A DNA stretch of 64,000 bases from Pyrinomonadaceae bacterium (GTDB lineage Bacteria; Acidobacteriota; Blastocatellia; Pyrinomonadales; Pyrinomonadaceae): NCBI GenBank assembly GCA_030841085.1, contig JAVEDP010000003.1, forward strand, positions 1-64,000, in the 5' to 3' direction. Position 1 is the stretch's first letter. The number at the start of each line of letters is the position of its first letter. The notes under the pieces are model-generated. The model worked only from the letters and a program-made list of their open reading frames with translations, was not told where the DNA came from and ran no database searches. Shown here piece after piece: positions 1-64,000 of the stretch. Position numbers and translations under genes: made by a program.

Positions 1-1237
1 CATCACCCCTGAGGTCGCGAAACTTTACAGCGGGCACATCAATGTGAATGTCTATGCGATCGAGCAGCGGTCCGGAAATGCGGCCCACGTAACGTTGAAT
101 CTGCAAGGGCGAACAACGACACTCGCGCGTCGGATCGTTCCAGAAACCGCAGGGACACGGATTCATCGCCGCCGCCAACATGAAAGATGCCGGAAACGTC
201 AACGACATTGAAGCGCGACTGATAGTTACTTTCTGATCTTCCAGTGGCTGGCGCAGGACTTCCAGGACGCTGCGATCAAATTCCGGCAGCTCATCCAGAA
301 ACAAAACACCCTGATGGGCCAGCGAGACTTCTCCCGGCCGCGGCACGGCGCCGCCACCTATCAATCCTGCGTCGCTGATGGTGTGATGCGGCGAGCGAAA
401 CGGCCGCGCCGTGACCAGTCCCGCGCGACCAGTCAAACCGGCGACCGAGTGAATTTTTGTTAGTTCCAACGCTGCTTCGAATTCCAGCGGCGGCAGGATT
501 GTTGGCAGCCGCTTCGCCAGCATCGTTTTCCCGGAACCGGGAGGACCAATGAGCAGAATGTTATGAGAGCCGGCGCTTGCAACTTCGAGCGCGCGCTTCA
601 CTGAAAGTTGGCCGCGCACTTCGCGAAAGTCGACGTTGTAATGATCGGTTTTCACGAGTATTTCGTTTGGATCGACTTTCAAGGGCGCCGGAGGATTTTC
701 GGAACGCAAGGCAGCAATCAATTCAACCGCACTGCGCAGATTGGCAACTGGATAGACATTGACGCCGGCTACAACCGCTGCTTCCGTGGCGTTCTCGTCA
801 GGAAGTATTACGTGCTTGATTAGCGCGTCGCGCGCAAGAATGGCGATCGGCAACGCGCCCTTGATCGGGCGCACGCGGCCGTCAAGCGAGAGTTCGCCAA
901 CACACAATATGTGAATGAGATTGTTCTGTTCAGCCAAGTCCCCGTTAGCGCCGAGTATCCCCAGGGCGATCGGAAGATCGAAACTTGCTCCCTCTTTGCG
1001 AACATCTGCAGGCGCCAGATTGATAGTGATTTTCTGAAAGGGAAAAAAGAAACCGCAGTTGCTGATCGCCGCGCGGATGCGTTCGCGCGACTCGCGCACC
1101 GCGGCATCGGGTAGCCCGACGATGGTGACTGTCGGGGACGCCTCGGCTTCTCCGCGGATGGGAGTTAGATCGACTTCAATGTCGACGAGGTCGGCGTTAA
1201 TGCCATAGACGGCCGCGGACAGAGTGCGAAAAAGCAT
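1..1237 (-). CDS. comM: ComM/YifB-type Mg-chelatase-family AAA+ ATPase (partial, C-terminus beyond window)
   Basis: About 412 residues are visible, starting at the ATG on the minus strand at 1237 and running off the left edge. The N-terminus reads [20 protein letters not shown], then [19 protein letters not shown] and [20 protein letters not shown], the ChlI-like fold that opens YifB/ComM proteins. A Walker A motif (GPPGSGKT), the stretch [17 protein letters not shown], a LFLDELPEF Walker B segment and the cysteine-rich [18 protein letters not shown] follow, then [18 protein letters not shown]. In naturally competent bacteria ComM acts as a hexameric branch-migration helicase during transformation; in others its role is less clear. 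The order of motifs makes the family nearly certain. The frame is continuous; the short minus-strand ORF at 820-1107 is a different frame and not evidence of a break. Confidence 0.93.
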
Positions 1238-1405
1238 GGGAGAAGCTTCCTCTGCAAAGACGGTGAAGATCGAAGAGCATTTGGTAAGCGGCGATTGAGG
1301 GTGAAAACGAATCGAGCGCGCTTAGCGACAGCCGAAAGCGCGCTCAACAATTGCTTGCCGGCGTTCGCAAAGGGGGCGAACGCGGCAGAACATATAATGT
1401 CAAAA

Positions 1406-3130
1406 CTATCTGCGGCGCGAAGGAGCGACGGCTGTCGCTGGAAGCCGAATTTCCTGGCCGGCGCGAAGTTCCGCTTCGGGAGTCACACCGTTCAAGCGAG
1501 CTACTTCATTTGCATCGAGATTATGAGCGGCAGCGATGCGCGAGATGGTGTCGCCTTTGCGCGCGCGCACTTTGCTCAATGCCGGGGCAGCAGGTTGATC
1601 AGTGGTGGCGGGTTTAGCACGCCGCCAACTTGTTAGCCGAACGCCACTGTTGGGAACTACAAGTTTCGTCGTGGCCTTCAAATCAACGCCGGTATTCATA
1701 GCTTGGAGTTGAGAGACACTAACTCCAGTACGGTTCGCCACGGCTTGTAAATCTTCGCCCGGCGCCACCGAAATCACGCGCGCCGAGTCGCGACGTTCCG
1801 CTGGGACGCGCTTCAGAATCGCGTAAAACTGTTTGCCTTTGCCTGCCGGCACGCGAACGTTGTAGGCCTCGCCTCGAGGCGTGATATCACGCCGCAGTTC
1901 AGGATTAAGACTACGAACATAGTCCACGCTGGTGTCAGTCGCTTCGGCGACCAGTTGCAAACTTGTCGAGTTGGAAACCTGAACCACGTCATAACCCATT
2001 GGCGCATCAGGTTTAATGCCCTTGAAGCCATACTTTTCGGGATTCTTTGCAATCAGGATTGTTGCCAGGATATTGGGAACGTAGTTGCGCGTTTCCTGGT
2101 AGATATAGGGATAGATAGCCCAGAAGTTAGCTGTGCCCGCGCGCGCGATTCCGCGATCGACGTTTCCCGCGCCGGTATTGTAAGCAGCCATCGCCAATTC
2201 CCAGTTTCCGTTGTAACGGGTGGCAAGACTCTTGAGGTATTTAGCCGAGGCGCGAGTGGCCTGTTCATAACTATTGCGCTCGTCAATCCAGGCGGTTTGC
2301 TTCAAACCAAACTGCCGGCCAGTGCCGGGTACAAACTGCCAGAGTCCGGAAGCTGCGGCCCATGACACGGCCTTCGGTCGCCAGGCACTTTCGACCTGGC
2401 CCAACCAGGTGAGGTCGACAGGCACCCCTTCTTCCTTGAAGATCTGACGGGCCATCTTCATGAACTGCCCGGATCTTTTGAGGCCGGATTCCATCGTTCC
2501 CCGACCGCGGCCTTGATAGTAATTAATGTACTGCTGAATAAGCGGATTGATCGTGAAGCCGAAGTTTACATTCTGCTTCGCTTGTTCAAGTGCCAGCACG
2601 TCCGCGTCGGAAACATTTTGTTCTTCCGGAGTCAGGACCAGTTTGCTGAGATCGTCAAGGGGCGATGGTTCAAACTTCTGCTCGCGGAATCCGATTTGTG
2701 GTGGATCAGATTTCGGAACAACGGCGGAATTGTTTTGGGCAACGAACTCAGAGATGTTCGATTGAACCGGAGTGCGGCCAAGAGGAACTTCCTCGCGGTA
2801 GATTTTTTCGACCAACTCCAAATAGAAAGTCTGTAGTCGCTGGCTGGCACGCACGTCCAAACCCGATTCCAGAATGGAGTCGACAGCTTTATCAAACTCG
2901 TCACGAGCTTGTTCGCGCTTATTGTCTTCGAGATTGAGCTTGCCTTTGCGGAAATGGTCGTCGGCTCTGGATATCACTTCACCAACTTGCGCATCGCTCT
3001 TCTCAACATCATTCGGGATGGAGCGAGCTGATGAGCCGGCTGGAATCTGCGCTGACACGACGGTAGCGGAAATAATAAACAGCGAAATAAGTGTTATCCG
3101 CTTCATGGGGGTCGCAAAGCTCAGTGACAT
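1406..3130 (-). CDS. mltD: Membrane-bound or secreted lytic murein transglycosylase with LysM repeats (MltD-like)
   Basis: 574 residues. A signal sequence (MKRITLISLFIISATVVSAQ) begins at residue 9, but only the upstream ATG at 3130 has a good ribosome site (AGGAG about 11 nt before it), so it was kept as start; 3106 is the alternative. Residues about 215-340 are a family 1 SLT domain: the catalytic glutamate is E247 in GQVESAW, followed by ASGLWQFVPGTGR and AAYNTGAGNV. The C-terminal 200 residues hold three LysM-like repeats, the last (RKGDTISRIAAAHNLDANE) being the clearest, which would anchor the enzyme to peptidoglycan. It cleaves the MurNAc-GlcNAc bond to give 1,6-anhydro ends during wall turnover. 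Residues 40-120 are a helical charged region of unknown role. It is a single gene, divergent from ppk. Confidence 0.92.
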   Translation of the reverse strand: MSLSFATPMKRITLISLFIISATVVSAQIPAGSSARSIPNDVEKSDAQVGEVISRADDHFRKGKLNLEDNKREQARDEFDKAVDSILESGLDVRASQRLQTFYLELVEKIYREEVPLGRTPVQSNISEFVAQNNSAVVPKSDPPQIGFREQKFEPSPLDDLSKLVLTPEEQNVSDADVLALEQAKQNVNFGFTINPLIQQYINYYQGRGRGTMESGLKRSGQFMKMARQIFKEEGVPVDLTWLGQVESAWRPKAVSWAAASGLWQFVPGTGRQFGLKQTAWIDERNSYEQATRASAKYLKSLATRYNGNWELAMAAYNTGAGNVDRGIARAGTANFWAIYPYIYQETRNYVPNILATILIAKNPEKYGFKGIKPDAPMGYDVVQVSNSTSLQLVAEATDTSVDYVRSLNPELRRDITPRGEAYNVRVPAGKGKQFYAILKRVPAERRDSARVISVAPGEDLQAVANRTGVSVSQLQAMNTGVDLKATTKLVVPNSGVRLTSWRRAKPATTDQPAAPALSKVRARKGDTISRIAAAHNLDANEVARLNGVTPEAELRAGQEIRLPATAVAPSRRR

Positions 3131-3746
3131 TAACCGTCGTTCTCCTTGAGTGCTAGTACGAAATTCCAGACCGATTTCCCTGGGGATTTAAGCAGCCTCC
3201 ACTTTTGCGAGGGTTTAAGGCGCTCCTTCGTACTTGGTTGGATACCAAAATGCTTCCGAATTCGAAGCCAAAGTCAGTCCGGAGGTTACCACACGATTTT
3301 CCAGAGTGTCAAACAAACCACACATCAAATAGACACCGAAATGACGCGATTTTCCCTTACTTTCTGCAGGCGCCGGTGATAAAGATGCCAGTGCGCCTGC
3401 ATCGGTTGTGTCGTGCTGAACGGGTAATTTTGGTCGCCAAATGTTGCGGCGAATCGGCACACGATCAAGGCGGCTTTTCAACTGTAGTTTAGGAACGAAA
3501 CGGGAGACTCGGATCACGTCTTGGGATAAACTCGGCCTTTGCAGCATTATTGACAGATTCGAAATAAGAATCAATTTAGTACAGCGGCATACGGGCTTTC
3601 GCAAGATTTTGTTGAGATTCTGTACGCGGGCGAACCAATACAGCCAGACGGCACTCAGACGATCAGTTTGGAACGCCTATTGCTGATTTTAAAGCAGTCC
3701 AATCCCATTTGAAGTCTGGACCCGGAATAAGGATTTAGCGAAAACA
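3131..3746. other. Divergent intergenic region between the transglycosylase and ppk
   Basis: About 600 bases separate two divergently transcribed genes, so both promoters must lie here. I see no clear -35/-10 pair, RNA gene or repeat. A 129-codon minus-strand ORF (3215-3604) shows no recognisable domain and no ribosome site and was not called. Confidence 0.5.
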
Positions 3747-5921
3747 ATGTCAACCGCCCTCAAAAGTAAATCGCCATCAACCGCAGAGCTGCGAGAGATA
3801 CCGCGGCTTCCGTCACTACAGCCGACGGCGCCAAACGCGGTCCGCTTGTTCTTCAATCGCGAGCTGAGTCTGCTCGAGTTTCATCGGCGTGTCTTGGAAG
3901 AAGGCTCTGTTGAGTCGAACCCAATACTCGAACGACTAAAATTTCTATCGATCTTCTCGGCCAACCTGGACGAGTTTTTCATGATCCGCGTGTCCGGACT
4001 CAAAGAGGAGCTGGACGAGCAGGTAACCGAGTTGTCTCCTGACGGCATGACGCCCGGGGAACAGCTGAAAGAAATCAGAGCGCGGGTTCTCCCGATGGTT
4101 GCCGATCAAGCGCGCTGTTTGCTGAATGACATTTTGCCGGAATTGAAAGAAGAGGGCATTGAGGTCTTGTTGTATCGCGACCTGAATCGCGACCAACAAG
4201 CGGATCTGGATAAGTATTTTATGGAGAAGGTATTTCCAATTCTGACTCCGCTTGCCGTCGATCAGAGTCACCCTTTTCCTTACATCTCTCCGCTCAGCTT
4301 GAATCTGGGTTTGAGGGTTGAAGCGCCGCCGGGATACTCGCCGGCTGATCCAAAACAAAAACATGAACCACGCTTCGTGCGCATAAAGGTTCCATCGGTT
4401 GTGCCGCGGCTGGTTCCAGTAGGTAAATTGCAGACCAGGTTCGTACTACTTGAAGATGTGATCGAAGCGAACTGCACTTCGCTATTTCCCGGGATGATTG
4501 TCGGCAAGTGCCACCGCTTTCGCGTTACACGCGATGCGGATATCGAAATACGCGAAGACGAAGCAGAAGACCTTTTGCGTGTGATTCAACAGGAGATTCG
4601 GCAGCGCCGCTTCGGTAGCCCGGTACGTCTTGAAGTTTCCGCGGGCATGCCGGAAGAGATGGTTGACTATCTAACCGAGTCACTCGACCTGTTGAGTGAA
4701 GACGTTTATGTCATTGACGGTCCTCTAGCCGTTCACAACTTCATGTCGCTCTACGATTTGAATCGACCCGATCTCAAGGACAAAGGATTCGAGGCGGCGG
4801 TCCCGGAATGGTACGGGAACCGGTCCATCTTTGATGTGATAAAAGAGCGTGATCTCCTGATGCATCATCCTTTCGACTCTTACGACACCGTCACAAATTT
4901 CATCAACGAAGCAGTCGACGATCCGGATGTTGTAGCAATAAAGATTTGTCTTTACCGCACCGGGCCCGAATCGCCAATCCCGCCGGCCTTAATCCGCGCC
5001 AGCGAACAAGGCAAACAAGTAACCGCGCTTATCGAGCTTAAAGCCCGATTTGACGAGGAACATAACATCGAATGGGCCAGGCGGCTGGACGAGGCCGGGG
5101 TGCATGTTGTTTACGGTATTCTGGGCCTGAAAACGCACGGGAAACTCACGCTGGTAGTGAGACGCGAGGGCGACATGCTCAAGCGATACATGCACATCGC
5201 TTCAGGCAACTACAATCCAACCACCTCGTGCACGTATACCGATGTCGGTCTGTTCACTGCCAATGACACGATTGGCGCTGACGCGTCGGAATTGTTTAAT
5301 TACCTGACTGGCTGTTCGCGCCAGATGGAGTATCGAAAGCTATTCGTCGCGCCGGTCAATCTGCGTGAGAAGATGACCGCACTGATCGACCGCGAAATCG
5401 AACATCAGCGCGCCGGCCACCACGGCCACATCCTGGCCAAGATAAACAGGCTGGCGGACAATCAGATAATTGAAAAGTTATACGAAGCGTCGGCAGCCGG
5501 CGTGAAGATCGAGCTGGTCGTGCGCGGTGTCTGCATGCTGCGACCGGGCGTGCCTGGCTTGTCTGAAAACATCAGCGTGCGGAATATCATCGGCCGCTTT
5601 CTGGAACACAGTCGCGTGTTTTACTTCGCTAACGGCGGCGAGCCGGATGTCTACATCGGCAGCCCCGATTGGATGGCGCGCAATCTGAAACATCGTATAG
5701 AAGTGGTTACGCCTGTTACCGATCCGGCGATGAAGACTTACCTGAAAGATGTCTTGCTGGCGGCCTACTTACGTGACAACGTTAGAGCGCGCGAACTGCA
5801 GCTTGATGGATCTTATGCGCGGGTTCAGCTGGCACAGGACGAAGAGCCTTTTGATAGTCAGGAATATTTCATTGAACGAATTCCGGACTCTTCACCGACC
5901 TTAGTCAGTAGTTGTAAGTAA
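3747..5921 (+). CDS. ppk1: Polyphosphate kinase 1
   Basis: 724 residues, normal length for PPK1. It reversibly transfers the terminal phosphate of ATP to polyphosphate. The N domain starts with RLFFNRELSLLEFHRRVLEE and continues to FFMIRVSGLKEELDEQ; the linker ILTPLAVDQSHPFPYISPLS is typical. The two phospholipase-D-like halves carry the expected histidines: H464 in LGLKTHGKL, the site that is autophosphorylated, and H621 in RFLEHSRVF. The segment HIASGNYNPTTSCTYTDVGL corresponds to the conserved C1 active site. The upstream ribosome site is weak (AAGGAT, about 13 nt before ATG). It is monocistronic and converges on lon across a shared terminator. No ppx or pho genes adjoin it. Confidence 0.97.
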   Translation: MSTALKSKSPSTAELREIPRLPSLQPTAPNAVRLFFNRELSLLEFHRRVLEEGSVESNPILERLKFLSIFSANLDEFFMIRVSGLKEELDEQVTELSPDGMTPGEQLKEIRARVLPMVADQARCLLNDILPELKEEGIEVLLYRDLNRDQQADLDKYFMEKVFPILTPLAVDQSHPFPYISPLSLNLGLRVEAPPGYSPADPKQKHEPRFVRIKVPSVVPRLVPVGKLQTRFVLLEDVIEANCTSLFPGMIVGKCHRFRVTRDADIEIREDEAEDLLRVIQQEIRQRRFGSPVRLEVSAGMPEEMVDYLTESLDLLSEDVYVIDGPLAVHNFMSLYDLNRPDLKDKGFEAAVPEWYGNRSIFDVIKERDLLMHHPFDSYDTVTNFINEAVDDPDVVAIKICLYRTGPESPIPPALIRASEQGKQVTALIELKARFDEEHNIEWARRLDEAGVHVVYGILGLKTHGKLTLVVRREGDMLKRYMHIASGNYNPTTSCTYTDVGLFTANDTIGADASELFNYLTGCSRQMEYRKLFVAPVNLREKMTALIDREIEHQRAGHHGHILAKINRLADNQIIEKLYEASAAGVKIELVVRGVCMLRPGVPGLSENISVRNIIGRFLEHSRVFYFANGGEPDVYIGSPDWMARNLKHRIEVVTPVTDPAMKTYLKDVLLAAYLRDNVRARELQLDGSYARVQLAQDEEPFDSQEYFIERIPDSSPTLVSSCK

Positions 5922-5954
5922 TATTTATCTCCAAGATAAATCGTTTATGAGAAA

Positions 5955-5986
5955 GAAAAAGGCCGCTCGGATGAGCGGCCTTTCTT
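5955..5986. terminator. Bidirectional rho-independent terminator between ppk1 and lon
   Basis: A perfect 11-bp stem (AAAGGCCGCTC, 5958-5968) with a GGAT tetraloop pairs with GAGCGGCCTTT (5973-5983). It is flanked by A-rich sequence on the left and T-rich on the right, so it can stop transcription from both converging genes. Confidence 0.9.
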
Positions 5987-6011
5987 AGGTCGTGATCGGT
6001 TTTGCTGACTC

Positions 6012-8492
6012 TCAAACAGGTCTGGCAGCCGCGGCCTGTGGCATCCGCTGGGGTCTCGGGCTCGACGAAACCGGTGGCGTAACCTTCTCTTTCAAGGCCT
6101 CGCGAAAGACTTGGCGCATGTTATCGACGAAGACAAATCGGATGTCTTTGAACGGCTCCTTCGGTACCTCATCCATGTCGCGTCGATTTTGCGCAGGCAA
6201 AATAATCGTTGAAACACGAGCGCGCCGCGCTGCCAAAACTTTCTCTTTAACGCCGCCCACGGGCAGGACGTTTCCTCTCAACGTTATCTCGCCGGTCATG
6301 GCTACATCTTTTCGTATTGGTCGCATCGAAAGAGCTGAAACCATGGCAGTCGCTAATGTAATTCCGGCCGATGGACCATCCTTCGGAATCGCGCCTTCCG
6401 GAATGTGAATGTGCAAGTCGTAGTTACTAAAATCATCCTCGTTAATTTCGAGATCCTTGGCGCGCGACTTTGCGTAAGAGTAGGCTGCCTGTGCTGACTC
6501 GCGCATCACTTCTCCGAGTTGGCCCGTTAAAACCAGATTGCCTTTACCTTTCATCCGCAGCGCTTCGATGAAGAGCACGTCACCACCGACTGCGGTCCAG
6601 GCCAGGCCGGTTGCGACTCCAATCTGATCCTTCTTAAGCACTTCCTCCGGAATTACTTTGGGCGCGCCGAGAAATTCGTGAATGTTTTTGAGCGAGACAC
6701 TGATCGTTCCTTTGTGGCCTTCGGCTATGCGCCGCGCAATCTTGCGACAGATGCGTCCAATCTCTCGTTCCAACTGCCGCAGTCCTGCTTCTTGCGTGTA
6801 CTGTTGAATGATTGCGGTTAGAGCAGTCTTCGAAATATGCAGGTCCTTTGCCGAGATGCCGTTCTCTTCCATCTGCTTCGGCATAAGATGACGGCGCGCG
6901 ATCTCGCGTTTTTCTTCTTCGGTATAACCCGCCAGCCGAATAATCTCCATGCGATCGCGCAGCGGCGGCTGAATAGTGTCGAGTATGTTGGCCGTGGTCA
7001 TGAATATGACATTGGACAAGTCAAAAGTGACGCCAAGGTAGTTATCACGAAAACTATTGTTCTGTTCGGGATCAAGCACCTCAAGCAAAGCTGAAGACGG
7101 ATCGCCACGAAAGTCGGCGCCGACCTTGTCGACTTCGTCCAGCATGATTAGCGGATTGTTTGTGCCGGCCTGCTGAATCGCCTGAATCACGCGGCCGGGC
7201 ATGGCGCCTACATAAGTGCGACGATGGCCACGAATCTCAGCTTCGTCGTGAACGCCACCCAGCGACAAGCGAACGAACTTTCGATCGAGGGCCCGCGCGA
7301 CTGAGCGCCCCAGCGACGTTTTGCCCACGCCTGGAGGGCCCACCAAACAAAGAATCGGCCCTTTCGGTTTCTCTTTCAGCTTCCTTACCGCCAACGCTTC
7401 GATGATTCGGTCCTTAACTTTTTCCAGGCCGTAGTGATCCTCGTTCAAGATCTTTTCGGCCTTTTGCAAATCGAGGTTGTCTTCCGACGATTTGGACCAT
7501 GGCAGATCAGTCATGATCTCCATCCAATTTCGCACTGTTGCCGTTTCAGCGGCATCCGGGTGCATGCGTTCGAGTTTCTTCAATTGCCTCAGCGCTTCTT
7601 CTTCGGCAGGCTTTGGCATATTCGATGTTTCGATCTTTTCGCGGAACTGGGCCACCTCTTCGGCCAGCTCGTTTCCTTCGCCAAGCTCACTTTGAATCGC
7701 CTTCATTTGTTGGCGCAGGTAAAACTCGCGCTGCGATCGATCGATGTCGGCGCGCGCCTGTGTGTTGATCTCCTGCTGCACCGTCAACACTTCGATTTCT
7801 TTGTTCAGCAACTCGTTTACTCTGCGCAAACGGGCGGTGGTGTCGGCAATGTCTAAAACAGATTGCGCGTCTTCGACTTTGAGTTCGAGATTCGAGGCCG
7901 ACAGATCCGCTAGCCGGCCGGCATCGTCGAGGTTGGCGATTATCGCCATGACTTCCGGCGAAATGTTCTTGCCAAGGTTGATTGCCTTTTCCATTGAGGC
8001 GCGCACGTTTCTAACCAGCGCTTCGACCTCGAGCGAACGCTCGGGAGGCAAAATTTCCTGCATCACGCGAACGTGCGAGCGAATGTACTGGCCGGTCGTG
8101 TCAACCGATTGAATTTCAGCTCGCGCCAGGCCCTGGACCAAAATGCGAATGCGGCCATCAGGCAACTTCAGCATGCGCATAATGACGGCTGCGGTGCCGA
8201 CTCTGTACAGGTCTTCCGCGGCCGGCTCTTCCTTATCAAGATCTTTTTGCGAGGCCAGCAGAATCATGCGGTTTTCGCCAAGCGCTTCGTCAACCGCCTT
8301 TATCGATTTCTCGCGCGACACAAAGAGCGGCACGATCATGAAGGGATAAATCACGATGTCGCGCAGCGGCAGGACCGGCAAGTCATCAGGAATTTGCAGC
8401 TCCTGAGCGGTGTCCGCCACTTCTATTTCTTCAACTAAATCTGTTTCTTTCACGATTGGCGTCGTGTTCGAATTGGCTGGCTCTTTTTTCAT
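6012..8492 (-). CDS. lon: ATP-dependent Lon protease (LonA)
   Basis: 826 residues, the usual size for LonA. The N-terminal substrate-recognition domain starts near [20 protein letters not shown]; a long coiled coil ([18 protein letters not shown]) leads into the AAA+ module with Walker [10 protein letters not shown] and Walker [10 protein letters not shown]. The proteolytic domain has the Ser-Lys dyad, S708 in PKDGPSAG and K751 in GGVKEKVL. Lon degrades misfolded and selected regulatory proteins in the cytoplasm. Its ATG overlaps the stop of the upstream hsp20 gene by four bases (ATGA), and AGGGGA sits just upstream, so translation is probably coupled. The C-terminus has a Pro/Ala-rich tail beyond the conserved domain. 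Confidence 0.98.
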
Positions 8493-9001
8493 TTGTCCCC
8501 TAAGACCTGGCTTTTAACTTCGTCCTTTACCGGTATCTTAAACTCCACTCCGCGCCGATCTTCAATTTTTGGCATTCGCACTACCAGCATCCCGTTGTCA
8601 ATCGACGCTTCCGAGTCCTGGATGCTGACTGTCCAACGCAACGGCACAATGCGACAAAACTTTCCAAAACTGCGTTCTGAACAGAGATGAGACAAGATGC
8701 GATTGCGCGGCATGCGGCGCTTCTTCTCACCCCAGATGCGCAGTTGGGTATTCGTGGCGCCGACTTTGATCTGCTCGGCGGTCAACCCCGGCAGTTCGAC
8801 GCAAATAACAATCGCATCGGCGCTTTCGCAAAGATCGACAGGCGGCGCCCAGGTTTCGGAAGCCAGCGGATCTTCGGCGACAGTTGCTTCCTGTAACGCA
8901 GCAAACAATCTCCCGACCCGGTCGCGCAACCGCTGAAGTTCGAGCCTTTCCAGGCCAGTTGCGCGCGCTGTCTTGATAATTCTCGAACCCTGTTTCAACA
9001 A
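8489..9001 (-). CDS. Hsp20/alpha-crystallin family small heat-shock protein
   Basis: 170 residues. A helical N-terminal arm (about 1-50) precedes an alpha-crystallin domain: PPVDLCESADAIVICVELPG is the typical opening, LRIWGEKK the middle strand, FCRIVPLRWTV and DNGMLVVRMPK the closing strands. Small heat-shock proteins hold unfolding proteins in a refoldable state without ATP. It sits directly between nrdR (gap of one base) and lon (4-base overlap), so a holdase and the protease that clears damaged proteins are made from one transcript. The C-terminal I-x-I-type anchor is weak (FKIPV). Confidence 0.9.
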   Translation of the reverse strand: MLKQGSRIIKTARATGLERLELQRLRDRVGRLFAALQEATVAEDPLASETWAPPVDLCESADAIVICVELPGLTAEQIKVGATNTQLRIWGEKKRRMPRNRILSHLCSERSFGKFCRIVPLRWTVSIQDSEASIDNGMLVVRMPKIEDRRGVEFKIPVKDEVKSQVLGDK

Positions 9002-9002
9002 T

Positions 9003-9479
9003 CTAATTCTTCCTGCTCGCCTGATTGCGCGTCCGCACCAGGTGTTTCAACTCAGTCATAAACTCGGAAACGTCTTCAAACTCAAGATACACCGAAGCGA
9101 AGCGAACGTAAGCAACTTTATCCAGTTCCTTCAAACGACGCATGATCATTTCGCCGATTTTGCTGGTTGGTCTTTCGCGCTCCGACGATTCCTGTACGTA
9201 TTTTTCGATCGCGTTGACGATGGATTCAAGTTTCGAAGACGGGACGGGTCGTTTCTCACAAGCCCGCAACAAACCTGCCATGACCTTGTTGCGATCGAAC
9301 GGCTCGCGGCGGCCGTCTTTTTTTATGACCATGTAGGGAATTTCGTCGATGCGTTCGTAAGACGTGAACCTTCGTTCGCAGCGCAAACATTCACGTCGCC
9401 GGCGAATCGCTTCACCCTCGCGCGACTCGCGCGAGTCAACTACCTTGTCTTCCAGGTGACCGCAGAATGGACATTTCAT
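9003..9479 (-). CDS. nrdR: Transcriptional repressor NrdR
   Basis: 158 residues, normal for NrdR. The N-terminal zinc ribbon is complete (MKCPFCGH ... [13 protein letters not shown]) and is followed by an ATP-cone ([20 protein letters not shown] ... [18 protein letters not shown], then [15 protein letters not shown]). NrdR senses ATP/dATP and represses ribonucleotide reductase genes by binding NrdR boxes. A GAGGGAT ribosome site precedes the ATG. It is the first gene of the compact nrdR-hsp20-lon operon. No ribonucleotide reductase gene lies in the window. Confidence 0.97.
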
Positions 9480-9555
9480 CGTGTTATCCCTCTAAAGCGG
9501 ATTTCAAACCGGGGTCCGCGCGAGCAGCCCGCGTGGGGTGGTAGAGCCGGTTGGT

Positions 9556-10668
9556 TCAATCGCTGATGGCAGCGCCCGTTTCCAATTCAGCTTGTCCGAA
9601 AACGTCGTCCGTTATTGGCTCGTCCTCAACCGCATGCTCGACCGCGTCGGCGGAAGTCAGCGAACGCAGTCGTGAAAGGTTGATGTCGCCGCGAATAAAA
9701 TAGAGAAAGCCGAAAATGACTGCCGGACCAAAATCAACCAGATGCATAACGATAGAGATTGCAGCCGCTTTCTCTTTTGTTACGCCCAGGAAAAGTAGAC
9801 CAGCTGCCGTTGCCGCATGAAAAGCGCCCGCCGCACCACCCGGGGTTGGCACCAGCGAACCGACCAACGACCAGCCCAGCACAAAAATCGTTTCCGTAAT
9901 TCCGAACGGCAAACCGAAAGCGCGCAAGACCAGAAGGTTGGCGAACGCGATGCCCAACCAAACCATCGCTGTCCAGCCTACGGTGACGGCAAGCTCACGC
10001 GCATCAACAAGCACCCGCAGCGCTTTTGCGAGTTGTTCCAGAATGCTGACAACAGCCTTAGTTACTGCGGCTGGTACAAAGCGTCGTCTCTCGAGAAACG
10101 GTTTCAGTCCAGCGATTGCCCCTGCTGAATGCTTTCTGAATTTAGTCAGACCAAACACACCGGCGATCACAGCCACTAGCAATACAGCGCCAACGACCCG
10201 AATGCGAAGGAGACTGCCCGCGTCATTTATCGGCGGCCTAAACCATAAAAGGTTCACTGCAAAAAGCACGACGACCGCGATGCAATCGTAGATTCGCTCG
10301 ATCATGATCGTTACAAAAGATGCGGCGGGACGAACACGCGGGTCGCGCATCGGCAAGACCACTGGACGCACAACTTCGCCGGCCCGTCCAAAGAGAAAGA
10401 CTGCCCCAAAACCTACCGTCGTCGCTATGAATAGGTTTCTGAGACCCGCCTTAGCCAGCGGCGCCAATAAAGCTCCCCAACGCGCGGCGCGAAAGACATA
10501 GGCGACGGAAATCATTAGCACGGCCAGCCCCAGCAAATAAGGGTTTGCATTACTGACCGAATGCCGCACTTCCGACCAGTCAAGTTTCCTGCCAAACCAC
10601 CATATAATCGCGATAGCAAGGAGGCAAAGCGCTGTAAATTCGAAATATTTCCGCGTCTTGGATTTCAA
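9556..10668 (-). CDS. Flippase-like membrane protein (lysylphosphatidylglycerol synthase TM-region family, YbhN/AglD-like)
   Basis: 370 residues with about eight hydrophobic segments, the first at residues 10-25. The family signatures RAARWGALLAPL near residue 60, TTVGFGAVFLFGRAGEVVRP and GSLVPTPGGAAGAFHAATAA are present. These match the PF03706 membrane region of MprF and its stand-alone homologues, proposed to move lipids or lipid-linked sugars across the membrane; the synthase domain of MprF is absent. The substrate cannot be told from sequence. The charged C-terminal 35 residues (DEPITDDVFGQAE) are cytoplasmic or disordered. It lies upstream of nrdR on the same strand with a 76-bp gap. 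Confidence 0.85.
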   Translation of the reverse strand: MKSKTRKYFEFTALCLLAIAIIWWFGRKLDWSEVRHSVSNANPYLLGLAVLMISVAYVFRAARWGALLAPLAKAGLRNLFIATTVGFGAVFLFGRAGEVVRPVVLPMRDPRVRPAASFVTIMIERIYDCIAVVVLFAVNLLWFRPPINDAGSLLRIRVVGAVLLVAVIAGVFGLTKFRKHSAGAIAGLKPFLERRRFVPAAVTKAVVSILEQLAKALRVLVDARELAVTVGWTAMVWLGIAFANLLVLRAFGLPFGITETIFVLGWSLVGSLVPTPGGAAGAFHAATAAGLLFLGVTKEKAAAISIVMHLVDFGPAVIFGFLYFIRGDINLSRLRSLTSADAVEHAVEDEPITDDVFGQAELETGAAISD

Positions 10669-10787
10669 TGGGTTACTAATGTCGCTACTCGCCGGGAATG
10701 AACCACAAGATATTGGGCCGAGCGGGAAGGCTACAACATTTGCAGCGTGTCGAGCAACAAAGGGTAGGATCGACGCGAAGTTCTGGA

Positions 10788-10854
10788 GTGGAACAGACTT
10801 TTAGTCTGTTTCTCTCTTCCGCCAATCGGTAGCACCGACTAAAGTCCATGCCAC
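10788..10854. repeat. REP-like palindromic element, copy 1
   Basis: The segment starts GTGG, contains the palindrome ACAGACTTTTAGTCTGT (10793-10809), then CGACTAAAGTC and ends TGCCAC. Its layout matches the element at 43575-43633: outer GTGG/CCAC arms with two inner TTTAG/CTAAA-centred palindromes. It covers the first ATG of the sigma-factor reading frame, which argues for a later start for that gene. Confidence 0.7.
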
Positions 10855-10982
10855 CTGGTGACAATGCGGTCAGCACGGGAACTTTCGCTTTCCGAGCGTC
10901 GTATTTGGCGCTGACCGAGAGGGTTGCAGATGAGCGCGCGGCAGAACAGAATAGCAACACAGTTCGGCGGAGCAGGAACAAA

Positions 10983-11585
10983 GTGAGGGCTGCACGAGTT
11001 TTGGCTGCCAACGAAGGAGCCGATTTGGTTCGCAAGTGTCGCGCCGGTGATGGCGCGGCCTGGGAGCAAATTGTGCACGACTATTCCCGGCGAATTTACA
11101 ATCTGGCCTATCGCTTTACGTCGCGTTCAGATACGGCTGAGGATTTGACGCAGGAAGTTTTTGTTAGAGTTTACCGGTCACTGGATCAATACGATTCGCG
11201 CCAGGGTGACCTGCAAAACTGGTTGATGAGGTTGGCACGTAACCTGATCATCGACGATTATCGAAAGCGCCAGCGAACCCCGCATGATAATCAGGCCGAT
11301 GACCTCGCCGACCACACATATCACCTTCATAACTCTTCGCGGTCAGTGCAACAGGAAATGGAGCGCCGCGAGCTCGGCGCGCAGGTCCAGGCAGGCATCG
11401 ACAAACTTTCACCGGATCTGCGCACCTGCGTCATCCTTCGCGACATTGAGGAGTTGAGTTACCAGGAAATTGTCGACTTGTTAAAGATACCTGAGGGAAC
11501 AGTGAAATCGAGAATCAATCGAGGACGCATTGAGTTGGCCAAAATATTAAAGCGGATGAAAGTGCTGGCGGTTAGTGAAGCTTAG
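10983..11585 (+). CDS. ECF-type RNA polymerase sigma factor (RpoE-like)
   Basis: 200 residues from a GTG at 10983, preceded by GGAGCAGGAAC. The open frame extends back to an ATG at 10848, but those 45 residues look non-conserved and begin inside a repeat. Region 2 is clear (IYNLAYRFTSRSDTAEDLTQ then EVFVRVYRSLDQYD), as is region 4 with its helix-turn-helix (LSYQEIVDLLKIPEGTVKSR). The sigma factor would direct RNA polymerase to a stress regulon, possibly envelope stress, since the next genes are a membrane anti-sigma-like protein and membrane proteins. The gap to the next gene is about 60 bases, so co-transcription is likely. Confidence 0.93.
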   Translation: MRAARVLAANEGADLVRKCRAGDGAAWEQIVHDYSRRIYNLAYRFTSRSDTAEDLTQEVFVRVYRSLDQYDSRQGDLQNWLMRLARNLIIDDYRKRQRTPHDNQADDLADHTYHLHNSSRSVQQEMERRELGAQVQAGIDKLSPDLRTCVILRDIEELSYQEIVDLLKIPEGTVKSRINRGRIELAKILKRMKVLAVSEA

Positions 11586-11645
11586 AAACGTTTCGCACCG
11601 GGGAAGGCGAAACGCCAATGATTGAGGGGCGGAAAAGAGAGACAG

Positions 11646-12461
11646 ATGCTTTGCAACGAATTTGAGAATGGTCTGACGGATTACCTTGACGGCACACTCG
11701 CGCCGGAGGTGCACAAGACGTTTGCCGAACATGCGATGCGTTGTCCGCTTTGCCATGACCTTTTAAGCGAAGTCAGAAACACGATGCAGGCCTGCAGTGC
11801 TGCAAGTGTGCTGGAGCCTTCTCGCGAGCTTGAAGCGCGGATTCTGGTCAGCACCATGCCCGAAACAGCGATGAACTGCGAGGACTTTGAGGAGCGGCTG
11901 ACAGACTATCTCGATGGTTTTCTTCCCGCCGGTCTTTATCATCGCTGGGAACGGCACGCGGTGCTTTGTGCGAGCTGTACAGAATTGCCAGGCGATGTTG
12001 TACGCGCGATAGGCGCTTGCTACCTCTATATCGGCGAAGAACAACCCTTGCCGTTGGGCCTGAACGAACGAATCCTGCAAGCTACTTCTGAAACCGCACT
12101 AGCGCGTGAAATCCGCTCGTCGCTCAACGAACGAATAGCTTCGTGGCTGCGCGCGTGGCTTGATCCAATCATTTCTCCACAGCTTGCGACAGTGGCCACA
12201 ATGCTGTTGGTGGCAGTGTTCGTTCTGACCAATACCGTATCGGCGGATGGCTCAATCAGCGGCGTCTACAGCGCGAGCATGCGTTTGGTTGAACAAAGCT
12301 CTGCAGCCGGCTCAAGTACTGGAATCAAAGAAATCACCCAAGGCCTGAAGGAACTTGTTGGCGGCAGGCAGGCGCCGCCCGCGAATCAAGATCAGAACAA
12401 CAACACGCAGAAGCAGAAACAAAGCGGTGCCGCACCTAAGAATCGGCAAAACAAGCCCTAA
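11646..12461 (+). CDS. Anti-sigma factor with two zinc-finger (ZAS/zf-HC2-like) domains and one membrane segment
   Basis: 271 residues from the ATG at 11646; an upstream start at 11622 would add eight. Two tandem ZAS-like motifs are visible: MLCNEFENGLTDYLDGTL with H and CPLC, and MNCEDFEERLTDYLDGFL with H and CASC, each fitting C-x(n)-H-x3-C-x2-C. A single membrane helix (LATVATMLLVAVFVL) follows near residue 185, then a low-complexity Gln/Asn-rich tail (NQDQNNNTQKQKQ) outside the membrane. Anti-sigma factors of this type hold the sigma factor at the membrane until a signal triggers release. The position right after the ECF sigma gene supports this. The doubled zinc module is less common than a single one. 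Confidence 0.85.
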   Translation: MLCNEFENGLTDYLDGTLAPEVHKTFAEHAMRCPLCHDLLSEVRNTMQACSAASVLEPSRELEARILVSTMPETAMNCEDFEERLTDYLDGFLPAGLYHRWERHAVLCASCTELPGDVVRAIGACYLYIGEEQPLPLGLNERILQATSETALAREIRSSLNERIASWLRAWLDPIISPQLATVATMLLVAVFVLTNTVSADGSISGVYSASMRLVEQSSAAGSSTGIKEITQGLKELVGGRQAPPANQDQNNNTQKQKQSGAAPKNRQNKP

Positions 12462-12469
12462 GAAACCAG

Positions 12470-13234
12470 ATGTTTTATTGCGCCTTTCATCCGAAGAATC
12501 CAGCCGTCGTCCAGTGTAACCAGTGTGCGCGCCGGCTGTGTTCCGCTTGCGATCACCGCATTCGTGGCTTCCCTTTTTGCCAGGATTGCATAGTCGCTGG
12601 CGTTGAATTACTGCGGCAACAGGCGCAAACCTCAAGTACGTCTGCCAGCTATCGCAAGACTTCGCCCGTAGTTGCCACGCTGTTGTCTTTCGTCCCGGGG
12701 CTCGGAGCCGCCTATAACGGACAAACTGCAAAAGCTATCGTCCACTTTGCGATCTTTGCGAGCTTCTTTCAGATGGCGGTGCTGACGCAGGGCGTTCATT
12801 TCTTTGTGCTTGGAGTACTCGGAACGTGGCTGTTCGCCGCAGTTGATGCTTGCCGCACCGCGCAGTTGATTCGGGCCGGGCTGACTCCGGAGACAGAGGA
12901 AGATGTCATCACTCGCCGCCTGTACGGTAATCCTTTTGCTTGGGGCATAACTCTGGTTGTGATCGGCACGCTCTTTCTGCTCCATACACTGCTCGGCGTG
13001 CAGTTGCCTGTTCGGCAATTACTTCCGGTGGCGTTAGTAGCACTCGGCGCTTATATGCTTTTCGAATATGTCCGTGGTCGCGGCACAAACGGGCGGATCG
13101 TTCGTTTTGATTCACGCCGACCGCCGCCGTCGGTGGTTTCCAATGCAATTGAGTCGCCGGCCTTCCGTACCGGCGAAACAACGCAACTGGGTCGGAAGGT
13201 AATTGAAACCATTCCCTTCAAGCGGAGTTCGTAA
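12470..13234 (+). CDS. B-box zinc-finger membrane protein
   Basis: 254 residues, eight bases after the anti-sigma gene. The N-terminal 45 residues are a B-box-like zinc binding module (FYCAFHPKNPAVVQCNQC, LCSACDH, FPFCQDC). About four hydrophobic segments follow: VATLLSFVPGLGAAYNGQ, FAIFASFFQMAVLTQGV, GITLVVIGTLFLLHTLL and LLPVALVALGAYMLFEYV. The arrangement matches a bacterial family annotated as B-box zinc-finger proteins of unknown function. The segment VPGLGAAYNGQ resembles the TM2-type start of small membrane proteins. It is probably part of the sigma operon and may be a membrane sensor or chaperone; this is inference from context. Confidence 0.75.
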   Translation: MFYCAFHPKNPAVVQCNQCARRLCSACDHRIRGFPFCQDCIVAGVELLRQQAQTSSTSASYRKTSPVVATLLSFVPGLGAAYNGQTAKAIVHFAIFASFFQMAVLTQGVHFFVLGVLGTWLFAAVDACRTAQLIRAGLTPETEEDVITRRLYGNPFAWGITLVVIGTLFLLHTLLGVQLPVRQLLPVALVALGAYMLFEYVRGRGTNGRIVRFDSRRPPPSVVSNAIESPAFRTGETTQLGRKVIETIPFKRSS

Positions 13235-13258
13235 GAGGTTCTTTAGGGGCAAACAGAA

Positions 13259-13468
13259 ATGGCATTTCTTTTTAAAGCAATCGCTGGCGTAACAGCGCTC
13301 GTCCTTCTGGTCGTCACTTTGTTCGGACAAATCCTGGCGCTGGGTGGTGTGCTGCTCGTTGCGATCAAGATCGCCGTCGTTGTGATCTTTCTGGCGGTTC
13401 TCACGTTGATAGTCTTTTTTATCCTCCGCGATCGTTGCCGCCACAAACGAGAAACCGAACTTACCTAG
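13259..13468 (+). CDS. Small membrane protein of unknown function
   Basis: 69 residues, almost wholly hydrophobic between residues 5 and 58 with two likely membrane helices (ALVLLVVTLFGQILALGG and IAVVVIFLAVLTLIVFFIL), ending in a basic/acidic tail RDRCRHKRETELT. It starts 24 bases after the B-box gene, so it is probably the last gene of the sigma operon. No family was recognised. Confidence 0.6.
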   Translation: MAFLFKAIAGVTALVLLVVTLFGQILALGGVLLVAIKIAVVVIFLAVLTLIVFFILRDRCRHKRETELT

Positions 13469-13721
13469 TCCAAAACTCCCCACTTGGCTGTTTGCAATGA
13501 GCTTTGGGGCTGTGATAGGGTCACCCTTCTTTGCAGCACCGGCCGGACGAATTGACCCCGCAATTATTGGGTTTTCTTTGTTCGCTGCAAACTTCAAGCA
13601 GGGTCAAAAAACAAACCTCGTAATCGAATAAGCTCCGCACAAGTCGCCATTTGACTCTGTGCCTTTTACAGCCGCGCCAGGCTTTTGCCTTTTAGCGCCG
13701 ACGCGACCGGAGACACATTTA

Positions 13722-14576
13722 ATGGCTAGAGACGACCGTTTTTACGCGTTCATAATCGCCCACACCCCCCGCTCAAGTGCTCAAATCCGCAGATTCTGTG
13801 TAGAGAAACGATCCCTTCGAATTCTTGCCCTCGTTGCCGCGACCGTTTTTTGCGGTTCGCTTTACGGCTTTTACGGACTGACCCAACAGGCGGCACATTT
13901 GCGGACCGATATGGAAAACCAACAATTGCGCGCGGAAAATGAAAAACAGCGGCTGGAACTAAAGCAGCTGAGCAATCGCGTTGAAGCCGTCGAAGATACA
14001 TCGCGCAAGCTTGCCGAAAAATCCGGAGTCATCAACGATCAGGTCACGCTTCCCGGCACGGGCGGTCCGGCGTTGCCGTTGGATGAGAGTGGTTTGGCAG
14101 CACTTTCGGGCAAGATGAGCCGGCTCGAAACTAAGATGCGAGCTTACGAGAGCGTCTTGCGCGAGCGTGGCTACACCCCGTCTGTCTGGCCCGTTGTAGG
14201 AAAGTTGGAAAGCGGATTTGGCGGCAGAAGAAATCCTTTTGGCGGCAGCTCATACGAGTTTCATTCAGGCCAGGATATCGACGCCGCAATTGGCGACCCG
14301 GTGGTCGCCGGCGCCAGTGGCAGAGTCACTTTCGTAGGCTGGCAAAATGGGTACGGCCAATTGATCGTCATCGACCATGGCGGCGGCTTAACCACGCGCT
14401 ACGGACACCTTTCGCATATCGATGTTTCGCAGGGACAATGGATAGAACGCAGCCAGTTTATTGGCCGCGTCGGTTCGACTGGCCGATCAACGGGACCGCA
14501 CCTGCATTATGAAATTCGTATCAATGACGAGCCTGTGGATCCGTTGCAGTACCTGCTAACCAGCGCAATACATTAG
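13722..14576 (+). CDS. M23-family peptidase (LytM domain) with membrane anchor and coiled coil
   Basis: 284 residues from the ATG at 13722, which has GGAG nine bases upstream; the reading frame extends to 13659 but that start lacks a ribosome site. A cytoplasmic basic N-terminus, one membrane helix (LRILALVAATVFCGSLYGFY) and a coiled coil (about residues 55-100, with ENQQLRAENEKQRLELKQL) precede the peptidase domain. This has the zinc motifs HSGQDID, YGHLS and GPHLHYEI, so all metal ligands and the catalytic histidine appear intact. Such proteins are D,D-endopeptidases that cut cross-links or, in EnvC-like relatives, activate amidases. The gene stands alone between the sigma operon and the cold-shock gene. 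Confidence 0.92.
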   Translation: MARDDRFYAFIIAHTPRSSAQIRRFCVEKRSLRILALVAATVFCGSLYGFYGLTQQAAHLRTDMENQQLRAENEKQRLELKQLSNRVEAVEDTSRKLAEKSGVINDQVTLPGTGGPALPLDESGLAALSGKMSRLETKMRAYESVLRERGYTPSVWPVVGKLESGFGGRRNPFGGSSYEFHSGQDIDAAIGDPVVAGASGRVTFVGWQNGYGQLIVIDHGGGLTTRYGHLSHIDVSQGQWIERSQFIGRVGSTGRSTGPHLHYEIRINDEPVDPLQYLLTSAIH

Positions 14577-14587
14577 GTTTTTTTAAC

Positions 14588-14617
14588 TTGACACGAGAAA
14601 TTGCTTTCATTTAGTAT
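14588..14617 (+). promoter_or_regulatory. Sigma70-type promoter for the cold-shock gene
   Basis: A perfect -35 (TTGACA, 14588-14593) is followed after 17-18 bases by TTAGTAT (-10). The next gene is the cold-shock protein at 14869, so the predicted leader is about 245 nt. Long structured leaders are typical of cspA-type genes, where they control translation at low temperature; whether this one does is inference. Confidence 0.6.
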
Positions 14618-14868
14618 GCGCCGCGTTCAGGGAAAGCCTCTGCAGTAGTCCTAGTTTTCGCGATACAAGCTTTACAGCAATGTGTTTTTTAGTAAGCCCC
14701 CGTTAGTGTGCATGATGAATCGCGCCAAGAGCGCTGTTCACCATGCATTTTTTGATTGTGCCTCCGTATTCGCTCCAAGGCGCGTCCGGCTCACAAGCTT
14801 TAACCAGGTCGCGCGAAAGCCCCAAGGCTCTCGCCCCGTTTTACCGAATCGTTAGGAGGATTCGTGTT

Positions 14869-15075
14869 ATGTCTAGAATAACCGGTAAGGTCAAGTGGTT
14901 TAACAATTCGAAAGGCTATGGCTTCATCGAGCAGCCAGGCTCTTCAGACATCTTCGTTCACTACAGCGCCATTCAAGGGGACGGCTTCAAGACTCTCGAA
15001 GAGGGTCAGGAAGTTGAATTCGAAGTGACGCAGGGCCCGAAAGGACCACAGGCCGAAGCAGTGATCAAGATGTAG
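14869..15075 (+). CDS. Cold-shock protein (CspA family)
   Basis: 68 residues from the ATG at 14869, chosen over the 14743 start because AGGAGG (14854-14859) sits nine bases upstream. RNP1 (KGYGFI) and RNP2 (DIFVHY) motifs and the opening [17 protein letters not shown] define a single cold-shock domain of standard length. It binds single-stranded RNA and DNA and melts RNA structure. The gene has its own promoter, a leader of about 245 nt and a strong terminator, so it is a stand-alone, likely highly expressed unit. Confidence 0.97.
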
Positions 15076-15141
15076 GTCTCCCCGGCTTGCTCAGCAACGC
15101 CACTGACCGCTTCCGGTCTTTCGGTCCGGTAAGCGCAAAAA

Positions 15142-15180
15142 AGAAAAGGCAACCAGACTTGGTTGCCTTTTCTATTTCTA
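15142..15180 (+). terminator. Rho-independent terminator of the cold-shock gene
   Basis: A 14-bp perfect stem (15142-15155, AGAAAAGGCAACCA) with a GACT loop and its complement (15160-15173) is followed by TATTTCTA. The symmetric A/T flanks could also serve the opposing gene at 15200. Confidence 0.88.
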
Positions 15181-15199
15181 AAAGCCGATCAACTCTTGC

Positions 15200-15838
15200 T
15201 CAGCCTCTTTCGCCTCGAGCCTTGAAACTCACGTGACCACCTTCAACATCGATTGAGAAGGAAACTTTTTCGCATCCCAACCTTTCTTTGAGGCCGTCAG
15301 CTTGAGAAGCTATCAAGCGATGAAAACGCGGAAAGGAAAAGTCTTCGATTGGCTCGCCGCAAACTTTCTTTGCTTCCATCAGCGCACTATAAAGGTTCTT
15401 AACCAACTCGACGTCTTTATGCGCATCGTCGCAAATGAAGTCCGTTTTCTTAAAACCTTCGACCGCTTGCTGCTTGGCTTGAACCCTGGCAGCAGCTATC
15501 GGGTCCCGACCCTCTTCACGTCCCTGCATTATCCGCCGCCAAAGATCACGAAAGGCGTTGTAACGCGAGGCCAATGCGCCGTAGCGATAACGCTGCGCAT
15601 AACTCAAGGTCCGATCGTCGCCCAACCGTTTGATCATCGTTTCCACGCGACCCTTCGTATCGTAAGGAGGCCGCTTTGACGCGCCATTGAAGAAGACGTC
15701 AAATTCGATTTTCAAACGGCGAATGTCTTCCTCGAGACGAGTCAACTGGTCATCGATCGTAGGCTCATTCTCACCGACGGGGAATTTGGTTTTGGATCTT
15801 AGTTGCGAACGGAAAAGTTTGTTATCGCTCTTTGCCAC
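15200..15838 (-). CDS. Hypothetical helical protein, possibly MXAN_5187 C-terminal-like
   Basis: 212 residues starting with GTG (GTGGCAAAG), with AAGGAG 11 bases upstream. The N-terminal part (TIDDQLTRLEEDIRRLKIEF then DVFFNG) is a charged helix followed by YDTKGRVETMIKRLGDDRTL and SYAQRYRYGALASRYNAF, a pattern I associate with proteins carrying a MXAN_5187 C-terminal-like domain, though I hold this only weakly. The C-terminal third ends in a short beta segment (KVSFSIDVEGGHVSFKARG). No signal peptide or membrane segment is present, so it is cytoplasmic. It is divergent from selA and convergent with the cold-shock gene. Function unknown. Confidence 0.7.
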   Translation of the reverse strand: MAKSDNKLFRSQLRSKTKFPVGENEPTIDDQLTRLEEDIRRLKIEFDVFFNGASKRPPYDTKGRVETMIKRLGDDRTLSYAQRYRYGALASRYNAFRDLWRRIMQGREEGRDPIAAARVQAKQQAVEGFKKTDFICDDAHKDVELVKNLYSALMEAKKVCGEPIEDFSFPRFHRLIASQADGLKERLGCEKVSFSIDVEGGHVSFKARGERG

Positions 15839-16046
15839 TGGCTGGATTCTCCTTGAAAGGTGGGAAACGGGCGGGACGCATCGAACCAGATGCGTTAACT
15901 TGAGTCTAGGGCTTTCAAAAGCAACGTGTCAATAATTAAGTCGGCAAACCCTCTTTTTCTGACGATTCAGCTTGAGTCAGGTCAGTTTGCCAGCCATGTA
16001 AACAACGGCTATCCTACGAAACCACCAGACAAACTCTTCAAAATCT

Positions 16047-17450
16047 ATGTCCAATCCGGCAACCAGCAGTTTGCGTGCTATCCCTTCAGTCGACCAATTA
16101 TTGCGCTCGGATGAAGCCGTACAACTTCGCAAAGTTGTCGGTGGTCAGCGGCTCACGGATATTGCTCGTGAAGTCACCGATCAAATCCGCGCGCAAATCG
16201 AGTCCGGCACTTTAAGAGACAGTTCCAGAGAAGCCCTGCTCGCGGAAGGAATTCAGCGGCTTCGACAGACAGGAGCGCTTGAGGCACTGCGTGGCTTCAG
16301 TCGAGTAATAAACGCTACCGGCGTAATGCTTCACACCAACCTGGGACGCGCTCCGTTGTCGGCGGCAGCCAGAAATGCGGTTGCAAAAGAAGCAGCGGGT
16401 TACTGCACACTCGAGTACGAGTTGAGCACCGGCGAACGCGGCAAGCGCGGCGCTCGGGCGGAAGAATTACTCGTTCAATTGACGGGAGCGGAAGCGGCGC
16501 TGGTTGTAAACAACTGCGCCTCGGCGGCGTTGCTTATTCTCTCCGTGCTCGCGCATGACGGCGAAACAATCGTGTCCCGTGGAGAGCTGGTGGAGATAGG
16601 CGGGGACTTTCGCGTGCCGGATGTGATGTCAAACTCGGGCACGCGCATGATTGAAGTCGGCACCACAAATCGAACGCGGCTTGAAGACTACAGCCAGGCA
16701 CTAAACACAAACACTCGTTTGATAATGCGTGTTCATCCCTCAAACTACCGCATCGTCGGATTCACGGCTTCACCTGACCTTGCCACTCTTTCGGCACTCG
16801 CGCATGAGCGTGGATTATTCCTTTATGAAGATGCAGGCTCAGGCGCACTCATTGATCTCACAAAATATGGTCTGGGGGATGAGCCGATCATAAGCGATTC
16901 GATAGTCGCGGGCGCCGATGTGGTTTCTTTCAGTGGTGACAAGTTGCTTGGTGGACCGCAGGCGGGGCTGATTGTCGGGCGCAGCGAAATTATTGACCGT
17001 CTGCGCAGAAGCCCACTTTACCGCGCATTGCGTGCAGACAAATTGTGCCTGGCAGCGTTGGAACGGACGCTTGATGCGCATCGGCGCGGCGCACTTGAAG
17101 AGATTCCTTTGTTTCAGATGTTGGGTTTAAGCGCCGATGCCGTCGAGACGCGAGCGCGAAACCTCGCTCAGCAGCTCGCGAAACTTGTGCCTTCTGATTT
17201 GAAAGTCAAGGTGGTCAGCGGTTACTCAGCCGTCGGCGGTGGCTCAGGGCCAAATGTGCATCCGCCAACAGCGCTGCTCGCCTTGGCTCACGAAACGCTC
17301 ACTGCTAACGAAATTGAAAGTAAACTCCGAGCAGCCGCGCCTCCAGTCATCGCTCGCATTGGCGACGACCAGGTGCTACTGGATTTGCGCACCGTCGATG
17401 TTTCCGAGGAATCAGAACTGCTAACTGCCTTGAAATCCCTCACATCTTAG
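16047..17450 (+). CDS. selA: L-seryl-tRNA(Sec) selenium transferase
   Basis: 467 residues, standard for SelA. This PLP enzyme converts Ser-tRNA(Sec) to Sec-tRNA(Sec) using selenophosphate. The N-terminal tRNA-binding region (RAIPSVDQLLRSDEAVQLRK) and the signature INATGVMLHTNLGRAPLS are present; the PLP lysine is K299 in SFSGDKLLGGPQAG, and LEYELSTGERGKRG and VVNNCASAALLILS are further family markers. Neither selB, selD nor a tRNA-Sec is nearby, so a functional selenocysteine pathway would depend on genes elsewhere. The final residues are on the expected plan, with no truncation. Confidence 0.95.
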   Translation: MSNPATSSLRAIPSVDQLLRSDEAVQLRKVVGGQRLTDIAREVTDQIRAQIESGTLRDSSREALLAEGIQRLRQTGALEALRGFSRVINATGVMLHTNLGRAPLSAAARNAVAKEAAGYCTLEYELSTGERGKRGARAEELLVQLTGAEAALVVNNCASAALLILSVLAHDGETIVSRGELVEIGGDFRVPDVMSNSGTRMIEVGTTNRTRLEDYSQALNTNTRLIMRVHPSNYRIVGFTASPDLATLSALAHERGLFLYEDAGSGALIDLTKYGLGDEPIISDSIVAGADVVSFSGDKLLGGPQAGLIVGRSEIIDRLRRSPLYRALRADKLCLAALERTLDAHRRGALEEIPLFQMLGLSADAVETRARNLAQQLAKLVPSDLKVKVVSGYSAVGGGSGPNVHPPTALLALAHETLTANEIESKLRAAAPPVIARIGDDQVLLDLRTVDVSEESELLTALKSLTS

Positions 17451-17479
17451 ATTTTCGGCCAAAATCCGGCGTTTTTTAC

Positions 17480-17508
17480 TGGCTTGCCGGTGGTCAACAA
17501 TGTATAAT
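17480..17508 (+). promoter_or_regulatory. Candidate promoter upstream of the 17585 histidine kinase
   Basis: A perfect -10 hexamer TATAAT (17503-17508) preceded by TG lies about 75 bases before the kinase start and 50 bases after selA. The -35 region has no good match at 16-18 bases, so it may be a TG-assisted or activator-dependent promoter. Confidence 0.45.
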
Positions 17509-17584
17509 CAGCCCCGGCTTTGCTCCCGCTAAGCTCCCAATACAATTCCGCACCAGTCTTTCGCGACACTTCCGCTAATCAATC

Positions 17585-19594
17585 TTGCAAGCTCCTTCAA
17601 TCAAATCTCTTTCGACTAACTGCGCTATTGCCGCGCTCTCTGCGGCGACCGGTTTTGCCTTGTTCTGGACCGGCGCGTTGGCGCCTCTGCAAAATTTGAT
17701 TTTGATAACAGCGGCGAACCAGAAAGCGTTGCCGTTGTTCTCGAACTCTTGGTTCGGAGCTCTGCTTGTGTTCGCAGCAGCTTTCCTCGTTGCCACGATC
17801 GTCGACTACTTTGGTCTCCGCCGCCCGTTAATTTACTTGTCAGGCGCACTGCTCGGATTGGGTATTGTAAGCGTCGTCGTCTCATGGATTTTTTCCCGTG
17901 ATATTTTACTTGTTCCCCTTGTTGTGGCGGTCTTAGTCAGCGTGACAGCAGTGCAGTTCAAGCGATTGCGACGACAAGAGAACGAGCTAACCGAAAAGTT
18001 GCTGGATGCCCCGTTCAGAATGGGATCCCGATCTAACGAAGGTGACCACCGGCTACTGAGCGGATTAAGATTGCTCGACACTGTTCTAGCGCCTACCGAA
18101 GCGATTGTTTTCCGGCGCGACACTGCCGGCCAGTTGGTCTCGTCGGCTCGCCTGCGGGCCGCGAGCGGAATTATGCCTGAGACTGAACGAAATTCAGTTT
18201 GGCGTGAAGGTGTGAAACTGTGCGAACGCGCGATCGCGAATCGCGAGATCGTAGTTGAAAAGGTTGGGCCGGATGAGCCGGCAACGAATATTGCACTTCC
18301 CCTCCGCCACGAAGATCGAACGGTTGGTGCACTCCTGATTCGCTCGAGCCAGGAATTTGATGACGATGATCGCGCTTTATTGCTGGCGGTTGGCGGACAA
18401 ATGGCGCGCAACCTGCAACGTGAACAAGTAGCGAAGACCAGCCGCAGGCGAGGCCATTTGGATTTTCTTTCCGTGACCGCTTCACGCAAACGTCTCGACT
18501 CACTTTACGTTCTTAACGGCGCATTGCTCGAACAGCGCGTTGGCATCAACGCCTTGTCGGAAATTGGCGATGGCGTTGCGCTGGCATCGCTGGACGGACG
18601 CATCGCGTTCGCCAACGAGGTGATGTGCTTGTTCGTCGGCATGCCACAAGCCGAAACACTCCGACTCAGCATTTTTGATCTGCTCGCTGCGTTTCGCACC
18701 GATGTGTTTGACGAACCCGCAATTGCGGTCCGGCGCGTGTTGCAAACCGGTCATGCTTATGAGCATGACCTTCAGTTTACCGAACGCAATGAGACGCTTG
18801 GGCTGAGGATCTCACTGGTGCTCGACGATTCAAAGAAGCACCAAAAGACTCCACAACCGTTGTGTCTGGCGGTGGTCGTAAAGGACCTCACGCGAATCAA
18901 GGAGTACGAGCAATTGAAGAGCGACATGATCTCTTTAATGTCTCATGAGCTCCGTACACCGTTGACGAGCATCAACGGTTTCGCAGAACTACTCGCGGCT
19001 GATGACCAGTTGCCGGAACAAACAAGGGAATTTGTCACGATCATTGCCAACGAATCGCAACGCCTTTCGCGAATGATCAATACGTTCCTGGCGGTAACTA
19101 AGCTACAGCGCAAGGACAAGCAGGAAGTCCTGAAGATTCCATTGCGGCTGGACGAAGTCGTCAGGGAAACGATCGCAACCCTGCAGCCGGTCGCGAAAAA
19201 ACGACGCATCCGTTTGGTGGAGCAACCAACCGAACGATTGCCGCCCGTCGCTGCCGACAAGAGCATGATTACGCAAGCAGTCAAGAACCTCGTCAGCAAC
19301 GCGATCAAGTACAGTCCCGAGCGCACCACCGTAACTCTATCTACAGCGCTCGAGGCCGAAGCCGTGCGATTGAGTGTTGAGGACCGGGGCTATGGCATTC
19401 CCACTGAAGCAAAAGACAAAGTCTGGGAAAAGTTTTACCGCGTCGTGCGCGAAGGACAGGAAAAGGACGAGGAGTCTACCGGACTGGGTTTATCTTTTGT
19501 GCGCGAAGTCGTCGAACAACACGGCGGCACCGTCGGTTTAGAGTCGGAAGTCGGACGCGGATCGAAATTTAGTTTCACTTTGCCCCGGCTCTAG
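17585..19594 (+). CDS. Membrane sensor histidine kinase (GAF-like, PAS, HisKA, HATPase)
   Basis: 669 residues from a TTG start; no better in-frame start with a ribosome site was seen. Four hydrophobic segments occupy residues 10-120 (SAATGFALFWTGALAPL ... LLVFAAAFLVATIVDYFG ... ALLGLGIVSVVVSWIF ... LLVPLVVAVLVSVTAV). A GAF-like region (about 150-285, with IALPLRHEDRTVGALLIRS), a PAS-like region (IGDGVALASLDGRIAFANEV) and a HisKA domain with H-box MISLMSHELRTPLTSINGF follow. The ATPase domain has N-box NLVSNAIKYSP, G1 VEDRGYGIP and G2 STGLGLSFV. It would autophosphorylate on the H-box histidine. No response regulator is adjacent, so its partner is elsewhere. Confidence 0.92.
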   Translation: MQAPSIKSLSTNCAIAALSAATGFALFWTGALAPLQNLILITAANQKALPLFSNSWFGALLVFAAAFLVATIVDYFGLRRPLIYLSGALLGLGIVSVVVSWIFSRDILLVPLVVAVLVSVTAVQFKRLRRQENELTEKLLDAPFRMGSRSNEGDHRLLSGLRLLDTVLAPTEAIVFRRDTAGQLVSSARLRAASGIMPETERNSVWREGVKLCERAIANREIVVEKVGPDEPATNIALPLRHEDRTVGALLIRSSQEFDDDDRALLLAVGGQMARNLQREQVAKTSRRRGHLDFLSVTASRKRLDSLYVLNGALLEQRVGINALSEIGDGVALASLDGRIAFANEVMCLFVGMPQAETLRLSIFDLLAAFRTDVFDEPAIAVRRVLQTGHAYEHDLQFTERNETLGLRISLVLDDSKKHQKTPQPLCLAVVVKDLTRIKEYEQLKSDMISLMSHELRTPLTSINGFAELLAADDQLPEQTREFVTIIANESQRLSRMINTFLAVTKLQRKDKQEVLKIPLRLDEVVRETIATLQPVAKKRRIRLVEQPTERLPPVAADKSMITQAVKNLVSNAIKYSPERTTVTLSTALEAEAVRLSVEDRGYGIPTEAKDKVWEKFYRVVREGQEKDEESTGLGLSFVREVVEQHGGTVGLESEVGRGSKFSFTLPRL

Positions 19595-19688
19595 ATTCGC
19601 AACCAGATTGCTATATTGTTTGGATTAGAATTACGCGGACTGAGAAATAACGGGTCTGACGCCACTCCCTCCATGAGGGCCAAACGGC

Positions 19689-20096
19689 TTGAAGGAAAAA
19701 GACGAGATATATAGGCAAAAGGTGATATCGAGAGGACTCGCGATTATCGTGGGACTAGCGATGTTTTTTGCTTTGCCGATCAGTCTCGGGGAATCCCTAG
19801 GCTACGATTGGCGGTTGATGACACCGACGCTGATCCTGGCGCATGGCATTATCGGTTTTGTTTTTGGTTTCAGATGGCCTGAGGGAAGCTGGCGGCTGGG
19901 ATTGTATCTTTGCGCTTCCTGGCCTCCTATTCTGCTTTTCGCGCTTTTTCTCGGCGGCGAATATGTTACGCGAGAATCCATCCCAAGAGACCTGCTGGAA
20001 CTGCTGAAGATATTCGTGATGTTCCTCGCTGCTTGTCTTGGTGCAGGCTTGGGAGCTTCCCTAAAGCGACGACGATCAGCTCGTTTCTCTGCTTAA
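19689..20096 (+). CDS. Small integral membrane protein, unknown function
   Basis: 135 residues from a TTG start (the first ATG is 24 codons later). Four hydrophobic segments are visible: GLAIIVGLAMFFALPISLG, TLILAHGIIGFVFGF, LGLYLCASWPPILLFALFLG and ILLKIFVMFLAACLGAGLG-like residues near the end. The tail RRRSARFSA is basic. The 3' end overlaps the 3' end of the opposing SET-domain gene by four bases. No family recognised. Confidence 0.65.
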   Translation: MKEKDEIYRQKVISRGLAIIVGLAMFFALPISLGESLGYDWRLMTPTLILAHGIIGFVFGFRWPEGSWRLGLYLCASWPPILLFALFLGGEYVTRESIPRDLLELLKIFVMFLAACLGAGLGASLKRRRSARFSA

Positions 20097-20533
20097 CCTT
20101 TACCGGCCTTACGTGCAACCAAACGATTGATAGTTCCTCTGCATTTTCTCGCTCCACAGACGCATCTCTTTTTATCCGAGTGCAGCGTTGATTCATAGTC
20201 GATGGTGATTTCCTCGCCGGGCCGGATATCCCGCAGCGCGATGAATAAAATGTGATCGTAAACAATCTGCATGAAGGCATTCGGTTCGCATGAATGATTT
20301 ATGTAATGCGTGCCGTTGCCGCCGCGGCTGCCGTCCAGGCTCCAACGATCATTGATGGCACAAATGCGCAGCTTGCGGCGTGAAGCCCTGCGGTTCGCTT
20401 CGGCATTTGTGATTTTCTCGCCGGCGTACTCGGCGATTTTTCTTCGACCTTTGAAGGCAACAACCGCAAAGCAGCCCTTACCTTCAATCGCGGACTTTTT
20501 GATCGCCAGACCTGGCGCCAGATTTAGCTTCAT
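20093..20533 (-). CDS. SET-domain protein (putative lysine methyltransferase)
   Basis: 146 residues, essentially one SET domain plus post-SET. The opening KKSAIEGKGCFAVVAFKGRR matches the first SET strands; THYINHSCEPNAFMQI holds the NHSCxPN motif that forms the AdoMet-binding pseudoknot; RPGEEITIDYE holds the catalytic tyrosine. The C-terminal CVCGARKCRGTIN fits a post-SET zinc cluster with the cysteine of NHSC. SET enzymes transfer methyl groups from S-adenosylmethionine to lysines; bacterial targets are mostly unknown. It converges with the preceding membrane protein, overlapping by four bases, and has no obvious operon partners. Confidence 0.88.
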   Translation of the reverse strand: MKLNLAPGLAIKKSAIEGKGCFAVVAFKGRRKIAEYAGEKITNAEANRRASRRKLRICAINDRWSLDGSRGGNGTHYINHSCEPNAFMQIVYDHILFIALRDIRPGEEITIDYESTLHSDKKRCVCGARKCRGTINRLVARKAGKG

Positions 20534-20575
20534 GTAGTTTTGCGGAATTGTAATACAAACTCATAGCGTTTGGCG

Positions 20576-20655
20576 GACACCGCCCGCCTCCAAGATAGCC
20601 GTTGCCTTGGAGTTTCACTGTGACGGACCATCGCAAACTAACAGTTTGCTTTACA
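20576..20655. repeat. Intergenic palindromic repeat region
   Basis: Contains CTCCAAG...CTTGGAG (about 20591-20618) and GCAAACTAACAGTTTGC near 20624-20650, whose reverse reads GCAAACTGTTAGTTTGC. The TTAG-centred palindrome resembles those at 10793, 43582 and 47285. Confidence 0.5.
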
Positions 20656-20690
20656 AAAAACATGGCCACCAGGTTTGCACCAGGCGGCCA
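20652..20690 (-). terminator. Likely terminator of the 20714-21226 gene
   Basis: On the minus strand TGGCCGCC (20690-20683) can pair with GGTGGCCA (20670-20663) with one internal mismatch, followed by ATGTTTTTTG. It lies directly downstream of the gene's stop. Confidence 0.6.
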
Positions 20691-20713
20691 AATTTATTTC
20701 GGATCAAGTCGAA

Positions 20714-21226
20714 TTACTTTAACTTGAAGCTTCGCGCGATTGAATCTGTTTGATTGCGGATACGGGCGAGTTTGTCGCGCAAGCCGGTGAAGCGCAAAGC
20801 ATAGATTGTGCGATTGTCGGCTTGCAGATAATAGATGCGGCCCATCATCGGTTTTCCTGCTTTTGTGAATTCGTATGAAGCGGTCACCCCAATGAGTCGG
20901 CCTGAAAATGGCTCCTCCTGTTTGCCTTGAACGAAACCCGGAATATATCGCAGCTTCTGGTCCTGATCTCGTCGGGCTACATCCGAAGGTGTGGTGCCCG
21001 CGTCGACAATCTCTTTGCGGATTTGCAGGAAACCATCCATACGATCGCCGTAAACAAATTCTGCGCGCTCGCGGGCTGTATCGGGTTCCGAGATCGATCG
21101 CCATTGGCTGGAAGGAAGCTCGATAGAGTATTCACCCTGATCGTTAATATGAGTTTCCTGGGCCAGCACGGCCACCGCGCTTGCCGCAAGCACGATCAAA
21201 ACCAGCAAAGCCGTTAGGTGTTTCAT
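20714..21226 (-). CDS. Secreted protein of unknown function
   Basis: 170 residues from the ATG at 21226, which has GGAG nine bases upstream; another ATG lies three codons earlier. A clear signal peptide (MKHLTALLVLIVLAASAVAV then LAQ) ends near residue 23. The mature part begins HINDQGEYSIELPSSQWRSI and contains mixed alpha/beta segments (GRIYYLQADNRTIYALRFTG), reminiscent of the PsbP/DUF-type lipoproteins that start with a G-x-F-x-(I/V)-x-(L/F)-P strand; this is only a resemblance. Probably periplasmic or exported. Single gene with a terminator. Confidence 0.7.
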   Translation of the reverse strand: MKHLTALLVLIVLAASAVAVLAQETHINDQGEYSIELPSSQWRSISEPDTARERAEFVYGDRMDGFLQIRKEIVDAGTTPSDVARRDQDQKLRYIPGFVQGKQEEPFSGRLIGVTASYEFTKAGKPMMGRIYYLQADNRTIYALRFTGLRDKLARIRNQTDSIARSFKLK

Positions 21227-21367
21227 TGGGTACATCTCCGCTCTTTCAGTTGTTTGGAATAGTTTGAGTTCGCCGGCGCAGCCCGTTGATTATGCCAATT
21301 ACTCAAACATTCGGATGCTACAGTAGACTCGCATCGTTGTCTGCACGGGCCTGAACGAGGCCGTCCA

Positions 21368-22102
21368 TCAGCCTTTTGCTTGTTCAATTATCTCTCGTTG
21401 CCTGGCGATAAGCGTCGCCAGACCGTCGGTCGCGAGCGCCAACATACTATCCATCTGCGCGCGCGAAAAGGGCTGGCGCTCGGCCGTCCCCTGCACCTCG
21501 ATGAAGCGGCCGTCGCCGGTACAAACTATATTCATATCAACATCCGCTCGCGAGTCTTCGTCATACTTCAAGTCAAGCAGCGGCGTGTTTTCCACAACGC
21601 CAACGCTGATGGCGGCCACTTCGTTGGTGATGATGTTGCGTTGAATTTTTCCCGCTGCCAACAGTCGATTGACTGCCAGCGCGAAGGCGACGTAGGCGCC
21701 GGTTATCGCAGCGGTTCGCGTCCCACCGTCGGCCTGCAAGACATCACAATCGAGCGTAATCGTCCGTTCACCTAACAATCGCATGTTGGCCGCGGCCCGG
21801 ATACTGCGTCCAATCAGGCGCTGGATTTCATGTGTGCGGCCGGATGGACCACCGCGCCCCGTTGCGCGTGCGGTTCGTTGTTGTGTAGCTCGTGGCAGCA
21901 TCGAATACTCAGCGGTGATCCAACCCTGTCCGCTGTTACGAAGAAATGGCGGCAACCGCTCATCTATTGAAGCAGAACAAATCACGCGGGTCTGGCCCAT
22001 CTCGATCAGCACGGAACCTTCCGCGTAAGGCAGAAACCCGGGAGTAATCTTCAACGGCCGCAACTCATTGGCGGCGCGCCCGTCAGTACGTGCGTAACTC
22101 AT
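21368..22102 (-). CDS. rph: Ribonuclease PH
   Basis: 244 residues, standard length. It trims 3' extensions of tRNA precursors by phosphorolysis. Diagnostic segments are [52 protein letters not shown], the RNA-contact stretch [40 protein letters not shown] and [17 protein letters not shown]. Its start overlaps the end of murI by 20 bases, so the two are co-transcribed and probably translationally linked. The pairing of murI with rph in an operon is seen in several phyla. Confidence 0.97.
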
Positions 22103-22964
22103 CGTGTCCCCAAACCTCTACAGCTTCCAGCACTGAAGGCGCTGTGCCCAAAAATCGTTCTGCTACTTTTGCGAATCGTTCAGCCGCGTCAGTAACGTAA
22201 AAGTGATCGAGATCGTCGCAGAGCCGCCGCTCGGCGAGTTCGCTCGTTGTCTGTGAAGCACGAAGCTGTTCGGATTCCAGCAACGACCGCACTTCCGCGG
22301 CAGCGGCTTCCCCGGAATCGATCAAAGCAATGTCGCCGACGACTTCGCTAATCAAATCGCGCAAAATCGGATAGTGAGTACAGCCCAAAACCAACGCTCC
22401 GAGATCCGCGTCTCGCAAATCTTGCAAATATTGTTCGGCAACGGATCGCGCGACTTCACTGTTGGCCCAACCTTCTTCTGCCAGCGGCACAAACAAGGGA
22501 CAGGCGCGCTCAATCACCTTCCTATGCGGATCGATTTGGTTGATTGCTTTCGCGTAGGCGCCGCTTTGCACGGTCGCTTCGGTGGCAATCACGGCGATTG
22601 CTTTTCCGCCGGCAATTTCCACAGCCGCGCGAGCGCCCGGCTCGATCACGCCGACAACCTGAATGTCTACCGCATTGCCAATTGCCGGCAGCGCCAGCGC
22701 CGAGGCGGTATTGCAGGCGACAACCAGCAGCTTAATACCCTGCGCTTCGAGAAATTTCGCGTTCTCAATTCCATAGCGCTCGACTGTTGAAAGTGATTTC
22801 GTGCCGTAGGGAACGCGCGCCGTATCGCCCAGGTAGACAAAGCGCTCGGCAGGCAAACGTTCGTGCAGCGCGCGATAGACAGTCAGGCCACCAACGCCGC
22901 TGTCAAAGATGCCGATGGGAAAATTAAGAATTTCGGATTGCGGATTTCGGATTTCGGATTTCAA
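22083..22964 (-). CDS. murI: Glutamate racemase
   Basis: 293 residues from a TTG start. It interconverts L- and D-glutamate for peptidoglycan. Both catalytic cysteines are present ([12 protein letters not shown] and [10 protein letters not shown]), as are [17 protein letters not shown] and [11 protein letters not shown]. The first 14 residues ([14 protein letters not shown]) are encoded by an AT-rich repeat, and no ATG or GTG exists between them and the essential IFDSG motif. A GGAAG site six bases before the TTG supports this start. The gene therefore uses repeat-derived DNA for its first codons. It overlaps rph at the 3' end and lies about 100 bases downstream of ssrA. Confidence 0.95.
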
Positions 22965-23057
22965 GTCAGCTTCCAGAGTCAGATTTCAAATCCGAATTCT
23001 TTTCAAGTTTGAGTCGTTTTCAAATCCGAAATTCGAATTCCGAAATCCGAAATTCAA
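22926..23057. repeat. Interspersed inverted AT-rich repeat (ATTTCGGATTTCGG units)
   Basis: Direct units of TTTCGGAT run from 22930 to 22963, and the reverse complement (AAATCCGAAATTCGAATTCC, CGAAATCCGAAATTC) fills about 23020-23055, separated by an irregular centre. The arms could form a long hairpin between ssrA and murI. The left arm encodes the racemase N-terminus. Confidence 0.75.
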
Positions 23058-23061
23058 AGAA

Positions 23062-23454
23062 TGGTGGAGGCGCCGAGAATTGAACTCGGATCCAAGAGTC
23101 AACGCCGAAAAACTCTACATGCTTAGTCACTTCTCTTCTTTTCCCGATTTTCATCGGGAAAAAATTCGCTCAACGCGGAGTAAGTGAAGTAACAAGACCG
23201 CCGCGAGAGCTAGTCCGACTTTAGTCTCGCGCGAATCCACGGACCGAAGGTTCGCGCCAGCTTATCTGAGTGACATCTCCCTCCGCGCGCATAAGCAACT
23301 TGCGGTGAGACGCTCGCTGCTAATTAGGCAGCGAGTGCAAACTCATTAGAGTTGGCAATTGTTTTTTTCCCTACGCTTTTTAACGAGCTGCATAAGGTAG
23401 CCCGGCATGGCATCCGTCGGTCGCCAGAAACTCCTGTCGAAGCCTGTCGCCCCC
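23062..23454 (-). ncRNA. ssrA: Transfer-messenger RNA (tmRNA)
   Basis: About 393 nt on the minus strand. The 5' end GGGGGCG pairs with the 3' CGCCTCC-ACCA acceptor strand (with one G-U). The T-arm is GAGTTCAATTCTC, and the 5' tRNA-like domain is followed by GACAGGCTTCGACAGGAGTT. The tag reading frame is at 23356-23324: resume codon GCC, encoded peptide ANSNEFALAA, then TAA followed by a second TAA-like AATTAG context. The ending ALAA is the usual degradation signal read by Clp and Lon proteases. CCA is encoded. tmRNA rescues stalled ribosomes with SmpB, which is not in this window. Confidence 0.97.
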
Positions 23455-23469
23455 GTGTTGCGAGATTTG

Positions 23470-23498
23470 ATTATAAGAGATGCTAGATGAGATGTCAG
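23470..23498 (-). promoter_or_regulatory. Sigma70 promoter of ssrA
   Basis: On the minus strand CTGACA (23498-23493) is a five-of-six -35 match, followed by a 17-base spacer and a perfect TATAAT (23475-23470). Transcription would start near 23463, about nine bases before the mature tmRNA 5' end. Confidence 0.85.
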
Positions 23499-23517
23499 GT
23501 TGTCGGAGCATTAGACT

Positions 23518-23624
23518 TCAAACTCTATTGCGTGAGGCCCCGATTCCGTGTTCTTTCTGCTCGTAATAAAGAGTCGCTTCGTTCAACCCAGAAAGTGCGG
23601 GGAAGTAAGTCGGTACGGCGTCAT
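23518..23624 (-). pseudogene. ParE/RelE-type toxin remnant (frameshifted and truncated)
   Basis: An ATG at 23624 overlaps the stop of the antitoxin remnant (ATGA) and begins MTPYRLTSPHFLG before a stop. A different frame over the same DNA continues as YFPALSGLNEATLYYEQKEH and GIGAS, which matches the start of ParE toxins (LNEATxYYExxxxGLG). A small deletion near the early Leu-Thr codons explains the frame change. The frame then ends abruptly at 23518, so at least two thirds of a normal toxin is missing. The stop lies about 20 bases before the ssrA -35 box. Confidence 0.7.
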
Positions 23625-23893
23625 TTCCTGAGGGACGAACGAAGTTCTTCAATCGCGAAAGGCCCATCAACGGCAGGTAATTTGCCGCGTTCAAATTTTC
23701 CGGAACGTTCAGTGAGATAGTCTTCAAGTGGACGGTAGCTAAGCTTTTTTCGTCTAGCTCGCTTCAACTAGGCGATATCCACGGCATCTTCGGCTCGCTC
23801 TAACAACTCCTCATAATCTTTGATGGGAATAATTACAGACACGGCTTTCCCATTTCGCGTGACGATCTCAGGTTCCTGAATTACAGCTTTCAT
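23621..23893 (-). pseudogene. Phd/YefM-type antitoxin with in-frame amber stop
   Basis: From the ATG at 23893 the frame gives MKAVIQEPEIVTRNGKAVSV then IIPIKDYEELLERAED, a good Phd/YefM N-terminal domain. After 41 codons a TAG (23770-23768) interrupts what would be DIA(Y)LKRARRKKLSYRPLED, a typical continuation where tyrosine is expected. The same frame runs another 48 codons to TGA at 23621, overlapping the toxin ATG by four bases as in intact modules. With the adjacent broken toxin, decay is the simplest reading; a readthrough is conceivable but not supported. Confidence 0.75.
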
Positions 23894-24151
23894 GCCCTTA
23901 AATTAACATCAGTGAGTTTCGACGTAAACCCCGGAAAGAGGAATAGCCACGCCTTCCCTTACGCTCGGAGTAATGCCGCATTTACGCTATTATTGCTCAA
24001 CCAAAAGTTCGCCACTGTGGGGTTCCACGTTGCCTGGCGAGTGCGCATCATGCAAGGTTATTCTGTAGCTGGCTGGCATCTTGAATATCGCAATTTGGCA
24101 TCCTGAAATCATCGCAAAACCGCATCATTATTAACCGCAGAGGCTGAAATT

Positions 24152-26716
24152 ATGGCTGATAAATCTCCTGGTTCGAAGCTGAAAGCATATTCCCCAAAAG
24201 CGATCGTTAATGCGCCGCCCGAGCAGCGTAAACATATTCTGCGCAGGTTCTGGCTGCCCGCCGTTCTAATTCTGGCGTTGGCGGCCGGGGGTTTGACCGG
24301 CATCATCGCCGCTTATGAACTCAACTACTCGCGCGCAGCGAACGAAGTCGCCGCGCTGGCAACTTATCGCCCCAGCGTAGTCACGCGGGTTTACGCAGAT
24401 GACGGCGAAACTGTGATCGGCGAGTTTGCACTCGAGAAACGAATTCCACTCAAGTACGAAGAGATTCCGCTGGTGATGAAGAATGCGATTCTCGCTGTCG
24501 AAGATGCGCGTTTCTACGATCATGTTGGCATCGATCCGATTCGCATCATTGGCGCGACCTGGAAAAATCTCACCAGCGATAAAGTCGAAGGCGGCTCGAC
24601 GCTAACGCAGCAACTGGCAAAAAATCTTTTCCTTTCCAAGGAACAAACTCTCAAACGAAAAATGAATGAGTGGGCGCTGGCACTTCAAATCGAACGCTAT
24701 TACACCAAGAACCAGATCATGGAGTTGTATGCCAATCACATTTTTCTTGGCGCCAACGCGTATGGAGTCGAGGCCGGCGCGGAAACATATTTCGGCAAAC
24801 AGGCGAAAGACCTGACGATTGGCGAAGCAGCGTTGCTTGCAGGAGTGCCCAAGGCGCCGAGTGAATACTCTCCTACCACCAATCCGACGCGCGCGAAGGA
24901 GCGCCGCGATCTGGTACTCGACTTGATGGCGAAAAATGGTTTCGCAACTCAAGCCGAAGTCGAGGCCGCAAAAGCAAAACCGATTCAATTGGCCGACACC
25001 GCCTATTACGGTTCGCAACCAAAATCGACGCCGTTCGATTATCCGGTTGAATACGTGCGGCAGGAGCTTGAAGACAAATACACCACGCGAGTGGCCCAGG
25101 GCGGTTTATCTGTCTACACGACCATCAATGTCGCGGCGCAGAAAAAAGCTTATGAAGTTGTGCGCGCCGGGCTGCGCCGTTATGACAAGTCTCATGGCGG
25201 CTGGCGTTCAAATTACCGCTTGATTCCTACGTCCGCAAACAATGGCCAGCCGACCGCACAGGAGATTGCGAACTATAAAGATCCGGACTGGTACGGAAAC
25301 GACTTTCAACAGGATCGCTTTTTATCCGGTCTGATAAGCAAGGTGGACCACGCCAAAAACGAAGCAACGATCAGGTTCGGCAACTACACGGCGACAGTTG
25401 GTCCGGCGGACATGGGTTGGTCCAAGCGGCAGCCGAAAGACGAATTGAAGCCAGGCTATCTTGCGGAATTTCAAATTAAGGAAGTCGATAAGAAGAGCCG
25501 AAGATTAAAGGTTGAACTGACGCAAGTACCCGCTGTTGCCGGCGCGATGATGACCCTGAATGCGAAGACGGGCGAAATGGTCACGATGGTTGGTGGTTAC
25601 GATTTCTACGCCACGAGCAAATTCAACAACGCGACGCAGGCCTATCGACAAACAGGTTCGGCATTCAAACCTTTTATTTATACTGCCGCCGTCGAATGGG
25701 GCATGACGCCGGACACGACCGTCAGCGGCGCGCCGATCAGCATCGGCAATTGGCAACCGCATAACTACGATGGTTCTGCTGGAAGCGGTGACATGCCGCT
25801 GAAGATGGCGCTAGCCAAGTCAATGAATGTTTGCGCCGTCCATCTGCTGCAGACAGTTGGCATTCAAACGGGCGCGCAGATGGTCAGGCGTTTCGGTATC
25901 AAGGTGCCGATGGCGCCGTACCTCCCGTCGGCGCTGGGCGCGACTGAGGTTCCGTTGGACCAGATGGTCTCGGCTTATTCTTCATTTCCCAACAAAGGCA
26001 TTCGCGTCGAACCGCACATGATTCGCCGCGTGCTTGATCGCGACGGGGCCGTGCTGGAAGAGTGGGAGAAGACTACTTACAAAGTCGTTAACGAGTATGT
26101 GGCATTAACGATGGTTTCAATGATGCGGGGCGTAGTCGAGTTTGGCACCGCAACGGCCGCGCGCTCGCTGGGCGTGCCACTGGCAGGTAAGACCGGCACC
26201 GTTAACGATCACACCGATGTTTGGTTTATCGGTTACACGCCGACATACGTGACCGGCGTTTGGATGGGCTACCCCGGCAGGAAAAGGCCGCTGGGAAATG
26301 AAATGACTGGCGGCGTGGGCGCGCTTCCCTTCTTTATCGACTTTATGAAGGACTATTTAAAGGACAAACCTAAAGAAGATTTTGCGAAGCCGACTGCGAT
26401 GCCTGAGGACATGAAGGAACTATTCCGTCAACGCCAGCGCGAGCTGCAAGCTGAACGCGCGCAGTTTAATGAAGACGCTGCCAAGACGGAGGAAGACCAA
26501 ACGACTGCAACGCCCACGACGACTGGCGAGCCAAAGCTGGAGCAGATGACTCTGCCGCCGCCGCCTAAGGCTGAAGAAGGTCCGCCAAATCCGCAACCAA
26601 AAGCTGAACCAGTGACTCCACATGTTGATGCGCCGCCGCCAGCGGTAACACGTCCGCGAGAGGTGGATCCGACGAAGAAGAAAGGAAAGAAGGGCGGCGA
26701 CGAACCGCCAGGCTAG
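24152..26716 (+). CDS. mrcA: Penicillin-binding protein 1A (bifunctional class A PBP)
   Basis: 854 residues. A cytoplasmic basic N-terminus and one membrane helix (WLPAVLILALAAGGLTGIIA) precede a GT51 glycosyltransferase with catalytic E117 in AVEDARFYDHVG and the segment EGGSTLTQQLAKNLFLS. The transpeptidase has SxxK (S503 in TGSAFKPF), SxN (AKSMNV) and KTG (AGKTGTVNDH). It polymerises and cross-links peptidoglycan outside the membrane. Residues about 385-460 form an insert between domains (OB-like, including FLSGLISKVDHAKNEATIRF). The last 110 residues are a low-complexity Pro/Glu/Lys tail (PPPKAEEGPPNPQPKAEP), longer than in most homologues. AGAGG lies upstream of the ATG. Confidence 0.96.
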   Translation: MADKSPGSKLKAYSPKAIVNAPPEQRKHILRRFWLPAVLILALAAGGLTGIIAAYELNYSRAANEVAALATYRPSVVTRVYADDGETVIGEFALEKRIPLKYEEIPLVMKNAILAVEDARFYDHVGIDPIRIIGATWKNLTSDKVEGGSTLTQQLAKNLFLSKEQTLKRKMNEWALALQIERYYTKNQIMELYANHIFLGANAYGVEAGAETYFGKQAKDLTIGEAALLAGVPKAPSEYSPTTNPTRAKERRDLVLDLMAKNGFATQAEVEAAKAKPIQLADTAYYGSQPKSTPFDYPVEYVRQELEDKYTTRVAQGGLSVYTTINVAAQKKAYEVVRAGLRRYDKSHGGWRSNYRLIPTSANNGQPTAQEIANYKDPDWYGNDFQQDRFLSGLISKVDHAKNEATIRFGNYTATVGPADMGWSKRQPKDELKPGYLAEFQIKEVDKKSRRLKVELTQVPAVAGAMMTLNAKTGEMVTMVGGYDFYATSKFNNATQAYRQTGSAFKPFIYTAAVEWGMTPDTTVSGAPISIGNWQPHNYDGSAGSGDMPLKMALAKSMNVCAVHLLQTVGIQTGAQMVRRFGIKVPMAPYLPSALGATEVPLDQMVSAYSSFPNKGIRVEPHMIRRVLDRDGAVLEEWEKTTYKVVNEYVALTMVSMMRGVVEFGTATAARSLGVPLAGKTGTVNDHTDVWFIGYTPTYVTGVWMGYPGRKRPLGNEMTGGVGALPFFIDFMKDYLKDKPKEDFAKPTAMPEDMKELFRQRQRELQAERAQFNEDAAKTEEDQTTATPTTTGEPKLEQMTLPPPPKAEEGPPNPQPKAEPVTPHVDAPPPAVTRPREVDPTKKKGKKGGDEPPG

Positions 26717-26756
26717 GTTAGTTGAATTGAGACAACCAGTGCGGGACGAGATCGGC

Positions 26757-27008
26757 TCAGGTAGTCTCCGTCAGGACCGCGCTAATCTTTTTTAACCAAG
26801 CCGCGCGAATGTCTTCTCTTTCAGCCTGGTTGAGTTCTTTCCAAACGACATTAAAATCTTCGCGACTCTTCAAATCGCGTTCAATGATTTGTTGAATCTT
26901 TGCCGCAGCACTTTGCCCCTTGTCCGTGCGTATATCACCGACAATGCGAAGACGTCTTCCTGCATGTTTGCCTCTCGTACCTTTGTTAAAATCGTATTCT
27001 CTTCGCAT
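26757..27008 (-). CDS. Antitoxin partner of the BrnT-type toxin
   Basis: 83 residues, starting two bases after the BrnT gene ends. The opening MRREYDFNKGTRGKHAGRR is the recurring N-terminus of short antitoxin-like proteins that follow BrnT/DUF497 or HigB-type toxins. The rest is helical and charged (IIERDLKSREDFNVVWKELN), with no clear ribbon-helix-helix. Position and start favour an antitoxin that also represses the pair, but the assignment rests mainly on context. Confidence 0.65.
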   Translation of the reverse strand: MRREYDFNKGTRGKHAGRRLRIVGDIRTDKGQSAAAKIQQIIERDLKSREDFNVVWKELNQAEREDIRAAWLKKISAVLTETT

Positions 27009-27010
27009 TG

Positions 27011-27301
27011 TTAAGTTTCTTCGTACGCCCGCCGCTCGCTGCTTGTCGGCTCGCGAGGAGTAATGATTCTAATTCGATTATTGCGCTCGATATATGATAC
27101 TACCAGCAATCGTCGATTGAGAGACTGTCCCATTGAAATAAACCGGTATTCAGAAATTGTGTGAGACGGATCCTCAATTGCGATTTCAAGTGGATCAAGA
27201 AAGATCGTAGCCGCTTCTTCGAAAGATACGGAATGTTTTCTTTGGTTGAGACGATTCTTGCTATCGTCCCACTCTACATCGAATGCATCGGAGCGATTCA
27301 C
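27011..27301 (-). CDS. brnT: BrnT-family ribonuclease toxin (DUF497)
   Basis: 96 residues from a GTG start with GGAAG upstream. The family pattern is clear: FDVEWDDSKNRLNQRKHSVS then FEEAATIFLDP, RFISMGQSLNRRLLVVSYIE and IRIITPREPTSSERRAYEE. BrnT folds like RelE and cleaves RNA when free; the toxin gene comes first and the antitoxin second, as here. All segments are in frame, so the pair looks intact. Confidence 0.88.
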   Translation of the reverse strand: MNRSDAFDVEWDDSKNRLNQRKHSVSFEEAATIFLDPLEIAIEDPSHTISEYRFISMGQSLNRRLLVVSYIERNNRIRIITPREPTSSERRAYEET

Positions 27302-27360
27302 ACTTCCGGCATTCTCGCGTGTTCTTGCTTAGTCAGCCAGTCTCAGGGAAAATCGTACTT

Positions 27361-28137
27361 TTACGAATGAAGCAAGATATCTGGCATTTGACGTCCGTCT
27401 AAAGACAGGATCTTTTCCAGCGCATACGGCAGCATCCGGCGCCACCAGGGCCAATCGTGATTGACGTCTGCTCCCCAAAGATCAAGTGTGTGCGGAATTC
27501 CTTTCGCCTCGAGCAGGTCGGCAAGATGTTGACTGCGCTCCGGCGCTTCGTATGAACCCTTGCCGGAAAGAATGTAAATCGCTTCCGCCTTTTGCAGCAG
27601 CGGCAGGTAGTGATCGTCATTCAGGTTTGGCAGATAGTCGGCGGGGTTATTGAAATAAACGTTGTCGTCGTAAAAGCCTTTCAAATACGAGCGCACGTCG
27701 TAGCTACCACTCATCGCGATCACGCCCCGAAAAAGATCCGGATGTTTGAAGTACTCATTCGCTGCCAGAAATGCGCCGAGGCTGGCTCCGGTTGTGAGCG
27801 GTTTCGCATCGTCATCGCCGGAATCTTTTCGAATCAACGGCAATACTTCATCCGTGACGTAACGATCGAAACGCGTTAACAACTCGGCTTTCAAGTTCGG
27901 CGGCATCTGCTCGTTCAGCAGGCTGTAACGATTCACGCTGTTGATTGAATAAGCCCGCAAACGACCACTCTCAATCAGCGGCTTGATCGCGTCCACCAGA
28001 TGAAATCGTTCGTACTCGAGATAGTCGGCGGCGGCGGTGGGAAACATCAAAAGCGTTTGACCGGCGTGGCCGTATGCGACCAGCGGCATGTCCGCGTTCA
28101 AGTTTTCGCTGTACCAGGATGTTATTCGACGCTCCAT
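27361..28137 (-). CDS. Esterase-family alpha/beta hydrolase
   Basis: 258 residues without a signal peptide. The nucleophile elbow is GASLGAFLA (G-x-S-x-G), preceded by EVLPLIRK and followed by LFRGVIAMSGSYDVRSYL. The catalytic histidine is probably in VNHDWPWWRRMLP near the end, matching esterase D/PHB-depolymerase-like enzymes where H-x-W-x-x-W closes the triad. The start MERRITSWYSENLNADMPLV and YGHAGQTLLMFPTAAADYLE match a subgroup annotated as esterases. The natural substrate is unknown. Single gene, with the tRNA-Asn promoter about 190 bases upstream on the other strand. Confidence 0.85.
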   Translation of the reverse strand: MERRITSWYSENLNADMPLVAYGHAGQTLLMFPTAAADYLEYERFHLVDAIKPLIESGRLRAYSINSVNRYSLLNEQMPPNLKAELLTRFDRYVTDEVLPLIRKDSGDDDAKPLTTGASLGAFLAANEYFKHPDLFRGVIAMSGSYDVRSYLKGFYDDNVYFNNPADYLPNLNDDHYLPLLQKAEAIYILSGKGSYEAPERSQHLADLLEAKGIPHTLDLWGADVNHDWPWWRRMLPYALEKILSLDGRQMPDILLHS

Positions 28138-28326
28138 ACCAACCTTTCGCCGGCGGCGCTACAGCTGCCGTCATCAGTGGATTTTATTTGAGGATTTGCG
28201 TGCGAGATATTCTCGCAGTTCGGCGCGTCGCGCAAGCTTAGAAGGCGCTCAGAACTCAACATTTAGGCGGCCCCGGTTCGAACGTGGGCAAAAGAAAGTT
28301 GTACGTTTAGGCTTCGTGAGGCTTCC

Positions 28327-28355
28327 TTGACGCTCATGATCCCATCTGTTATAAA
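28327..28355 (+). promoter_or_regulatory. Promoter of tRNA-Asn
   Basis: TTGACG (28327-28332), a 17-base spacer and TATAAA (28350-28355) give a near-consensus sigma70 promoter. The tRNA begins about 40 bases after the expected start point. Confidence 0.85.
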
Positions 28356-28401
28356 AATTTCTTCGCGCAATCGCATCGGTTTTGGCTGAGCGAGCGCATA
28401 T

Positions 28402-28476
28402 TCCGCAGTAGCTCAATGGCAGAGCATCCGGCTGTTAACCGGAGGGTTGTAAGTTCGAATCTTACCTGCGGAGCCA
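28402..28476 (+). tRNA. tRNA-Asn (GTT), CCA encoded
   Basis: The acceptor TCCGCAG pairs with CTGCGGA, with discriminator G and encoded CCA. The D-arm is AGCTCAATGGCAGAGC, the anticodon stem-loop CCGGCTGTTAACCGG has anticodon GTT, and the T-arm is GTAAGTTCGAATCTTAC. All four arms pair as expected. Confidence 0.97.
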
Positions 28477-28611
28477 AAATTAACGAAGGTCGCTCGAGTC
28501 AACTCTGGCGACCTTTTTCCTTCTGCCATGCAGGATTTGTAACGGCCCGAAGATCAAGGGCAAAACCGGATATAACAGTAGGTGATCCGTGCTTCCATCA
28601 GGAGTATCTGA

Positions 28612-29661
28612 TCAGCAATGCGGCCGCTGCTCAGTCGCATGTTTTTGGAGAAACTTCCTAAGTGCCATGCCATCAACCTGTGGCTCAGGAATTACAGGCA
28701 TCTTACGATTCAAGGCAATCCCAATACACTGTGCGGCACCTTCGCAGAGTTCTAGTGAAATGAGGTGAGCTTTAAGAGCATCCTCAACTGAAACGGCTAC
28801 TTCTCCGTATCGGACACCTGCCGGGCATTGTACATCTGCCAAATATTGTTCTGGTGGTGCCGGAAGGCCCAGCGTTATCGCTTGGTCAGTGAGCCGCTGC
28901 AATGAATGGATGAATCTCACTGTACCCCCTTTTTGAGCTATATAGGCTTTAGTAAGTTTTTCTATGGCCTGTAGGCTCGCCCATTTACTCAACCCTGGCT
29001 GCGGCTGGTGGTCCACAAGATGAAATACAGCAGCGTCAAAATCACCAACCGCCTCACGCACATAGTCCACATCATTAATGACACGCAAAGCTGAATACGC
29101 TCCCATTCCAATCACGAAAGCAGCGCCTATCTTAATTACTTCCTCAGCAGTGAGAGAACGAGCAAAATCGGCCGTTAAGTCTTCGACTAAATCAACCATG
29201 TTGCATATCGGAGCCGCGTGTATGCCTAGAGTTTCACGGGCTTGGCCAAAACTATGGGGTTCACAAACAAATTGGACTTTCCCGTATGTGGTTGGACAAT
29301 TAATAATGTACAAGGCTCCCCGTAAAGGCAGGACAACTCGGCCAATATGGAAAGGAGCATTTATCCTTTGTCCATATCTCTGCTCTACCCAATTCTGAAC
29401 CCGAATGCTAATCTCAAGAGGCTCAAAAGAACCAGATTTTGGAGCGCGGCGCGGCGGACAAGCATTAAGAACAACATCGTAACGTTCGGTGATTCGAAGT
29501 CCTGCCATAAAAGGGCGCGCCGTTATTTTGACGCCCTCAGCAGCCAGTTCACGGTCAATGTCTTCCATCAACGCTAAGAACTCTGCCTCCGATGAAATTT
29601 CCAATGGAGGCTTACGCTTCTGCGACTCAGCCTCTTTTGCAACCCTCTTGCGTTCGTCCAT
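28612..29661 (-). CDS. Hypothetical protein with a HEPN-like C-terminal region
   Basis: 349 residues, no signal peptide. I do not recognise the whole protein. The N-terminal 50 residues are charged (MDERKRVAKEAESQKRKPPL). A middle region (about 50-190) mixes strands and includes RRAPKSGSFEPLEISIRVQN and HIGRVVLPLRGALYIINCPT. The C-terminal part resembles HEPN domains: WASLQAIEKLTKAYIAQKGG, a possible R-x3-H (RFIHSLQRL), and YGEVAVSVEDALKAHLISLE. HEPN proteins are often RNases in defence or toxin systems. The gene lies about 135 bases beyond tRNA-Asn, a frequent integration site, but no integrase or repeat supports a mobile origin. Confidence 0.6.
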   Translation of the reverse strand: MDERKRVAKEAESQKRKPPLEISSEAEFLALMEDIDRELAAEGVKITARPFMAGLRITERYDVVLNACPPRRAPKSGSFEPLEISIRVQNWVEQRYGQRINAPFHIGRVVLPLRGALYIINCPTTYGKVQFVCEPHSFGQARETLGIHAAPICNMVDLVEDLTADFARSLTAEEVIKIGAAFVIGMGAYSALRVINDVDYVREAVGDFDAAVFHLVDHQPQPGLSKWASLQAIEKLTKAYIAQKGGTVRFIHSLQRLTDQAITLGLPAPPEQYLADVQCPAGVRYGEVAVSVEDALKAHLISLELCEGAAQCIGIALNRKMPVIPEPQVDGMALRKFLQKHATEQRPHC

Positions 29662-29858
29662 TTTAACTTTGCCTCGTAGTCAAATATACATGCAAATATG
29701 AGGAGCAACTAGCTAGTCGCCCAACGTCCGAGCTGCCTGGGCTTGTCCTTCTTAAACGAATGCAGACCTCTCCCCTTGCGGGCAAACGAAAGAGGCCCTT
29801 CAACAATGCTATACTCGACTAACGCTTAGACTGGTCGTCCGCGAAATTGGAGAAGGAT

Positions 29859-30125
29859 ATGGCCGCAAATCTGGAAGACGAACTGATTGATAAGGTGCGA
29901 GCACTGCCGCCCGGCAAACAACAGGAAGCGTTACGACTTCTTGATACTCTTGCAAGTGGGCCAAGTTCTGAACCGAATGGACCAGGCGTGGATCGCAGAC
30001 CCATTTGGGAGATCGTCGAAGAGATCAATGCTACGTTACCCGCAGACACTTGGGAGAAGGTACCCACCGACGGCTCGATTAATCTTGATCATTACCTCTA
30101 CGGAGCGCCGAAGCAACAGCCGTGA
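29859..30125 (+). CDS. Antitoxin of a VapBC-type pair
   Basis: 88 residues from the ATG at 29859 with GGAGAAGG just upstream; a TTG four codons earlier is less likely. The N-terminal helix ANLEDELIDKVRALPPGKQQ and EALRLLDTLASG match short antitoxins annotated beside PIN-domain toxins, and PIWEIVEEINATLPADTWEK is the usual C-terminal toxin-neutralising segment. The stop overlaps the toxin's GTG start (GTGA), which couples the two. Confidence 0.8.
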   Translation: MAANLEDELIDKVRALPPGKQQEALRLLDTLASGPSSEPNGPGVDRRPIWEIVEEINATLPADTWEKVPTDGSINLDHYLYGAPKQQP

Positions 30126-30529
30126 AAGTTGCATTCGTCGACACGCTCTACTTTGTGGCTCTCTTCAATCTCAGAGACCAATGGCATGAGCGCGCCATCG
30201 CAGCCAGCAAACTGGTTGCGGAAACTAAACTGATCACAACCGAAGATGTGCTGGTCGAACTCCTGAATTTCTTTTCGGAGTACGGCCAAAAGGCTCTCCG
30301 TGGCGCGGTCACCCAAGCTGAAGGAATTCTGAGCGGCGCAAATATCGAAGTGGCGCCACAGAGCCATGAAGCATTCATGGCGGGTCTCACGCTTTACAAA
30401 GCACGTCCCGACAAAGGCTATAGCCTGACAGATTGTATCTCGATGCATGCGATGCGCGAGCGAGGCTTAAGCGACATCTTGACTCATGACGAACACTTTC
30501 GGCAGGAGGGCTTCACCCTGCTGCTCTGA
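30122..30529 (+). CDS. vapC: VapC-type PIN-domain ribonuclease toxin
   Basis: 135 residues from a GTG start. The PIN acidic residues are visible: D7 in VAFVDTLYFVALF, E in ITTEDVLVELLNFF, D in GYSLTDCISMHAM and D in DILTHDEHF. VapC toxins cut RNA, often initiator tRNA or rRNA, and are held inactive by their antitoxin. All four acidic positions are present, so it should be active. It overlaps the antitoxin gene by four bases. Confidence 0.9.
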   Translation: MKVAFVDTLYFVALFNLRDQWHERAIAASKLVAETKLITTEDVLVELLNFFSEYGQKALRGAVTQAEGILSGANIEVAPQSHEAFMAGLTLYKARPDKGYSLTDCISMHAMRERGLSDILTHDEHFRQEGFTLLL

Positions 30530-31029
30530 GCGAACGTGAGCTAGATGGTTAACCTTCCTGACAAATTTCAAAGGTCATTTTTCATCTCCACCGTCGGGGC
30601 TTTGAAACGCTTGCGAAGAGTGTCCACTGCGGGTAGCCAAATCTTCAATCAAAAGGGGGCAGCTCATGCTGCTCCTTTTGCTTACCTCTAGATTTGCAGG
30701 AAACGAAGTCCGATAGCTAACTCTTTGGCGCGTCCCACGACCTTTCTCTTTGCCACAAGCAAAGCCGCTTGAGCATTCGTTGCGGCCAGTTCATCACAAA
30801 CCGATTGGCACAGTCGTTATTCAGAGTCTAATGGTGCGTCTGGCCTGCATCCGTTGGGATTATGTCCTCTCCACTCTTTGATCTATGATCCGGCAGTGGC
30901 GGTACGGTGGCGGTATCATCGCCATAACTTTTTCGTTGCTGCAACGCTCATGGTGCGGGCAGCAACGCGCGTTAAAGATCCTCGAAGACAAAGTGCTATG
31001 GTTTCCCAGTAAACATTTTCCTCAGGCGC
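30530..31029. other. 500-bp intergenic region after VapC
   Basis: Holds the terminator-like hairpin at 30651-30679. A 40-codon minus-strand open frame near 30690-30810 (ending AKELAIGLRFLQI) has a protein-like composition but no start codon, so it may be a gene fragment. Nothing else was recognised before the kinase at 31030. Confidence 0.4.
30651..30679 (+). terminator. Rho-independent terminator after the vapBC pair
   Basis: AAAAGGGGGCAGC, loop TCAT and GCTGCTCCTTTT form a strong stem with A/T-rich ends. It lies 120 bases after vapC. The same stem style (GGGGAGCAG...CTGCTCCCC) occurs after the receptor gene at 41.83 kb. Confidence 0.75.
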
Positions 31030-32226
31030 ATGGTCGAAAACACAAACCAGGACTTTGAGGGCGACGGCCAACACGCGTCTGTCCCGGAATCCCCGAGCTG
31101 GCCGCGCGGGTCGCGGCGTCGCTGGACGCAGTTGGCGCTGATCTGGGCGATCTGGACCTTTGTTGGTCTTGTCTTCACGCTTCAGAGTTACTTCACTTCT
31201 TATAGATCAGAACAGCCGATGTCGCTCTACGATGCGGCTTACTTACAATTCACCTGGTCCTATTTGTGGGCGCTGGCAACTCCGCTCGTGCTTTGGGCCG
31301 CGTCCAAGATTCCAATCGAAAAAAGTAATTGGCCGCGCGCTTTATTGCTTCATCTCCCTATCAGTCTTGGCCTAAGCATGATCCTGACTGCGATTGGCCA
31401 CGTCTTTGTCTGGTTTCACTGGGGTCGAGTGATGGGCCGGCCGTTCTCGCTCGAACGCATGGGCCGCTTCGTCGTCGCCAATTTCAGCGAGGGCATCGGC
31501 ATCTACATGCTGATAGCTTTGACCAGCTATTCGCTTAGCTACTATCGCCGTTATCGCGAATCACAACTGAGAACTTTTCAGCTCGAGGCCCAGCTCTCGC
31601 ATGCTCAACTGCAAGCGTTAAAGATGCAGCTTCATCCTCATTTTCTTTTTAACACGCTCCACTCAATCTCTGCTTTACTCAATAAGGATCCGGAAACCGC
31701 GCGCAGAATGATCACGCGCTTGGGAGATTTCTTGCGCCTCACTCTGGAAAATTCCGGCTCGCAGGAAGTCACGCTCGAACAGGAGATGACCTTTCTCCGC
31801 TGCTACCTGGAAATCGAACGCATACGTTTTCAGGATCGTTTGGTTACGCGCCTCGACGTATCTGAACAGACACTTGATGCGAAGGTGCCCAACCTCATCC
31901 TCCAGCCCATCGTTGAGAATGCAATCCGCCATGGAATCGCACCTCGCTCCACTGCCGGGCTCATCGAAATAGATGCGGAACGCCGAAACAGCACACTTCG
32001 TATTAAAGTCCGGGACAACGGCCCCGGCCTTCCCGGTCATCGGACATCCGAGAATATGTTCAAGAAGGGTCTGGGCCTGGCTAATACAGAAAAGCGGCTG
32101 GAACAGTTATACGGCGCAGCACATCTCTTCGACCTAAGCGACCACCCCGAGGGCGGGTTGCTGGTAACACTGGAAATACCTTTTCATAAAGATGGCTCTG
32201 CCGCCGGCAGCACCGAAGTCGTTTGA
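31030..32226 (+). CDS. LytS/YehU-type sensor histidine kinase
   Basis: 398 residues. Four membrane helices lie between residues 30 and 175 (LIWAIWTFVGLVFTLQSYF, FTWSYLWALATPLVLWA, LLHLPISLGLSMILTAIG, GIGIYMLIALTSYSLSYY). The kinase core is the PF06580 type: QALKMQLHPHFLFNTLHSIS with H204 as phosphoacceptor, then NLILQPIVENAIRHGI (N-box) and VRDNGPGLPG, GLGLANTEKRL in the ATPase. The partner is the LytTR regulator 120 bases downstream on the same strand. No external sensor domain exists beyond the membrane helices, so the signal is likely membrane-related. Confidence 0.93.
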   Translation: MVENTNQDFEGDGQHASVPESPSWPRGSRRRWTQLALIWAIWTFVGLVFTLQSYFTSYRSEQPMSLYDAAYLQFTWSYLWALATPLVLWAASKIPIEKSNWPRALLLHLPISLGLSMILTAIGHVFVWFHWGRVMGRPFSLERMGRFVVANFSEGIGIYMLIALTSYSLSYYRRYRESQLRTFQLEAQLSHAQLQALKMQLHPHFLFNTLHSISALLNKDPETARRMITRLGDFLRLTLENSGSQEVTLEQEMTFLRCYLEIERIRFQDRLVTRLDVSEQTLDAKVPNLILQPIVENAIRHGIAPRSTAGLIEIDAERRNSTLRIKVRDNGPGLPGHRTSENMFKKGLGLANTEKRLEQLYGAAHLFDLSDHPEGGLLVTLEIPFHKDGSAAGSTEVV

Positions 32227-32349
32227 GTCTCAAAGCCCTTCCCTACTAATACGGAATACGAAAGTTTTTGTCAGAAATCAGGAGGCCGTGGTGTAACCAC
32301 AGCAGGCAACCTGTCAGCGGACGCCGCGCAGCCTGGCGACAGGCAAACT

Positions 32350-33129
32350 ATGACGAACTCTCCCATGATTCGTGTTTTGTTGGTGGACGATGAACCGCTG
32401 GCTCGCGCGATGCTGCGCGAAATGCTGCAAAGCGATCCCCAGGTAACCATCGTCGGCGAGTCGGTTAACGGCGTTGAGGCGTTGGCCGCCATTCGCGAGC
32501 ATTCCCCGGATCTGCTGTTCCTCGATGTGCAGATGCCCGAATTGGGCGGCTTTGAAGTGCTTTCCGCGCTCGAGAAAAACGAGCTACCAAATATTATTTT
32601 TGTAACTGCTTACGACCAGTATGCGGTGCGCGCGTTTGAAGTGAACGCTCTCGACTATCTATTAAAGCCGTTCGATCAGGAGCGCTTTGATGCCGCCTGG
32701 CAACGCGCCAAAGGCCACATTTTGCAGCAACGAAATGGCGGCGTGGACCAGCGCATTCTGGCATTGCTCCAGGAATTGAAAGCCGGCAACAACTATTTGG
32801 AACGGTTGGTGATCAAGGCAGCAGGTCGAATCTATTTTCTGGAAGCGGGCGAAATTGATTGGATCGAAGCCGAAGGCAACTATGTCTCAGTGCATAGTAA
32901 AAAGAAATCCCACTTGTTGCGCGAAACCATCAGCAGTTTGGAAGCGCAGCTTGATCCCAAAAAGTTTGTGCGCATTCATCGCTCTTCAATCGTTCGACTG
33001 GATCGAATTCAGGAGTTACAGCCCTGGTTTCACGGCGAGTACCGCATCATCCTGAACGACGGCACTCAACTAATGCTTTCCCGGAACCACAGAGACAAGC
33101 TGCAGGAAGCTCTCGGCAAACTTCCCTGA
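32350..33129 (+). CDS. LytTR-family response regulator
   Basis: 259 residues. The receiver domain starts IRVLLVDDEPLARAMLREML and carries the phosphorylatable D59 in LLFLDVQMPELGG, the T/A switch VTAYDQYAVRAFEV and K in YLLKPFD. The LytTR DNA-binding domain spans about residues 150-255 (IDWIEAEGNYVSVHSKKKSH, FVRIHRSSIVRLDRIQEL, MLSRNHRDKL). LytTR proteins bind direct repeats about 21 bases apart in DNA. Such repeats lie 30 bases downstream of this gene and again at 34.04 kb. It forms a two-component system with the preceding kinase. Confidence 0.95.
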   Translation: MTNSPMIRVLLVDDEPLARAMLREMLQSDPQVTIVGESVNGVEALAAIREHSPDLLFLDVQMPELGGFEVLSALEKNELPNIIFVTAYDQYAVRAFEVNALDYLLKPFDQERFDAAWQRAKGHILQQRNGGVDQRILALLQELKAGNNYLERLVIKAAGRIYFLEAGEIDWIEAEGNYVSVHSKKKSHLLRETISSLEAQLDPKKFVRIHRSSIVRLDRIQELQPWFHGEYRIILNDGTQLMLSRNHRDKLQEALGKLP

Positions 33130-33146
33130 GAGAATTTACCTCGTAT

Positions 33147-33187
33147 AAAGCCCGCTAGTCACAAGCGAATGCCTGTCCGTCACAAAA
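33147..33187 (+). promoter_or_regulatory. Candidate LytTR operator, copy 1 (GTCACA direct repeat, 21-bp period)
   Basis: GTCACA occurs at 33158-33163 and 33179-33184, exactly 21 bases apart, inside a 41-base block shared with 34026-34066 (about 32 identities). A reversed copy (TGTGAC) is at 33198. It lies upstream of the Fis-type gene and directly after the LytTR gene, which makes autoregulation or control of the next gene plausible. Confidence 0.5.
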
Positions 33188-33265
33188 CGGAGGCAACTGT
33201 GACAGCAGCCCTCTATAAGTTGTCGCGTCGAACTTATTGTTTGGAACAGCTGTCAGGAGGATGTT

Positions 33266-33658
33266 ATGAGCTCAGTCTCAAGTTGGAGAAATGACCGGCT
33301 GGAATTGTTACCGCCAAACGGCGACAGCGAACTTAATTCTTCGCGACATAAAATTACGACGGTCAAACAATTGGCCATCAGGTTGCTGCGGGAAGTTCAA
33401 GCTATTCGCGAAGTCGAAGTCAGAAGTCTTGGCGACGGTGTCGATTTTTATGAAGAAGTTAGTCGCTTTGAAATGGACCTCATCAAATGTGCCCTGTTGC
33501 AAACGGCCGGTCATCAAAGACAGGCAGCGCGGCTGCTGAAATTGAAGGTAACCACCCTCAATTCCAAGATTAAGCATTACAACATTGGTCTTAATGCTTT
33601 CGCGGGCGATGCTTCGTCGGTTGAAACATCAACCGAATCGGGCACGCAGCCGTCGTAA
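33266..33658 (+). CDS. Fis-family helix-turn-helix DNA-binding protein
   Basis: 130 residues from an ATG with AGGAGG upstream. The C-terminal half is a Fis/NtrC-type HTH_8: YEEVSRFEMDLIKCALLQTA, GHQRQAARLLKLKVTTLNSK and IKHYNI. The N-terminal 60 residues (HKITTVKQLAIRLLREVQAI) contain a helix of unknown role, and the last 20 are disordered. No receiver or AAA+ domain is present, so it is a stand-alone DNA-binding protein, perhaps a nucleoid-type or antagonist factor. The direct repeats at 33147-33187 lie within its promoter region, so the LytTR regulator may control it. Confidence 0.85.
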   Translation: MSSVSSWRNDRLELLPPNGDSELNSSRHKITTVKQLAIRLLREVQAIREVEVRSLGDGVDFYEEVSRFEMDLIKCALLQTAGHQRQAARLLKLKVTTLNSKIKHYNIGLNAFAGDASSVETSTESGTQPS

Positions 33659-33686
33659 CTTGAAAGCAGCTCAGCCACGAGAGTTT

Positions 33687-33722
33687 GGCACCCAGTCTTC
33701 ATAGGCCGGGTGCTTTTTCTTT
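33687..33722 (+). terminator. Terminator of the Fis-type gene
   Basis: GCACCC (33688-33693) and GGGTGC (33708-33713) pair around a 14-base loop and are followed by TTTTTCTTT. Confidence 0.7.
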
Positions 33723-34254
33723 ATATACCCTCGACCACTGCAAGCACCTTTACACGAGAATTCATTTCCGATAAGAGGCGACCAGAGAGCGTCTGCGGGC
33801 CCCAATCCTCCATTGTGGTGGTCGGCGAATACAGAACCGGAAGCGGATTCATTTCGCCGCCTCTTTTTTTTTGCAACTCACCCGGCTTATCGCAAACAAA
33901 CGAAGCTCCCACCCGTTACCGCAGGCCGTAATGACCTCATTGCGCGTGGTGAATTTTCGATTTGTAGTGCATAGCCTCGCCCATCAATTCACAACCCGAG
34001 CGAGTTCGGCGAACTGCTGAAGGCTTAAGCCCACTAGTCACACGTTCCTGCCCATCCGTCACAAAGGCCAACCCACCCTCGCGACTGAAGCGTATAACCG
34101 CTCACGACGAACTCATGCAGTTCGAAAAGCCGCGACCAACACAGTCGCCTCTTTTCACAGAGCTTCATCGCGATTGCCCACATCAAGCGCTCGGCCTCGG
34201 CGAGCCAGGAACTACACAGTCGATATTCTGCGATTGCGCCTGGAGGTGTTTGCA
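33723..34254. other. Intergenic region before the HExxH protein
   Basis: About 530 bases with no convincing gene: a 73-codon plus-strand and a 63-codon minus-strand ORF show no recognisable domain. The second GTCACA repeat lies at 34026-34066. Confidence 0.45.
34026..34066 (+). promoter_or_regulatory. Candidate LytTR operator, copy 2 (GTCACA direct repeat, 21-bp period)
   Basis: GTCACA at 34037-34042 and 34058-34063, again 21 bases apart, in a block sharing CTAGTCACA and TCCGTCACAAA with copy 1. It lies about 190 bases upstream of the secreted HExxH protein. Confidence 0.5.
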
Positions 34255-34935
34255 ATGAAGGTACGCGAAATTCTAATGGGCGCGGCTCTGTTGTCGCTCG
34301 CGCTAAACACGATAGCGGAGAATCCCTTGCCGCTGATGGCCGACGTTGAAATCTTTCCGCTCGCAACCAATCGAACTCTCGAGCCTTCCGCTTTGCCCCT
34401 CGTGCTTGAAGACGACGTATTCAGCTCGGCCTACTACGACACGCTGGCGATCCTGGGCACAGAAAATCGCTGCAGTAAGTTCTTCGGTGGTCCTCCAACC
34501 GTTGATATTTTCAATCAAATAATTGCAAAGATGCGGAAAGACTATTTCTCAGCCAACGTTGGCATCCGCATGTCGGGCACGACTGTCACCGTTCACGACT
34601 TCCAAACAAATAAAGCGTACCGCTTGTTTGAGAAAGTGATTATTAACGGCAACGGACCATTTTACCGAAGTAGATACCCCGACTCCGCGTCTTTACCAGG
34701 CATCGGCACTTATGGACCAGACACCCGGGAAGCCCGCGTGTTAATGCTGTTGCATGAGTTGGGCCACACCATCAAGTCGGACGACGGCAAGTGGCTACTG
34801 CCTGATGATGGCGGTGACGATTCACTAAGCCGGCGCAACTCGATGAAGATCGAAAAGGTTTGCGGAGAAGAGATTTCCAACCGCAGCCGAGTTGAAGGTA
34901 AAACTGAAGAGACGGCGAAGGCCAGTCCGCTATAG
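34255..34935 (+). CDS. Exported protein with an HExxH zinc-protease-like motif
   Basis: 226 residues from the ATG at 34255, preceded by GGAGG; the reading frame extends upstream to 34174 without a ribosome site. A signal peptide (MKVREILMGAALLSLALNTI then AE) is likely. The motif LHELGHTIK near residue 170 is the HExxH zinc-binding consensus; the third ligand is not obvious, possibly a glutamate or histidine in the following 40 residues. A conserved-looking segment NRCSKFFGGPPTVDIFNQII lies earlier. It may be a lineage-restricted metalloprotease, but activity is inferred from one motif. A LytTR-like operator lies upstream. Confidence 0.65.
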   Translation: MKVREILMGAALLSLALNTIAENPLPLMADVEIFPLATNRTLEPSALPLVLEDDVFSSAYYDTLAILGTENRCSKFFGGPPTVDIFNQIIAKMRKDYFSANVGIRMSGTTVTVHDFQTNKAYRLFEKVIINGNGPFYRSRYPDSASLPGIGTYGPDTREARVLMLLHELGHTIKSDDGKWLLPDDGGDDSLSRRNSMKIEKVCGEEISNRSRVEGKTEETAKASPL

Positions 34936-34944
34936 CGGACGGTG

Positions 34945-35065
34945 GATAGTAGCCCAGCAGTTCACTGCTGGGATAAGAGGCGAAAGACGCAAACCGTTCA
35001 ATGCCACGGTCTTAGTTGCGCAGCGAGATCCCCCCGCTGCCGCGTGGTGGTACTGACCTCTGTTT
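34945..35065. repeat. Intergenic palindrome-rich repeat
   Basis: Contains CCCAGCAGTTCACTGCTGGG (34954-34973) and, near 35052-35065, GGTGGTACTGACC. The latter matches GGTAGTACTGACC at 37792-37808 in 12 of 13 positions, suggesting a dispersed element. Confidence 0.4.
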
Positions 35066-35134
35066 CAGGCCTCTAACAAGCTTGACTTAGAACGCTCTTC
35101 ATGGTTTGCTTCCCATGGTAAAAGGAGGTTCCCA

Positions 35135-35362
35135 ATGTCCAACAGTGACGACAAAACTAGCATAGGTTTCATAGCTGAATTTCTACAGCAGAACGTGAGT
35201 TCGGTACCCGCCGACAACACAAACATATTTCAGAGAGCAAGTGAGCGCGCTTCGGCCGAAGGGATAGAACTTAACGTCGCCTTTAAAGAAGAGATGGAAA
35301 CAAGACCCAGCAACAACTTTGGAACGAACCAGAGCTTGTTTACGATGTGGTCTCAAAAGTAG
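35135..35362 (+). CDS. Hypothetical protein
   Basis: 75 residues with an excellent ribosome site (AAAAGGAGG seven bases before ATG), which is the main reason for calling it. The sequence (MSNSDDKTSIGFIAEFLQQN ... SNNFGTNQSLFTMWSQK) is polar and shows no family I know. Its 3' end stops 14 bases before the opposing membrane protein ends. Confidence 0.55.
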   Translation: MSNSDDKTSIGFIAEFLQQNVSSVPADNTNIFQRASERASAEGIELNVAFKEEMETRPSNNFGTNQSLFTMWSQK

Positions 35363-35376
35363 AGGCTGCCGAGTTC

Positions 35377-36420
35377 TCAGTCAGGCGGCAACTTGGCTCG
35401 TACGAAATCGAGTTGCTGGCTAAGATTCTGGTTTTCCTTTTGAGCTTCCTCAGTTTGGGTTTTGAGTTTTTCATTAGCGTCCCGAAGGACTTTCATCTCA
35501 TCTTTCAATCTGGCATACACAAACATCTGTCCTAAGACTTTTGAAAAGCACCTTCCCATCTGAAAATCATATGGGACGAATGGATCTCTACGAGTTGTGG
35601 TAAAGGTCAGCACGCCAGATGACCATGACTCGTTTAGGTTGCGATAGGTAGTAACGGGAATACACAATAAGGAGCGGAAACTCTCTTGTGATTCCAACAT
35701 GGTTCGCACCCAGCCATGGACATGAGATGTCCATTGGTACCCATGCCAATCGAATAGCAGGCTGCATTCTCTTTTCTCACCACCTTTCTTCCTGGGCATA
35801 TACGTGATTTTCGCTTCCCGAAATGCAACGCCACCAGGCGACACCGGGATGTTTGGATCTCCGTTGGGAACTTGTAGCTTGAGCCCTTCCTGAAAAGACC
35901 CCTCTGGCTGAGGGCAGACTAACGTCAGTTCTGTGTGCGGTTCATTCACAAGTAGCATGGCACCACTAATCTTTTTTCCTCCGCAAAGAGTATTACAGGT
36001 GTGCGCTATAACCTCTTTTGTGAACTGCTCGGCTCTTTCAGCCGTACTGCCGGGTTGGTCATCTCCAAACACGAAAGTTTCTAACCGCGTCAGAAGGTGC
36101 TCCATGCCCTTCATGAAGTTAATATCTTGTGGCGAGTCTGAAAGCTTGTTTCCGCGCAATTCCCATAGAGCGGCGATGAAAGTCAAAACCGCCAACGGGA
36201 GGATCAAGAAAGGCGTCGCTCGCTTTGGAATTAGCTCGAGCCCGAACATCTCGGATTCCCGAATAATTATTCCGACGCTTAGGATCAGCGCTAAATCGAG
36301 AGATAGTTTTTGACGCAAATGGATCCTGAGATTCTTGCTCCTTTGCCAGACTCGAACTCTTAGTTCATGGAGTTGCTCCTTCACAGCTTCCCACGACAAG
36401 GGCGGTGATTGGATTTTCAT
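35377..36420 (-). CDS. Membrane protein with a GAF-like domain and C-terminal coiled coil
   Basis: 347 residues, ribosome site TTAGGAGG before the ATG. Two membrane helices lie at about residues 40-55 (LSLDLALILSVGIIIRE) and 68-85 (ATPFLILPLAVLTFIAALW). The cytoplasmic part (about 100-300) looks like a divergent GAF domain: ISGAMLLVNEPHTELTLVCP, GVAFREAKITYMP, SFRSLLCIPVTTYRNLN and SGVLTFTTTRRDPF. The end (about 305-345) is a coiled coil (KDEMKVLRDANEKLKTQTEE). It could be a signal-input protein lacking an output domain. The 21-bp tandem repeat lies 144 bases upstream. Confidence 0.7.
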   Translation of the reverse strand: MKIQSPPLSWEAVKEQLHELRVRVWQRSKNLRIHLRQKLSLDLALILSVGIIIRESEMFGLELIPKRATPFLILPLAVLTFIAALWELRGNKLSDSPQDINFMKGMEHLLTRLETFVFGDDQPGSTAERAEQFTKEVIAHTCNTLCGGKKISGAMLLVNEPHTELTLVCPQPEGSFQEGLKLQVPNGDPNIPVSPGGVAFREAKITYMPRKKGGEKRECSLLFDWHGYQWTSHVHGWVRTMLESQESFRSLLCIPVTTYRNLNESWSSGVLTFTTTRRDPFVPYDFQMGRCFSKVLGQMFVYARLKDEMKVLRDANEKLKTQTEEAQKENQNLSQQLDFVRAKLPPD

Positions 36421-36668
36421 TTCGACCTCCTAACCAAATCTAAATTCCTCCAATGTTTCCCTACAGATATTCGGTGGCTCTCTTCACTGTTCGCGGGCCC
36501 AGATTTCGGCCAGACCTGACCCGACTTACACAGGGGACGATTATCGGACTTCTGTTGTCCGGGATGGCACGCGTAGTGCGACATGAGACCTGCGTCGTGC
36601 GACATCGGGTTGGCGCCGTGCGAGATGGCAGTGGCACCGCGCGACATGACCGTGGCGACGTGCGCCAT
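36417..36668 (-). CDS. Possible small ORF encoding five heptapeptide repeats
   Basis: 83 codons on the minus strand whose first 35 codons follow the 21-bp repeat: MAHVATV, MSRGATA, ISHGANP, MSHDAGL, MSHYACH. The rest is non-repetitive and polar. The stop overlaps the next gene's ATG (ATGA), typical of coupling, but the start has only a weak ribosome site (GAGCGGG). It may be a real leader gene or the repeat may act at the DNA level. Confidence 0.35.
   Translation of the reverse strand: MAHVATVMSRGATAISHGANPMSHDAGLMSHYACHPGQQKSDNRPLCKSGQVWPKSGPANSEESHRISVGKHWRNLDLVRRSK
36564..36668. repeat. Five tandem copies of an imperfect 21-bp repeat
   Basis: Units at 36564, 36585, 36606, 36627 and 36648, each ending on the plus strand in GTGCGACAT or a one-to-two-base variant (GTGCGAGAT, GCGCGACAT, GTGCGCCAT). 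The unit length is exactly two helical turns and seven codons. The array is upstream of the GAF-like membrane protein and just after the 3' end of the secreted protein at 36674. Confidence 0.85.
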
Positions 36669-36673
36669 CCCGC

Positions 36674-37717
36674 TCAGAATACTTTTTGGTGCAAGCCGGC
36701 AGCGTCACCCCAAAAGACATTCCCCGACGGTGTGACAGTCACGCCGAAGGCCCCGCCGCCGATTAACATCGACGAGTTCAAGCCAGGGAACACTAACCGC
36801 AGCCGACATGAATCGCCGCTGCATACCGTCCACGCCTGGGAACCACCAGCCGCAGGTCCCTTCGTCGAAATCGAACTCACGATTCCGCTGGGTCCCGGCA
36901 GGGTTATGGTCACACCCGCGAGCCGCAAGTGAAGGAGGCCGCTGTCGGAACCCTGGTCTCCCCAGTAAGTACCATTGGACACGGCGTGGAGCGCTGTAAC
37001 ACGGTTCGCTGCAACGACGATTGTCCTGGATTCAGGACTGGTGTTACTGCCGCTCGTTGGCACGAAGCGAATGTTCTCAAATGAGGCGTAGACGATGCGG
37101 CTCCCATTCTGTAGTTCGATGCCTGCGGTAGGGGTGTTGGGATGCACCGGGTCGAGCTTGACGATGGCGCCGCCTCGGATTGGCATTTTCCGTATCGCTG
37201 AGCCGTCCTGCCAGTAGAGATTCGCGCCGTCCGTAACGAGATTGCGATGGCTGTTTTCAATGTCCATTTCATCCCCTATGTTCGCGAGAACGGTAGCTGT
37301 TCCTCCCGTCAAGGGGACGCGCTTGATCGTAACGCCCGTAAAGTTCTTTGGTGTCTCCGCGAAGAAGTACCCAAAAAATACGCCGTCAACCTTCGCAAAG
37401 ACGATGTCGCCAAATTGCGCTCCCTGCTCCCAGTACAGGACGGTTTCCTGTCCGGGGATTGAGGTCTGACTTGTCCTCCAGACGGTGGCGCCAGCGGCGT
37501 CGTGTGACGTGAAATACAAGTTGCCTTCTGAAAGGATCAGGCCATCGGGTTTCCGAAACGAGACAAATGTGTCCTGAGCGGGTGCAGGCAAAACTTCATT
37601 TGAAAGTGAGTGAACATCCAAGATCGTTTTCCACTCGCCGTTAATCTGGCTGTAACTGGTTTGGACCATGCCCGCGGCCGCCCATAACAAAACCACGAAT
37701 CGGGTAATCTGGGACAT
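36674..37717 (-). CDS. Secreted beta-propeller-like protein
   Basis: 347 residues with GGAGGAAAT before the ATG. A signal peptide (MSQITRFVVLLWAAAGMVQT then SYSQ) is present. The mature protein has repeating motifs such as NLYFTSHDAAGATVWR, NLYWQDGSAIRKMPIRGG and NVFWGDAAGLHQKVF, in which N/G-x-(L/V)-(Y/F)-W-x-D precedes a short I-x-x-(M/V)-P strand. This is typical of beta-propeller repeats (DUF5050/low-density-lipoprotein YWTD-like). Such proteins bind ligands or other proteins outside the cell. Function unknown. Confidence 0.7.
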   Translation of the reverse strand: MSQITRFVVLLWAAAGMVQTSYSQINGEWKTILDVHSLSNEVLPAPAQDTFVSFRKPDGLILSEGNLYFTSHDAAGATVWRTSQTSIPGQETVLYWEQGAQFGDIVFAKVDGVFFGYFFAETPKNFTGVTIKRVPLTGGTATVLANIGDEMDIENSHRNLVTDGANLYWQDGSAIRKMPIRGGAIVKLDPVHPNTPTAGIELQNGSRIVYASFENIRFVPTSGSNTSPESRTIVVAANRVTALHAVSNGTYWGDQGSDSGLLHLRLAGVTITLPGPSGIVSSISTKGPAAGGSQAWTVCSGDSCRLRLVFPGLNSSMLIGGGAFGVTVTPSGNVFWGDAAGLHQKVF

Positions 37718-38388
37718 AGCAATTTCCTCCGTAATGTTTAGGAAACTAAGCGTAACAACTTTGAACCCGCCATGAATCCACCCGCCACTGTCAGGTAGTA
37801 CTGACCAGTGGCCACGCGCCCCAGGACATTGACGATTGATTCAAGAAATCTGGCTGAGTCGGCTGGTTGTTCAGAGGACAACACGTGAGAATCAGCCAAT
37901 AGACTTTAATGCAAAAAAGAGCTTGTAAGGTCGAGTGGAAAATACAATAGGGCTGCGGGAAGAGTCAACGCTTTCCAGGTCGCACTCCAAAAAACCCCTC
38001 CAAAAATCCGGAGACTTTTGCCAGGCGTAGGTTACCAAACACACTTGCGCATTCAACGCCTGCAACAAATTTTGACGCGAATCCAATTTTCGCAATCTGC
38101 GTTTCTGAATGCCACGCGACGAGTTGGCCCAGGCGAGTGACAAGCCGGCCCATGGACCTTGCGAGACAAAAGGCACGCGCGTTGCACTCCACAAACTGCA
38201 TCGGCGAGAGGCTGATTAGCCGGTCATCCGAATAGTCGGAGCCCAAACGTCTCCCACTTGTACCTCGCCGGCTAAGAATCGTTAATCCAGAAGCTGCCCG
38301 GTCGTTTGCTGGTTCCCTTCTTCCCGGAACTATCAGCTCCAAAAAACGGTGTGCTTCGTTTCCCGGAAAGTTACGAAAGGAAATGATC
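37718..38388. other. Intergenic region upstream of the Oar-like receptor
   Basis: About 670 bases. The dyad CACTGTCAGGTAGTACTGAC (37790 onward, with CAGTG) is notable and shares GGTAGTACTGACC with 35052. Minus-strand ORFs at 37892-38194 and 37965-38597 show no domain; the latter overlaps the receptor gene and was rejected. No promoter could be assigned confidently. Confidence 0.45.
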
Positions 38389-41300
38389 ATGAACAAGAAT
38401 AAATTTAGACGCGTGACAAACCGCGGACTGCTTTTCCTGTCCGCAGCTTTTGCCGTTCTGATGACGGCCAGTGCAGCGCTTGCCCAGAGCGCTGCCGGCC
38501 AAATTGTGGGGAAGGTCACCGACCCGAATGGTGCGTTGGTTTCGGGCGCAACTGTCAGCGTAAAGTCGGTTGATACCGGCCGTGAAATGACAGCCACTTC
38601 CGACGATGAGGGAAGCTACACGATAGCTGCTCTGCAACCCGGACTTTATGACGTGGTGGTCCAAAGCGGCAGTTTCAAAGCCAGCAACCAGCGCGTGCAA
38701 GTAACCGTCGGTTCCAAGGTCTCGGTCGATACGCAGTTGACGTTGACGGAAGTGACCGGCGCTTCGGTAAGCGTGATCGCAAGCGAAGGCGTTGAGGTGA
38801 ACACGCAGTCAGCCGAAGTTTCCAACATTATTACCGGCACGCAGATTCGTGAACTGCCGACGCTGACAAGAAACCCGTACGATCTGATCGGGCTTGCCAA
38901 TAACGTCTCCAGCGACGATCCGGGACCGGCAGTACCCGGTGTCGGCGTCTCCGGACGCGGGGCCGGATTCAACATCAACGGCCAGCGCGCCGCCAGCACC
39001 AATGTGCTGCTCGACGGCGTTGACAACAACAACAACTATTACGCGGCCCTGGGCCAGAATGTGCCGCTTGACGCGGTCGGCGAATTTCGCGTCGTCTCGA
39101 GCAACTTTTCCGCTGAATACGGAAGGGCTTCGGGCGGCATCATTAACGTCGTCACGCGCTCCGGCTCAAACACGTTTCACGGTTCGGGATATGAATTCAA
39201 TCGTATCTCGCGACTGGCCTCGAACGGCTTTAACAATAATGCGAACGGTATCGCCAGGGGCGTTTTCACACGCAACCAGTTTGGTTACACCATCGGTGGT
39301 CGCATCATTAAGGACAAACTGTTTTTCTTTAACAGTACCGAGTTCACTCGCGTGCGCAGCACCGGCGATGTGTTGGCCGTGGTTCCAACCGCTGATCTGA
39401 TCAATGCTTCAGCGGCGTCGACTCGCAACTTCTTTGCGGGCCAGACGCTACAGGCAACCGCAACCGGCACCAGCTACACTGCTGGTACGCTGGCCAACAC
39501 TTTCGGCCTGCCGGCCGGCAATGCATTTGCTGCGCTGCCGGCGAATCTCCGGGCCTTTCAACTGGTCCGATTTACCGAACCAACCAATCTGGGCGGCGGC
39601 ATTCCGCAGAATACCTATTCCATGGTGACGCGCGGCGACTACAACCTCAGCGACAAGACCTTGATCTATGGGCGCTGGGCTCGTGAGAACAAGGACTTCT
39701 TCAAAGGCACGACAGCCTTCAGTCCTTACACGGGGTTCGATACGACATCCACCATTCGCAACAACAATTTTCTAGTTTCGATGACGCATACTTTCTCACC
39801 ACGACTGGTCTCGGAAACGAAAATTTCTTACAACAAGCTGGGCGGCGATGCGCTTTATGGAGATCAACCAATACAGCCGGGACTGTTTATGTTTCCGGGC
39901 CTCACTGGAACCATTGGCGGCAACCCGATTGCCTTCCCGGGCTACTGGCCTTACAACGCGGCAAACTCGCCGGCTGGATTTGCTGGACCGCAGAACTCCG
40001 GGCAAGTGTATGAAGACGTCAGCTACACGCTCGGACGTCACCAGCTGAAATTCGGCGGCCAGTTTTTCTACATTCAAGACAATCGCTTCTTCGGCGCTTA
40101 TCAGAATGCAGTGGAAAGTTTGGGGCAACAGGGTAACTACGCGACGGCTCTGGGCAATTTCGTAACCGGAAACATCAACCAGTTTCAGGCGGCGGTATTT
40201 CCGCAAGGAAAGTTTCCCGGACAAAGCGTCGCCCTGCCGGTTGGTCCACCCGACTTCACCCGCAGCAATCGCTACAGCGAATGGGCCAGTTATCTTAATG
40301 ACTCGTTCCGCGTCAAGCCGAATCTCGTTCTGAACCTTGGTTTGCGCTACGAGTACTACGGCGTGCAACACAACAAGGATCGCAATCTGGATTCCAACTT
40401 TTACTTTGGTTCGGGATCGACGTTGCCGGAACGGATTCGCAATGGCAGCGTGCAGATTGCGAAAAACAGTCCGGTCGGTGGTTTGTGGGCCGCCGACAAA
40501 AATAACTTTGCCCCACGCCTCGGTTTTGCCTGGGACGTTTTCGGCGATGGCAAAACCAGTCTGCGCGGTGGTTATGGAGTCGCGTATGAGCGCAACTTTG
40601 GTAACGTTACGTTCAACGTAATCCAGAATCCGCCAAACTACGCAGTGCTGTCACTCTTTAACAATGTAGACGTGACGAATTTGCAAGTCACTACGAATAA
40701 CGCCGGGCCATTGGCGGGCAATTCGCCACCGACTAAAGTGCTGCCGGGGACCAGTCTGCGACATGTGCGTGAAGATATCGTAAACGCCTATGCGCATTTC
40801 TGGAGCTTCGCTTTTCAGCGTGAAGTTAGCCGTGGAAACGTATTGTCGGTCGAGTATTCCGGATCGCGTGGGCAGAAACTCTATTCGATTTCTCCCTTGA
40901 ACATTCAAGGATCGGGAGCTTTCTATCTTGGAGACGCGGATCCCAATGCGCGCCTGAATTCGCAGTACACCAACATCAACGGGCGCGGTAACGAGGGCTT
41001 TTCGCGTTACAACGCATTAATTGTTTCGCTGGATGGAAACAATTTCCGCAACACGGGTATGCAGTTCACGGCCCATTACACCCTGGGAGTCGCTAAGGAC
41101 AACCTGAGCTCGACCTTCAGCGAAGGCGCCTTTAACAACAACCTTGGTTTGACCAATCCGTACGATCCGGCGCTCGACTATGGCTATGCCGATTTCGACG
41201 TGCGACATCGCTTTGTCGGCAGTTTGGTTTGGCAGATACCTTTCGCCCAACATCTTGACGGCGCGGCCAAAGCATTGCTCGACGGCTGGACCATCACGGG

Positions 41301-41778
41301 AATTTTCAACGCCCGGACCGGAACGCCATTCACAATCTTCGACGGCAGTAATGCCAACCTATCAAGCCCGAGATTGGTTGCCAATGGACCAATAAACGTA
41401 AATGTTACAGATACCGGCGGGGGTAATTTCTTCAGCTATGTTGACCTGACGGGTCAACCGGTTGGAGCATTTATCAATCCGGTGTGTAACTGTTCTGACT
41501 TTGGTCCATACCCGGCGAACATGACCAGGCGCAACCAGTTTCGTGGTCCAGGACTGTGGAACCTCGACGCTGGTGTGTCTCGCAACGTTAAGCTCAACGA
41601 AAAGTACAGTCTGCAATTGCGTGCTGAACTTTTCAACGCCCTTAACCACGCGAACCTGTACATCGCACCAGGTACCCAGGACGTTGCCAACGGTTTTGTC
41701 GGCGCCGTTAAGGGCGTCACACCGAACGGAAACATTGAACGCCGCAACGTGCAACTCGCCGTGAAGTTTATCTTCTAG
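38389..41778 (+). CDS. Oar-like TonB-dependent outer-membrane receptor
   Basis: 1129 residues from the ATG at 38389, for which AAAGG lies at a normal distance; an ATG two codons earlier overlaps that site. A signal peptide (GLLFLSAAFAVLMTASAALA) precedes a carboxypeptidase-regulatory-like domain (about 35-110; GQIVGKVTDPNGALVSGATV), then a plug (about 140-250; NINGQRAASTNVLLDGVDNN) and a large beta barrel. Barrel strands such as FNISRLASNGFNNN-like repeats and FGGQFFYIQDNRFFG are Asn/Gly-rich. The C-terminus ends in VQLAVKFIF, with the terminal aromatic residue needed for BAM insertion. Related proteins take up or bind large polymers. It is followed by a strong terminator. Confidence 0.92.
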   Translation: MNKNKFRRVTNRGLLFLSAAFAVLMTASAALAQSAAGQIVGKVTDPNGALVSGATVSVKSVDTGREMTATSDDEGSYTIAALQPGLYDVVVQSGSFKASNQRVQVTVGSKVSVDTQLTLTEVTGASVSVIASEGVEVNTQSAEVSNIITGTQIRELPTLTRNPYDLIGLANNVSSDDPGPAVPGVGVSGRGAGFNINGQRAASTNVLLDGVDNNNNYYAALGQNVPLDAVGEFRVVSSNFSAEYGRASGGIINVVTRSGSNTFHGSGYEFNRISRLASNGFNNNANGIARGVFTRNQFGYTIGGRIIKDKLFFFNSTEFTRVRSTGDVLAVVPTADLINASAASTRNFFAGQTLQATATGTSYTAGTLANTFGLPAGNAFAALPANLRAFQLVRFTEPTNLGGGIPQNTYSMVTRGDYNLSDKTLIYGRWARENKDFFKGTTAFSPYTGFDTTSTIRNNNFLVSMTHTFSPRLVSETKISYNKLGGDALYGDQPIQPGLFMFPGLTGTIGGNPIAFPGYWPYNAANSPAGFAGPQNSGQVYEDVSYTLGRHQLKFGGQFFYIQDNRFFGAYQNAVESLGQQGNYATALGNFVTGNINQFQAAVFPQGKFPGQSVALPVGPPDFTRSNRYSEWASYLNDSFRVKPNLVLNLGLRYEYYGVQHNKDRNLDSNFYFGSGSTLPERIRNGSVQIAKNSPVGGLWAADKNNFAPRLGFAWDVFGDGKTSLRGGYGVAYERNFGNVTFNVIQNPPNYAVLSLFNNVDVTNLQVTTNNAGPLAGNSPPTKVLPGTSLRHVREDIVNAYAHFWSFAFQREVSRGNVLSVEYSGSRGQKLYSISPLNIQGSGAFYLGDADPNARLNSQYTNINGRGNEGFSRYNALIVSLDGNNFRNTGMQFTAHYTLGVAKDNLSSTFSEGAFNNNLGLTNPYDPALDYGYADFDVRHRFVGSLVWQIPFAQHLDGAAKALLDGWTITGIFNARTGTPFTIFDGSNANLSSPRLVANGPINVNVTDTGGGNFFSYVDLTGQPVGAFINPVCNCSDFGPYPANMTRRNQFRGPGLWNLDAGVSRNVKLNEKYSLQLRAELFNALNHANLYIAPGTQDVANGFVGAVKGVTPNGNIERRNVQLAVKFIF

Positions 41779-41828
41779 TTCCGGTCGGCAAGACTTGCCG
41801 GTGTGCGAATCGCCGGTACAACTATAAA

Positions 41829-41866
41829 GGGGAGCAGTCCAGCTGCTCCCCATTCTTTTTCTAAAC
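41829..41866 (+). terminator. Terminator of the Oar-like receptor
   Basis: GGGGAGCAG, loop TCCAG, CTGCTCCCC and a T-rich tail (ATTCTTTTTCT). Confidence 0.85.
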
Positions 41867-41899
41867 GGTCGCGAACAACGAGCAATTGTCTTTTACGTT

Positions 41900-43264
41900 T
41901 CAGTAACCGCCGCGGTCCGATTGCGCAACGCCGGCACGTGCGCTTGCTTCCGGAGTCGCTGCGAACACTGTCGCCGGATCGATTCTCAAACACGAGCGGG
42001 CGGCCAGCGACGGCAAGCCACCGGTATTGCCGCGATAAAATTCAATGTGCGAATGTTTGTAAGTGCCAACGGAACCGCCTCGGCCACCAATGTTGCCGAT
42101 GCGCACGCGCGTGCCTTCGTCAGTCAACTGAAAATCCGCAACATGAAAGACCGCCAGCGTGACATCAGTCAGCCGACCCAGGCGCGGATAGTAAAACGTA
42201 ACGGCCGCATCGGTCGGCGTCGGCGCCAAGCTGTGCGAAGTGAATCCCGCCGGAACGTACAACGCCAAGTCGCCCGTGCCCTCCGCATTGCCATATAGAT
42301 GCATTGCAAAAGACAGATGGCCGCGCCGCAGTAGGCCGTCGTCGCCGATTAGGTCGCCGCGATACAACGGATACTGACTGCCAAGTTGCGTCGGTTCAAA
42401 GCCATTTGCGGCGGCGACGCCGCCCGGCCCACCAAAGATTGCTGCCAACGTCAAATCCTCGGCTGCCATCTGCGCGGTATATCCCGGCTTCGTAGCGTTT
42501 GAAGGAATGTGTTTCGGAACTGTAGCAGTTGAGGAACTGGAAACGATCGGTTGCGCTAGCAGTGTGCGATCATCGGTGACGGCCCATGTCTGCTTTTTTA
42601 TGGCGCTTGGTCCCCACACCTGCGTTATGGCGCTTACATAGTCGTCGCTGTAACTGAATTCGATGCGTCTCCCGGATGCGTCATCAATTTGCTCCAGCGA
42701 CGCCTGACGATTGTAATGAAGCTTAATAATTAGGCCGTTGCAATCCTTAATTTGGCTACAGTGAAGTTCCCCGTCGCCGAGTGGTGCGAAGGTATAAACC
42801 GTGCCCTCCTTAGTCCTTAACAGCTTGTTCCGCCCGTTCTCTGAAAGCTTTAACTCGGCGCCGGTGACGGACTGGCGCGGCGTCGTATTCAGATCCAGGA
42901 ATTGCGCTCGTCTTCCCTGCTTGGCGATTACCATCAAAATATATTTGCGCGCACTTTCGTTGTAATACAACGACTGAAAAAGTGGAAACTCAAACTGGTC
43001 CAGCGAATAGCTCAACGAAAGGTCCACGCCGGCGCCGATGTGGTCCGGCAAACTAATCAAAGGCTGTCCACCATCGGTCAGGTTCCAGGGATATATCGCA
43101 ATGGAATCACTCGCCGACGACGCGACATTATTGGTTGCGGCCAAAACAACATCCGTGCGGCCCAGCGACCGGCTTAATTCCGGCACTGCAAGCACTGCAA
43201 TTGCGACGAGCATGAAGAAGGCGAAGCTGTAGAGCATGGGGACCATGCGTTTCTTGATGTGCAT
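41900..43264 (-). CDS. Secreted protein with RHS-like and incomplete M23-like segments
   Basis: 454 residues from the ATG at 43264 (GGAG upstream); a TTG eight codons earlier is the alternative. An N-terminal membrane or signal segment (MLYSFAFFMLVAIAVLAVPE) precedes LSLSYSLDQFEFPLFQSLYY and RHS/YD-like repeats (LIIKLHYNRQASLEQIDDAS, GRRIEFSYSDDY). The C-terminal 100 residues resemble the second half of an M23 peptidase: HVADFQLTDEGTRVRIGNIG, then HSHIEFYRGNTG, like the YGHLS...HxHxE zinc region. The first zinc motif (HxxxD) is not visible, so catalysis is doubtful. It may be a cell-surface protein using an inactive peptidase fold. Confidence 0.7.
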   Translation of the reverse strand: MHIKKRMVPMLYSFAFFMLVAIAVLAVPELSRSLGRTDVVLAATNNVASSASDSIAIYPWNLTDGGQPLISLPDHIGAGVDLSLSYSLDQFEFPLFQSLYYNESARKYILMVIAKQGRRAQFLDLNTTPRQSVTGAELKLSENGRNKLLRTKEGTVYTFAPLGDGELHCSQIKDCNGLIIKLHYNRQASLEQIDDASGRRIEFSYSDDYVSAITQVWGPSAIKKQTWAVTDDRTLLAQPIVSSSSTATVPKHIPSNATKPGYTAQMAAEDLTLAAIFGGPGGVAAANGFEPTQLGSQYPLYRGDLIGDDGLLRRGHLSFAMHLYGNAEGTGDLALYVPAGFTSHSLAPTPTDAAVTFYYPRLGRLTDVTLAVFHVADFQLTDEGTRVRIGNIGGRGGSVGTYKHSHIEFYRGNTGGLPSLAARSCLRIDPATVFAATPEASARAGVAQSDRGGY

Positions 43265-43288
43265 CTGGATCGAACTCCGTCTAATCAA

Positions 43289-43754
43289 CAGAAGTTATTC
43301 GGTGAGGTGCGAAAGCTGAGAGCGGTGCAAGTAAAGCGGATTCCAGTGGCGTCGTTTCTTTGCCACGCGAGGTTCGAAGTGGCAAGCGTTATGCCGTGAC
43401 AGTTGCGCTGCTGGTCCAGAGGGTTGCTATTAATTTCCAGTCAACGTTTTGCGCTTGGCACAACTTGTGCGGTCAGTCGCAGAGCGTGCTCGTTTCACGA
43501 TAAGAAGAAACGAAGTGAGGCATTTAGCCCCGACAAAAAGTTGCGCAGTTGGCTGTTTCACCACGCTTTGTTTTGTGGCATAGACTTTTAGTCTGTGCTC
43601 TCCAGCGCAGCCACAGACTGAAGTCTGTGCCACTTCGGACGATCGGCTCCTCCCAAAACTAGCGAGCCAATTGCGCAGCTTTTCTTTTTCGCAAGCAACA
43701 CGCTTTCGCAGTTCCGTTCAATCAGGTTTTTCCGCGCCTGTAGGAAAACATCGC
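43289..43754. other. Divergent intergenic region with a palindromic repeat
   Basis: About 460 bases between divergent genes. Besides the repeat at 43575-43633, no clear promoter or RNA was seen. Confidence 0.4.
43575..43633. repeat. REP-like palindromic element, copy 2
   Basis: A 59-base inverted repeat: GTGGCATAGACTT at the left and AAGTCTGTGCCAC at the right, with inner palindromes AGACTTTTAGTCT and CAGACTGAAGTCTG. It matches the element at 10788. Confidence 0.8.
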
Positions 43755-44597
43755 ATGATTACAATTCTTCTCGTTGACCACTCGCTCGACTGCGAACGCA
43801 GTGTCCGCAGTCTGTTGCCGGCGCTGCCGTCCGATCAATTCCAAGTCAACCGCTGCTCGGGTTACCGTGCGATTCTTGAAGGATTTCACAGCCAAACAGC
43901 CGATGTTTGCGTAATTGATTCCGGAACGGGCAATGGCTTGAAATTGCTGGCCCAGGCGCGCGCCATGGGCATGTCGGCGCCGATTGTGATGGTGACCGCC
44001 AACGATGCAAGTGAGGTTGTCGCCGCAATTAGAAGTGGCGCGGCTGACTGTTTGGTCCGGGACCAATTGACAACCGCAAGCATCGAACGCTCGATCTGCT
44101 GCGTAGTCCAGCAGGCGCGCTCCGTCGCTTTACAAGCGCAACGCGAACGACGCTACCTCGCTCTCTTTGACAGTCTGGAAGAGATCACCTACACGCACGA
44201 TCTCGGCGGCCGCATCACTTCCATGAATCCCGCTGGACTTTATTTACTTGGCTATTCGCAGCCGGAAATTTTGGGAATGGAAGTTTCTGCGATTGTCGCC
44301 GCAGCTTCAAAACCACTTGTTTCGCTCAGCATGGATTTGATGCTGGACGCGCAAACGCAAACGGTGAACGAGGTGAGCCTGGCTACGAAATCCGGCAGAT
44401 CGCTGGCAGTGAAAATGAACGCGCATCCAATCTACGAACAGGGCGAACCAGTTGAAGTTCAGGTTCTTGCCAGAGTCATTGCCGAACCGCCAGCGCTTTA
44501 TGGAAAGTTCCCGGACAGTTCCAGCTATTCCTCCCCCACTGCGGTCGCGTATCGGCTGCCACCCATGAACCGCAGCAACGAAGCGCGCGCCTTCTAG
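43755..44597 (+). CDS. Response regulator with PAS domain
   Basis: 280 residues from the ATG at 43755, preceded by AGGAAAA; the reading frame extends to 43671 without conserved sequence. The receiver (about 1-120) has TILLVDHSLDCERSVR, VCVIDSGTGNGLKLL with the phosphorylatable aspartate, and VMVTANDASEVVAAI; the usual K-P after the last strand is changed (CLVRDQL). A PAS domain follows (about 140-245; EEITYTHDLGGRITSMNPAG, LYLLGYSQPEILGMEVS). There is no output or kinase domain, so it may relay a signal by contact with the next kinase, 70-180 bases downstream. Confidence 0.85.
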   Translation: MITILLVDHSLDCERSVRSLLPALPSDQFQVNRCSGYRAILEGFHSQTADVCVIDSGTGNGLKLLAQARAMGMSAPIVMVTANDASEVVAAIRSGAADCLVRDQLTTASIERSICCVVQQARSVALQAQRERRYLALFDSLEEITYTHDLGGRITSMNPAGLYLLGYSQPEILGMEVSAIVAAASKPLVSLSMDLMLDAQTQTVNEVSLATKSGRSLAVKMNAHPIYEQGEPVEVQVLARVIAEPPALYGKFPDSSSYSSPTAVAYRLPPMNRSNEARAF

Positions 44598-44773
44598 AAC
44601 TGTTTGGCACAATCCGTGCGCTGATCGGAGCGGGTGAAAGAAACGCGCCCTGGTTCTCGTTACGTGTGGCAAAAGAGCCCGGTCGTTTCACCCGTCTGTT
44701 CCGGAAATACCCACAATTAACGCAATCCGTTCACGGCACTGGAGCAGAACTTTGTCCCTGCCCAACAAACTTC

Positions 44774-46114
44774 ATGAACAATCCCGAAACTGCATTCGCA
44801 ATTGAACCCATCGCGCTTTTTCTCCCCACGCAACTGCCCGGGAACGAACCTGCCGACGCCATTGACCTCGTCGACCGTCGCATTCTCATCGTGGATGACG
44901 AAGAAGGCGTGCGAAATTTGTTTGCCGACTGGTTAAGTGAGAATTATGAATGCCAGACTGCTGCTTCCGCCGAGGAGGCGTTGGAGTATCTGGCCGGGCA
45001 GCCCTGTGCCCTGGTGATCTCTGACATGATGATGCCGGGACGAAACGGCGTGGAATTGCTGCGCGAGGTGACCTCACGCTATCCCGAAACCGCATTCATC
45101 ATGGTGTCGGGTGTCGACCGCCCACAAAGGGTGCGTGACGCACTTCGCGTCGGAGCATTCGACTATCTAATCAAGCCTTGCGAGTTGGACGGCTTAACTA
45201 CCTCAGTAGAGCGCGCGCTCGAGCGCAGAGCTTTGCAGCGCACTGCTCGAATATATAAAACCGATCTTGAAAGACAGAACATCGAACTGGCGAACAGCAA
45301 GGCCGAGCTTGAACGTCTTCAGGCGCAACTGGTGCAAAATGAAAAGATGGCAAGCCTGGGCCAACTCGCAGCCGGCGTCGCACACGAACTCAACAATCCC
45401 GCCGGTTTCATCTATGGCAACATGGACATCCTTGCCGGGTACCTCAAGAGCCTGGAACTACTTTTCGAAGCGTGGGACAGCATTAAAGTAGGCGGCGAAT
45501 ACTCCGCATCGCTGGACGCAGTCGAAACTAAAATCAACTACACCACGCTGCGTCGCGAATTGAGCTTGATCCTGGCGGATTGTCGCGAAGGGGCCGCGCG
45601 CATCTGTGACGTAGTCAAGAATCTCCGCCTTTTCTCGCGGCTTGATGAAGCTGAATTCAAGAGTGTCGATATCAACGAAGGCATAAGCTCGACGCTGCGA
45701 CTTCTTTCTCAGTACTACAGCGCCGGCTCGATCGTGCTGGAAAAACACTTTGGCAACCTGCCGTTGGTTGATTGTTACGCCAGCCAGCTCAATCAGGTGT
45801 GGATGAACCTGCTGGTCAACGCCGCCCAGGCAGTCGGTGACAGCGGGCAAGTAACCATAGAGACGAAACTGGAAGGCAATCAGATCGTTGTGGTAATCGC
45901 CGACACCGGCAGCGGCATTCCCGATGAGCAGATTTCGAAAATTTTTGATCCGTTCTTCACGACCAAACCTGTCGGCGTGGGAACCGGGCTTGGCCTTTCC
46001 ACTTCCTACGGCATCGTCGAAAAACACTGCGGCACAATTTCAGTGAGGAGCAAGTTAGACCAGGGCACGACTTTCACCGTGCAAATCCCTGTCAGACAGG
46101 CCACCCACAAGTAA
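44774..46114 (+). CDS. Hybrid receiver-histidine kinase
   Basis: 446 residues from the ATG at 44774; an in-frame GTG at 44666 would add 36 non-conserved residues. The receiver (about 40-155) starts [19 protein letters not shown] and has D in [14 protein letters not shown] and K in [10 protein letters not shown] coiled coil leads to HisKA with H-box [19 protein letters not shown] and an ATPase with [24 protein letters not shown] and [15 protein letters not shown]. No membrane segment, so it is cytoplasmic. The receiver is upstream of the kinase, an arrangement for soluble kinases that integrate a second signal. The next gene begins 23 bases later. Confidence 0.93.
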
Positions 46115-46137
46115 AACTTTTCCAGAGGTCCAAAAAT

Positions 46138-47196
46138 ATGACTTACAAACTACTAATTGTTGATGACGAATTAGCCAATCTGCGGCTGCTCGAACGTTTA
46201 TTCTCCACCGAGTACGAATGTTTCACCGCGTCGTCCGGACCAGCCGCCATCAAGGTGCTGGAACAGCACGATGTGGCCATTATCATTACCGATCAGCGGA
46301 TGCCGGGCATGAGCGGCATTGAGTTGTTAAAGGCTACGTCCACTTTGCGCCCGCACATGGTGCGCATTCTGTTGACCGGTTACACCGACGTCGAAGCTTT
46401 GGTCGAAACCATCAACTGCGGACTGGTCTACATGTATTTCACCAAACCATGGAATAACGGCGAGCTGAAGATGAAGGTCAGTCGCGCGCGCGATCATTAT
46501 GAAAGCAACAGGAAGCGCAGCTCGCTTATGTTGGCGAATGAGCGCCTAAGTCAAAAGTTACAATCGTTCACCTTGGGCCTGGTAAAGTCGTTGGTCGACA
46601 TGCTCCGGTCGAGAAACGAAGAGGACTACAATCACGCGTTGCGCGTTTGCAAACACGCGAGCGCGATTGCGCGCGGACTGGAAATGAGCGAGGACCGAAT
46701 CAATGAGATGGCCACCGCGGCTTTGCTGCACGACCTGAATCGTTCGGGTTCCCTTCCCGTCCGGCAACACACGGCGGCGGAAAGCAAAGTTCAGATCTCT
46801 CATGAGGACTGTGAACTAGCATTGCTCGAATCGATTCCGGAACTGGCCAACGTTGCAGACATGATTCGCATGCAGCACGAGAACTTTGATGGCAGCGGCC
46901 ATCCGATGGGTTTCGGGCAGGAACAGATTCCGCTTGGCGCAAGAATAATTCGCGTCGCTGATGAATATGATTTACTGCTGCGGCCCAGAGATTCCGCGCC
47001 GCTGCAGCACCAGGAAATTGTGAAAGTTCTGAGTCAAGGGTCGGGAAAGCAATTCGATCCAAAGGTCGTGAATGCTTTGTCGCAACTCGCACCCGGCATT
47101 AATAATTCGAGTTCAACGGCAGTTGAAGCTGAAGCGATTCTTGCCGGCCTGAACGGAATCACAGCCGCTACCCAAATTCATCTCTCCAGAACCTAA
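46138..47196 (+). CDS. Response regulator with degenerate HD-GYP domain
   Basis: 352 residues. The receiver (about 1-125) has YKLLIVDDELANLRLLERLF, D in IIITDQRMPGMSG and K in FTKPWNNGEL. The HD-GYP domain (about 150-330) keeps ALLHDLNRSG and HENFDGSGHPMGFGQEQIPL then GARIIRVADEYD. The GYP triad reads GHP, and the HD segment is followed by a shortened region, so cyclic-di-GMP phosphodiesterase activity is uncertain. It ends a three-gene receiver cluster (43.7-47.2 kb) that probably shares one pathway. Confidence 0.88.
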   Translation: MTYKLLIVDDELANLRLLERLFSTEYECFTASSGPAAIKVLEQHDVAIIITDQRMPGMSGIELLKATSTLRPHMVRILLTGYTDVEALVETINCGLVYMYFTKPWNNGELKMKVSRARDHYESNRKRSSLMLANERLSQKLQSFTLGLVKSLVDMLRSRNEEDYNHALRVCKHASAIARGLEMSEDRINEMATAALLHDLNRSGSLPVRQHTAAESKVQISHEDCELALLESIPELANVADMIRMQHENFDGSGHPMGFGQEQIPLGARIIRVADEYDLLLRPRDSAPLQHQEIVKVLSQGSGKQFDPKVVNALSQLAPGINNSSSTAVEAEAILAGLNGITAATQIHLSRT

Positions 47197-47202
47197 GCTA
47201 TT

Positions 47203-47343
47203 TGGACTGCGGCGGCTTGACGCCGCTTTGTTGCGCGGCGAGCGGGGTCCCCCGGCGCGGCAAACAAACAAGCAGTTCAGAGTCCAAGCTTTAGCTTGCT
47301 CTTTTGTAACCAGGCAACCTAAAGGTTGGACTCTGAACTGCTT
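47203..47343. repeat. Long inverted repeat with nested TTTAG palindromes
   Basis: Perfect 18-bp arms, AAGCAGTTCAGAGTCCAA (47270-47287) and TTGGACTCTGAACTGCTT (47326-47343), enclose CAAGCTTTAGCTTG and CAACCTAAAGGTTG. Upstream is a second hairpin (GCGGCGGCTTGACGCCGC). It lies between converging genes and may terminate both. Confidence 0.8.
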
Positions 47344-47368
47344 CGCGCTAACCAAAGAGTGGCGACCT

Positions 47369-47761
47369 TCAACCAATTCTGCTTCGTCGAAACTTTCGCA
47401 GCGTCGCGCACAGGCTTGCAAACTTCTGTTCTAACCGTTCCACCAGCGCTTTGAGATCATCCTGATCCTGAACCCGCTCGAGCTTTTCACAAAGCTCGAC
47501 AATCTGATGAAAGCCGAGGCTGCCACTACTCCCCTTAAAAGTATGAACGGACTTCTTCAATAAGATTCGGTCGCCGGTCACTGCCGCGTGCTTTATCCGC
47601 GTGCAGCGTTCCGCGCCATCCGTCAAGTACAGGTCGATCAACTCCACAACCAGGTCCGGCGCGCCGGTCGTGTTTATCTCTCCCAATGCGGTAAGCGCCG
47701 CGAGATCAATTTCTTCAGCTTGGCTTTCCTGAGTCAGCGAGTTTTGAATAGCGACCGTCAT
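47369..47761 (-). CDS. HPt (histidine phosphotransfer) protein
   Basis: 130 residues from the ATG at 47761 (GGAACC upstream); a GTG at 47821 would add 20 residues. The HPt signature SVHTFKGSSGSLGFHQIVEL carries the phosphoacceptor histidine (H73 in this numbering). The preceding helix, PDLVVELIDLYLTDGAERCT, and following ELCEKLERVQDQDDL form the four-helix bundle. It passes phosphate between receivers and is encoded just after a receiver-only protein. Confidence 0.92.
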   Translation of the reverse strand: MTVAIQNSLTQESQAEEIDLAALTALGEINTTGAPDLVVELIDLYLTDGAERCTRIKHAAVTGDRILLKKSVHTFKGSSGSLGFHQIVELCEKLERVQDQDDLKALVERLEQKFASLCATLRKFRRSRIG

Positions 47762-47826
47762 TTCGTTGGTTCCAGTTTGAGTTTGCGGAGGTAGCGCGAT
47801 TTGCGCAGCGAATTTTATCACGTCAC

Positions 47827-48240
47827 CTATGCAGCAATGTGGGTTTGCGCACTGGGTAGCAGCATACTCAAGGCAGTTTGGAGTTTGTCCACCGTTAGTG
47901 GCTTTGAAAGAAAGGCGACTGCTCCGGCCGCAAAGCCGTCAGACATAACTTTCAGATCCTGCTCGGCAGTTATCAACAAGACCGGAATTCTTTGTAAGCG
48001 CTTCTCCGTCCTCATGTGGCGAATCAGATCAATTCCGTTCAGGCCAGGCATGCGCATATCGAACAGCGCCGCCGCAAAGGCCGCGTCCGATTGCAGCATC
48101 CTAAATGCGGCGCGACCGTCATCGACCACCACGGCCGTATAGCCTGCGCTAGTTACTGCCGAACTCAATAGGCGTCTGATTATCGGATCGTCATCGGCGA
48201 TAAGTACGCGTTTGGTTAAGTGGCTTCGGTCGTCCACCAT
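47827..48240 (-). CDS. Stand-alone receiver (CheY-like) protein
   Basis: 137 residues, a single receiver domain: KRVLIADDDPIIRRLLSSAV, phosphorylatable D in AALFDMRMPGLNG, VLLITAEQD and K in AFLSKPLTVDKLQ. No output domain. The next gene (HPt) begins within 66 bases on the same strand, so the pair can form a phosphorelay with the kinases on the other strand at 44.8 kb or with the hybrid kinase at 52 kb. Confidence 0.93.
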   Translation of the reverse strand: MVDDRSHLTKRVLIADDDPIIRRLLSSAVTSAGYTAVVVDDGRAAFRMLQSDAAFAAALFDMRMPGLNGIDLIRHMRTEKRLQRIPVLLITAEQDLKVMSDGFAAGAVAFLSKPLTVDKLQTALSMLLPSAQTHIAA

Positions 48241-48282
48241 TTTTTTACCATCCTTTCATGCTGGTGAAAGTTTTTCCACTAA

Positions 48283-49548
48283 TTAATACTCGCGCACGCC
48301 CCACACGCGCGGCCCGCCAATGTTTAGCGCCTTGCGCACCGCGTCTGAGTCATATTGCAGGGTTGAGGTTCCACCACCGTTCGTATTGAACGTCGGCGAA
48401 TGGAATGGTCCGGCATTCACCGGATCAAAATTCGCTACCGCCATCGAGCCGTAAATACTGCCATTGCCTCCGCCATCGCGATTGACCGTGCCCGCGCCCA
48501 GCACAAGAATCAGGCCATCGAAACTTGGGTTGCCGTTCATGGTGAGATTGCCAGTCACAATTAATAAACCGGCGCCCCCGTCCAGGCTGCAGTCGCCGTC
48601 GACAAAGGTAAAAGCCGGCGCTGAAGAAGTTCCGGAAGTTCCGCTGAAGGTTGAAAAATAACGACCTTGACTGACGGCGTTCAGTTTCTGATCCGCCAGA
48701 AAGGCGCGCGCCTGGTTAGCCGACCGCAACCAGGATGGCAATGAAGAATTGGGAACGGTGGCAGCGACCGGATCGGCGACCGTATCCTTGTTGTTGGCAT
48801 TTATTTCAATCGTCATGTCTGCGGCTAACGTTGCCGCAAACGTCGGCAACACTATTCCGGTGGAGAAGTGATCGTGTCCCGAATAATCTTTCGCGGCGCT
48901 GTCACCGGTCGTAAAAGTTATCGGCGTTCCATCGTCAGCGCTGCGCATTAAGATGGTAGCCACAGGGTCGTAATCAAAATTACTGCGGTTGACGATCAAC
49001 TCCATTTGCTTCAATGCGCCTTTTGGACCATAGCCGGTGACCTGCACCAGCAAACGAGTCGGCTCGCCGGATGCGACGAGAGTTTGATCCGGGTCACTCA
49101 CCAATACGCTGTAAGCCATGCCGTTGATCGGAACATAACTCGAAGTCAGCGCGACTCGATCGGGGTTGCTCGCCCCGGCCGGTGTGTAGTTGTAGTTCAA
49201 CCAACCGGAAAGACGAGCAAGACCTGTATTGTCACTCGGCAAATTTGAGGACGCGGGTGTGACCGCCTGTCTAAAGCTAATTTTCGATCCCGCAGGCAGC
49301 GCGGCATTTGGCTCAATTTGTCCGCGCAGGACACTAAGACTGATTTCCAATCCAGCCTCGGCGCTGTAATAGGCCTGCAACTCCGAAGTGGAATCGACTG
49401 CCATTCGCGTTGAGAGTGCCGTCGTCAGGATCAGCGCGCCGCTGGTCGCGAACAGCAAGGTCGAAATCATGAGGACCGTAAGCAGCGCCGCGCCGCGCTC
49501 GGCTTGGCGACTTCCATTTGGTTGGTTGCTTTGAGTTCTAGTATTCAT
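48283..49548 (-). CDS. PilX-like minor pilin/pilus assembly protein
   Basis: 421 residues, last gene of a four-gene pilin operon. The N-terminus (RGAALLTVLMISTLLFATSG then ALILTTAL) is the prepilin-like hydrophobic helix without the usual E5; STRMAVDSTSELQAYYSAEA is the typical PilX opening after it. The large C-terminal domain is Ser/Gly/Asn-rich with beta-rich segments (LLIVTGNLTMNGNPSFDGLI, GSIYGSMAVANFD), similar to pilus tip proteins that fold as right-handed beta structures. Minor pilins initiate pilus assembly and set adhesion. Its start is 17 bases after the pilW-like stop. Confidence 0.82.
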   Translation of the reverse strand: MNTRTQSNQPNGSRQAERGAALLTVLMISTLLFATSGALILTTALSTRMAVDSTSELQAYYSAEAGLEISLSVLRGQIEPNAALPAGSKISFRQAVTPASSNLPSDNTGLARLSGWLNYNYTPAGASNPDRVALTSSYVPINGMAYSVLVSDPDQTLVASGEPTRLLVQVTGYGPKGALKQMELIVNRSNFDYDPVATILMRSADDGTPITFTTGDSAAKDYSGHDHFSTGIVLPTFAATLAADMTIEINANNKDTVADPVAATVPNSSLPSWLRSANQARAFLADQKLNAVSQGRYFSTFSGTSGTSSAPAFTFVDGDCSLDGGAGLLIVTGNLTMNGNPSFDGLILVLGAGTVNRDGGGNGSIYGSMAVANFDPVNAGPFHSPTFNTNGGGTSTLQYDSDAVRKALNIGGPRVWGVREY

Positions 49549-49565
49549 CGCGACTAATCATTCCG

Positions 49566-50291
49566 TCAGTAAAGAGGTAGATTCGAATTGCGCAGGGCAA
49601 CGTCCGAAACCAACAGGACGCTGGTCGGCGGCTGATATCCGGGACCGTTCAGTTTGCCCACTGCGTCGAGGTGCACGCACACCGCAAGCACCACATAAGT
49701 CGCGGCCTGCGGATTAACTTCAGATGAAGAAGCGATGGTGATGTCGCACCCCGAGGTGCCATAAGTCACTTTTTGCGAATAGTAATGAACGTGCAAACTG
49801 TCGAGCCGGTTCGCGAGCACTGTCGATTTGCCGCCCGCAACTGCATACGCGTCAAAGCGCGCAAGCAGATTCGTGTTGTCTTCCGCGTAGAGTAAAAACT
49901 TAACGTCCTCGCCTGCATCTTCGACCGCTGTGCCGATTCCTGCTTGCGCGTTCGTGGAAGCTCCCAGGTGAAACTTGTTAAGGTTCGCGCGAATCCTCAG
50001 CGTGCTGTTCCCACGACTGTCGGTGATTGAATCGCCCGCCACGATGCCGTTCTCGCTCAAATTAAAGCCGGCGTTGGCAATCTCGCGGGACATGATATTG
50101 AGCGCGCGTTGCGCGTCGGCGAGCGCATCGGCGTTTGCGTTAGTCCTGGTGCGCAGATTCATCGTGCGGGCCAGCAGCGTGGCAGCAACCCCGGTAATCA
50201 CCAGCGTCAGCGTCATGGCGACCATTAGCTCGATTAGCGAGAACCCTCGGGCTTGTCCAGCTTTGATTTGAGATCGTTTTGTTTTCATCAT
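49566..50291 (-). CDS. PilW-like minor pilin
   Basis: 241 residues. The class III prepilin signal is clear: basic leader, then GFSLIELMVAMTLTLVITGV, with the G-F cleavage site and glutamate at mature position 5. The rest (QRALNIMSREIANAGFNLSE, then ITIASSSEVNPQAATYVVLA) matches PilW-type proteins. Prepilin peptidase PilD would process it. It lies four bases after the pilV-like stop and before pilX-like. Confidence 0.88.
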   Translation of the reverse strand: MMKTKRSQIKAGQARGFSLIELMVAMTLTLVITGVAATLLARTMNLRTRTNANADALADAQRALNIMSREIANAGFNLSENGIVAGDSITDSRGNSTLRIRANLNKFHLGASTNAQAGIGTAVEDAGEDVKFLLYAEDNTNLLARFDAYAVAGGKSTVLANRLDSLHVHYYSQKVTYGTSGCDITIASSSEVNPQAATYVVLAVCVHLDAVGKLNGPGYQPPTSVLLVSDVALRNSNLPLY

Positions 50292-50295
50292 TTCA

Positions 50296-50799
50296 TCAAA
50301 GAGCGCGGTTCGGTCCCAATATCTGGGACGAGCGTTTTGTCACCAGGGTAACTGAACCAAACAACGAACTGGTCAAGGTGGTCCATGATTGACTCGAAGC
50401 CTGGGGCACAACCTTGATCGTTAGGGTCTTTAAAGTTGCTTTACCGGAAATAACGTTGGCGTCAGTGATTATGGTCGTGATCGAATAGGTGCGTCCGGCG
50501 CGAGTCACGATGGTGGCCACGCCTGACGCAGAGGTTTCGTTGAGAGTGGCATCAGTGAAGGCGACGCTGCGCAATTGTTCCAGGCGCTGTTGCGCTACCG
50601 CGATCGCCATTTCGCGATCGGCCGCGTTTCCCGTGTTGCTCGCCGCGTAGAAGAAAGCAGATGCCACACCCAAACCAACAACTGTCATCACCAGCATGGC
50701 AATAACTGTTTCAATTAACGTGAAGCCTTTCGCGGAAACACCTCTAGCTTTGAAGTACTTGCCCGCGCGCCTCATTATTTTGTTGCCGTTCGTTCTCAT
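50296..50799 (-). CDS. PilV-like minor pilin
   Basis: 167 residues. The leader ends in ...VSAKGFTLIETVIAMLVMTV, a class III signal with E at mature position 5. The helix QQRLEQLRSVAFTDATLNET and the C-terminal strand-rich part fit PilV. No strong ribosome site was seen at the ATG; it lies 23 bases after the fimT-like gene. Confidence 0.87.
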   Translation of the reverse strand: MRTNGNKIMRRAGKYFKARGVSAKGFTLIETVIAMLVMTVVGLGVASAFFYAASNTGNAADREMAIAVAQQRLEQLRSVAFTDATLNETSASGVATIVTRAGRTYSITTIITDANVISGKATLKTLTIKVVPQASSQSWTTLTSSLFGSVTLVTKRSSQILGPNRAL

Positions 50800-50822
50800 C
50801 GCTTATCAATACTTGCCGGCGG

Positions 50823-51809
50823 TTAGTTGACTGTCACGATTACCACTTGCGTGCCGCAAGCCGATGAAAAGCTTACGCTGCCACTCTGTTTTTTAACGGT
50901 GATGCTGAAAATAGCGGTGCTGCTACCGTTAACGGTCTGCGAGCCAGGCGCAACCTGGATTTGACCGCTGCTGCTTGAGGAAGCGCTGATCGTGCCGCTG
51001 CCAGCGAAGTTGTTGAGATGAATGCCTACGCTGCTGGAGCCATTGCTGATAATCGTCAAGGTGTTGGCGCCGGCAACTATTGAACAGGGTACCGGCGTTG
51101 GCGTCGCGGTTGGCGCTGGTGTTTGAGTCGGCGTGGGCGTGGGGGTCGGTGTTGCTGTGGGGGTTGGGGTCGCTGTTGAAATGGGAGTGGCGGTGGGACT
51201 TGGATTGGGAGTTGGGGTTGCAGACGGGGTTGGCACTGGCGTTGGCGTGGGAGTGGGAGAACTTGTAACCCCCGACGACGGATCTGGAATCAAGTTCGAC
51301 GGGACTGCGCTTAAGCTCAAGTTCGGAACTGATGCATCGTGAAAGATCTCGGCATCAATGGTCACGTCGCCTGAGCCGGTAATGTTTACGTTGCTGGTCC
51401 CGCTACCGTTACTGAATCCTACCGACACTTCGTTGAGAGTACGGCCGCGCCAGTCAAAAGAAATCGTCTGGAGCGCGGCCGTGAATATCACGCCGTTCTC
51501 CAGCGAGAAGTTTTTTGTCGTTGCCGTGCCCGCGTCATCAAAATCCATTGTCACGCTGTAAGTTGTCGTAGTCAGCAGTTGCACCTGTGCGATCCCATGA
51601 CGTCGCAACGCATCGCTCCTCGTTCTTTCAACGTAGGTAGCGAATTGCCGCACGGAAGTTTGTAACCGAATCGCTGCGCGCGCTTTTGTAATTCCCATTA
51701 CTGCAAAAGCGGAAACGACCGACACGATTGCCAGGATTATAAGTAATTGCACCAACGTGAATCCGCGCTGGTCAGACTCTTGCTGCGTCACGTGGGTGAT
51801 GTTCGTCAT
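50823..51809 (-). CDS. FimT/GspH-like minor pilin with PT-rich linker and extra C-terminal domain
   Basis: 328 residues, about twice the family length. The class III signal is QRGFTLVQLLIILAIVSVVS; note Q rather than E at mature position 5. The GspH core (about 45-165; ARAAIRLQTSVRQFATYVER) is followed by a 58-residue linker of alternating Pro and Thr/Ser (184-241) and a cysteine-bounded C-terminal domain (SVGIHLNNFAGSGTISASSS ... SACGTQVVIVTVN). The linker and extra domain suggest a surface-exposed, perhaps adhesive, extension. First gene of the operon. Confidence 0.85.
   Translation of the reverse strand: MTNITHVTQQESDQRGFTLVQLLIILAIVSVVSAFAVMGITKARAAIRLQTSVRQFATYVERTRSDALRRHGIAQVQLLTTTTYSVTMDFDDAGTATTKNFSLENGVIFTAALQTISFDWRGRTLNEVSVGFSNGSGTSNVNITGSGDVTIDAEIFHDASVPNLSLSAVPSNLIPDPSSGVTSSPTPTPTPVPTPSATPTPNPSPTATPISTATPTPTATPTPTPTPTQTPAPTATPTPVPCSIVAGANTLTIISNGSSSVGIHLNNFAGSGTISASSSSSGQIQVAPGSQTVNGSSTAIFSITVKKQSGSVSFSSACGTQVVIVTVN
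51087..51260 (-). repeat. Pro-Thr-coding low-complexity DNA
   Basis: Runs of GGNGTN on the plus strand, encoding alternating Pro and Thr on the minus strand. The array has imperfect six-base units and could vary in length by slippage. Confidence 0.75.
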
Positions 51810-52006
51810 GAAACTTGGTGGTGTTAAGGGCGGGTCAATTACAGCGAAAGGACGATCAAAGACTTTCCCGCATTATGCAATCGCAAGGTTCGTACCGCAG
51901 GCGATGGCGGTTGAAGGCGGGCGATAAGCCTCAATATCGCGAGGGATTTCGGCCTTTCTCTTCGAAAATCAATCTGAGTGCCCGGGCCTGGGCCGCGATG
52001 ATAGGG
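51810..52006. other. Intergenic region upstream of the pilin operon
   Basis: About 200 bases on the minus strand between the micro-ORF and fimT; the operon's promoter must lie here, but no clear -35/-10 was recognised. A plus-strand 102-codon ORF starting at 51815 has no recognisable domain. Confidence 0.35.
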
Positions 52007-52171
52007 TCAGTGTGCCAATGCATCTTGCCCCGCGATTGGGGCGCTATTCCTATCGGTCAAATTTGCGCCTTGCCTGTTTGTGGCTGCGATTTCGGCTTGA
52101 TGGTTCGCGATGAGGCTCGATGAAATTGTTGCTACGTCCAGAAGTTCTTCCGGCGTGTTTAGATACTTCAA
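52007..52171 (-). CDS. Micro-ORF downstream of the hybrid kinase, frame 2
   Basis: 54 codons from a TTG at 52171, whose bases overlap the stop of the preceding micro-ORF (TTGA). Translation begins LKYLNTPEELLDVATISSSL and ends AGQDALAH, a soluble helical composition that looks like genuine coding sequence. Either the two micro-ORFs are coupled or they are one 75-residue protein split by a frameshift around 52170. Confidence 0.5.
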   Translation of the reverse strand: MKYLNTPEELLDVATISSSLIANHQAEIAATNRQGANLTDRNSAPIAGQDALAH

Positions 52172-52239
52172 ACCGCCGGCCCGTAATGCTTCGTCTCGCT
52201 CCGCGGACGCTGCGACGGTGGAACGACAATTCTTTTCAT
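52168..52239 (-). CDS. Micro-ORF downstream of the hybrid kinase, frame 1
   Basis: 23 codons from an ATG at 52239 with a strong ribosome site (AAAGGAG) that begins right after the kinase stop codon. The peptide starts MKRIVVPPSQRPRSETKHYG and is very basic. It is too short for standard gene callers. Confidence 0.55.
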   Translation of the reverse strand: MKRIVVPPSQRPRSETKHYGPAV

Positions 52240-52249
52240 GAATTCTCCT

Positions 52250-55200
52250 TTAGGCGGGTTGCAAAACGTGGTTTTTGAGGAACTCACGAACGCGCTCAAA
52301 ATTAAGTTTGGTTTCTGCAAAGAGTTGCGCGGCGCCATCGAGCCGGTGTTCCCTGCCGGCAGTTTCCAGTTCACGGAGTGTGGCCACGACGGCGTTCATG
52401 CCGCAGTTTGCGCTGGTGCCCCAACAGTTGTGTGCAATCAGTTCCACCTGACGATCATCTTTTGCCAGTACAGCAGTTTCCAGCTTATCGAAATTGTCCG
52501 ACATCTGACTGAGATAGACTTCGACCAACTCGGCAAACTCTTCCGGTTCGTCGCCCATCGCTTCATGCATGCGCGCAACATCAACCGGAGGAACATCAGA
52601 CACCGAGTTCCCGGCACTAACTTTGTCGCCGCCGGCTGAAACCAAAAAGAGATTAAGCACCCTCAGCAGCTCTTCCACCTTTACGGGCTTGGTGACGTAA
52701 TCGTCCATCCCGGCGGCAAGGCAAATTTCACGATCACCCTGCAGGGCGTTTGCTGTCATCGCCACGATGGGCGTATGACGGCCGCGCCCTTCAAGACGGC
52801 GGATTTCCGCGGATGCTTCGTAACCATCCATTTCCGGCATTTGGCAATCCATGAAAACCAGATCGTAAGGAATGCGGCTTAATGCCTCGACAGCTTCTTT
52901 ACCGTTAGCCACGACGTCAGCGCGATAGCCAAGCTTTTGTAACTGTCGGGTAGCAACCTTCTGATTCACGATGTTGTCTTCCGCCAGAAGGATAAGTTTG
53001 TGGGACAGGCCGTTTCTCTCTTTCAAAGTATGTTTGGTCACCACCCGGGATGAAGTACGCTTAACGATCTTCTCTTCTGCGGATATGTTCATGACCGATA
53101 CCAGGCAATCGAACAACTGCGATTGGCGCACTGGTTTGCTGAGATAGGCAGCGATGCCGTGGTCGCGGGAGCGCGCGCCGTCGCCACGCTCTCCGGCAGA
53201 AGTCAGGAGAACCAGCCGCAATGGGGGAATTTCATGATCAGACCTGATGGCCGCTGCGAGCTCGAAACCGTCAAGGCCCGGCATCAGCAAATCCAGAATA
53301 GCGAGGTCATAAGCAAGTCCTTCGGCCGCGGCAGTCTTCAGTAATTGCAGGGCACGAGCTCCTGAATCTGCTTCAGCATGGACCATGCCCCAGGAGTTTA
53401 TTTGGTGCGACAGGATGTCACGATTGGTGGAGTTATCATCAACGATCAGCACCCGAAGATTTTCAAGGCTTTCAACCCGCGGCAGTGCCTTAATCGTCTG
53501 CCGGCTTTGCTTATCGAAACTCGCTGTAAACCAGAAGGTCGACCCTTTCCCCGGAACGCTCGTCACGCCAATCTGCCCGGCCATTAGTTCGACGAGTTGT
53601 TTCGAGATTGATAAGCCAAGTCCAGTTCCGCCGTACTTGCGCGTCGTTGAGCCATCAGCTTGAGTGAAGGCCTGGAATAATTTCCGCTGACTTTCTTCGC
53701 TGATTCCGATCCCGGTATCGGTCACTGAAAAGCGGATCATAACGGAGTTCGGACTTTCAAATTCCTTTTCCGCCGCCACTATCACTTCGCCTCGTTCCGT
53801 GAACTTCAGAGCGTTGCCAATAAGGTTCGTGAGGATTTGCCTGAGCCTGCCCGGATCGCCCCGCAAAGCAGTCGGGACATCGCTGCGAACAAACGACGCG
53901 AACTCGATCTTTTTCTCGCGGGCGCGCTCGGCCAATGATTCAACGGTGCCCTCGACTGTGTTACGCAGATCGAAATCGAGCACGTCGAATTGAAGCTTCC
54001 CGGCTTCAATCTTTGAGAAGTCTAGAATGTCATTGATGATGGTCAAGAGCGCGTCCCCGCTGGAGCGAATTGTTTCCGCAAAGTCACGCTGATCCGCATC
54101 AAGTTTCGTATCGAGCAAGAGTCCGGCCATGCCGATTACGCCATTCATCGGCGTGCGAATCTCGTGGCTCATGTTGGCCAGGAATTCAGACTTAAGCCGC
54201 GCCGATTCCAATGCCGCGTCTCGAGCTATCTGTAACGCTGTTTCCGCAGCCTTGCTTTCAGTGATGTCAGTGTGTGAACCCGACATGCGGTAGGCGACTT
54301 TGTCGGCGTTACGTAATAGCGCCGCGCGCGCCAGAATCCACCGGTAAGTTCCATCTCTGTGGCGCAGACGGTGCACTAGTGAGTACTGAGAGGTGCGGCC
54401 TTCGACGTAGTCGTCAATCGTGGCGAAGGCGTGCGCACGGTCATCAGGGTGTATAACGGATTCCCACGACGCGAAACAATTCTGAAATTCATCATCCTCG
54501 TAACCGAGCATGCTCTTCCAGCGGGGGGAAAAATAGACCTCATTGGTCAGCATGTGCCAGTCCCACAGCCCATCGTTAGAGCCGGCCACGGCCAGTTCAT
54601 ATTGCTCACGACTTTTCCGCAGTTCCTCTTCGACTCTAATGCGCTCGGTAACGTCGCGGGCCATGCCCTGCACTCCGGTTGGTTTACCATCTTCGAGCAT
54701 GAGTCGTGAATTCACTTCGAGAATTACTTCATGACCATCCTTGGCAATGATCCCCAATTCATAAACCGACGCTGACAGTTGCGTTGATTTTTCCGCCAGT
54801 CGTCGTGTGGCTTCCTCGAGATATTTCGGGGCGATAATTTGGGCTACGTTCATTGTTAGAGCTTCGGCACTGGTATAGCCCACAATCTTTTCGGCGGTCT
54901 TGTTAACTGAAGTGTAATTACCCTGGAGGTCGTGGGTGTAGATAATGTCATTGGCGTTCTCGAATAGATCGCGATATTTCTGCTCGCCTTCTCGCAAGGC
55001 AGCTTCAATGTGTTTGCGCTCGCCGATTTCAATCTTCAAAGCCCCATCGGACTGCTCGACCTCCGTGGCCATACGGTTGAAAACGCGTGCCAATTGGCCA
55101 AGCTCGTCTTTTGAGGTGATATGGGCGCGCGCGGAGAAATCCCCTTGACCAAAGCGCTCGGCGGCCGACGTTAAAAGCCGCAACCAACGCAGGAAACCGC

Positions 55201-56686
55201 GCCGCACGAAAACATACTGAAGAAGCCAAAACAGAAAGAGAAAGCCAGCCAGAAGCTGCATTGTTCGAAAGAAAGCGGCGTCGACGTTTTTTTCCACGTT
55301 CGAAAGAGCGAAGTCCATCGTCAACACGCCGGTGATGTTGCTCTTGCGTGTGGCGTCATAGCGTCCTTCAATCGCGTAACACGACCGCAGGAAGTTGCCT
55401 TCGCTGGTTGTATAGGTGGAGCTTCTATCGCCACCCTCCTGAAACAATTCGTCCAGACTGTTGCTATCGACGGGCACCTTTCCCGAATTCGTATCGCTGT
55501 CTATGTTTACGATCGCCCGGCGCGAACTGTCGGTCAGGATAACGCGATTGATATTGGCAATCTTCCCCGTCAATCGGAGCATTCCGGATTGGAGGGTCTG
55601 AGAGTTGAATAACGCCGGGTTTTCAGCCAGCATTTCTTTAATCGCCTGGCTAACGGCATACCCCGAATCCTTAATATTTCTGTGCGCCGTTTCGCGCATA
55701 GTTCGATATTGATAGAAACCGGCGATACACAAAACGATCCCCAGCCCGACAACTTGAAGGATTATCCACTTCGCTGCGAGCGAAGATCGCAGCTTCGGCA
55801 TTTTTAGTTTTGGAAAATTCAGTGGGAGCCAGGCACATCCGAAACACAAAATTCCCGCAAGTAAAAACATTGACGGCAGGTAACGATCAATCCATAGCAG
55901 TCGGGCACGTTCTCGACTGGCAAGTTTCACCTGACTGACGACATCATCACCGGCAGTGACTCCATCCCAACGGGAAACCGGCTCATGCTGAGCGCCAGTG
56001 GCAATGTCGTAAACATAATCACCAGAGTGGCAGCCTTCTTCGATTTTGATGGTCGCTCCGGTCAACGGCTCAACCCAAATCTTAAAGAAATATTGATCGT
56101 CGCCGCATTTGATTTCCTGTCCCGGTTTTACTCTTATTCCCTGATACTTCTCTGTTCCCGCGTAAGACTCGGTGTATTCGCCGCGCCCGCGATACGCGAA
56201 GAGATAAGTCTTGAGACCTTCGACGTCAACTTCCTTTTGAAAGGAGACGGGAACACCTTTGAGATAAGAAAACCGCAGCCGGTAAGTTTTCTTTTCAACA
56301 TTGTGCGGAAACACAAAATAATCGCCGCGGTACTCTGGCTTGAGATGTTCACCGTTTTGAGGATTAACCGCGGCAAAATATTCATACTCCCACGTTACCT
56401 GCCCGCTGGTGATGTCATTTATTGAGTAGTTGCTGTCAAGTTCCACCAAGCCGGGGTGCTCTGAGTGGGGTACAATTTTAATGGATTGACTGTAAGTGGT
56501 TGAGACATCTTTCTCTGGTATCTGTCCAGTCTTAGGATCGAGATAAGTTTGAAAGCCTATATAGTCCGTCTTCCAACTCCAGCCTGCGGGAATGCGCTGC
56601 GTCCAGCGCGGAACCAGCGCGAAATGCCAGACCGCCGTAAGTGTGAGCAAGATTAATCCAGCGGTAATAAAAATCTTATTTCTCAT
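52250..56686 (-). CDS. Hybrid histidine kinase with PorA-like (DUF3068) extracytoplasmic domain, HAMP, PAS, two receivers and HPt
   Basis: 1478 residues from the ATG at 56686 (GGAG upstream; a TTG 18 codons earlier is the alternative). After TM1 ([20 protein letters not shown]) the region to about residue 280 matches PorA/DUF3068: [55 protein letters not shown] and [14 protein letters not shown]. Further TM helices, a CHASE-like loop, HAMP, and two PAS domains ([29 protein letters not shown]) follow. HisKA has [15 protein letters not shown]; receivers carry [14 protein letters not shown] and [14 protein letters not shown]; the C-terminal HPt has [16 protein letters not shown], with the histidine kept. 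PorA is mainly known from Actinobacteria. Confidence 0.93.
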
Positions 56687-56880
56687 TAATAGCTTCGTCT
56701 CCACTTGAGAGCAGACTTCATTCTCGCCTTGCCGGACCAAAGACTCTTCAGCACGCTTGCATCAAACATCGGTCCTAATAATACGAAGCCGGCCGCCATG
56801 ATTGCCGAATGGCCGGCGGCCAATGCATACAATTTGAAGAGGCGAAGATCTACGTAATCAAAGCGTAGTTTGCTTGTCAT
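56686..56880 (-). CDS. Small protein upstream of the hybrid kinase
   Basis: 64 residues. The stop and the kinase ATG share a base (TAATG), so translation is coupled. The sequence (LFKLYALAAGHSAIMAAGFV, LLGPMFDASVLKSLWSGKAR) has one hydrophobic segment and a basic tail, like a small membrane protein. No ribosome site was seen before the ATG at 56880. Its overlap with the kinase start supports a real gene, but it could be an upstream ORF. Confidence 0.45.
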   Translation of the reverse strand: MTSKLRFDYVDLRLFKLYALAAGHSAIMAAGFVLLGPMFDASVLKSLWSGKARMKSALKWRRSY

Positions 56881-57664
56881 GAAAACTTAGGGCGTGTGAA
56901 AACTTGCGGCGTGTACAGCCAACGAATGCGGACGAGTGCCCCACTCCGCGCAAAAAGCCCGAGCGTAGTGCCACACGTCGACTCGAATGTGGCACTCGAG
57001 TGGTCCATTCAGGCGTATCGGCAATGCCTGTTCCGCTGACGAGTCTTTGAAAGAAAACTTCGCGCCGCTCGTCATCGAGGCATGGTGTTGAGAAATTTGT
57101 TGGTCCGGCCGGGACCAAAATGTATCGAAGCGTTTCCTTACTGCCAACTACTATCGCGCCGCGTAGCAGCTGCCAAGATTTAGATTGCAAACTGCAAGGC
57201 GATAAAACTAGAATCGCGTCCGTCAGGTTCAATTTTCCTGAAGAGTTTGAAAGGGAGGCGGTCGCCCAGCTCCTGCCCATGCCGCATCGTCTTTCGAACT
57301 CTTAAAATAGCCCTCGCGGCCACCAAGACTGTGCTTGTCCATGTCTGCACTTGCGGCAGGAGTGGAAGGCGAGCTTATATGGGGCATTTCCTCAGCGCCC
57401 TTCGATCAATCCCATCAGCTCCACGGCTGACAGTTGTCGGTTCGTTCACGCCTGTGGGCCAGACAACCTCAGCTCTAAACCCCCTGTTCAATCTGTTCTT
57501 TCTTTTCCGTCATCTGCTTAATTCGCTACCACCCTTTCGTCCAGAGCTAGTGAGCGAAGAGTTCGTAAGGAGCCAGGCGTTTTATAACTCTGTCAGCCGA
57601 ATATTTTTGAGCCTCAGCCCCCTCGACCCGATGAACACGCACACAAGAATTGGAGATGACTACC
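56881..57664. other. Divergent intergenic region between the hybrid kinase and the MEDS kinase
   Basis: About 780 bases. A 140-codon minus-strand ORF (56858-57280) overlaps the small coupled gene and lacks any domain. No promoter, RNA or repeat was recognised. Confidence 0.45.
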
Positions 57665-59095
57665 ATGGCAAGTGAACTGCGGAAGACCGGGATCAAGGTC
57701 GTGGGCGATCTGCCCTGGGGTGCACACTTCTGCTATTTCTACGAGACGAAACAAGACCTGCTCGACATTTTGATTCCCTACTTCAAGACGGGACTGGAAA
57801 ACAAGGAGTTTTGCCTCTGGGTGATTTCGAATTCCGAGCTGTTGACGATGGAGGAAGCAATTAGCGAACTGCGAAATGTTGTCCCCGATCTTGACCGGTA
57901 TGTGGCCGAGAAAAGTATAGAAGTTGTCGGCCACGAAGACTGGTTTCTCAGCGGCAAGACTTTTGACCCATACAAAGTCGCCGATCGATTCAAGAAAAAA
58001 CTTAATGAAGCATTGGCCAGGGGCCATGCGGGAATGAGAGTGAACGGCAGTCCGGCCTGGCTACACGATGCGGGACCGAAAGAGCTCCACAAGTTCGAAG
58101 CGGAACTCGACAAATTATTCCCCCACGAACGCACAATCGCGTCGTGCACTTACCCGCTCGCGTCGATCGGAGCTGATGAGATTTTTGACGTGGTGCGCAC
58201 CCATCAATTTGCAATAGCAAGACGGCAGGGGCGCTGGGAGGTTTTTGAGACGCCTGAGTTAATACAAGCCAAGCAGGAGGTCAAAAGACTGAACGAAGAG
58301 TTGGAGCAGCGAGTCGTTGAACGAACCAGCGAACTTCGCGTGGCGAATAAGGAGCTAAGAAAAGAGATCGCCGAGCGCAAGCAGGCGGAAGCGGACTTAA
58401 ACATAAGAAGCCAGCAATTGCGCGCCCTCTCCGCGCGACTGCAATCGGCGAGAGAAGAAGAAGGCACACGCATTGCTCGTGAGATTCACGATGAACTCGG
58501 CTCAATGCTTACCGGGCTAAAATGGGATCTCGAGGAAATCAACAAAATGCTTTCCACGCCATCAGGCCAGTCGCAACCAGAGGCGGTGCGGGAAAAGTTG
58601 TCGGCTCTGTCGGAGCTGACCGATATGTCCGTTAGCACTCTGCGCAGGATTGCTTCCGAATTGCGGCCCAGCGTGCTGGACGATCTCGGTTTGGCCGCGG
58701 CCATTGAATGGCAGGCACAACAGTTTCAAGCGCGCACAGGAATTGTTTGCGTTTGCGAGCACTGTCAGGAAAACGTGGTATTGAGCGCAGAACAATCAAC
58801 GGCAGTCTTTCGAATTTTCCAGGAAGCTTTGACCAACGTCCTGCGTCACGCGCGAGCGACCCGAGTTGATATCAAAATAACGAAAGACGAGGGATTTTTC
58901 GTTTTGTCGGTCAACGATAACGGAAAAGGAATTACGCAGAGTGAGAAATCAGGACAGCAGTCATTGGGTCTGCTGGGGATGCGAGAGCGCGCCCATCTCA
59001 TCGGTGGAGAAGTTACGATTACAAGCGCCGAAGGCCAGGGCACCGTCGTTAACCTGCGCGTGCCGATTCCCGGCCGCGAGATAGTTCCAGAATGA
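57665..59095 (+). CDS. MEDS-domain histidine kinase (NarL-type core)
   Basis: 476 residues from the ATG at 57665 (GGAG nine bases upstream). Residues about 10-170 form a MEDS domain (PF14417-like: HFCYFYETKQDLLDILIPYF, KTGLENKEFCLWVISNSE, SEFELLHKFEAELDKLF-like end). A coiled coil (about 205-260) leads to HisKA_3 with H275 in TRIAREIHDELGSML and the ATPase (FQEALTNVLRHARATRVDIK; DNGKGITQSEKSGQ; SLGLLGMRERAHLIGG). No membrane segment, so it is cytoplasmic. MEDS domains are thought to sense small hydrophobic compounds. Adjacent to a closely related paralogue. Confidence 0.92.
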   Translation: MASELRKTGIKVVGDLPWGAHFCYFYETKQDLLDILIPYFKTGLENKEFCLWVISNSELLTMEEAISELRNVVPDLDRYVAEKSIEVVGHEDWFLSGKTFDPYKVADRFKKKLNEALARGHAGMRVNGSPAWLHDAGPKELHKFEAELDKLFPHERTIASCTYPLASIGADEIFDVVRTHQFAIARRQGRWEVFETPELIQAKQEVKRLNEELEQRVVERTSELRVANKELRKEIAERKQAEADLNIRSQQLRALSARLQSAREEEGTRIAREIHDELGSMLTGLKWDLEEINKMLSTPSGQSQPEAVREKLSALSELTDMSVSTLRRIASELRPSVLDDLGLAAAIEWQAQQFQARTGIVCVCEHCQENVVLSAEQSTAVFRIFQEALTNVLRHARATRVDIKITKDEGFFVLSVNDNGKGITQSEKSGQQSLGLLGMRERAHLIGGEVTITSAEGQGTVVNLRVPIPGREIVPE

Positions 59096-59167
59096 CACGA
59101 TGATCCGTATGAAGATTTTTTGCACCGCTTCCAATATGCGTTGGGGCAAACCGAGGAATCTCTGAAG

Positions 59168-62100
59168 GTGAATGCCATAGCAAGGGAGTTACGAGAGACC
59201 GGCATCAATGTCATCGGCAAGGTGCCATGGGGTACGCACGTCTGCCATTTCTACGACACAAAACAGGATTTGCTGGAAACTCTCATTCCATATTTCAAGA
59301 CCGGGTTAGAAAACAATGAATACTGCCTGTGGGTGGTTTCAGACGCGGAGCTAATTACAGTGGTCGAGGCCAAAGAAGCACTCGCACAAGTTGTTCCCGA
59401 TCTTGATCGGCACCTTGAGGCTGAAAACATTGAAATCCTCGACGGGCGTGAGTGGTACTTCGAAAAGAACGTGCTCAATTTAGCGAGAGTAAGGAGCGCG
59501 TGGGACACAAAACTCAAACAAGCATTGGCGCGAGGATACGACGGAATGCGAGCTGCGGCGGATACGTTCTGGCTGGCTGAGAAAGATTGGAAAGATTTTT
59601 GCCACTACGAAAGGCAGGTTGACGATTGGGTTTCCGCTGAACGCATGAACGTTTTGTGCACCTATCCGTTAGCGAAGAGCGGAGCTGGCGAGCTCTTCGA
59701 CGTTCTACAGGCCCACCAGTTTACGACAGCACTACGGCACGGTGAATGGCAAGTCATTCAAACTCCGGAGCTGATACAAGCCAAGGCCGAGATAAAAAGA
59801 CTCCATGGACAGCTGAACGGAGTCACAGAACGAACGGCCGAGCGGCCTGCGATTTGGAGATACGGGGTTGCTGTCGTGTCCGTTATCGCGGCGGTAATCA
59901 TCCTGCGGGAGATGGAGCTTACTCTGCTGTCTCCTTCTCACGTGTCGCTGTTTCTTTGCGCCATCATGCTTACTGCCTGGTTTGGTGGAATGAGACCGGG
60001 CTTACTCTCGATTGCGCTTTCAGTCCTGGCTTTCGATTATTTCTTCGTGCCTCCGATCAATTCATTGACTGTGGGGATCAATGAGATACCGCGCCTCCTG
60101 GGGTTTGCGTTGTCAGCCGTTTTCGTCGGCTGCTTGAGCGCTACGCAGCGGAGCAAAACAGAGTCATTGAGGCGCGCGCGCGCTGTTCTGGTTGAAACAG
60201 TCCAGCAACTCAAGCGAACCAACGTCGCGTTGCAGACAGAGAACGCGGAGCGCAACCACGCCGAGGCTTTGCTCCACGCTAAGGAACAGGAATTCCGGAC
60301 CATCGTCGAAAACGCGCCCGATCAGATCATCAGATATGACAAAAAATTCCGGCGCGCCTACGTCAATCCCGCCGTAGCCAAGGCCTACGGTCTGCCCAGA
60401 GAAGCTTTGATTGGCAAATCTATTGGCTCAGTGATCGAAGATGTTGGGCTGAATGTTACAGAGGAAGAAGTAACTCGGCTGCGCCAACGAATCGCGACCG
60501 TGTTCGACTCCGGTCAATCCTACGAGTATGAACTGGCCTGGCCACTACCTACGGGCCGGAGATACTTCAGCGTTCGTTTGTTTCCAGAACTTGACCTCAA
60601 TGGCTCGGTAGTGAACGTTCTCGGAATTTCTCGAGACATCACAGAACACAAGCAAGCCAAGGAGGCAGTCGAGGAACGCTTGCGTTTCGAAACCTTGGTG
60701 ACCGAACTGTCAGCCAGGTTTGCTGGCCTGTCACCCAATGAGGTTCAGCATAAGATCGATACGGGGCTGCAAAGTCTCGTGGAGTTTCTCGGTGTGGATC
60801 GGGCTTCCTTCCTCCAGTTCGGTGACGATTGGACGACGCTTTACCGGAGTCACTCATACACAGTTCCCGGAATCGAGCCCTTACCCCCGCCGCCAATCGG
60901 ATTGAAAGATCCGTTTCCCTGGATCACGGACCAGTTGCGTCGAGGAGTTACAGTTAATTGGTCGCGTATCCCTGATGATGTGCCTGCGGAGGCTGTGAAT
61001 GAAAAGGAGTACGCGGCCAGGCTCGGAGTTAAGTCCGGACTGAGCATCCCCGTACTCATGGGCGGCTCGGTCATTTGTGCAATTTCGTTCACGTCAATAC
61101 TGACGTACCACGAATGGCCGGATGCGATGGTAGCGCGCTTGCGCCTGGTCGGCGAAATATTCGCCGCTGCCGTCGAACGCAAACGGGTGGAAGGCGCCTT
61201 GCGCGAAGCCGAACAGAAATACCGTGAAATTTTCGCAAATGCAGGCGAAGGAATTTTTCAATCAACTCCGGATGGCAGATACATTGAAGCTAACCCGACT
61301 TTGGCCCGCATGTATGGATTTTCTTCTCCGGAAGAGTTGATTAACAGCCGCCAGGATATTTCGCTTCAAGTTTACGTCGATCCAACCCGCCGTGACGAGT
61401 TCAAGCGTCAACTCGAGGAACAGGGTGCAGTGCGCGCGTTTGAGCACGAGGTCTTTCGTAAAGATGGCACTACGCTTTGGATCTCAGTCAACGCACGCGC
61501 AGTGCAAGATGAACACGGCGCGATCGCATACTACGAAGGAACTGCATGGGACATCACTGAACGAAAAGCAGCCGAGGAGAAACTCCAGGCAACCAGCGAT
61601 CAGTTGCGCGCGCTGTCGGCCAAACTCAGTTCTGCAAGAGAGGAAGAAAGCATTCGCATCGCTCGTGAGATTCACGATGAACTTGGCTCGATGCTAACCA
61701 CTTTGAAATGGGATTTGGAGGAAATTCAAAAGACCTTGTCCAGCCCAGTCCATCAGCCGCAACTAGCAGGTGTCCGAAAAAAGTTGTCTGCTCTCACGAA
61801 GCTGACTGATATGTCCGTCAGTACTCTGCGCAGGATCGCCTCGGAATTGCGCCCAAGCGTGCTCGACGATCTCGGCTTGGCGCCGGCAATCGAGTGGCAG
61901 GCGCAGCAATTTCAGACGCGCACAGGAATCATGTGCGACTGCGATTGCGACGCTGACCTGGAAAACATCCAGTTGAGTCCAGAGCAATCAACGGCGGTCT
62001 TCCGCATCTTTCAGGAGGCGTTGACCAACGTTCTCCGGCACGCGCGAGCGACCCGGGTAGATATCAAGTTGAAGGCAGACGACGGATTTTTCGTCCTGTC

Positions 62101-62296
62101 AGTTAAAGATAATGGTCGAGGAATTAGCGACAGTGAGAAATCAGAACAGCAGTCATTGGGTCTGCTGGGAATGCGAGAACGCGCCCATCTTATTGGCGGC
62201 GAAGTCAGTATTACACGCGCCGAGGGCCGGGGCACCGTCGTTACGCTGCGCGTGCCGGTTGCCAGCCGCGAGATAGTTCGCAAAATGACCAGGTAG
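59168..62296 (+). CDS. MEDS-domain histidine kinase with DUF4118, PAS and GAF
   Basis: 1042 residues from a GTG at 59168 (GAGG upstream); a TTG at 59120 is the alternative. An N-terminal MEDS domain (HVCHFYDTKQDLLETLIPYF) is followed by DUF4118-type membrane helices (about 235-325; LLSPSHVSLFLCAIMLTAWF, FDYFFVPPINSLTVGINEIP), PAS (EFRTIVENAPDQIIRYDKKF), GAF (about 525-670; LGVKSGLSIPVLMGGSVICA) and a second PAS (YREIFANAGEGIFQSTPDGR). HisKA_3 has H836 in SIRIAREIHDELGSML, with an ATPase like its neighbour's. The MEDS and kinase cores are near-copies of the 57665 protein, so the pair arose by duplication plus insertion of the middle domains. Confidence 0.92.
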   Translation: MNAIARELRETGINVIGKVPWGTHVCHFYDTKQDLLETLIPYFKTGLENNEYCLWVVSDAELITVVEAKEALAQVVPDLDRHLEAENIEILDGREWYFEKNVLNLARVRSAWDTKLKQALARGYDGMRAAADTFWLAEKDWKDFCHYERQVDDWVSAERMNVLCTYPLAKSGAGELFDVLQAHQFTTALRHGEWQVIQTPELIQAKAEIKRLHGQLNGVTERTAERPAIWRYGVAVVSVIAAVIILREMELTLLSPSHVSLFLCAIMLTAWFGGMRPGLLSIALSVLAFDYFFVPPINSLTVGINEIPRLLGFALSAVFVGCLSATQRSKTESLRRARAVLVETVQQLKRTNVALQTENAERNHAEALLHAKEQEFRTIVENAPDQIIRYDKKFRRAYVNPAVAKAYGLPREALIGKSIGSVIEDVGLNVTEEEVTRLRQRIATVFDSGQSYEYELAWPLPTGRRYFSVRLFPELDLNGSVVNVLGISRDITEHKQAKEAVEERLRFETLVTELSARFAGLSPNEVQHKIDTGLQSLVEFLGVDRASFLQFGDDWTTLYRSHSYTVPGIEPLPPPPIGLKDPFPWITDQLRRGVTVNWSRIPDDVPAEAVNEKEYAARLGVKSGLSIPVLMGGSVICAISFTSILTYHEWPDAMVARLRLVGEIFAAAVERKRVEGALREAEQKYREIFANAGEGIFQSTPDGRYIEANPTLARMYGFSSPEELINSRQDISLQVYVDPTRRDEFKRQLEEQGAVRAFEHEVFRKDGTTLWISVNARAVQDEHGAIAYYEGTAWDITERKAAEEKLQATSDQLRALSAKLSSAREEESIRIAREIHDELGSMLTTLKWDLEEIQKTLSSPVHQPQLAGVRKKLSALTKLTDMSVSTLRRIASELRPSVLDDLGLAPAIEWQAQQFQTRTGIMCDCDCDADLENIQLSPEQSTAVFRIFQEALTNVLRHARATRVDIKLKADDGFFVLSVKDNGRGISDSEKSEQQSLGLLGMRERAHLIGGEVSITRAEGRGTVVTLRVPVASREIVRKMTR

Positions 62297-62690
62297 CGAA
62301 TGTAGGGGAAAGCCTGACAAGTTTATGGGGGAATGGTCTTACACAATTATCAGGTTTAGCCCCATATGGTTCAAGGATACCGTTTAATATCCTTAAAAAC
62401 CGATCTGCGCTTGCCATGAGTATCAATCTGAACAGCTTGGCCGTCTCGGGGAATCCCTGATTGTTTGACTAGGAACTTGCTGCAATTATGCGCCGGTAAA
62501 TGTCACTGCCGACAGGTGGGAGGCCACGTCAAACCCAATAGCGCGACTCCTGAATAACAGTCGATCTTGTCTAATTCGCGAACTTCGAAAGCGCGGCAGT
62601 ATTGCATTCGAATCAATGCTTTCGCGATCAACTAACAATTCCTATCAAAGTCCGCCGCGATCGCCCAAAGAGCCGTAAACCAGGAACCGA
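62297..62690. other. Intergenic region before the subtilisin gene
   Basis: About 390 bases with no open reading frame of note on the plus strand. Short G-rich tracts (GTAGGGGAAAG; TATGGGGGAATGG) are visible. No clear promoter or terminator was identified. Confidence 0.4.
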
Positions 62691-64000
62691 ATGAAACAGG
62701 TGAACAAAGCCCGAACAGTAGTATGGTTGCTGTACGTTTCACTCGCGCTGTTTTTCTTCACCGGCATTTTGATCACCAGACGGACCAACGCTCAGTCTGT
62801 CGGAAACTTGAATAAGGCAAACAAGGTTTCAGCAGATCTAGTTGCACAAGTCGCAGGCTCACAAACACAAGATGCTCTGAAAGTAATTCTGCAGCTTAAA
62901 GCACCGATGAGCGGCGCATTGAAAGTGCTGCTTAATCAGACAGGCGTCCATACCAAAGCCAACTTCAAGAACCTTAACGCCCAGAGTCTGGAAATACCTG
63001 CGGGCATTTTGCAATCTGTAGCCGCCTTTGACGAAGTATTTTTCATCTCGTCCGACAGGCAAACAGCTTCCCTCGGTCATCTTTCAGAAACGACGGGAGC
63101 CGATGCGGTGCGCACCACAAACGGAATTACTGTCGACGGCTTGGACGGCTCCGGCATAGGCATCGCCTTTCTCGATTCGGGAATTTACAGCGCCCATACT
63201 AACTTTCTCGATAAGAGCAGTAAGACACGAGTCGTAGTCAGCCAGGACTTTACTGGTGAGAACCGCACGACTGACTTCTACGGTCACGGCACACACGTGG
63301 CGTCGATGGCGGCGGGCAATGGCCGCGTTTCAAACCGCGCCTACCTCGGTATTGCGCCGAACGCGAACATCATCAACCTGCGAGTATTGAATTCCCGAGG
63401 CACTGGTACGGTGTCGGCGGTCCTGAGTGCCCTTGATTGGGTCATGTCCAATCGAGCGACTTACAACATCCGCGTCGTCAATATTAGTCTTGGCACCGCG
63501 GCAATCGACTCTTACAAAAATGACCCGATATGCCTCGCCGCGCGTCGCCTGGTTAACGTCGGGATCGTCGTAGTGGCTGCGGCGGGAAACAACGGCAAAG
63601 ACAGCGCGGGCCTGAAAGTTTATGGACAGATTCATTGCCCGGGAAATGAACCGTCAGTAATCACAGTCGGCGCCGCGAACACGTTCGGCACGGAAGCGCG
63701 CAACGACGATGGCGTTACCAGCTACAGTTCGCGTGGTCCAACGCGCAGTTCATGGACCGACAGCACTGGATCCAAACATTACGATCATTTGATCAAGCCG
63801 GATATCGTGGCGCCCGGCAACAAGCTAATCGGAGCCGAGGCGATAAATAATCTTTTGGTAACTCAGAACCTGCAACTGGATGCCGGCGTTACTTCCTCAG
63901 TTCCGCGCAAGCAGATGATTCTCAGCGGTAGCTCAATGTCAGCTTCGGTTGTGAGCGGCGGCGCGGCGTTGTTGCTTCAGGCAAATCCAACTTTGACGCC
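62691..64000 (+). CDS. Subtilisin-like serine protease (S8), partial
   Basis: 436 residues visible, running off the right edge. The start ATG has CAGGA upstream and a signal peptide (VVWLLYVSLALFFFTGILIT). The prodomain-like N-terminus (about 35-125) precedes the S8 domain: D162 in IGIAFLDSGIYSAH, H199 in DFYGHGTHVASMAAG and S415 in LSGSSMSASVVSGGAALLL, where the usual GTSMA is GSSMS. VNISLGTAAIDSY and VVAAAGNNGKDSAG are the other conserved stretches. It is probably secreted; the C-terminus is not in the window. Confidence 0.93.
   Translation, partial: MKQVNKARTVVWLLYVSLALFFFTGILITRRTNAQSVGNLNKANKVSADLVAQVAGSQTQDALKVILQLKAPMSGALKVLLNQTGVHTKANFKNLNAQSLEIPAGILQSVAAFDEVFFISSDRQTASLGHLSETTGADAVRTTNGITVDGLDGSGIGIAFLDSGIYSAHTNFLDKSSKTRVVVSQDFTGENRTTDFYGHGTHVASMAAGNGRVSNRAYLGIAPNANIINLRVLNSRGTGTVSAVLSALDWVMSNRATYNIRVVNISLGTAAIDSYKNDPICLAARRLVNVGIVVVAAAGNNGKDSAGLKVYGQIHCPGNEPSVITVGAANTFGTEARNDDGVTSYSSRGPTRSSWTDSTGSKHYDHLIKPDIVAPGNKLIGAEAINNLLVTQNLQLDAGVTSSVPRKQMILSGSSMSASVVSGGAALLLQANPTLT

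Follow-up and report, generated by a model that had tools for sequence, protein, structure and literature searches.

Response regulators that carry a LytTR DNA-binding domain recognize paired repeats of 9 to 11 nucleotides (nt) separated by spacers of 11 to 13 nt, with no common consensus (PMC4847170), and a period of 21 bp is known for such sites (PMC4847170, PMC2766830). Most LytTR regulators are described as binding upstream of the -35 element and activating transcription (PMC11347149). In Staphylococcus aureus, the sites of AgrA at P2 and P3 are direct repeats that lie directly upstream of the promoter and are centered near -60 (PMC4227749). SilA of the streptococci uses a pair of 10-bp direct repeats separated by 11 bp, and therefore a 21-bp period; a search for its motif suggested that the unit is autonomous, and the activator is a quorum-sensing peptide (PMC2766830). 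The LytS/LytTR pairs YpdA/YpdB and YehU/YehT of Escherichia coli have very few targets, yhjX being the sole direct target of YpdB (PMC4847170), while YehT regulates yjiY (PMC3875573). None of the titles and abstract openings found in the literature dealt with a LytTR operator from Acidobacteriota. The operator predicted here is new in itself and belongs to a kind that is already known.

The window, that is, the whole 64-kb stretch of Pyrinomonadaceae DNA that was analyzed, contains a kinase gene, a LytTR regulator gene, a first repeat block, a gene for a small HTH_8 (Fis-type) protein, a second repeat block, and a gene for an HExxH protein, in this order and all on the + strand. The sensor histidine kinase (31030 to 32226) is of the LytS/AlgZ kind, with Pfam matches to His_kinase (PF06580; 6.6e-28) and HATPase_c (8.8e-11) and an N-terminal half that is hydrophobic by eye, and its gene adjoins that of the regulator, as is characteristic of a LytS/AlgZ-type partner. 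The response regulator (32350 to 33129) combines a receiver domain (Response_reg; 2.8e-26, 92.3 bits) with a LytTR DNA-binding domain (1.2e-27, 96.4 bits), both over the Pfam cut-offs. Its top NCBIfam match is BtsR, at 191.1 bits and under the cut-off of 246; YehU/YehT is also called BtsSR. Compared with the sequences in the PDB, the LytTR domain had a single weak relative, 3d6w, and the named regulator loci closest to that of the window come from Pyrinomonadaceae and other Acidobacteria metagenome-assembled genomes. The translation contains FVRIHRS, a match to FhRhHRS, the most conserved motif of the LytTR domain and one that is also described for AgrA (PMC4227749). A domain search of the genome (98.88% complete) found exactly one LytTR domain, that of this regulator.

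Block 1 (33147 to 33187, + strand) contains GTCACA at 33158 to 33163 and 33179 to 33184, and block 2 (34026 to 34066, + strand) contains it at 34037 to 34042 and 34058 to 34063, in each case with 15 nt between the two copies, so that both blocks consist of direct repeats with a period of 21, the pattern of LytTR operators and the same period as in SilA. The two half-sites of block 1 are AAGCCCGCTAGTCACA and ATGCCTGTCCGTCACA, 21 bp apart, and the half-site consensus is approximately GCC-N5-GTCACA, repeated in tandem at 21 bp. The half-site of AgrA has a different sequence, and no peptide-precursor gene was recognized among the genes described here. The YpdB repeat, GGCATTTCAT (PMC4847170), is likewise unlike the half-site found here. 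The first-pass annotation had located and arranged the two blocks correctly, while its figure of about 32 shared positions becomes 31 of 41 by our count. Its LytTR gene ending shortly before block 1 is also borne out, with 17 bases rather than 20 between the stop codon, which ends at 33129, and the block. Less apt is its description of the blocks as flanking the two-component system, because both come after that system, one on each side of the HTH_8 gene; the term would hold only if a weak site at 30761 to 30801, discussed below, were counted.

Each block precedes one gene, as had been proposed, block 1 the HTH_8 gene (33266 to 33658; 130 amino acids, stand-alone, Pfam HTH_8 3.5e-07, 19-sequence alignment) and block 2 the HExxH gene (34255 to 34935; 226 amino acids from ATG), and a putative -10 hexamer stands between block and gene in both cases. 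These hexamers, TATAAG (33214 to 33219, + strand) and TATAAC (34093 to 34098, + strand), are separated by 29 nt from the final A of the second GTCACA in their respective blocks, a distance that places the predicted operators just upstream of the -35 region. If the -10 hexamer is set at -12 to -7, arithmetic in this inferred promoter frame puts the end of the second TCACA at about -42 and the center of the pair of 16-nt half-sites near -60, as at the AgrA promoters. A sigma-70 promoter scan found no promoter-like pair at the promoter of either block, and an Rfam search gave no RNA family match.

We consider it very probable, on sequence evidence, that both blocks serve as operators for the neighboring kinase-activated LytTR regulator, which would bind upstream of the -35 element and activate a small regulon. 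Given the domain pair, the kinase would phosphorylate the regulator, and two LytTR domains would then bind both half-sites, roughly from -78 to -42, and on the same face of the helix because the half-sites are 21 bp apart. Bound just upstream of a poor -35 element and 29 nt before the -10 hexamer, the regulator would recruit RNA polymerase and so activate transcription, and the position of the sites together with the poor -35 fits activation by recruitment. The LytTR regulator CoxC provides a precedent for the opposite effect, since it represses from an operator that overlaps the -35 element (PMC11347149), and operators of this type could repress here if the regulator blocked the promoters until a signal relieved the block; with a second repeat that ends at about -42, upstream of the -35 element, and with a -35 so poor that the promoter scan detected no pair, we regard repression as unlikely. 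Under activation, the window genome would have as targets the HTH_8 gene, the gene for the secreted HExxH protein, and probably also the operon of kinase and regulator. In relatives, a secreted esterase would be added to these or, in one other family, a permease for amino acids.

The exact pattern GTCACA-N15-GTCACA has two matches in the 4,688,395-base (4.69-Mb) genome, both of them the blocks, and none in the reversed control, and a 38-position extended consensus with at most 3 mismatches returns the same two blocks and again nothing in the reversed control. The genome scan that the first-pass annotation had called for, with a motif scattered at random as the outcome that would count against it, did not give that outcome, with two matches against zero. 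As a test of enrichment the bare pattern is too short for relatives, since over 97 genomes (the own genome included) it has 55 matches against 29 in the reversed control, about a twofold excess. Eight of these 55 exact matches are of another kind and lie in a single genome, G048 (contigs C91, C105, C116, C127, and C132), some in tandem at 21 nt and with inner letters in common; they look like in-frame 7-codon or tandem repeats. The extended motif occurs at 17 places in 14 of the 97 genomes, against 6 in the reversed control, and 11 of the 17 places adjoin homologues of the kinase, the regulator, the HTH_8 protein, or the HExxH protein. These 11 sites (2 from the window and 9 from relatives) served as the training set for a matrix. 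The other places (L036, L042, L043, L044, L045, and L047), which have no such homologues alongside and equal the control in number (6), were dropped; one of them, L036, later received a matrix score of 29.1 and may be a true unlinked site. A looser motif gave 24 matches against 1 in the reversed control across nine chosen genomes.

The matrix has 41 columns and leaves out the spacer and the -10 hexamer; blocks 1 and 2, both training sites, score 50.4 and 41.2. Among distinct matrix windows, 43 score above 16 against none in the reversed control, and 48 score above 14 against 2, at loci that were partly fetched by the motif itself, a circularity from which the regulator-anchored test and four protein-fetched esterase loci, described below, are free. 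Of the 11 training sites, once aligned, 8 have TATAA plus one base at the 29-nt offset and 1 has TATAGC, with TAAGAT in G083 and CTAAAC in L048. Across the 37 non-training matrix windows above 14, the -10 score is 0.73 at 29 nt, compared with a mean of -4.32 (standard deviation, 0.93) over offsets of 5 to 54. The longer motif, composed of tandem half-sites and a -10 hexamer at 29 nt, is thus far above chance. Two similar 39-nt copies only 879 bp apart might also be taken for copies of a repeat element or for duplicated DNA with no regulatory role, but there is no further copy in the genome, the ungapped similarity stops at the end of the operator, and the same motif with the same -10 spacing precedes different genes in relatives, so that we judge such an origin extremely improbable. 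Because relatives have the same sites with the same promoter spacing and the same kinds of gene downstream, the blocks are very probably binding sites of the regulator.

For the regulator-anchored test, 110 loci (30 plus 80) were fetched by similarity to the regulator protein and yielded 101 distinct regulator genes, and a nearby site was defined as a matrix score above 11 at a distance of no more than 1.5 kb from the gene. Such a site was found with all 7 regulators of at least 70% identity to that of the window, with 17 of 22 at 60 to 70% (15 of them above 14), with 1 of 16 at 55 to 60%, and with none of 56 below; training sites account for all seven of the first group and for one of the 22 (L069). 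Overall, 24 of 29 orthologues at 60% identity or more have a nearby site, compared with 1 of 72 more distant regulators and 0 of 101 in the reversed control. No site above 11 was found within 1.5 kb of the remaining 5 of the 29. On a quick maximum-likelihood tree of the regulators, the label "site" needs 6 changes, compared with 22.4 in shuffles, and with midpoint rooting the common ancestor of the 25 site-bearing regulators holds 34 tips. RTCMCA core pairs were also counted in the DNA after the regulator genes. For the 29 genes at 60% identity or more, 19 pairs stand at lag 21, 3 at lag 42, and one each at four other lags, with no pairs in the reversed control for these genes; the 72 more distant genes have a single pair at each of the lags 11, 21, and 41.

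The small HTH_8 protein is a second candidate reader of the sites. Its gene lies between the two blocks, and many of the sites in relatives precede an HTH_8 homologue, so that it might bind the sites, regulate itself, and control the HExxH gene. However, 96 of the 97 genomes have HTH_8 relatives, whereas the motif largely follows a single regulator clade; direct repeats at 21 bp are typical of LytTR proteins and speak against an HTH_8 binder; and in G083 and G096 the site stands after the regulator gene and before an amino-acid permease gene, the best HTH_8 match listed for these genomes being in a long frame (497 and 480 amino acids, respectively) rather than a stand-alone protein. Control by the HTH_8 protein is therefore very unlikely. 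The reading originally offered, of LytTR operators and a small regulon, is favored instead, because the motif tracks the orthologues of the regulator, has distant targets in relatives, repeats at 21 bp, and occurs in a genome where this was the sole LytTR protein found. With one regulator and two strong sites, the window genome is a simple case, and the predictions of operator, promoter geometry, and targets are specific enough to be tested directly. Among relatives, one LytTR domain was found in G014 (95% complete), one in G009 (75%), and five in G083. No LytTR domain was found in G008 (98% complete) or G001 (67%), both of which have a site before the esterase gene (L225 and L223, respectively), and this counts against the favored reading; the site may outlive the regulator there, another protein may read it, or the regulator gene may be missing from the assembly.

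Sites stand before genes for the HTH_8 protein, for the HExxH protein, and for the kinase itself; in G083, G072, and G096, there is one before an amino-acid permease gene. The permease belongs to Pfam AA_permease_2, as tested on the G083 gene, with those of G072 and G096 assigned by a like N terminus, and it appears as a target in family f6 only. HExxH genes number 18 in 15 of the 97 genomes, and 13 of the 18 have a site upstream, 11 with scores above 14 and two with 13.4 and 13.6; training sites make up 6 of these 13. In G014 (contig C4), G043, and G028, the HExxH site has no kinase, regulator, or HTH_8 gene in its 1.5-kb flanks, which places these targets away from the two-component system. 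HExxH genes for which no site was found are L205 and L211, with full upstream DNA, L209 and L214, with about 137 and 275 bases of it, and L221, which is cut by the end of its contig, so that its upstream DNA gives no valid score (5 of 18).

Relatives have a further predicted target, a secreted esterase (Pfam Esterase, 3e-26) that also contains TPR-like repeats. Sites, none of them in the training set, precede 8 of 8 esterase orthologues of at least 70% identity and 0 of 22 weaker ones examined among 32 matches listed; the loci in G006, G012, G014, and G043 were found via the motif, and those in G001, G003, G004, and G008 via the protein only. The window genome has no esterase gene of that type at E values of 1e-40 or below. 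Three further candidate targets came up once each: a YceI protein, a PadR regulator together with a permease, and a protein whose match to 3-keto-disaccharide hydrolase is below threshold. The few targets recall the E. coli pairs, although the targets of YpdB and YehT are membrane or transport proteins, and those found here are mainly secreted proteins and the HTH_8 protein.

A candidate third operator, degenerate in that it keeps the GCC/GCC period of 21 and has a single TCACA, lies upstream of the kinase gene (30761 to 30801, + strand). Its score of 17.7 is the third best of the window, where the next best elsewhere is 13.8 and the maximum in the reversed control is 7.6. A similar element, with GCC at a period of 21 and one TCACA, is present in L084, L086, and L100, and a fuller site stands before the kinase gene in other relatives. 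Autoregulation of the kinase-regulator operon is therefore likely, on weaker evidence than that for blocks 1 and 2. Lower matrix scores elsewhere in the window, at 10354 to 10394 (+ strand; 13.8), 38112 to 38152 (- strand; 13.5), and 37652 to 37692 (+ strand; 13.3), are probably due to chance; the latter two lie near a 347-amino-acid frame (36674 to 37717) and a large frame at 38383.

The HExxH protein has a signal-like start, as judged by eye, and H167, E168, and H171 of its HELGH motif, which is invariant in the alignment, are conserved in 11 of 11 aligned homologues. There was no Pfam or NCBIfam match, and a structural model (mean pLDDT, 73.6) gave no PDB fold match at E values of 0.001 or below. 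We describe it as a putative secreted zinc metallopeptidase outside the named families. Kinase, LytTR regulator, HTH_8 protein, and HExxH protein might together form a self-contained extracellular sensing loop, in which a protease under control of the regulator would release or destroy a peptide sensed by the kinase, with the HTH_8 protein tuning the response. We think this quite unlikely; were it true, the loop would be an unrecognized peptide-signaling module of Acidobacteriota.

Regulators paralogous to that of the window were covered by a hand-chosen set of 20 downstream regions (50 to 55% identity). By the pattern [CT][AG]TCAC, repeats at lags of 20 to 21 or 41 were found in 5 of the 20 (G034, G054, G022, G028, and G032), and no such repeats were found in the other 15; the controls (reversed and opposite strand) gave lag 14 twice, lag 17 once, and lag 21 once, with lags 14 and 21 stemming from L306, read on the opposite strand. 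In each of the five regions, a count by eye also puts a hexamer, TANNNT or TTAAAT, at 28 nt from the block's last TCACA. The layout may thus be common to a wider LytTR group whose half-sites have diverged, and because some paralogous systems have variant repeats in a similar layout, the group could serve the study of how LytTR specificity diverges. A small HTH_8 gene also follows paralogous LytTR regulators in G022 (contig C61), G025 (C60), G028 (C534), G034 (C17), G049 (C139), and G054 (C30), and the combination of regulator and HTH_8 protein seems to recur as a module within this family.
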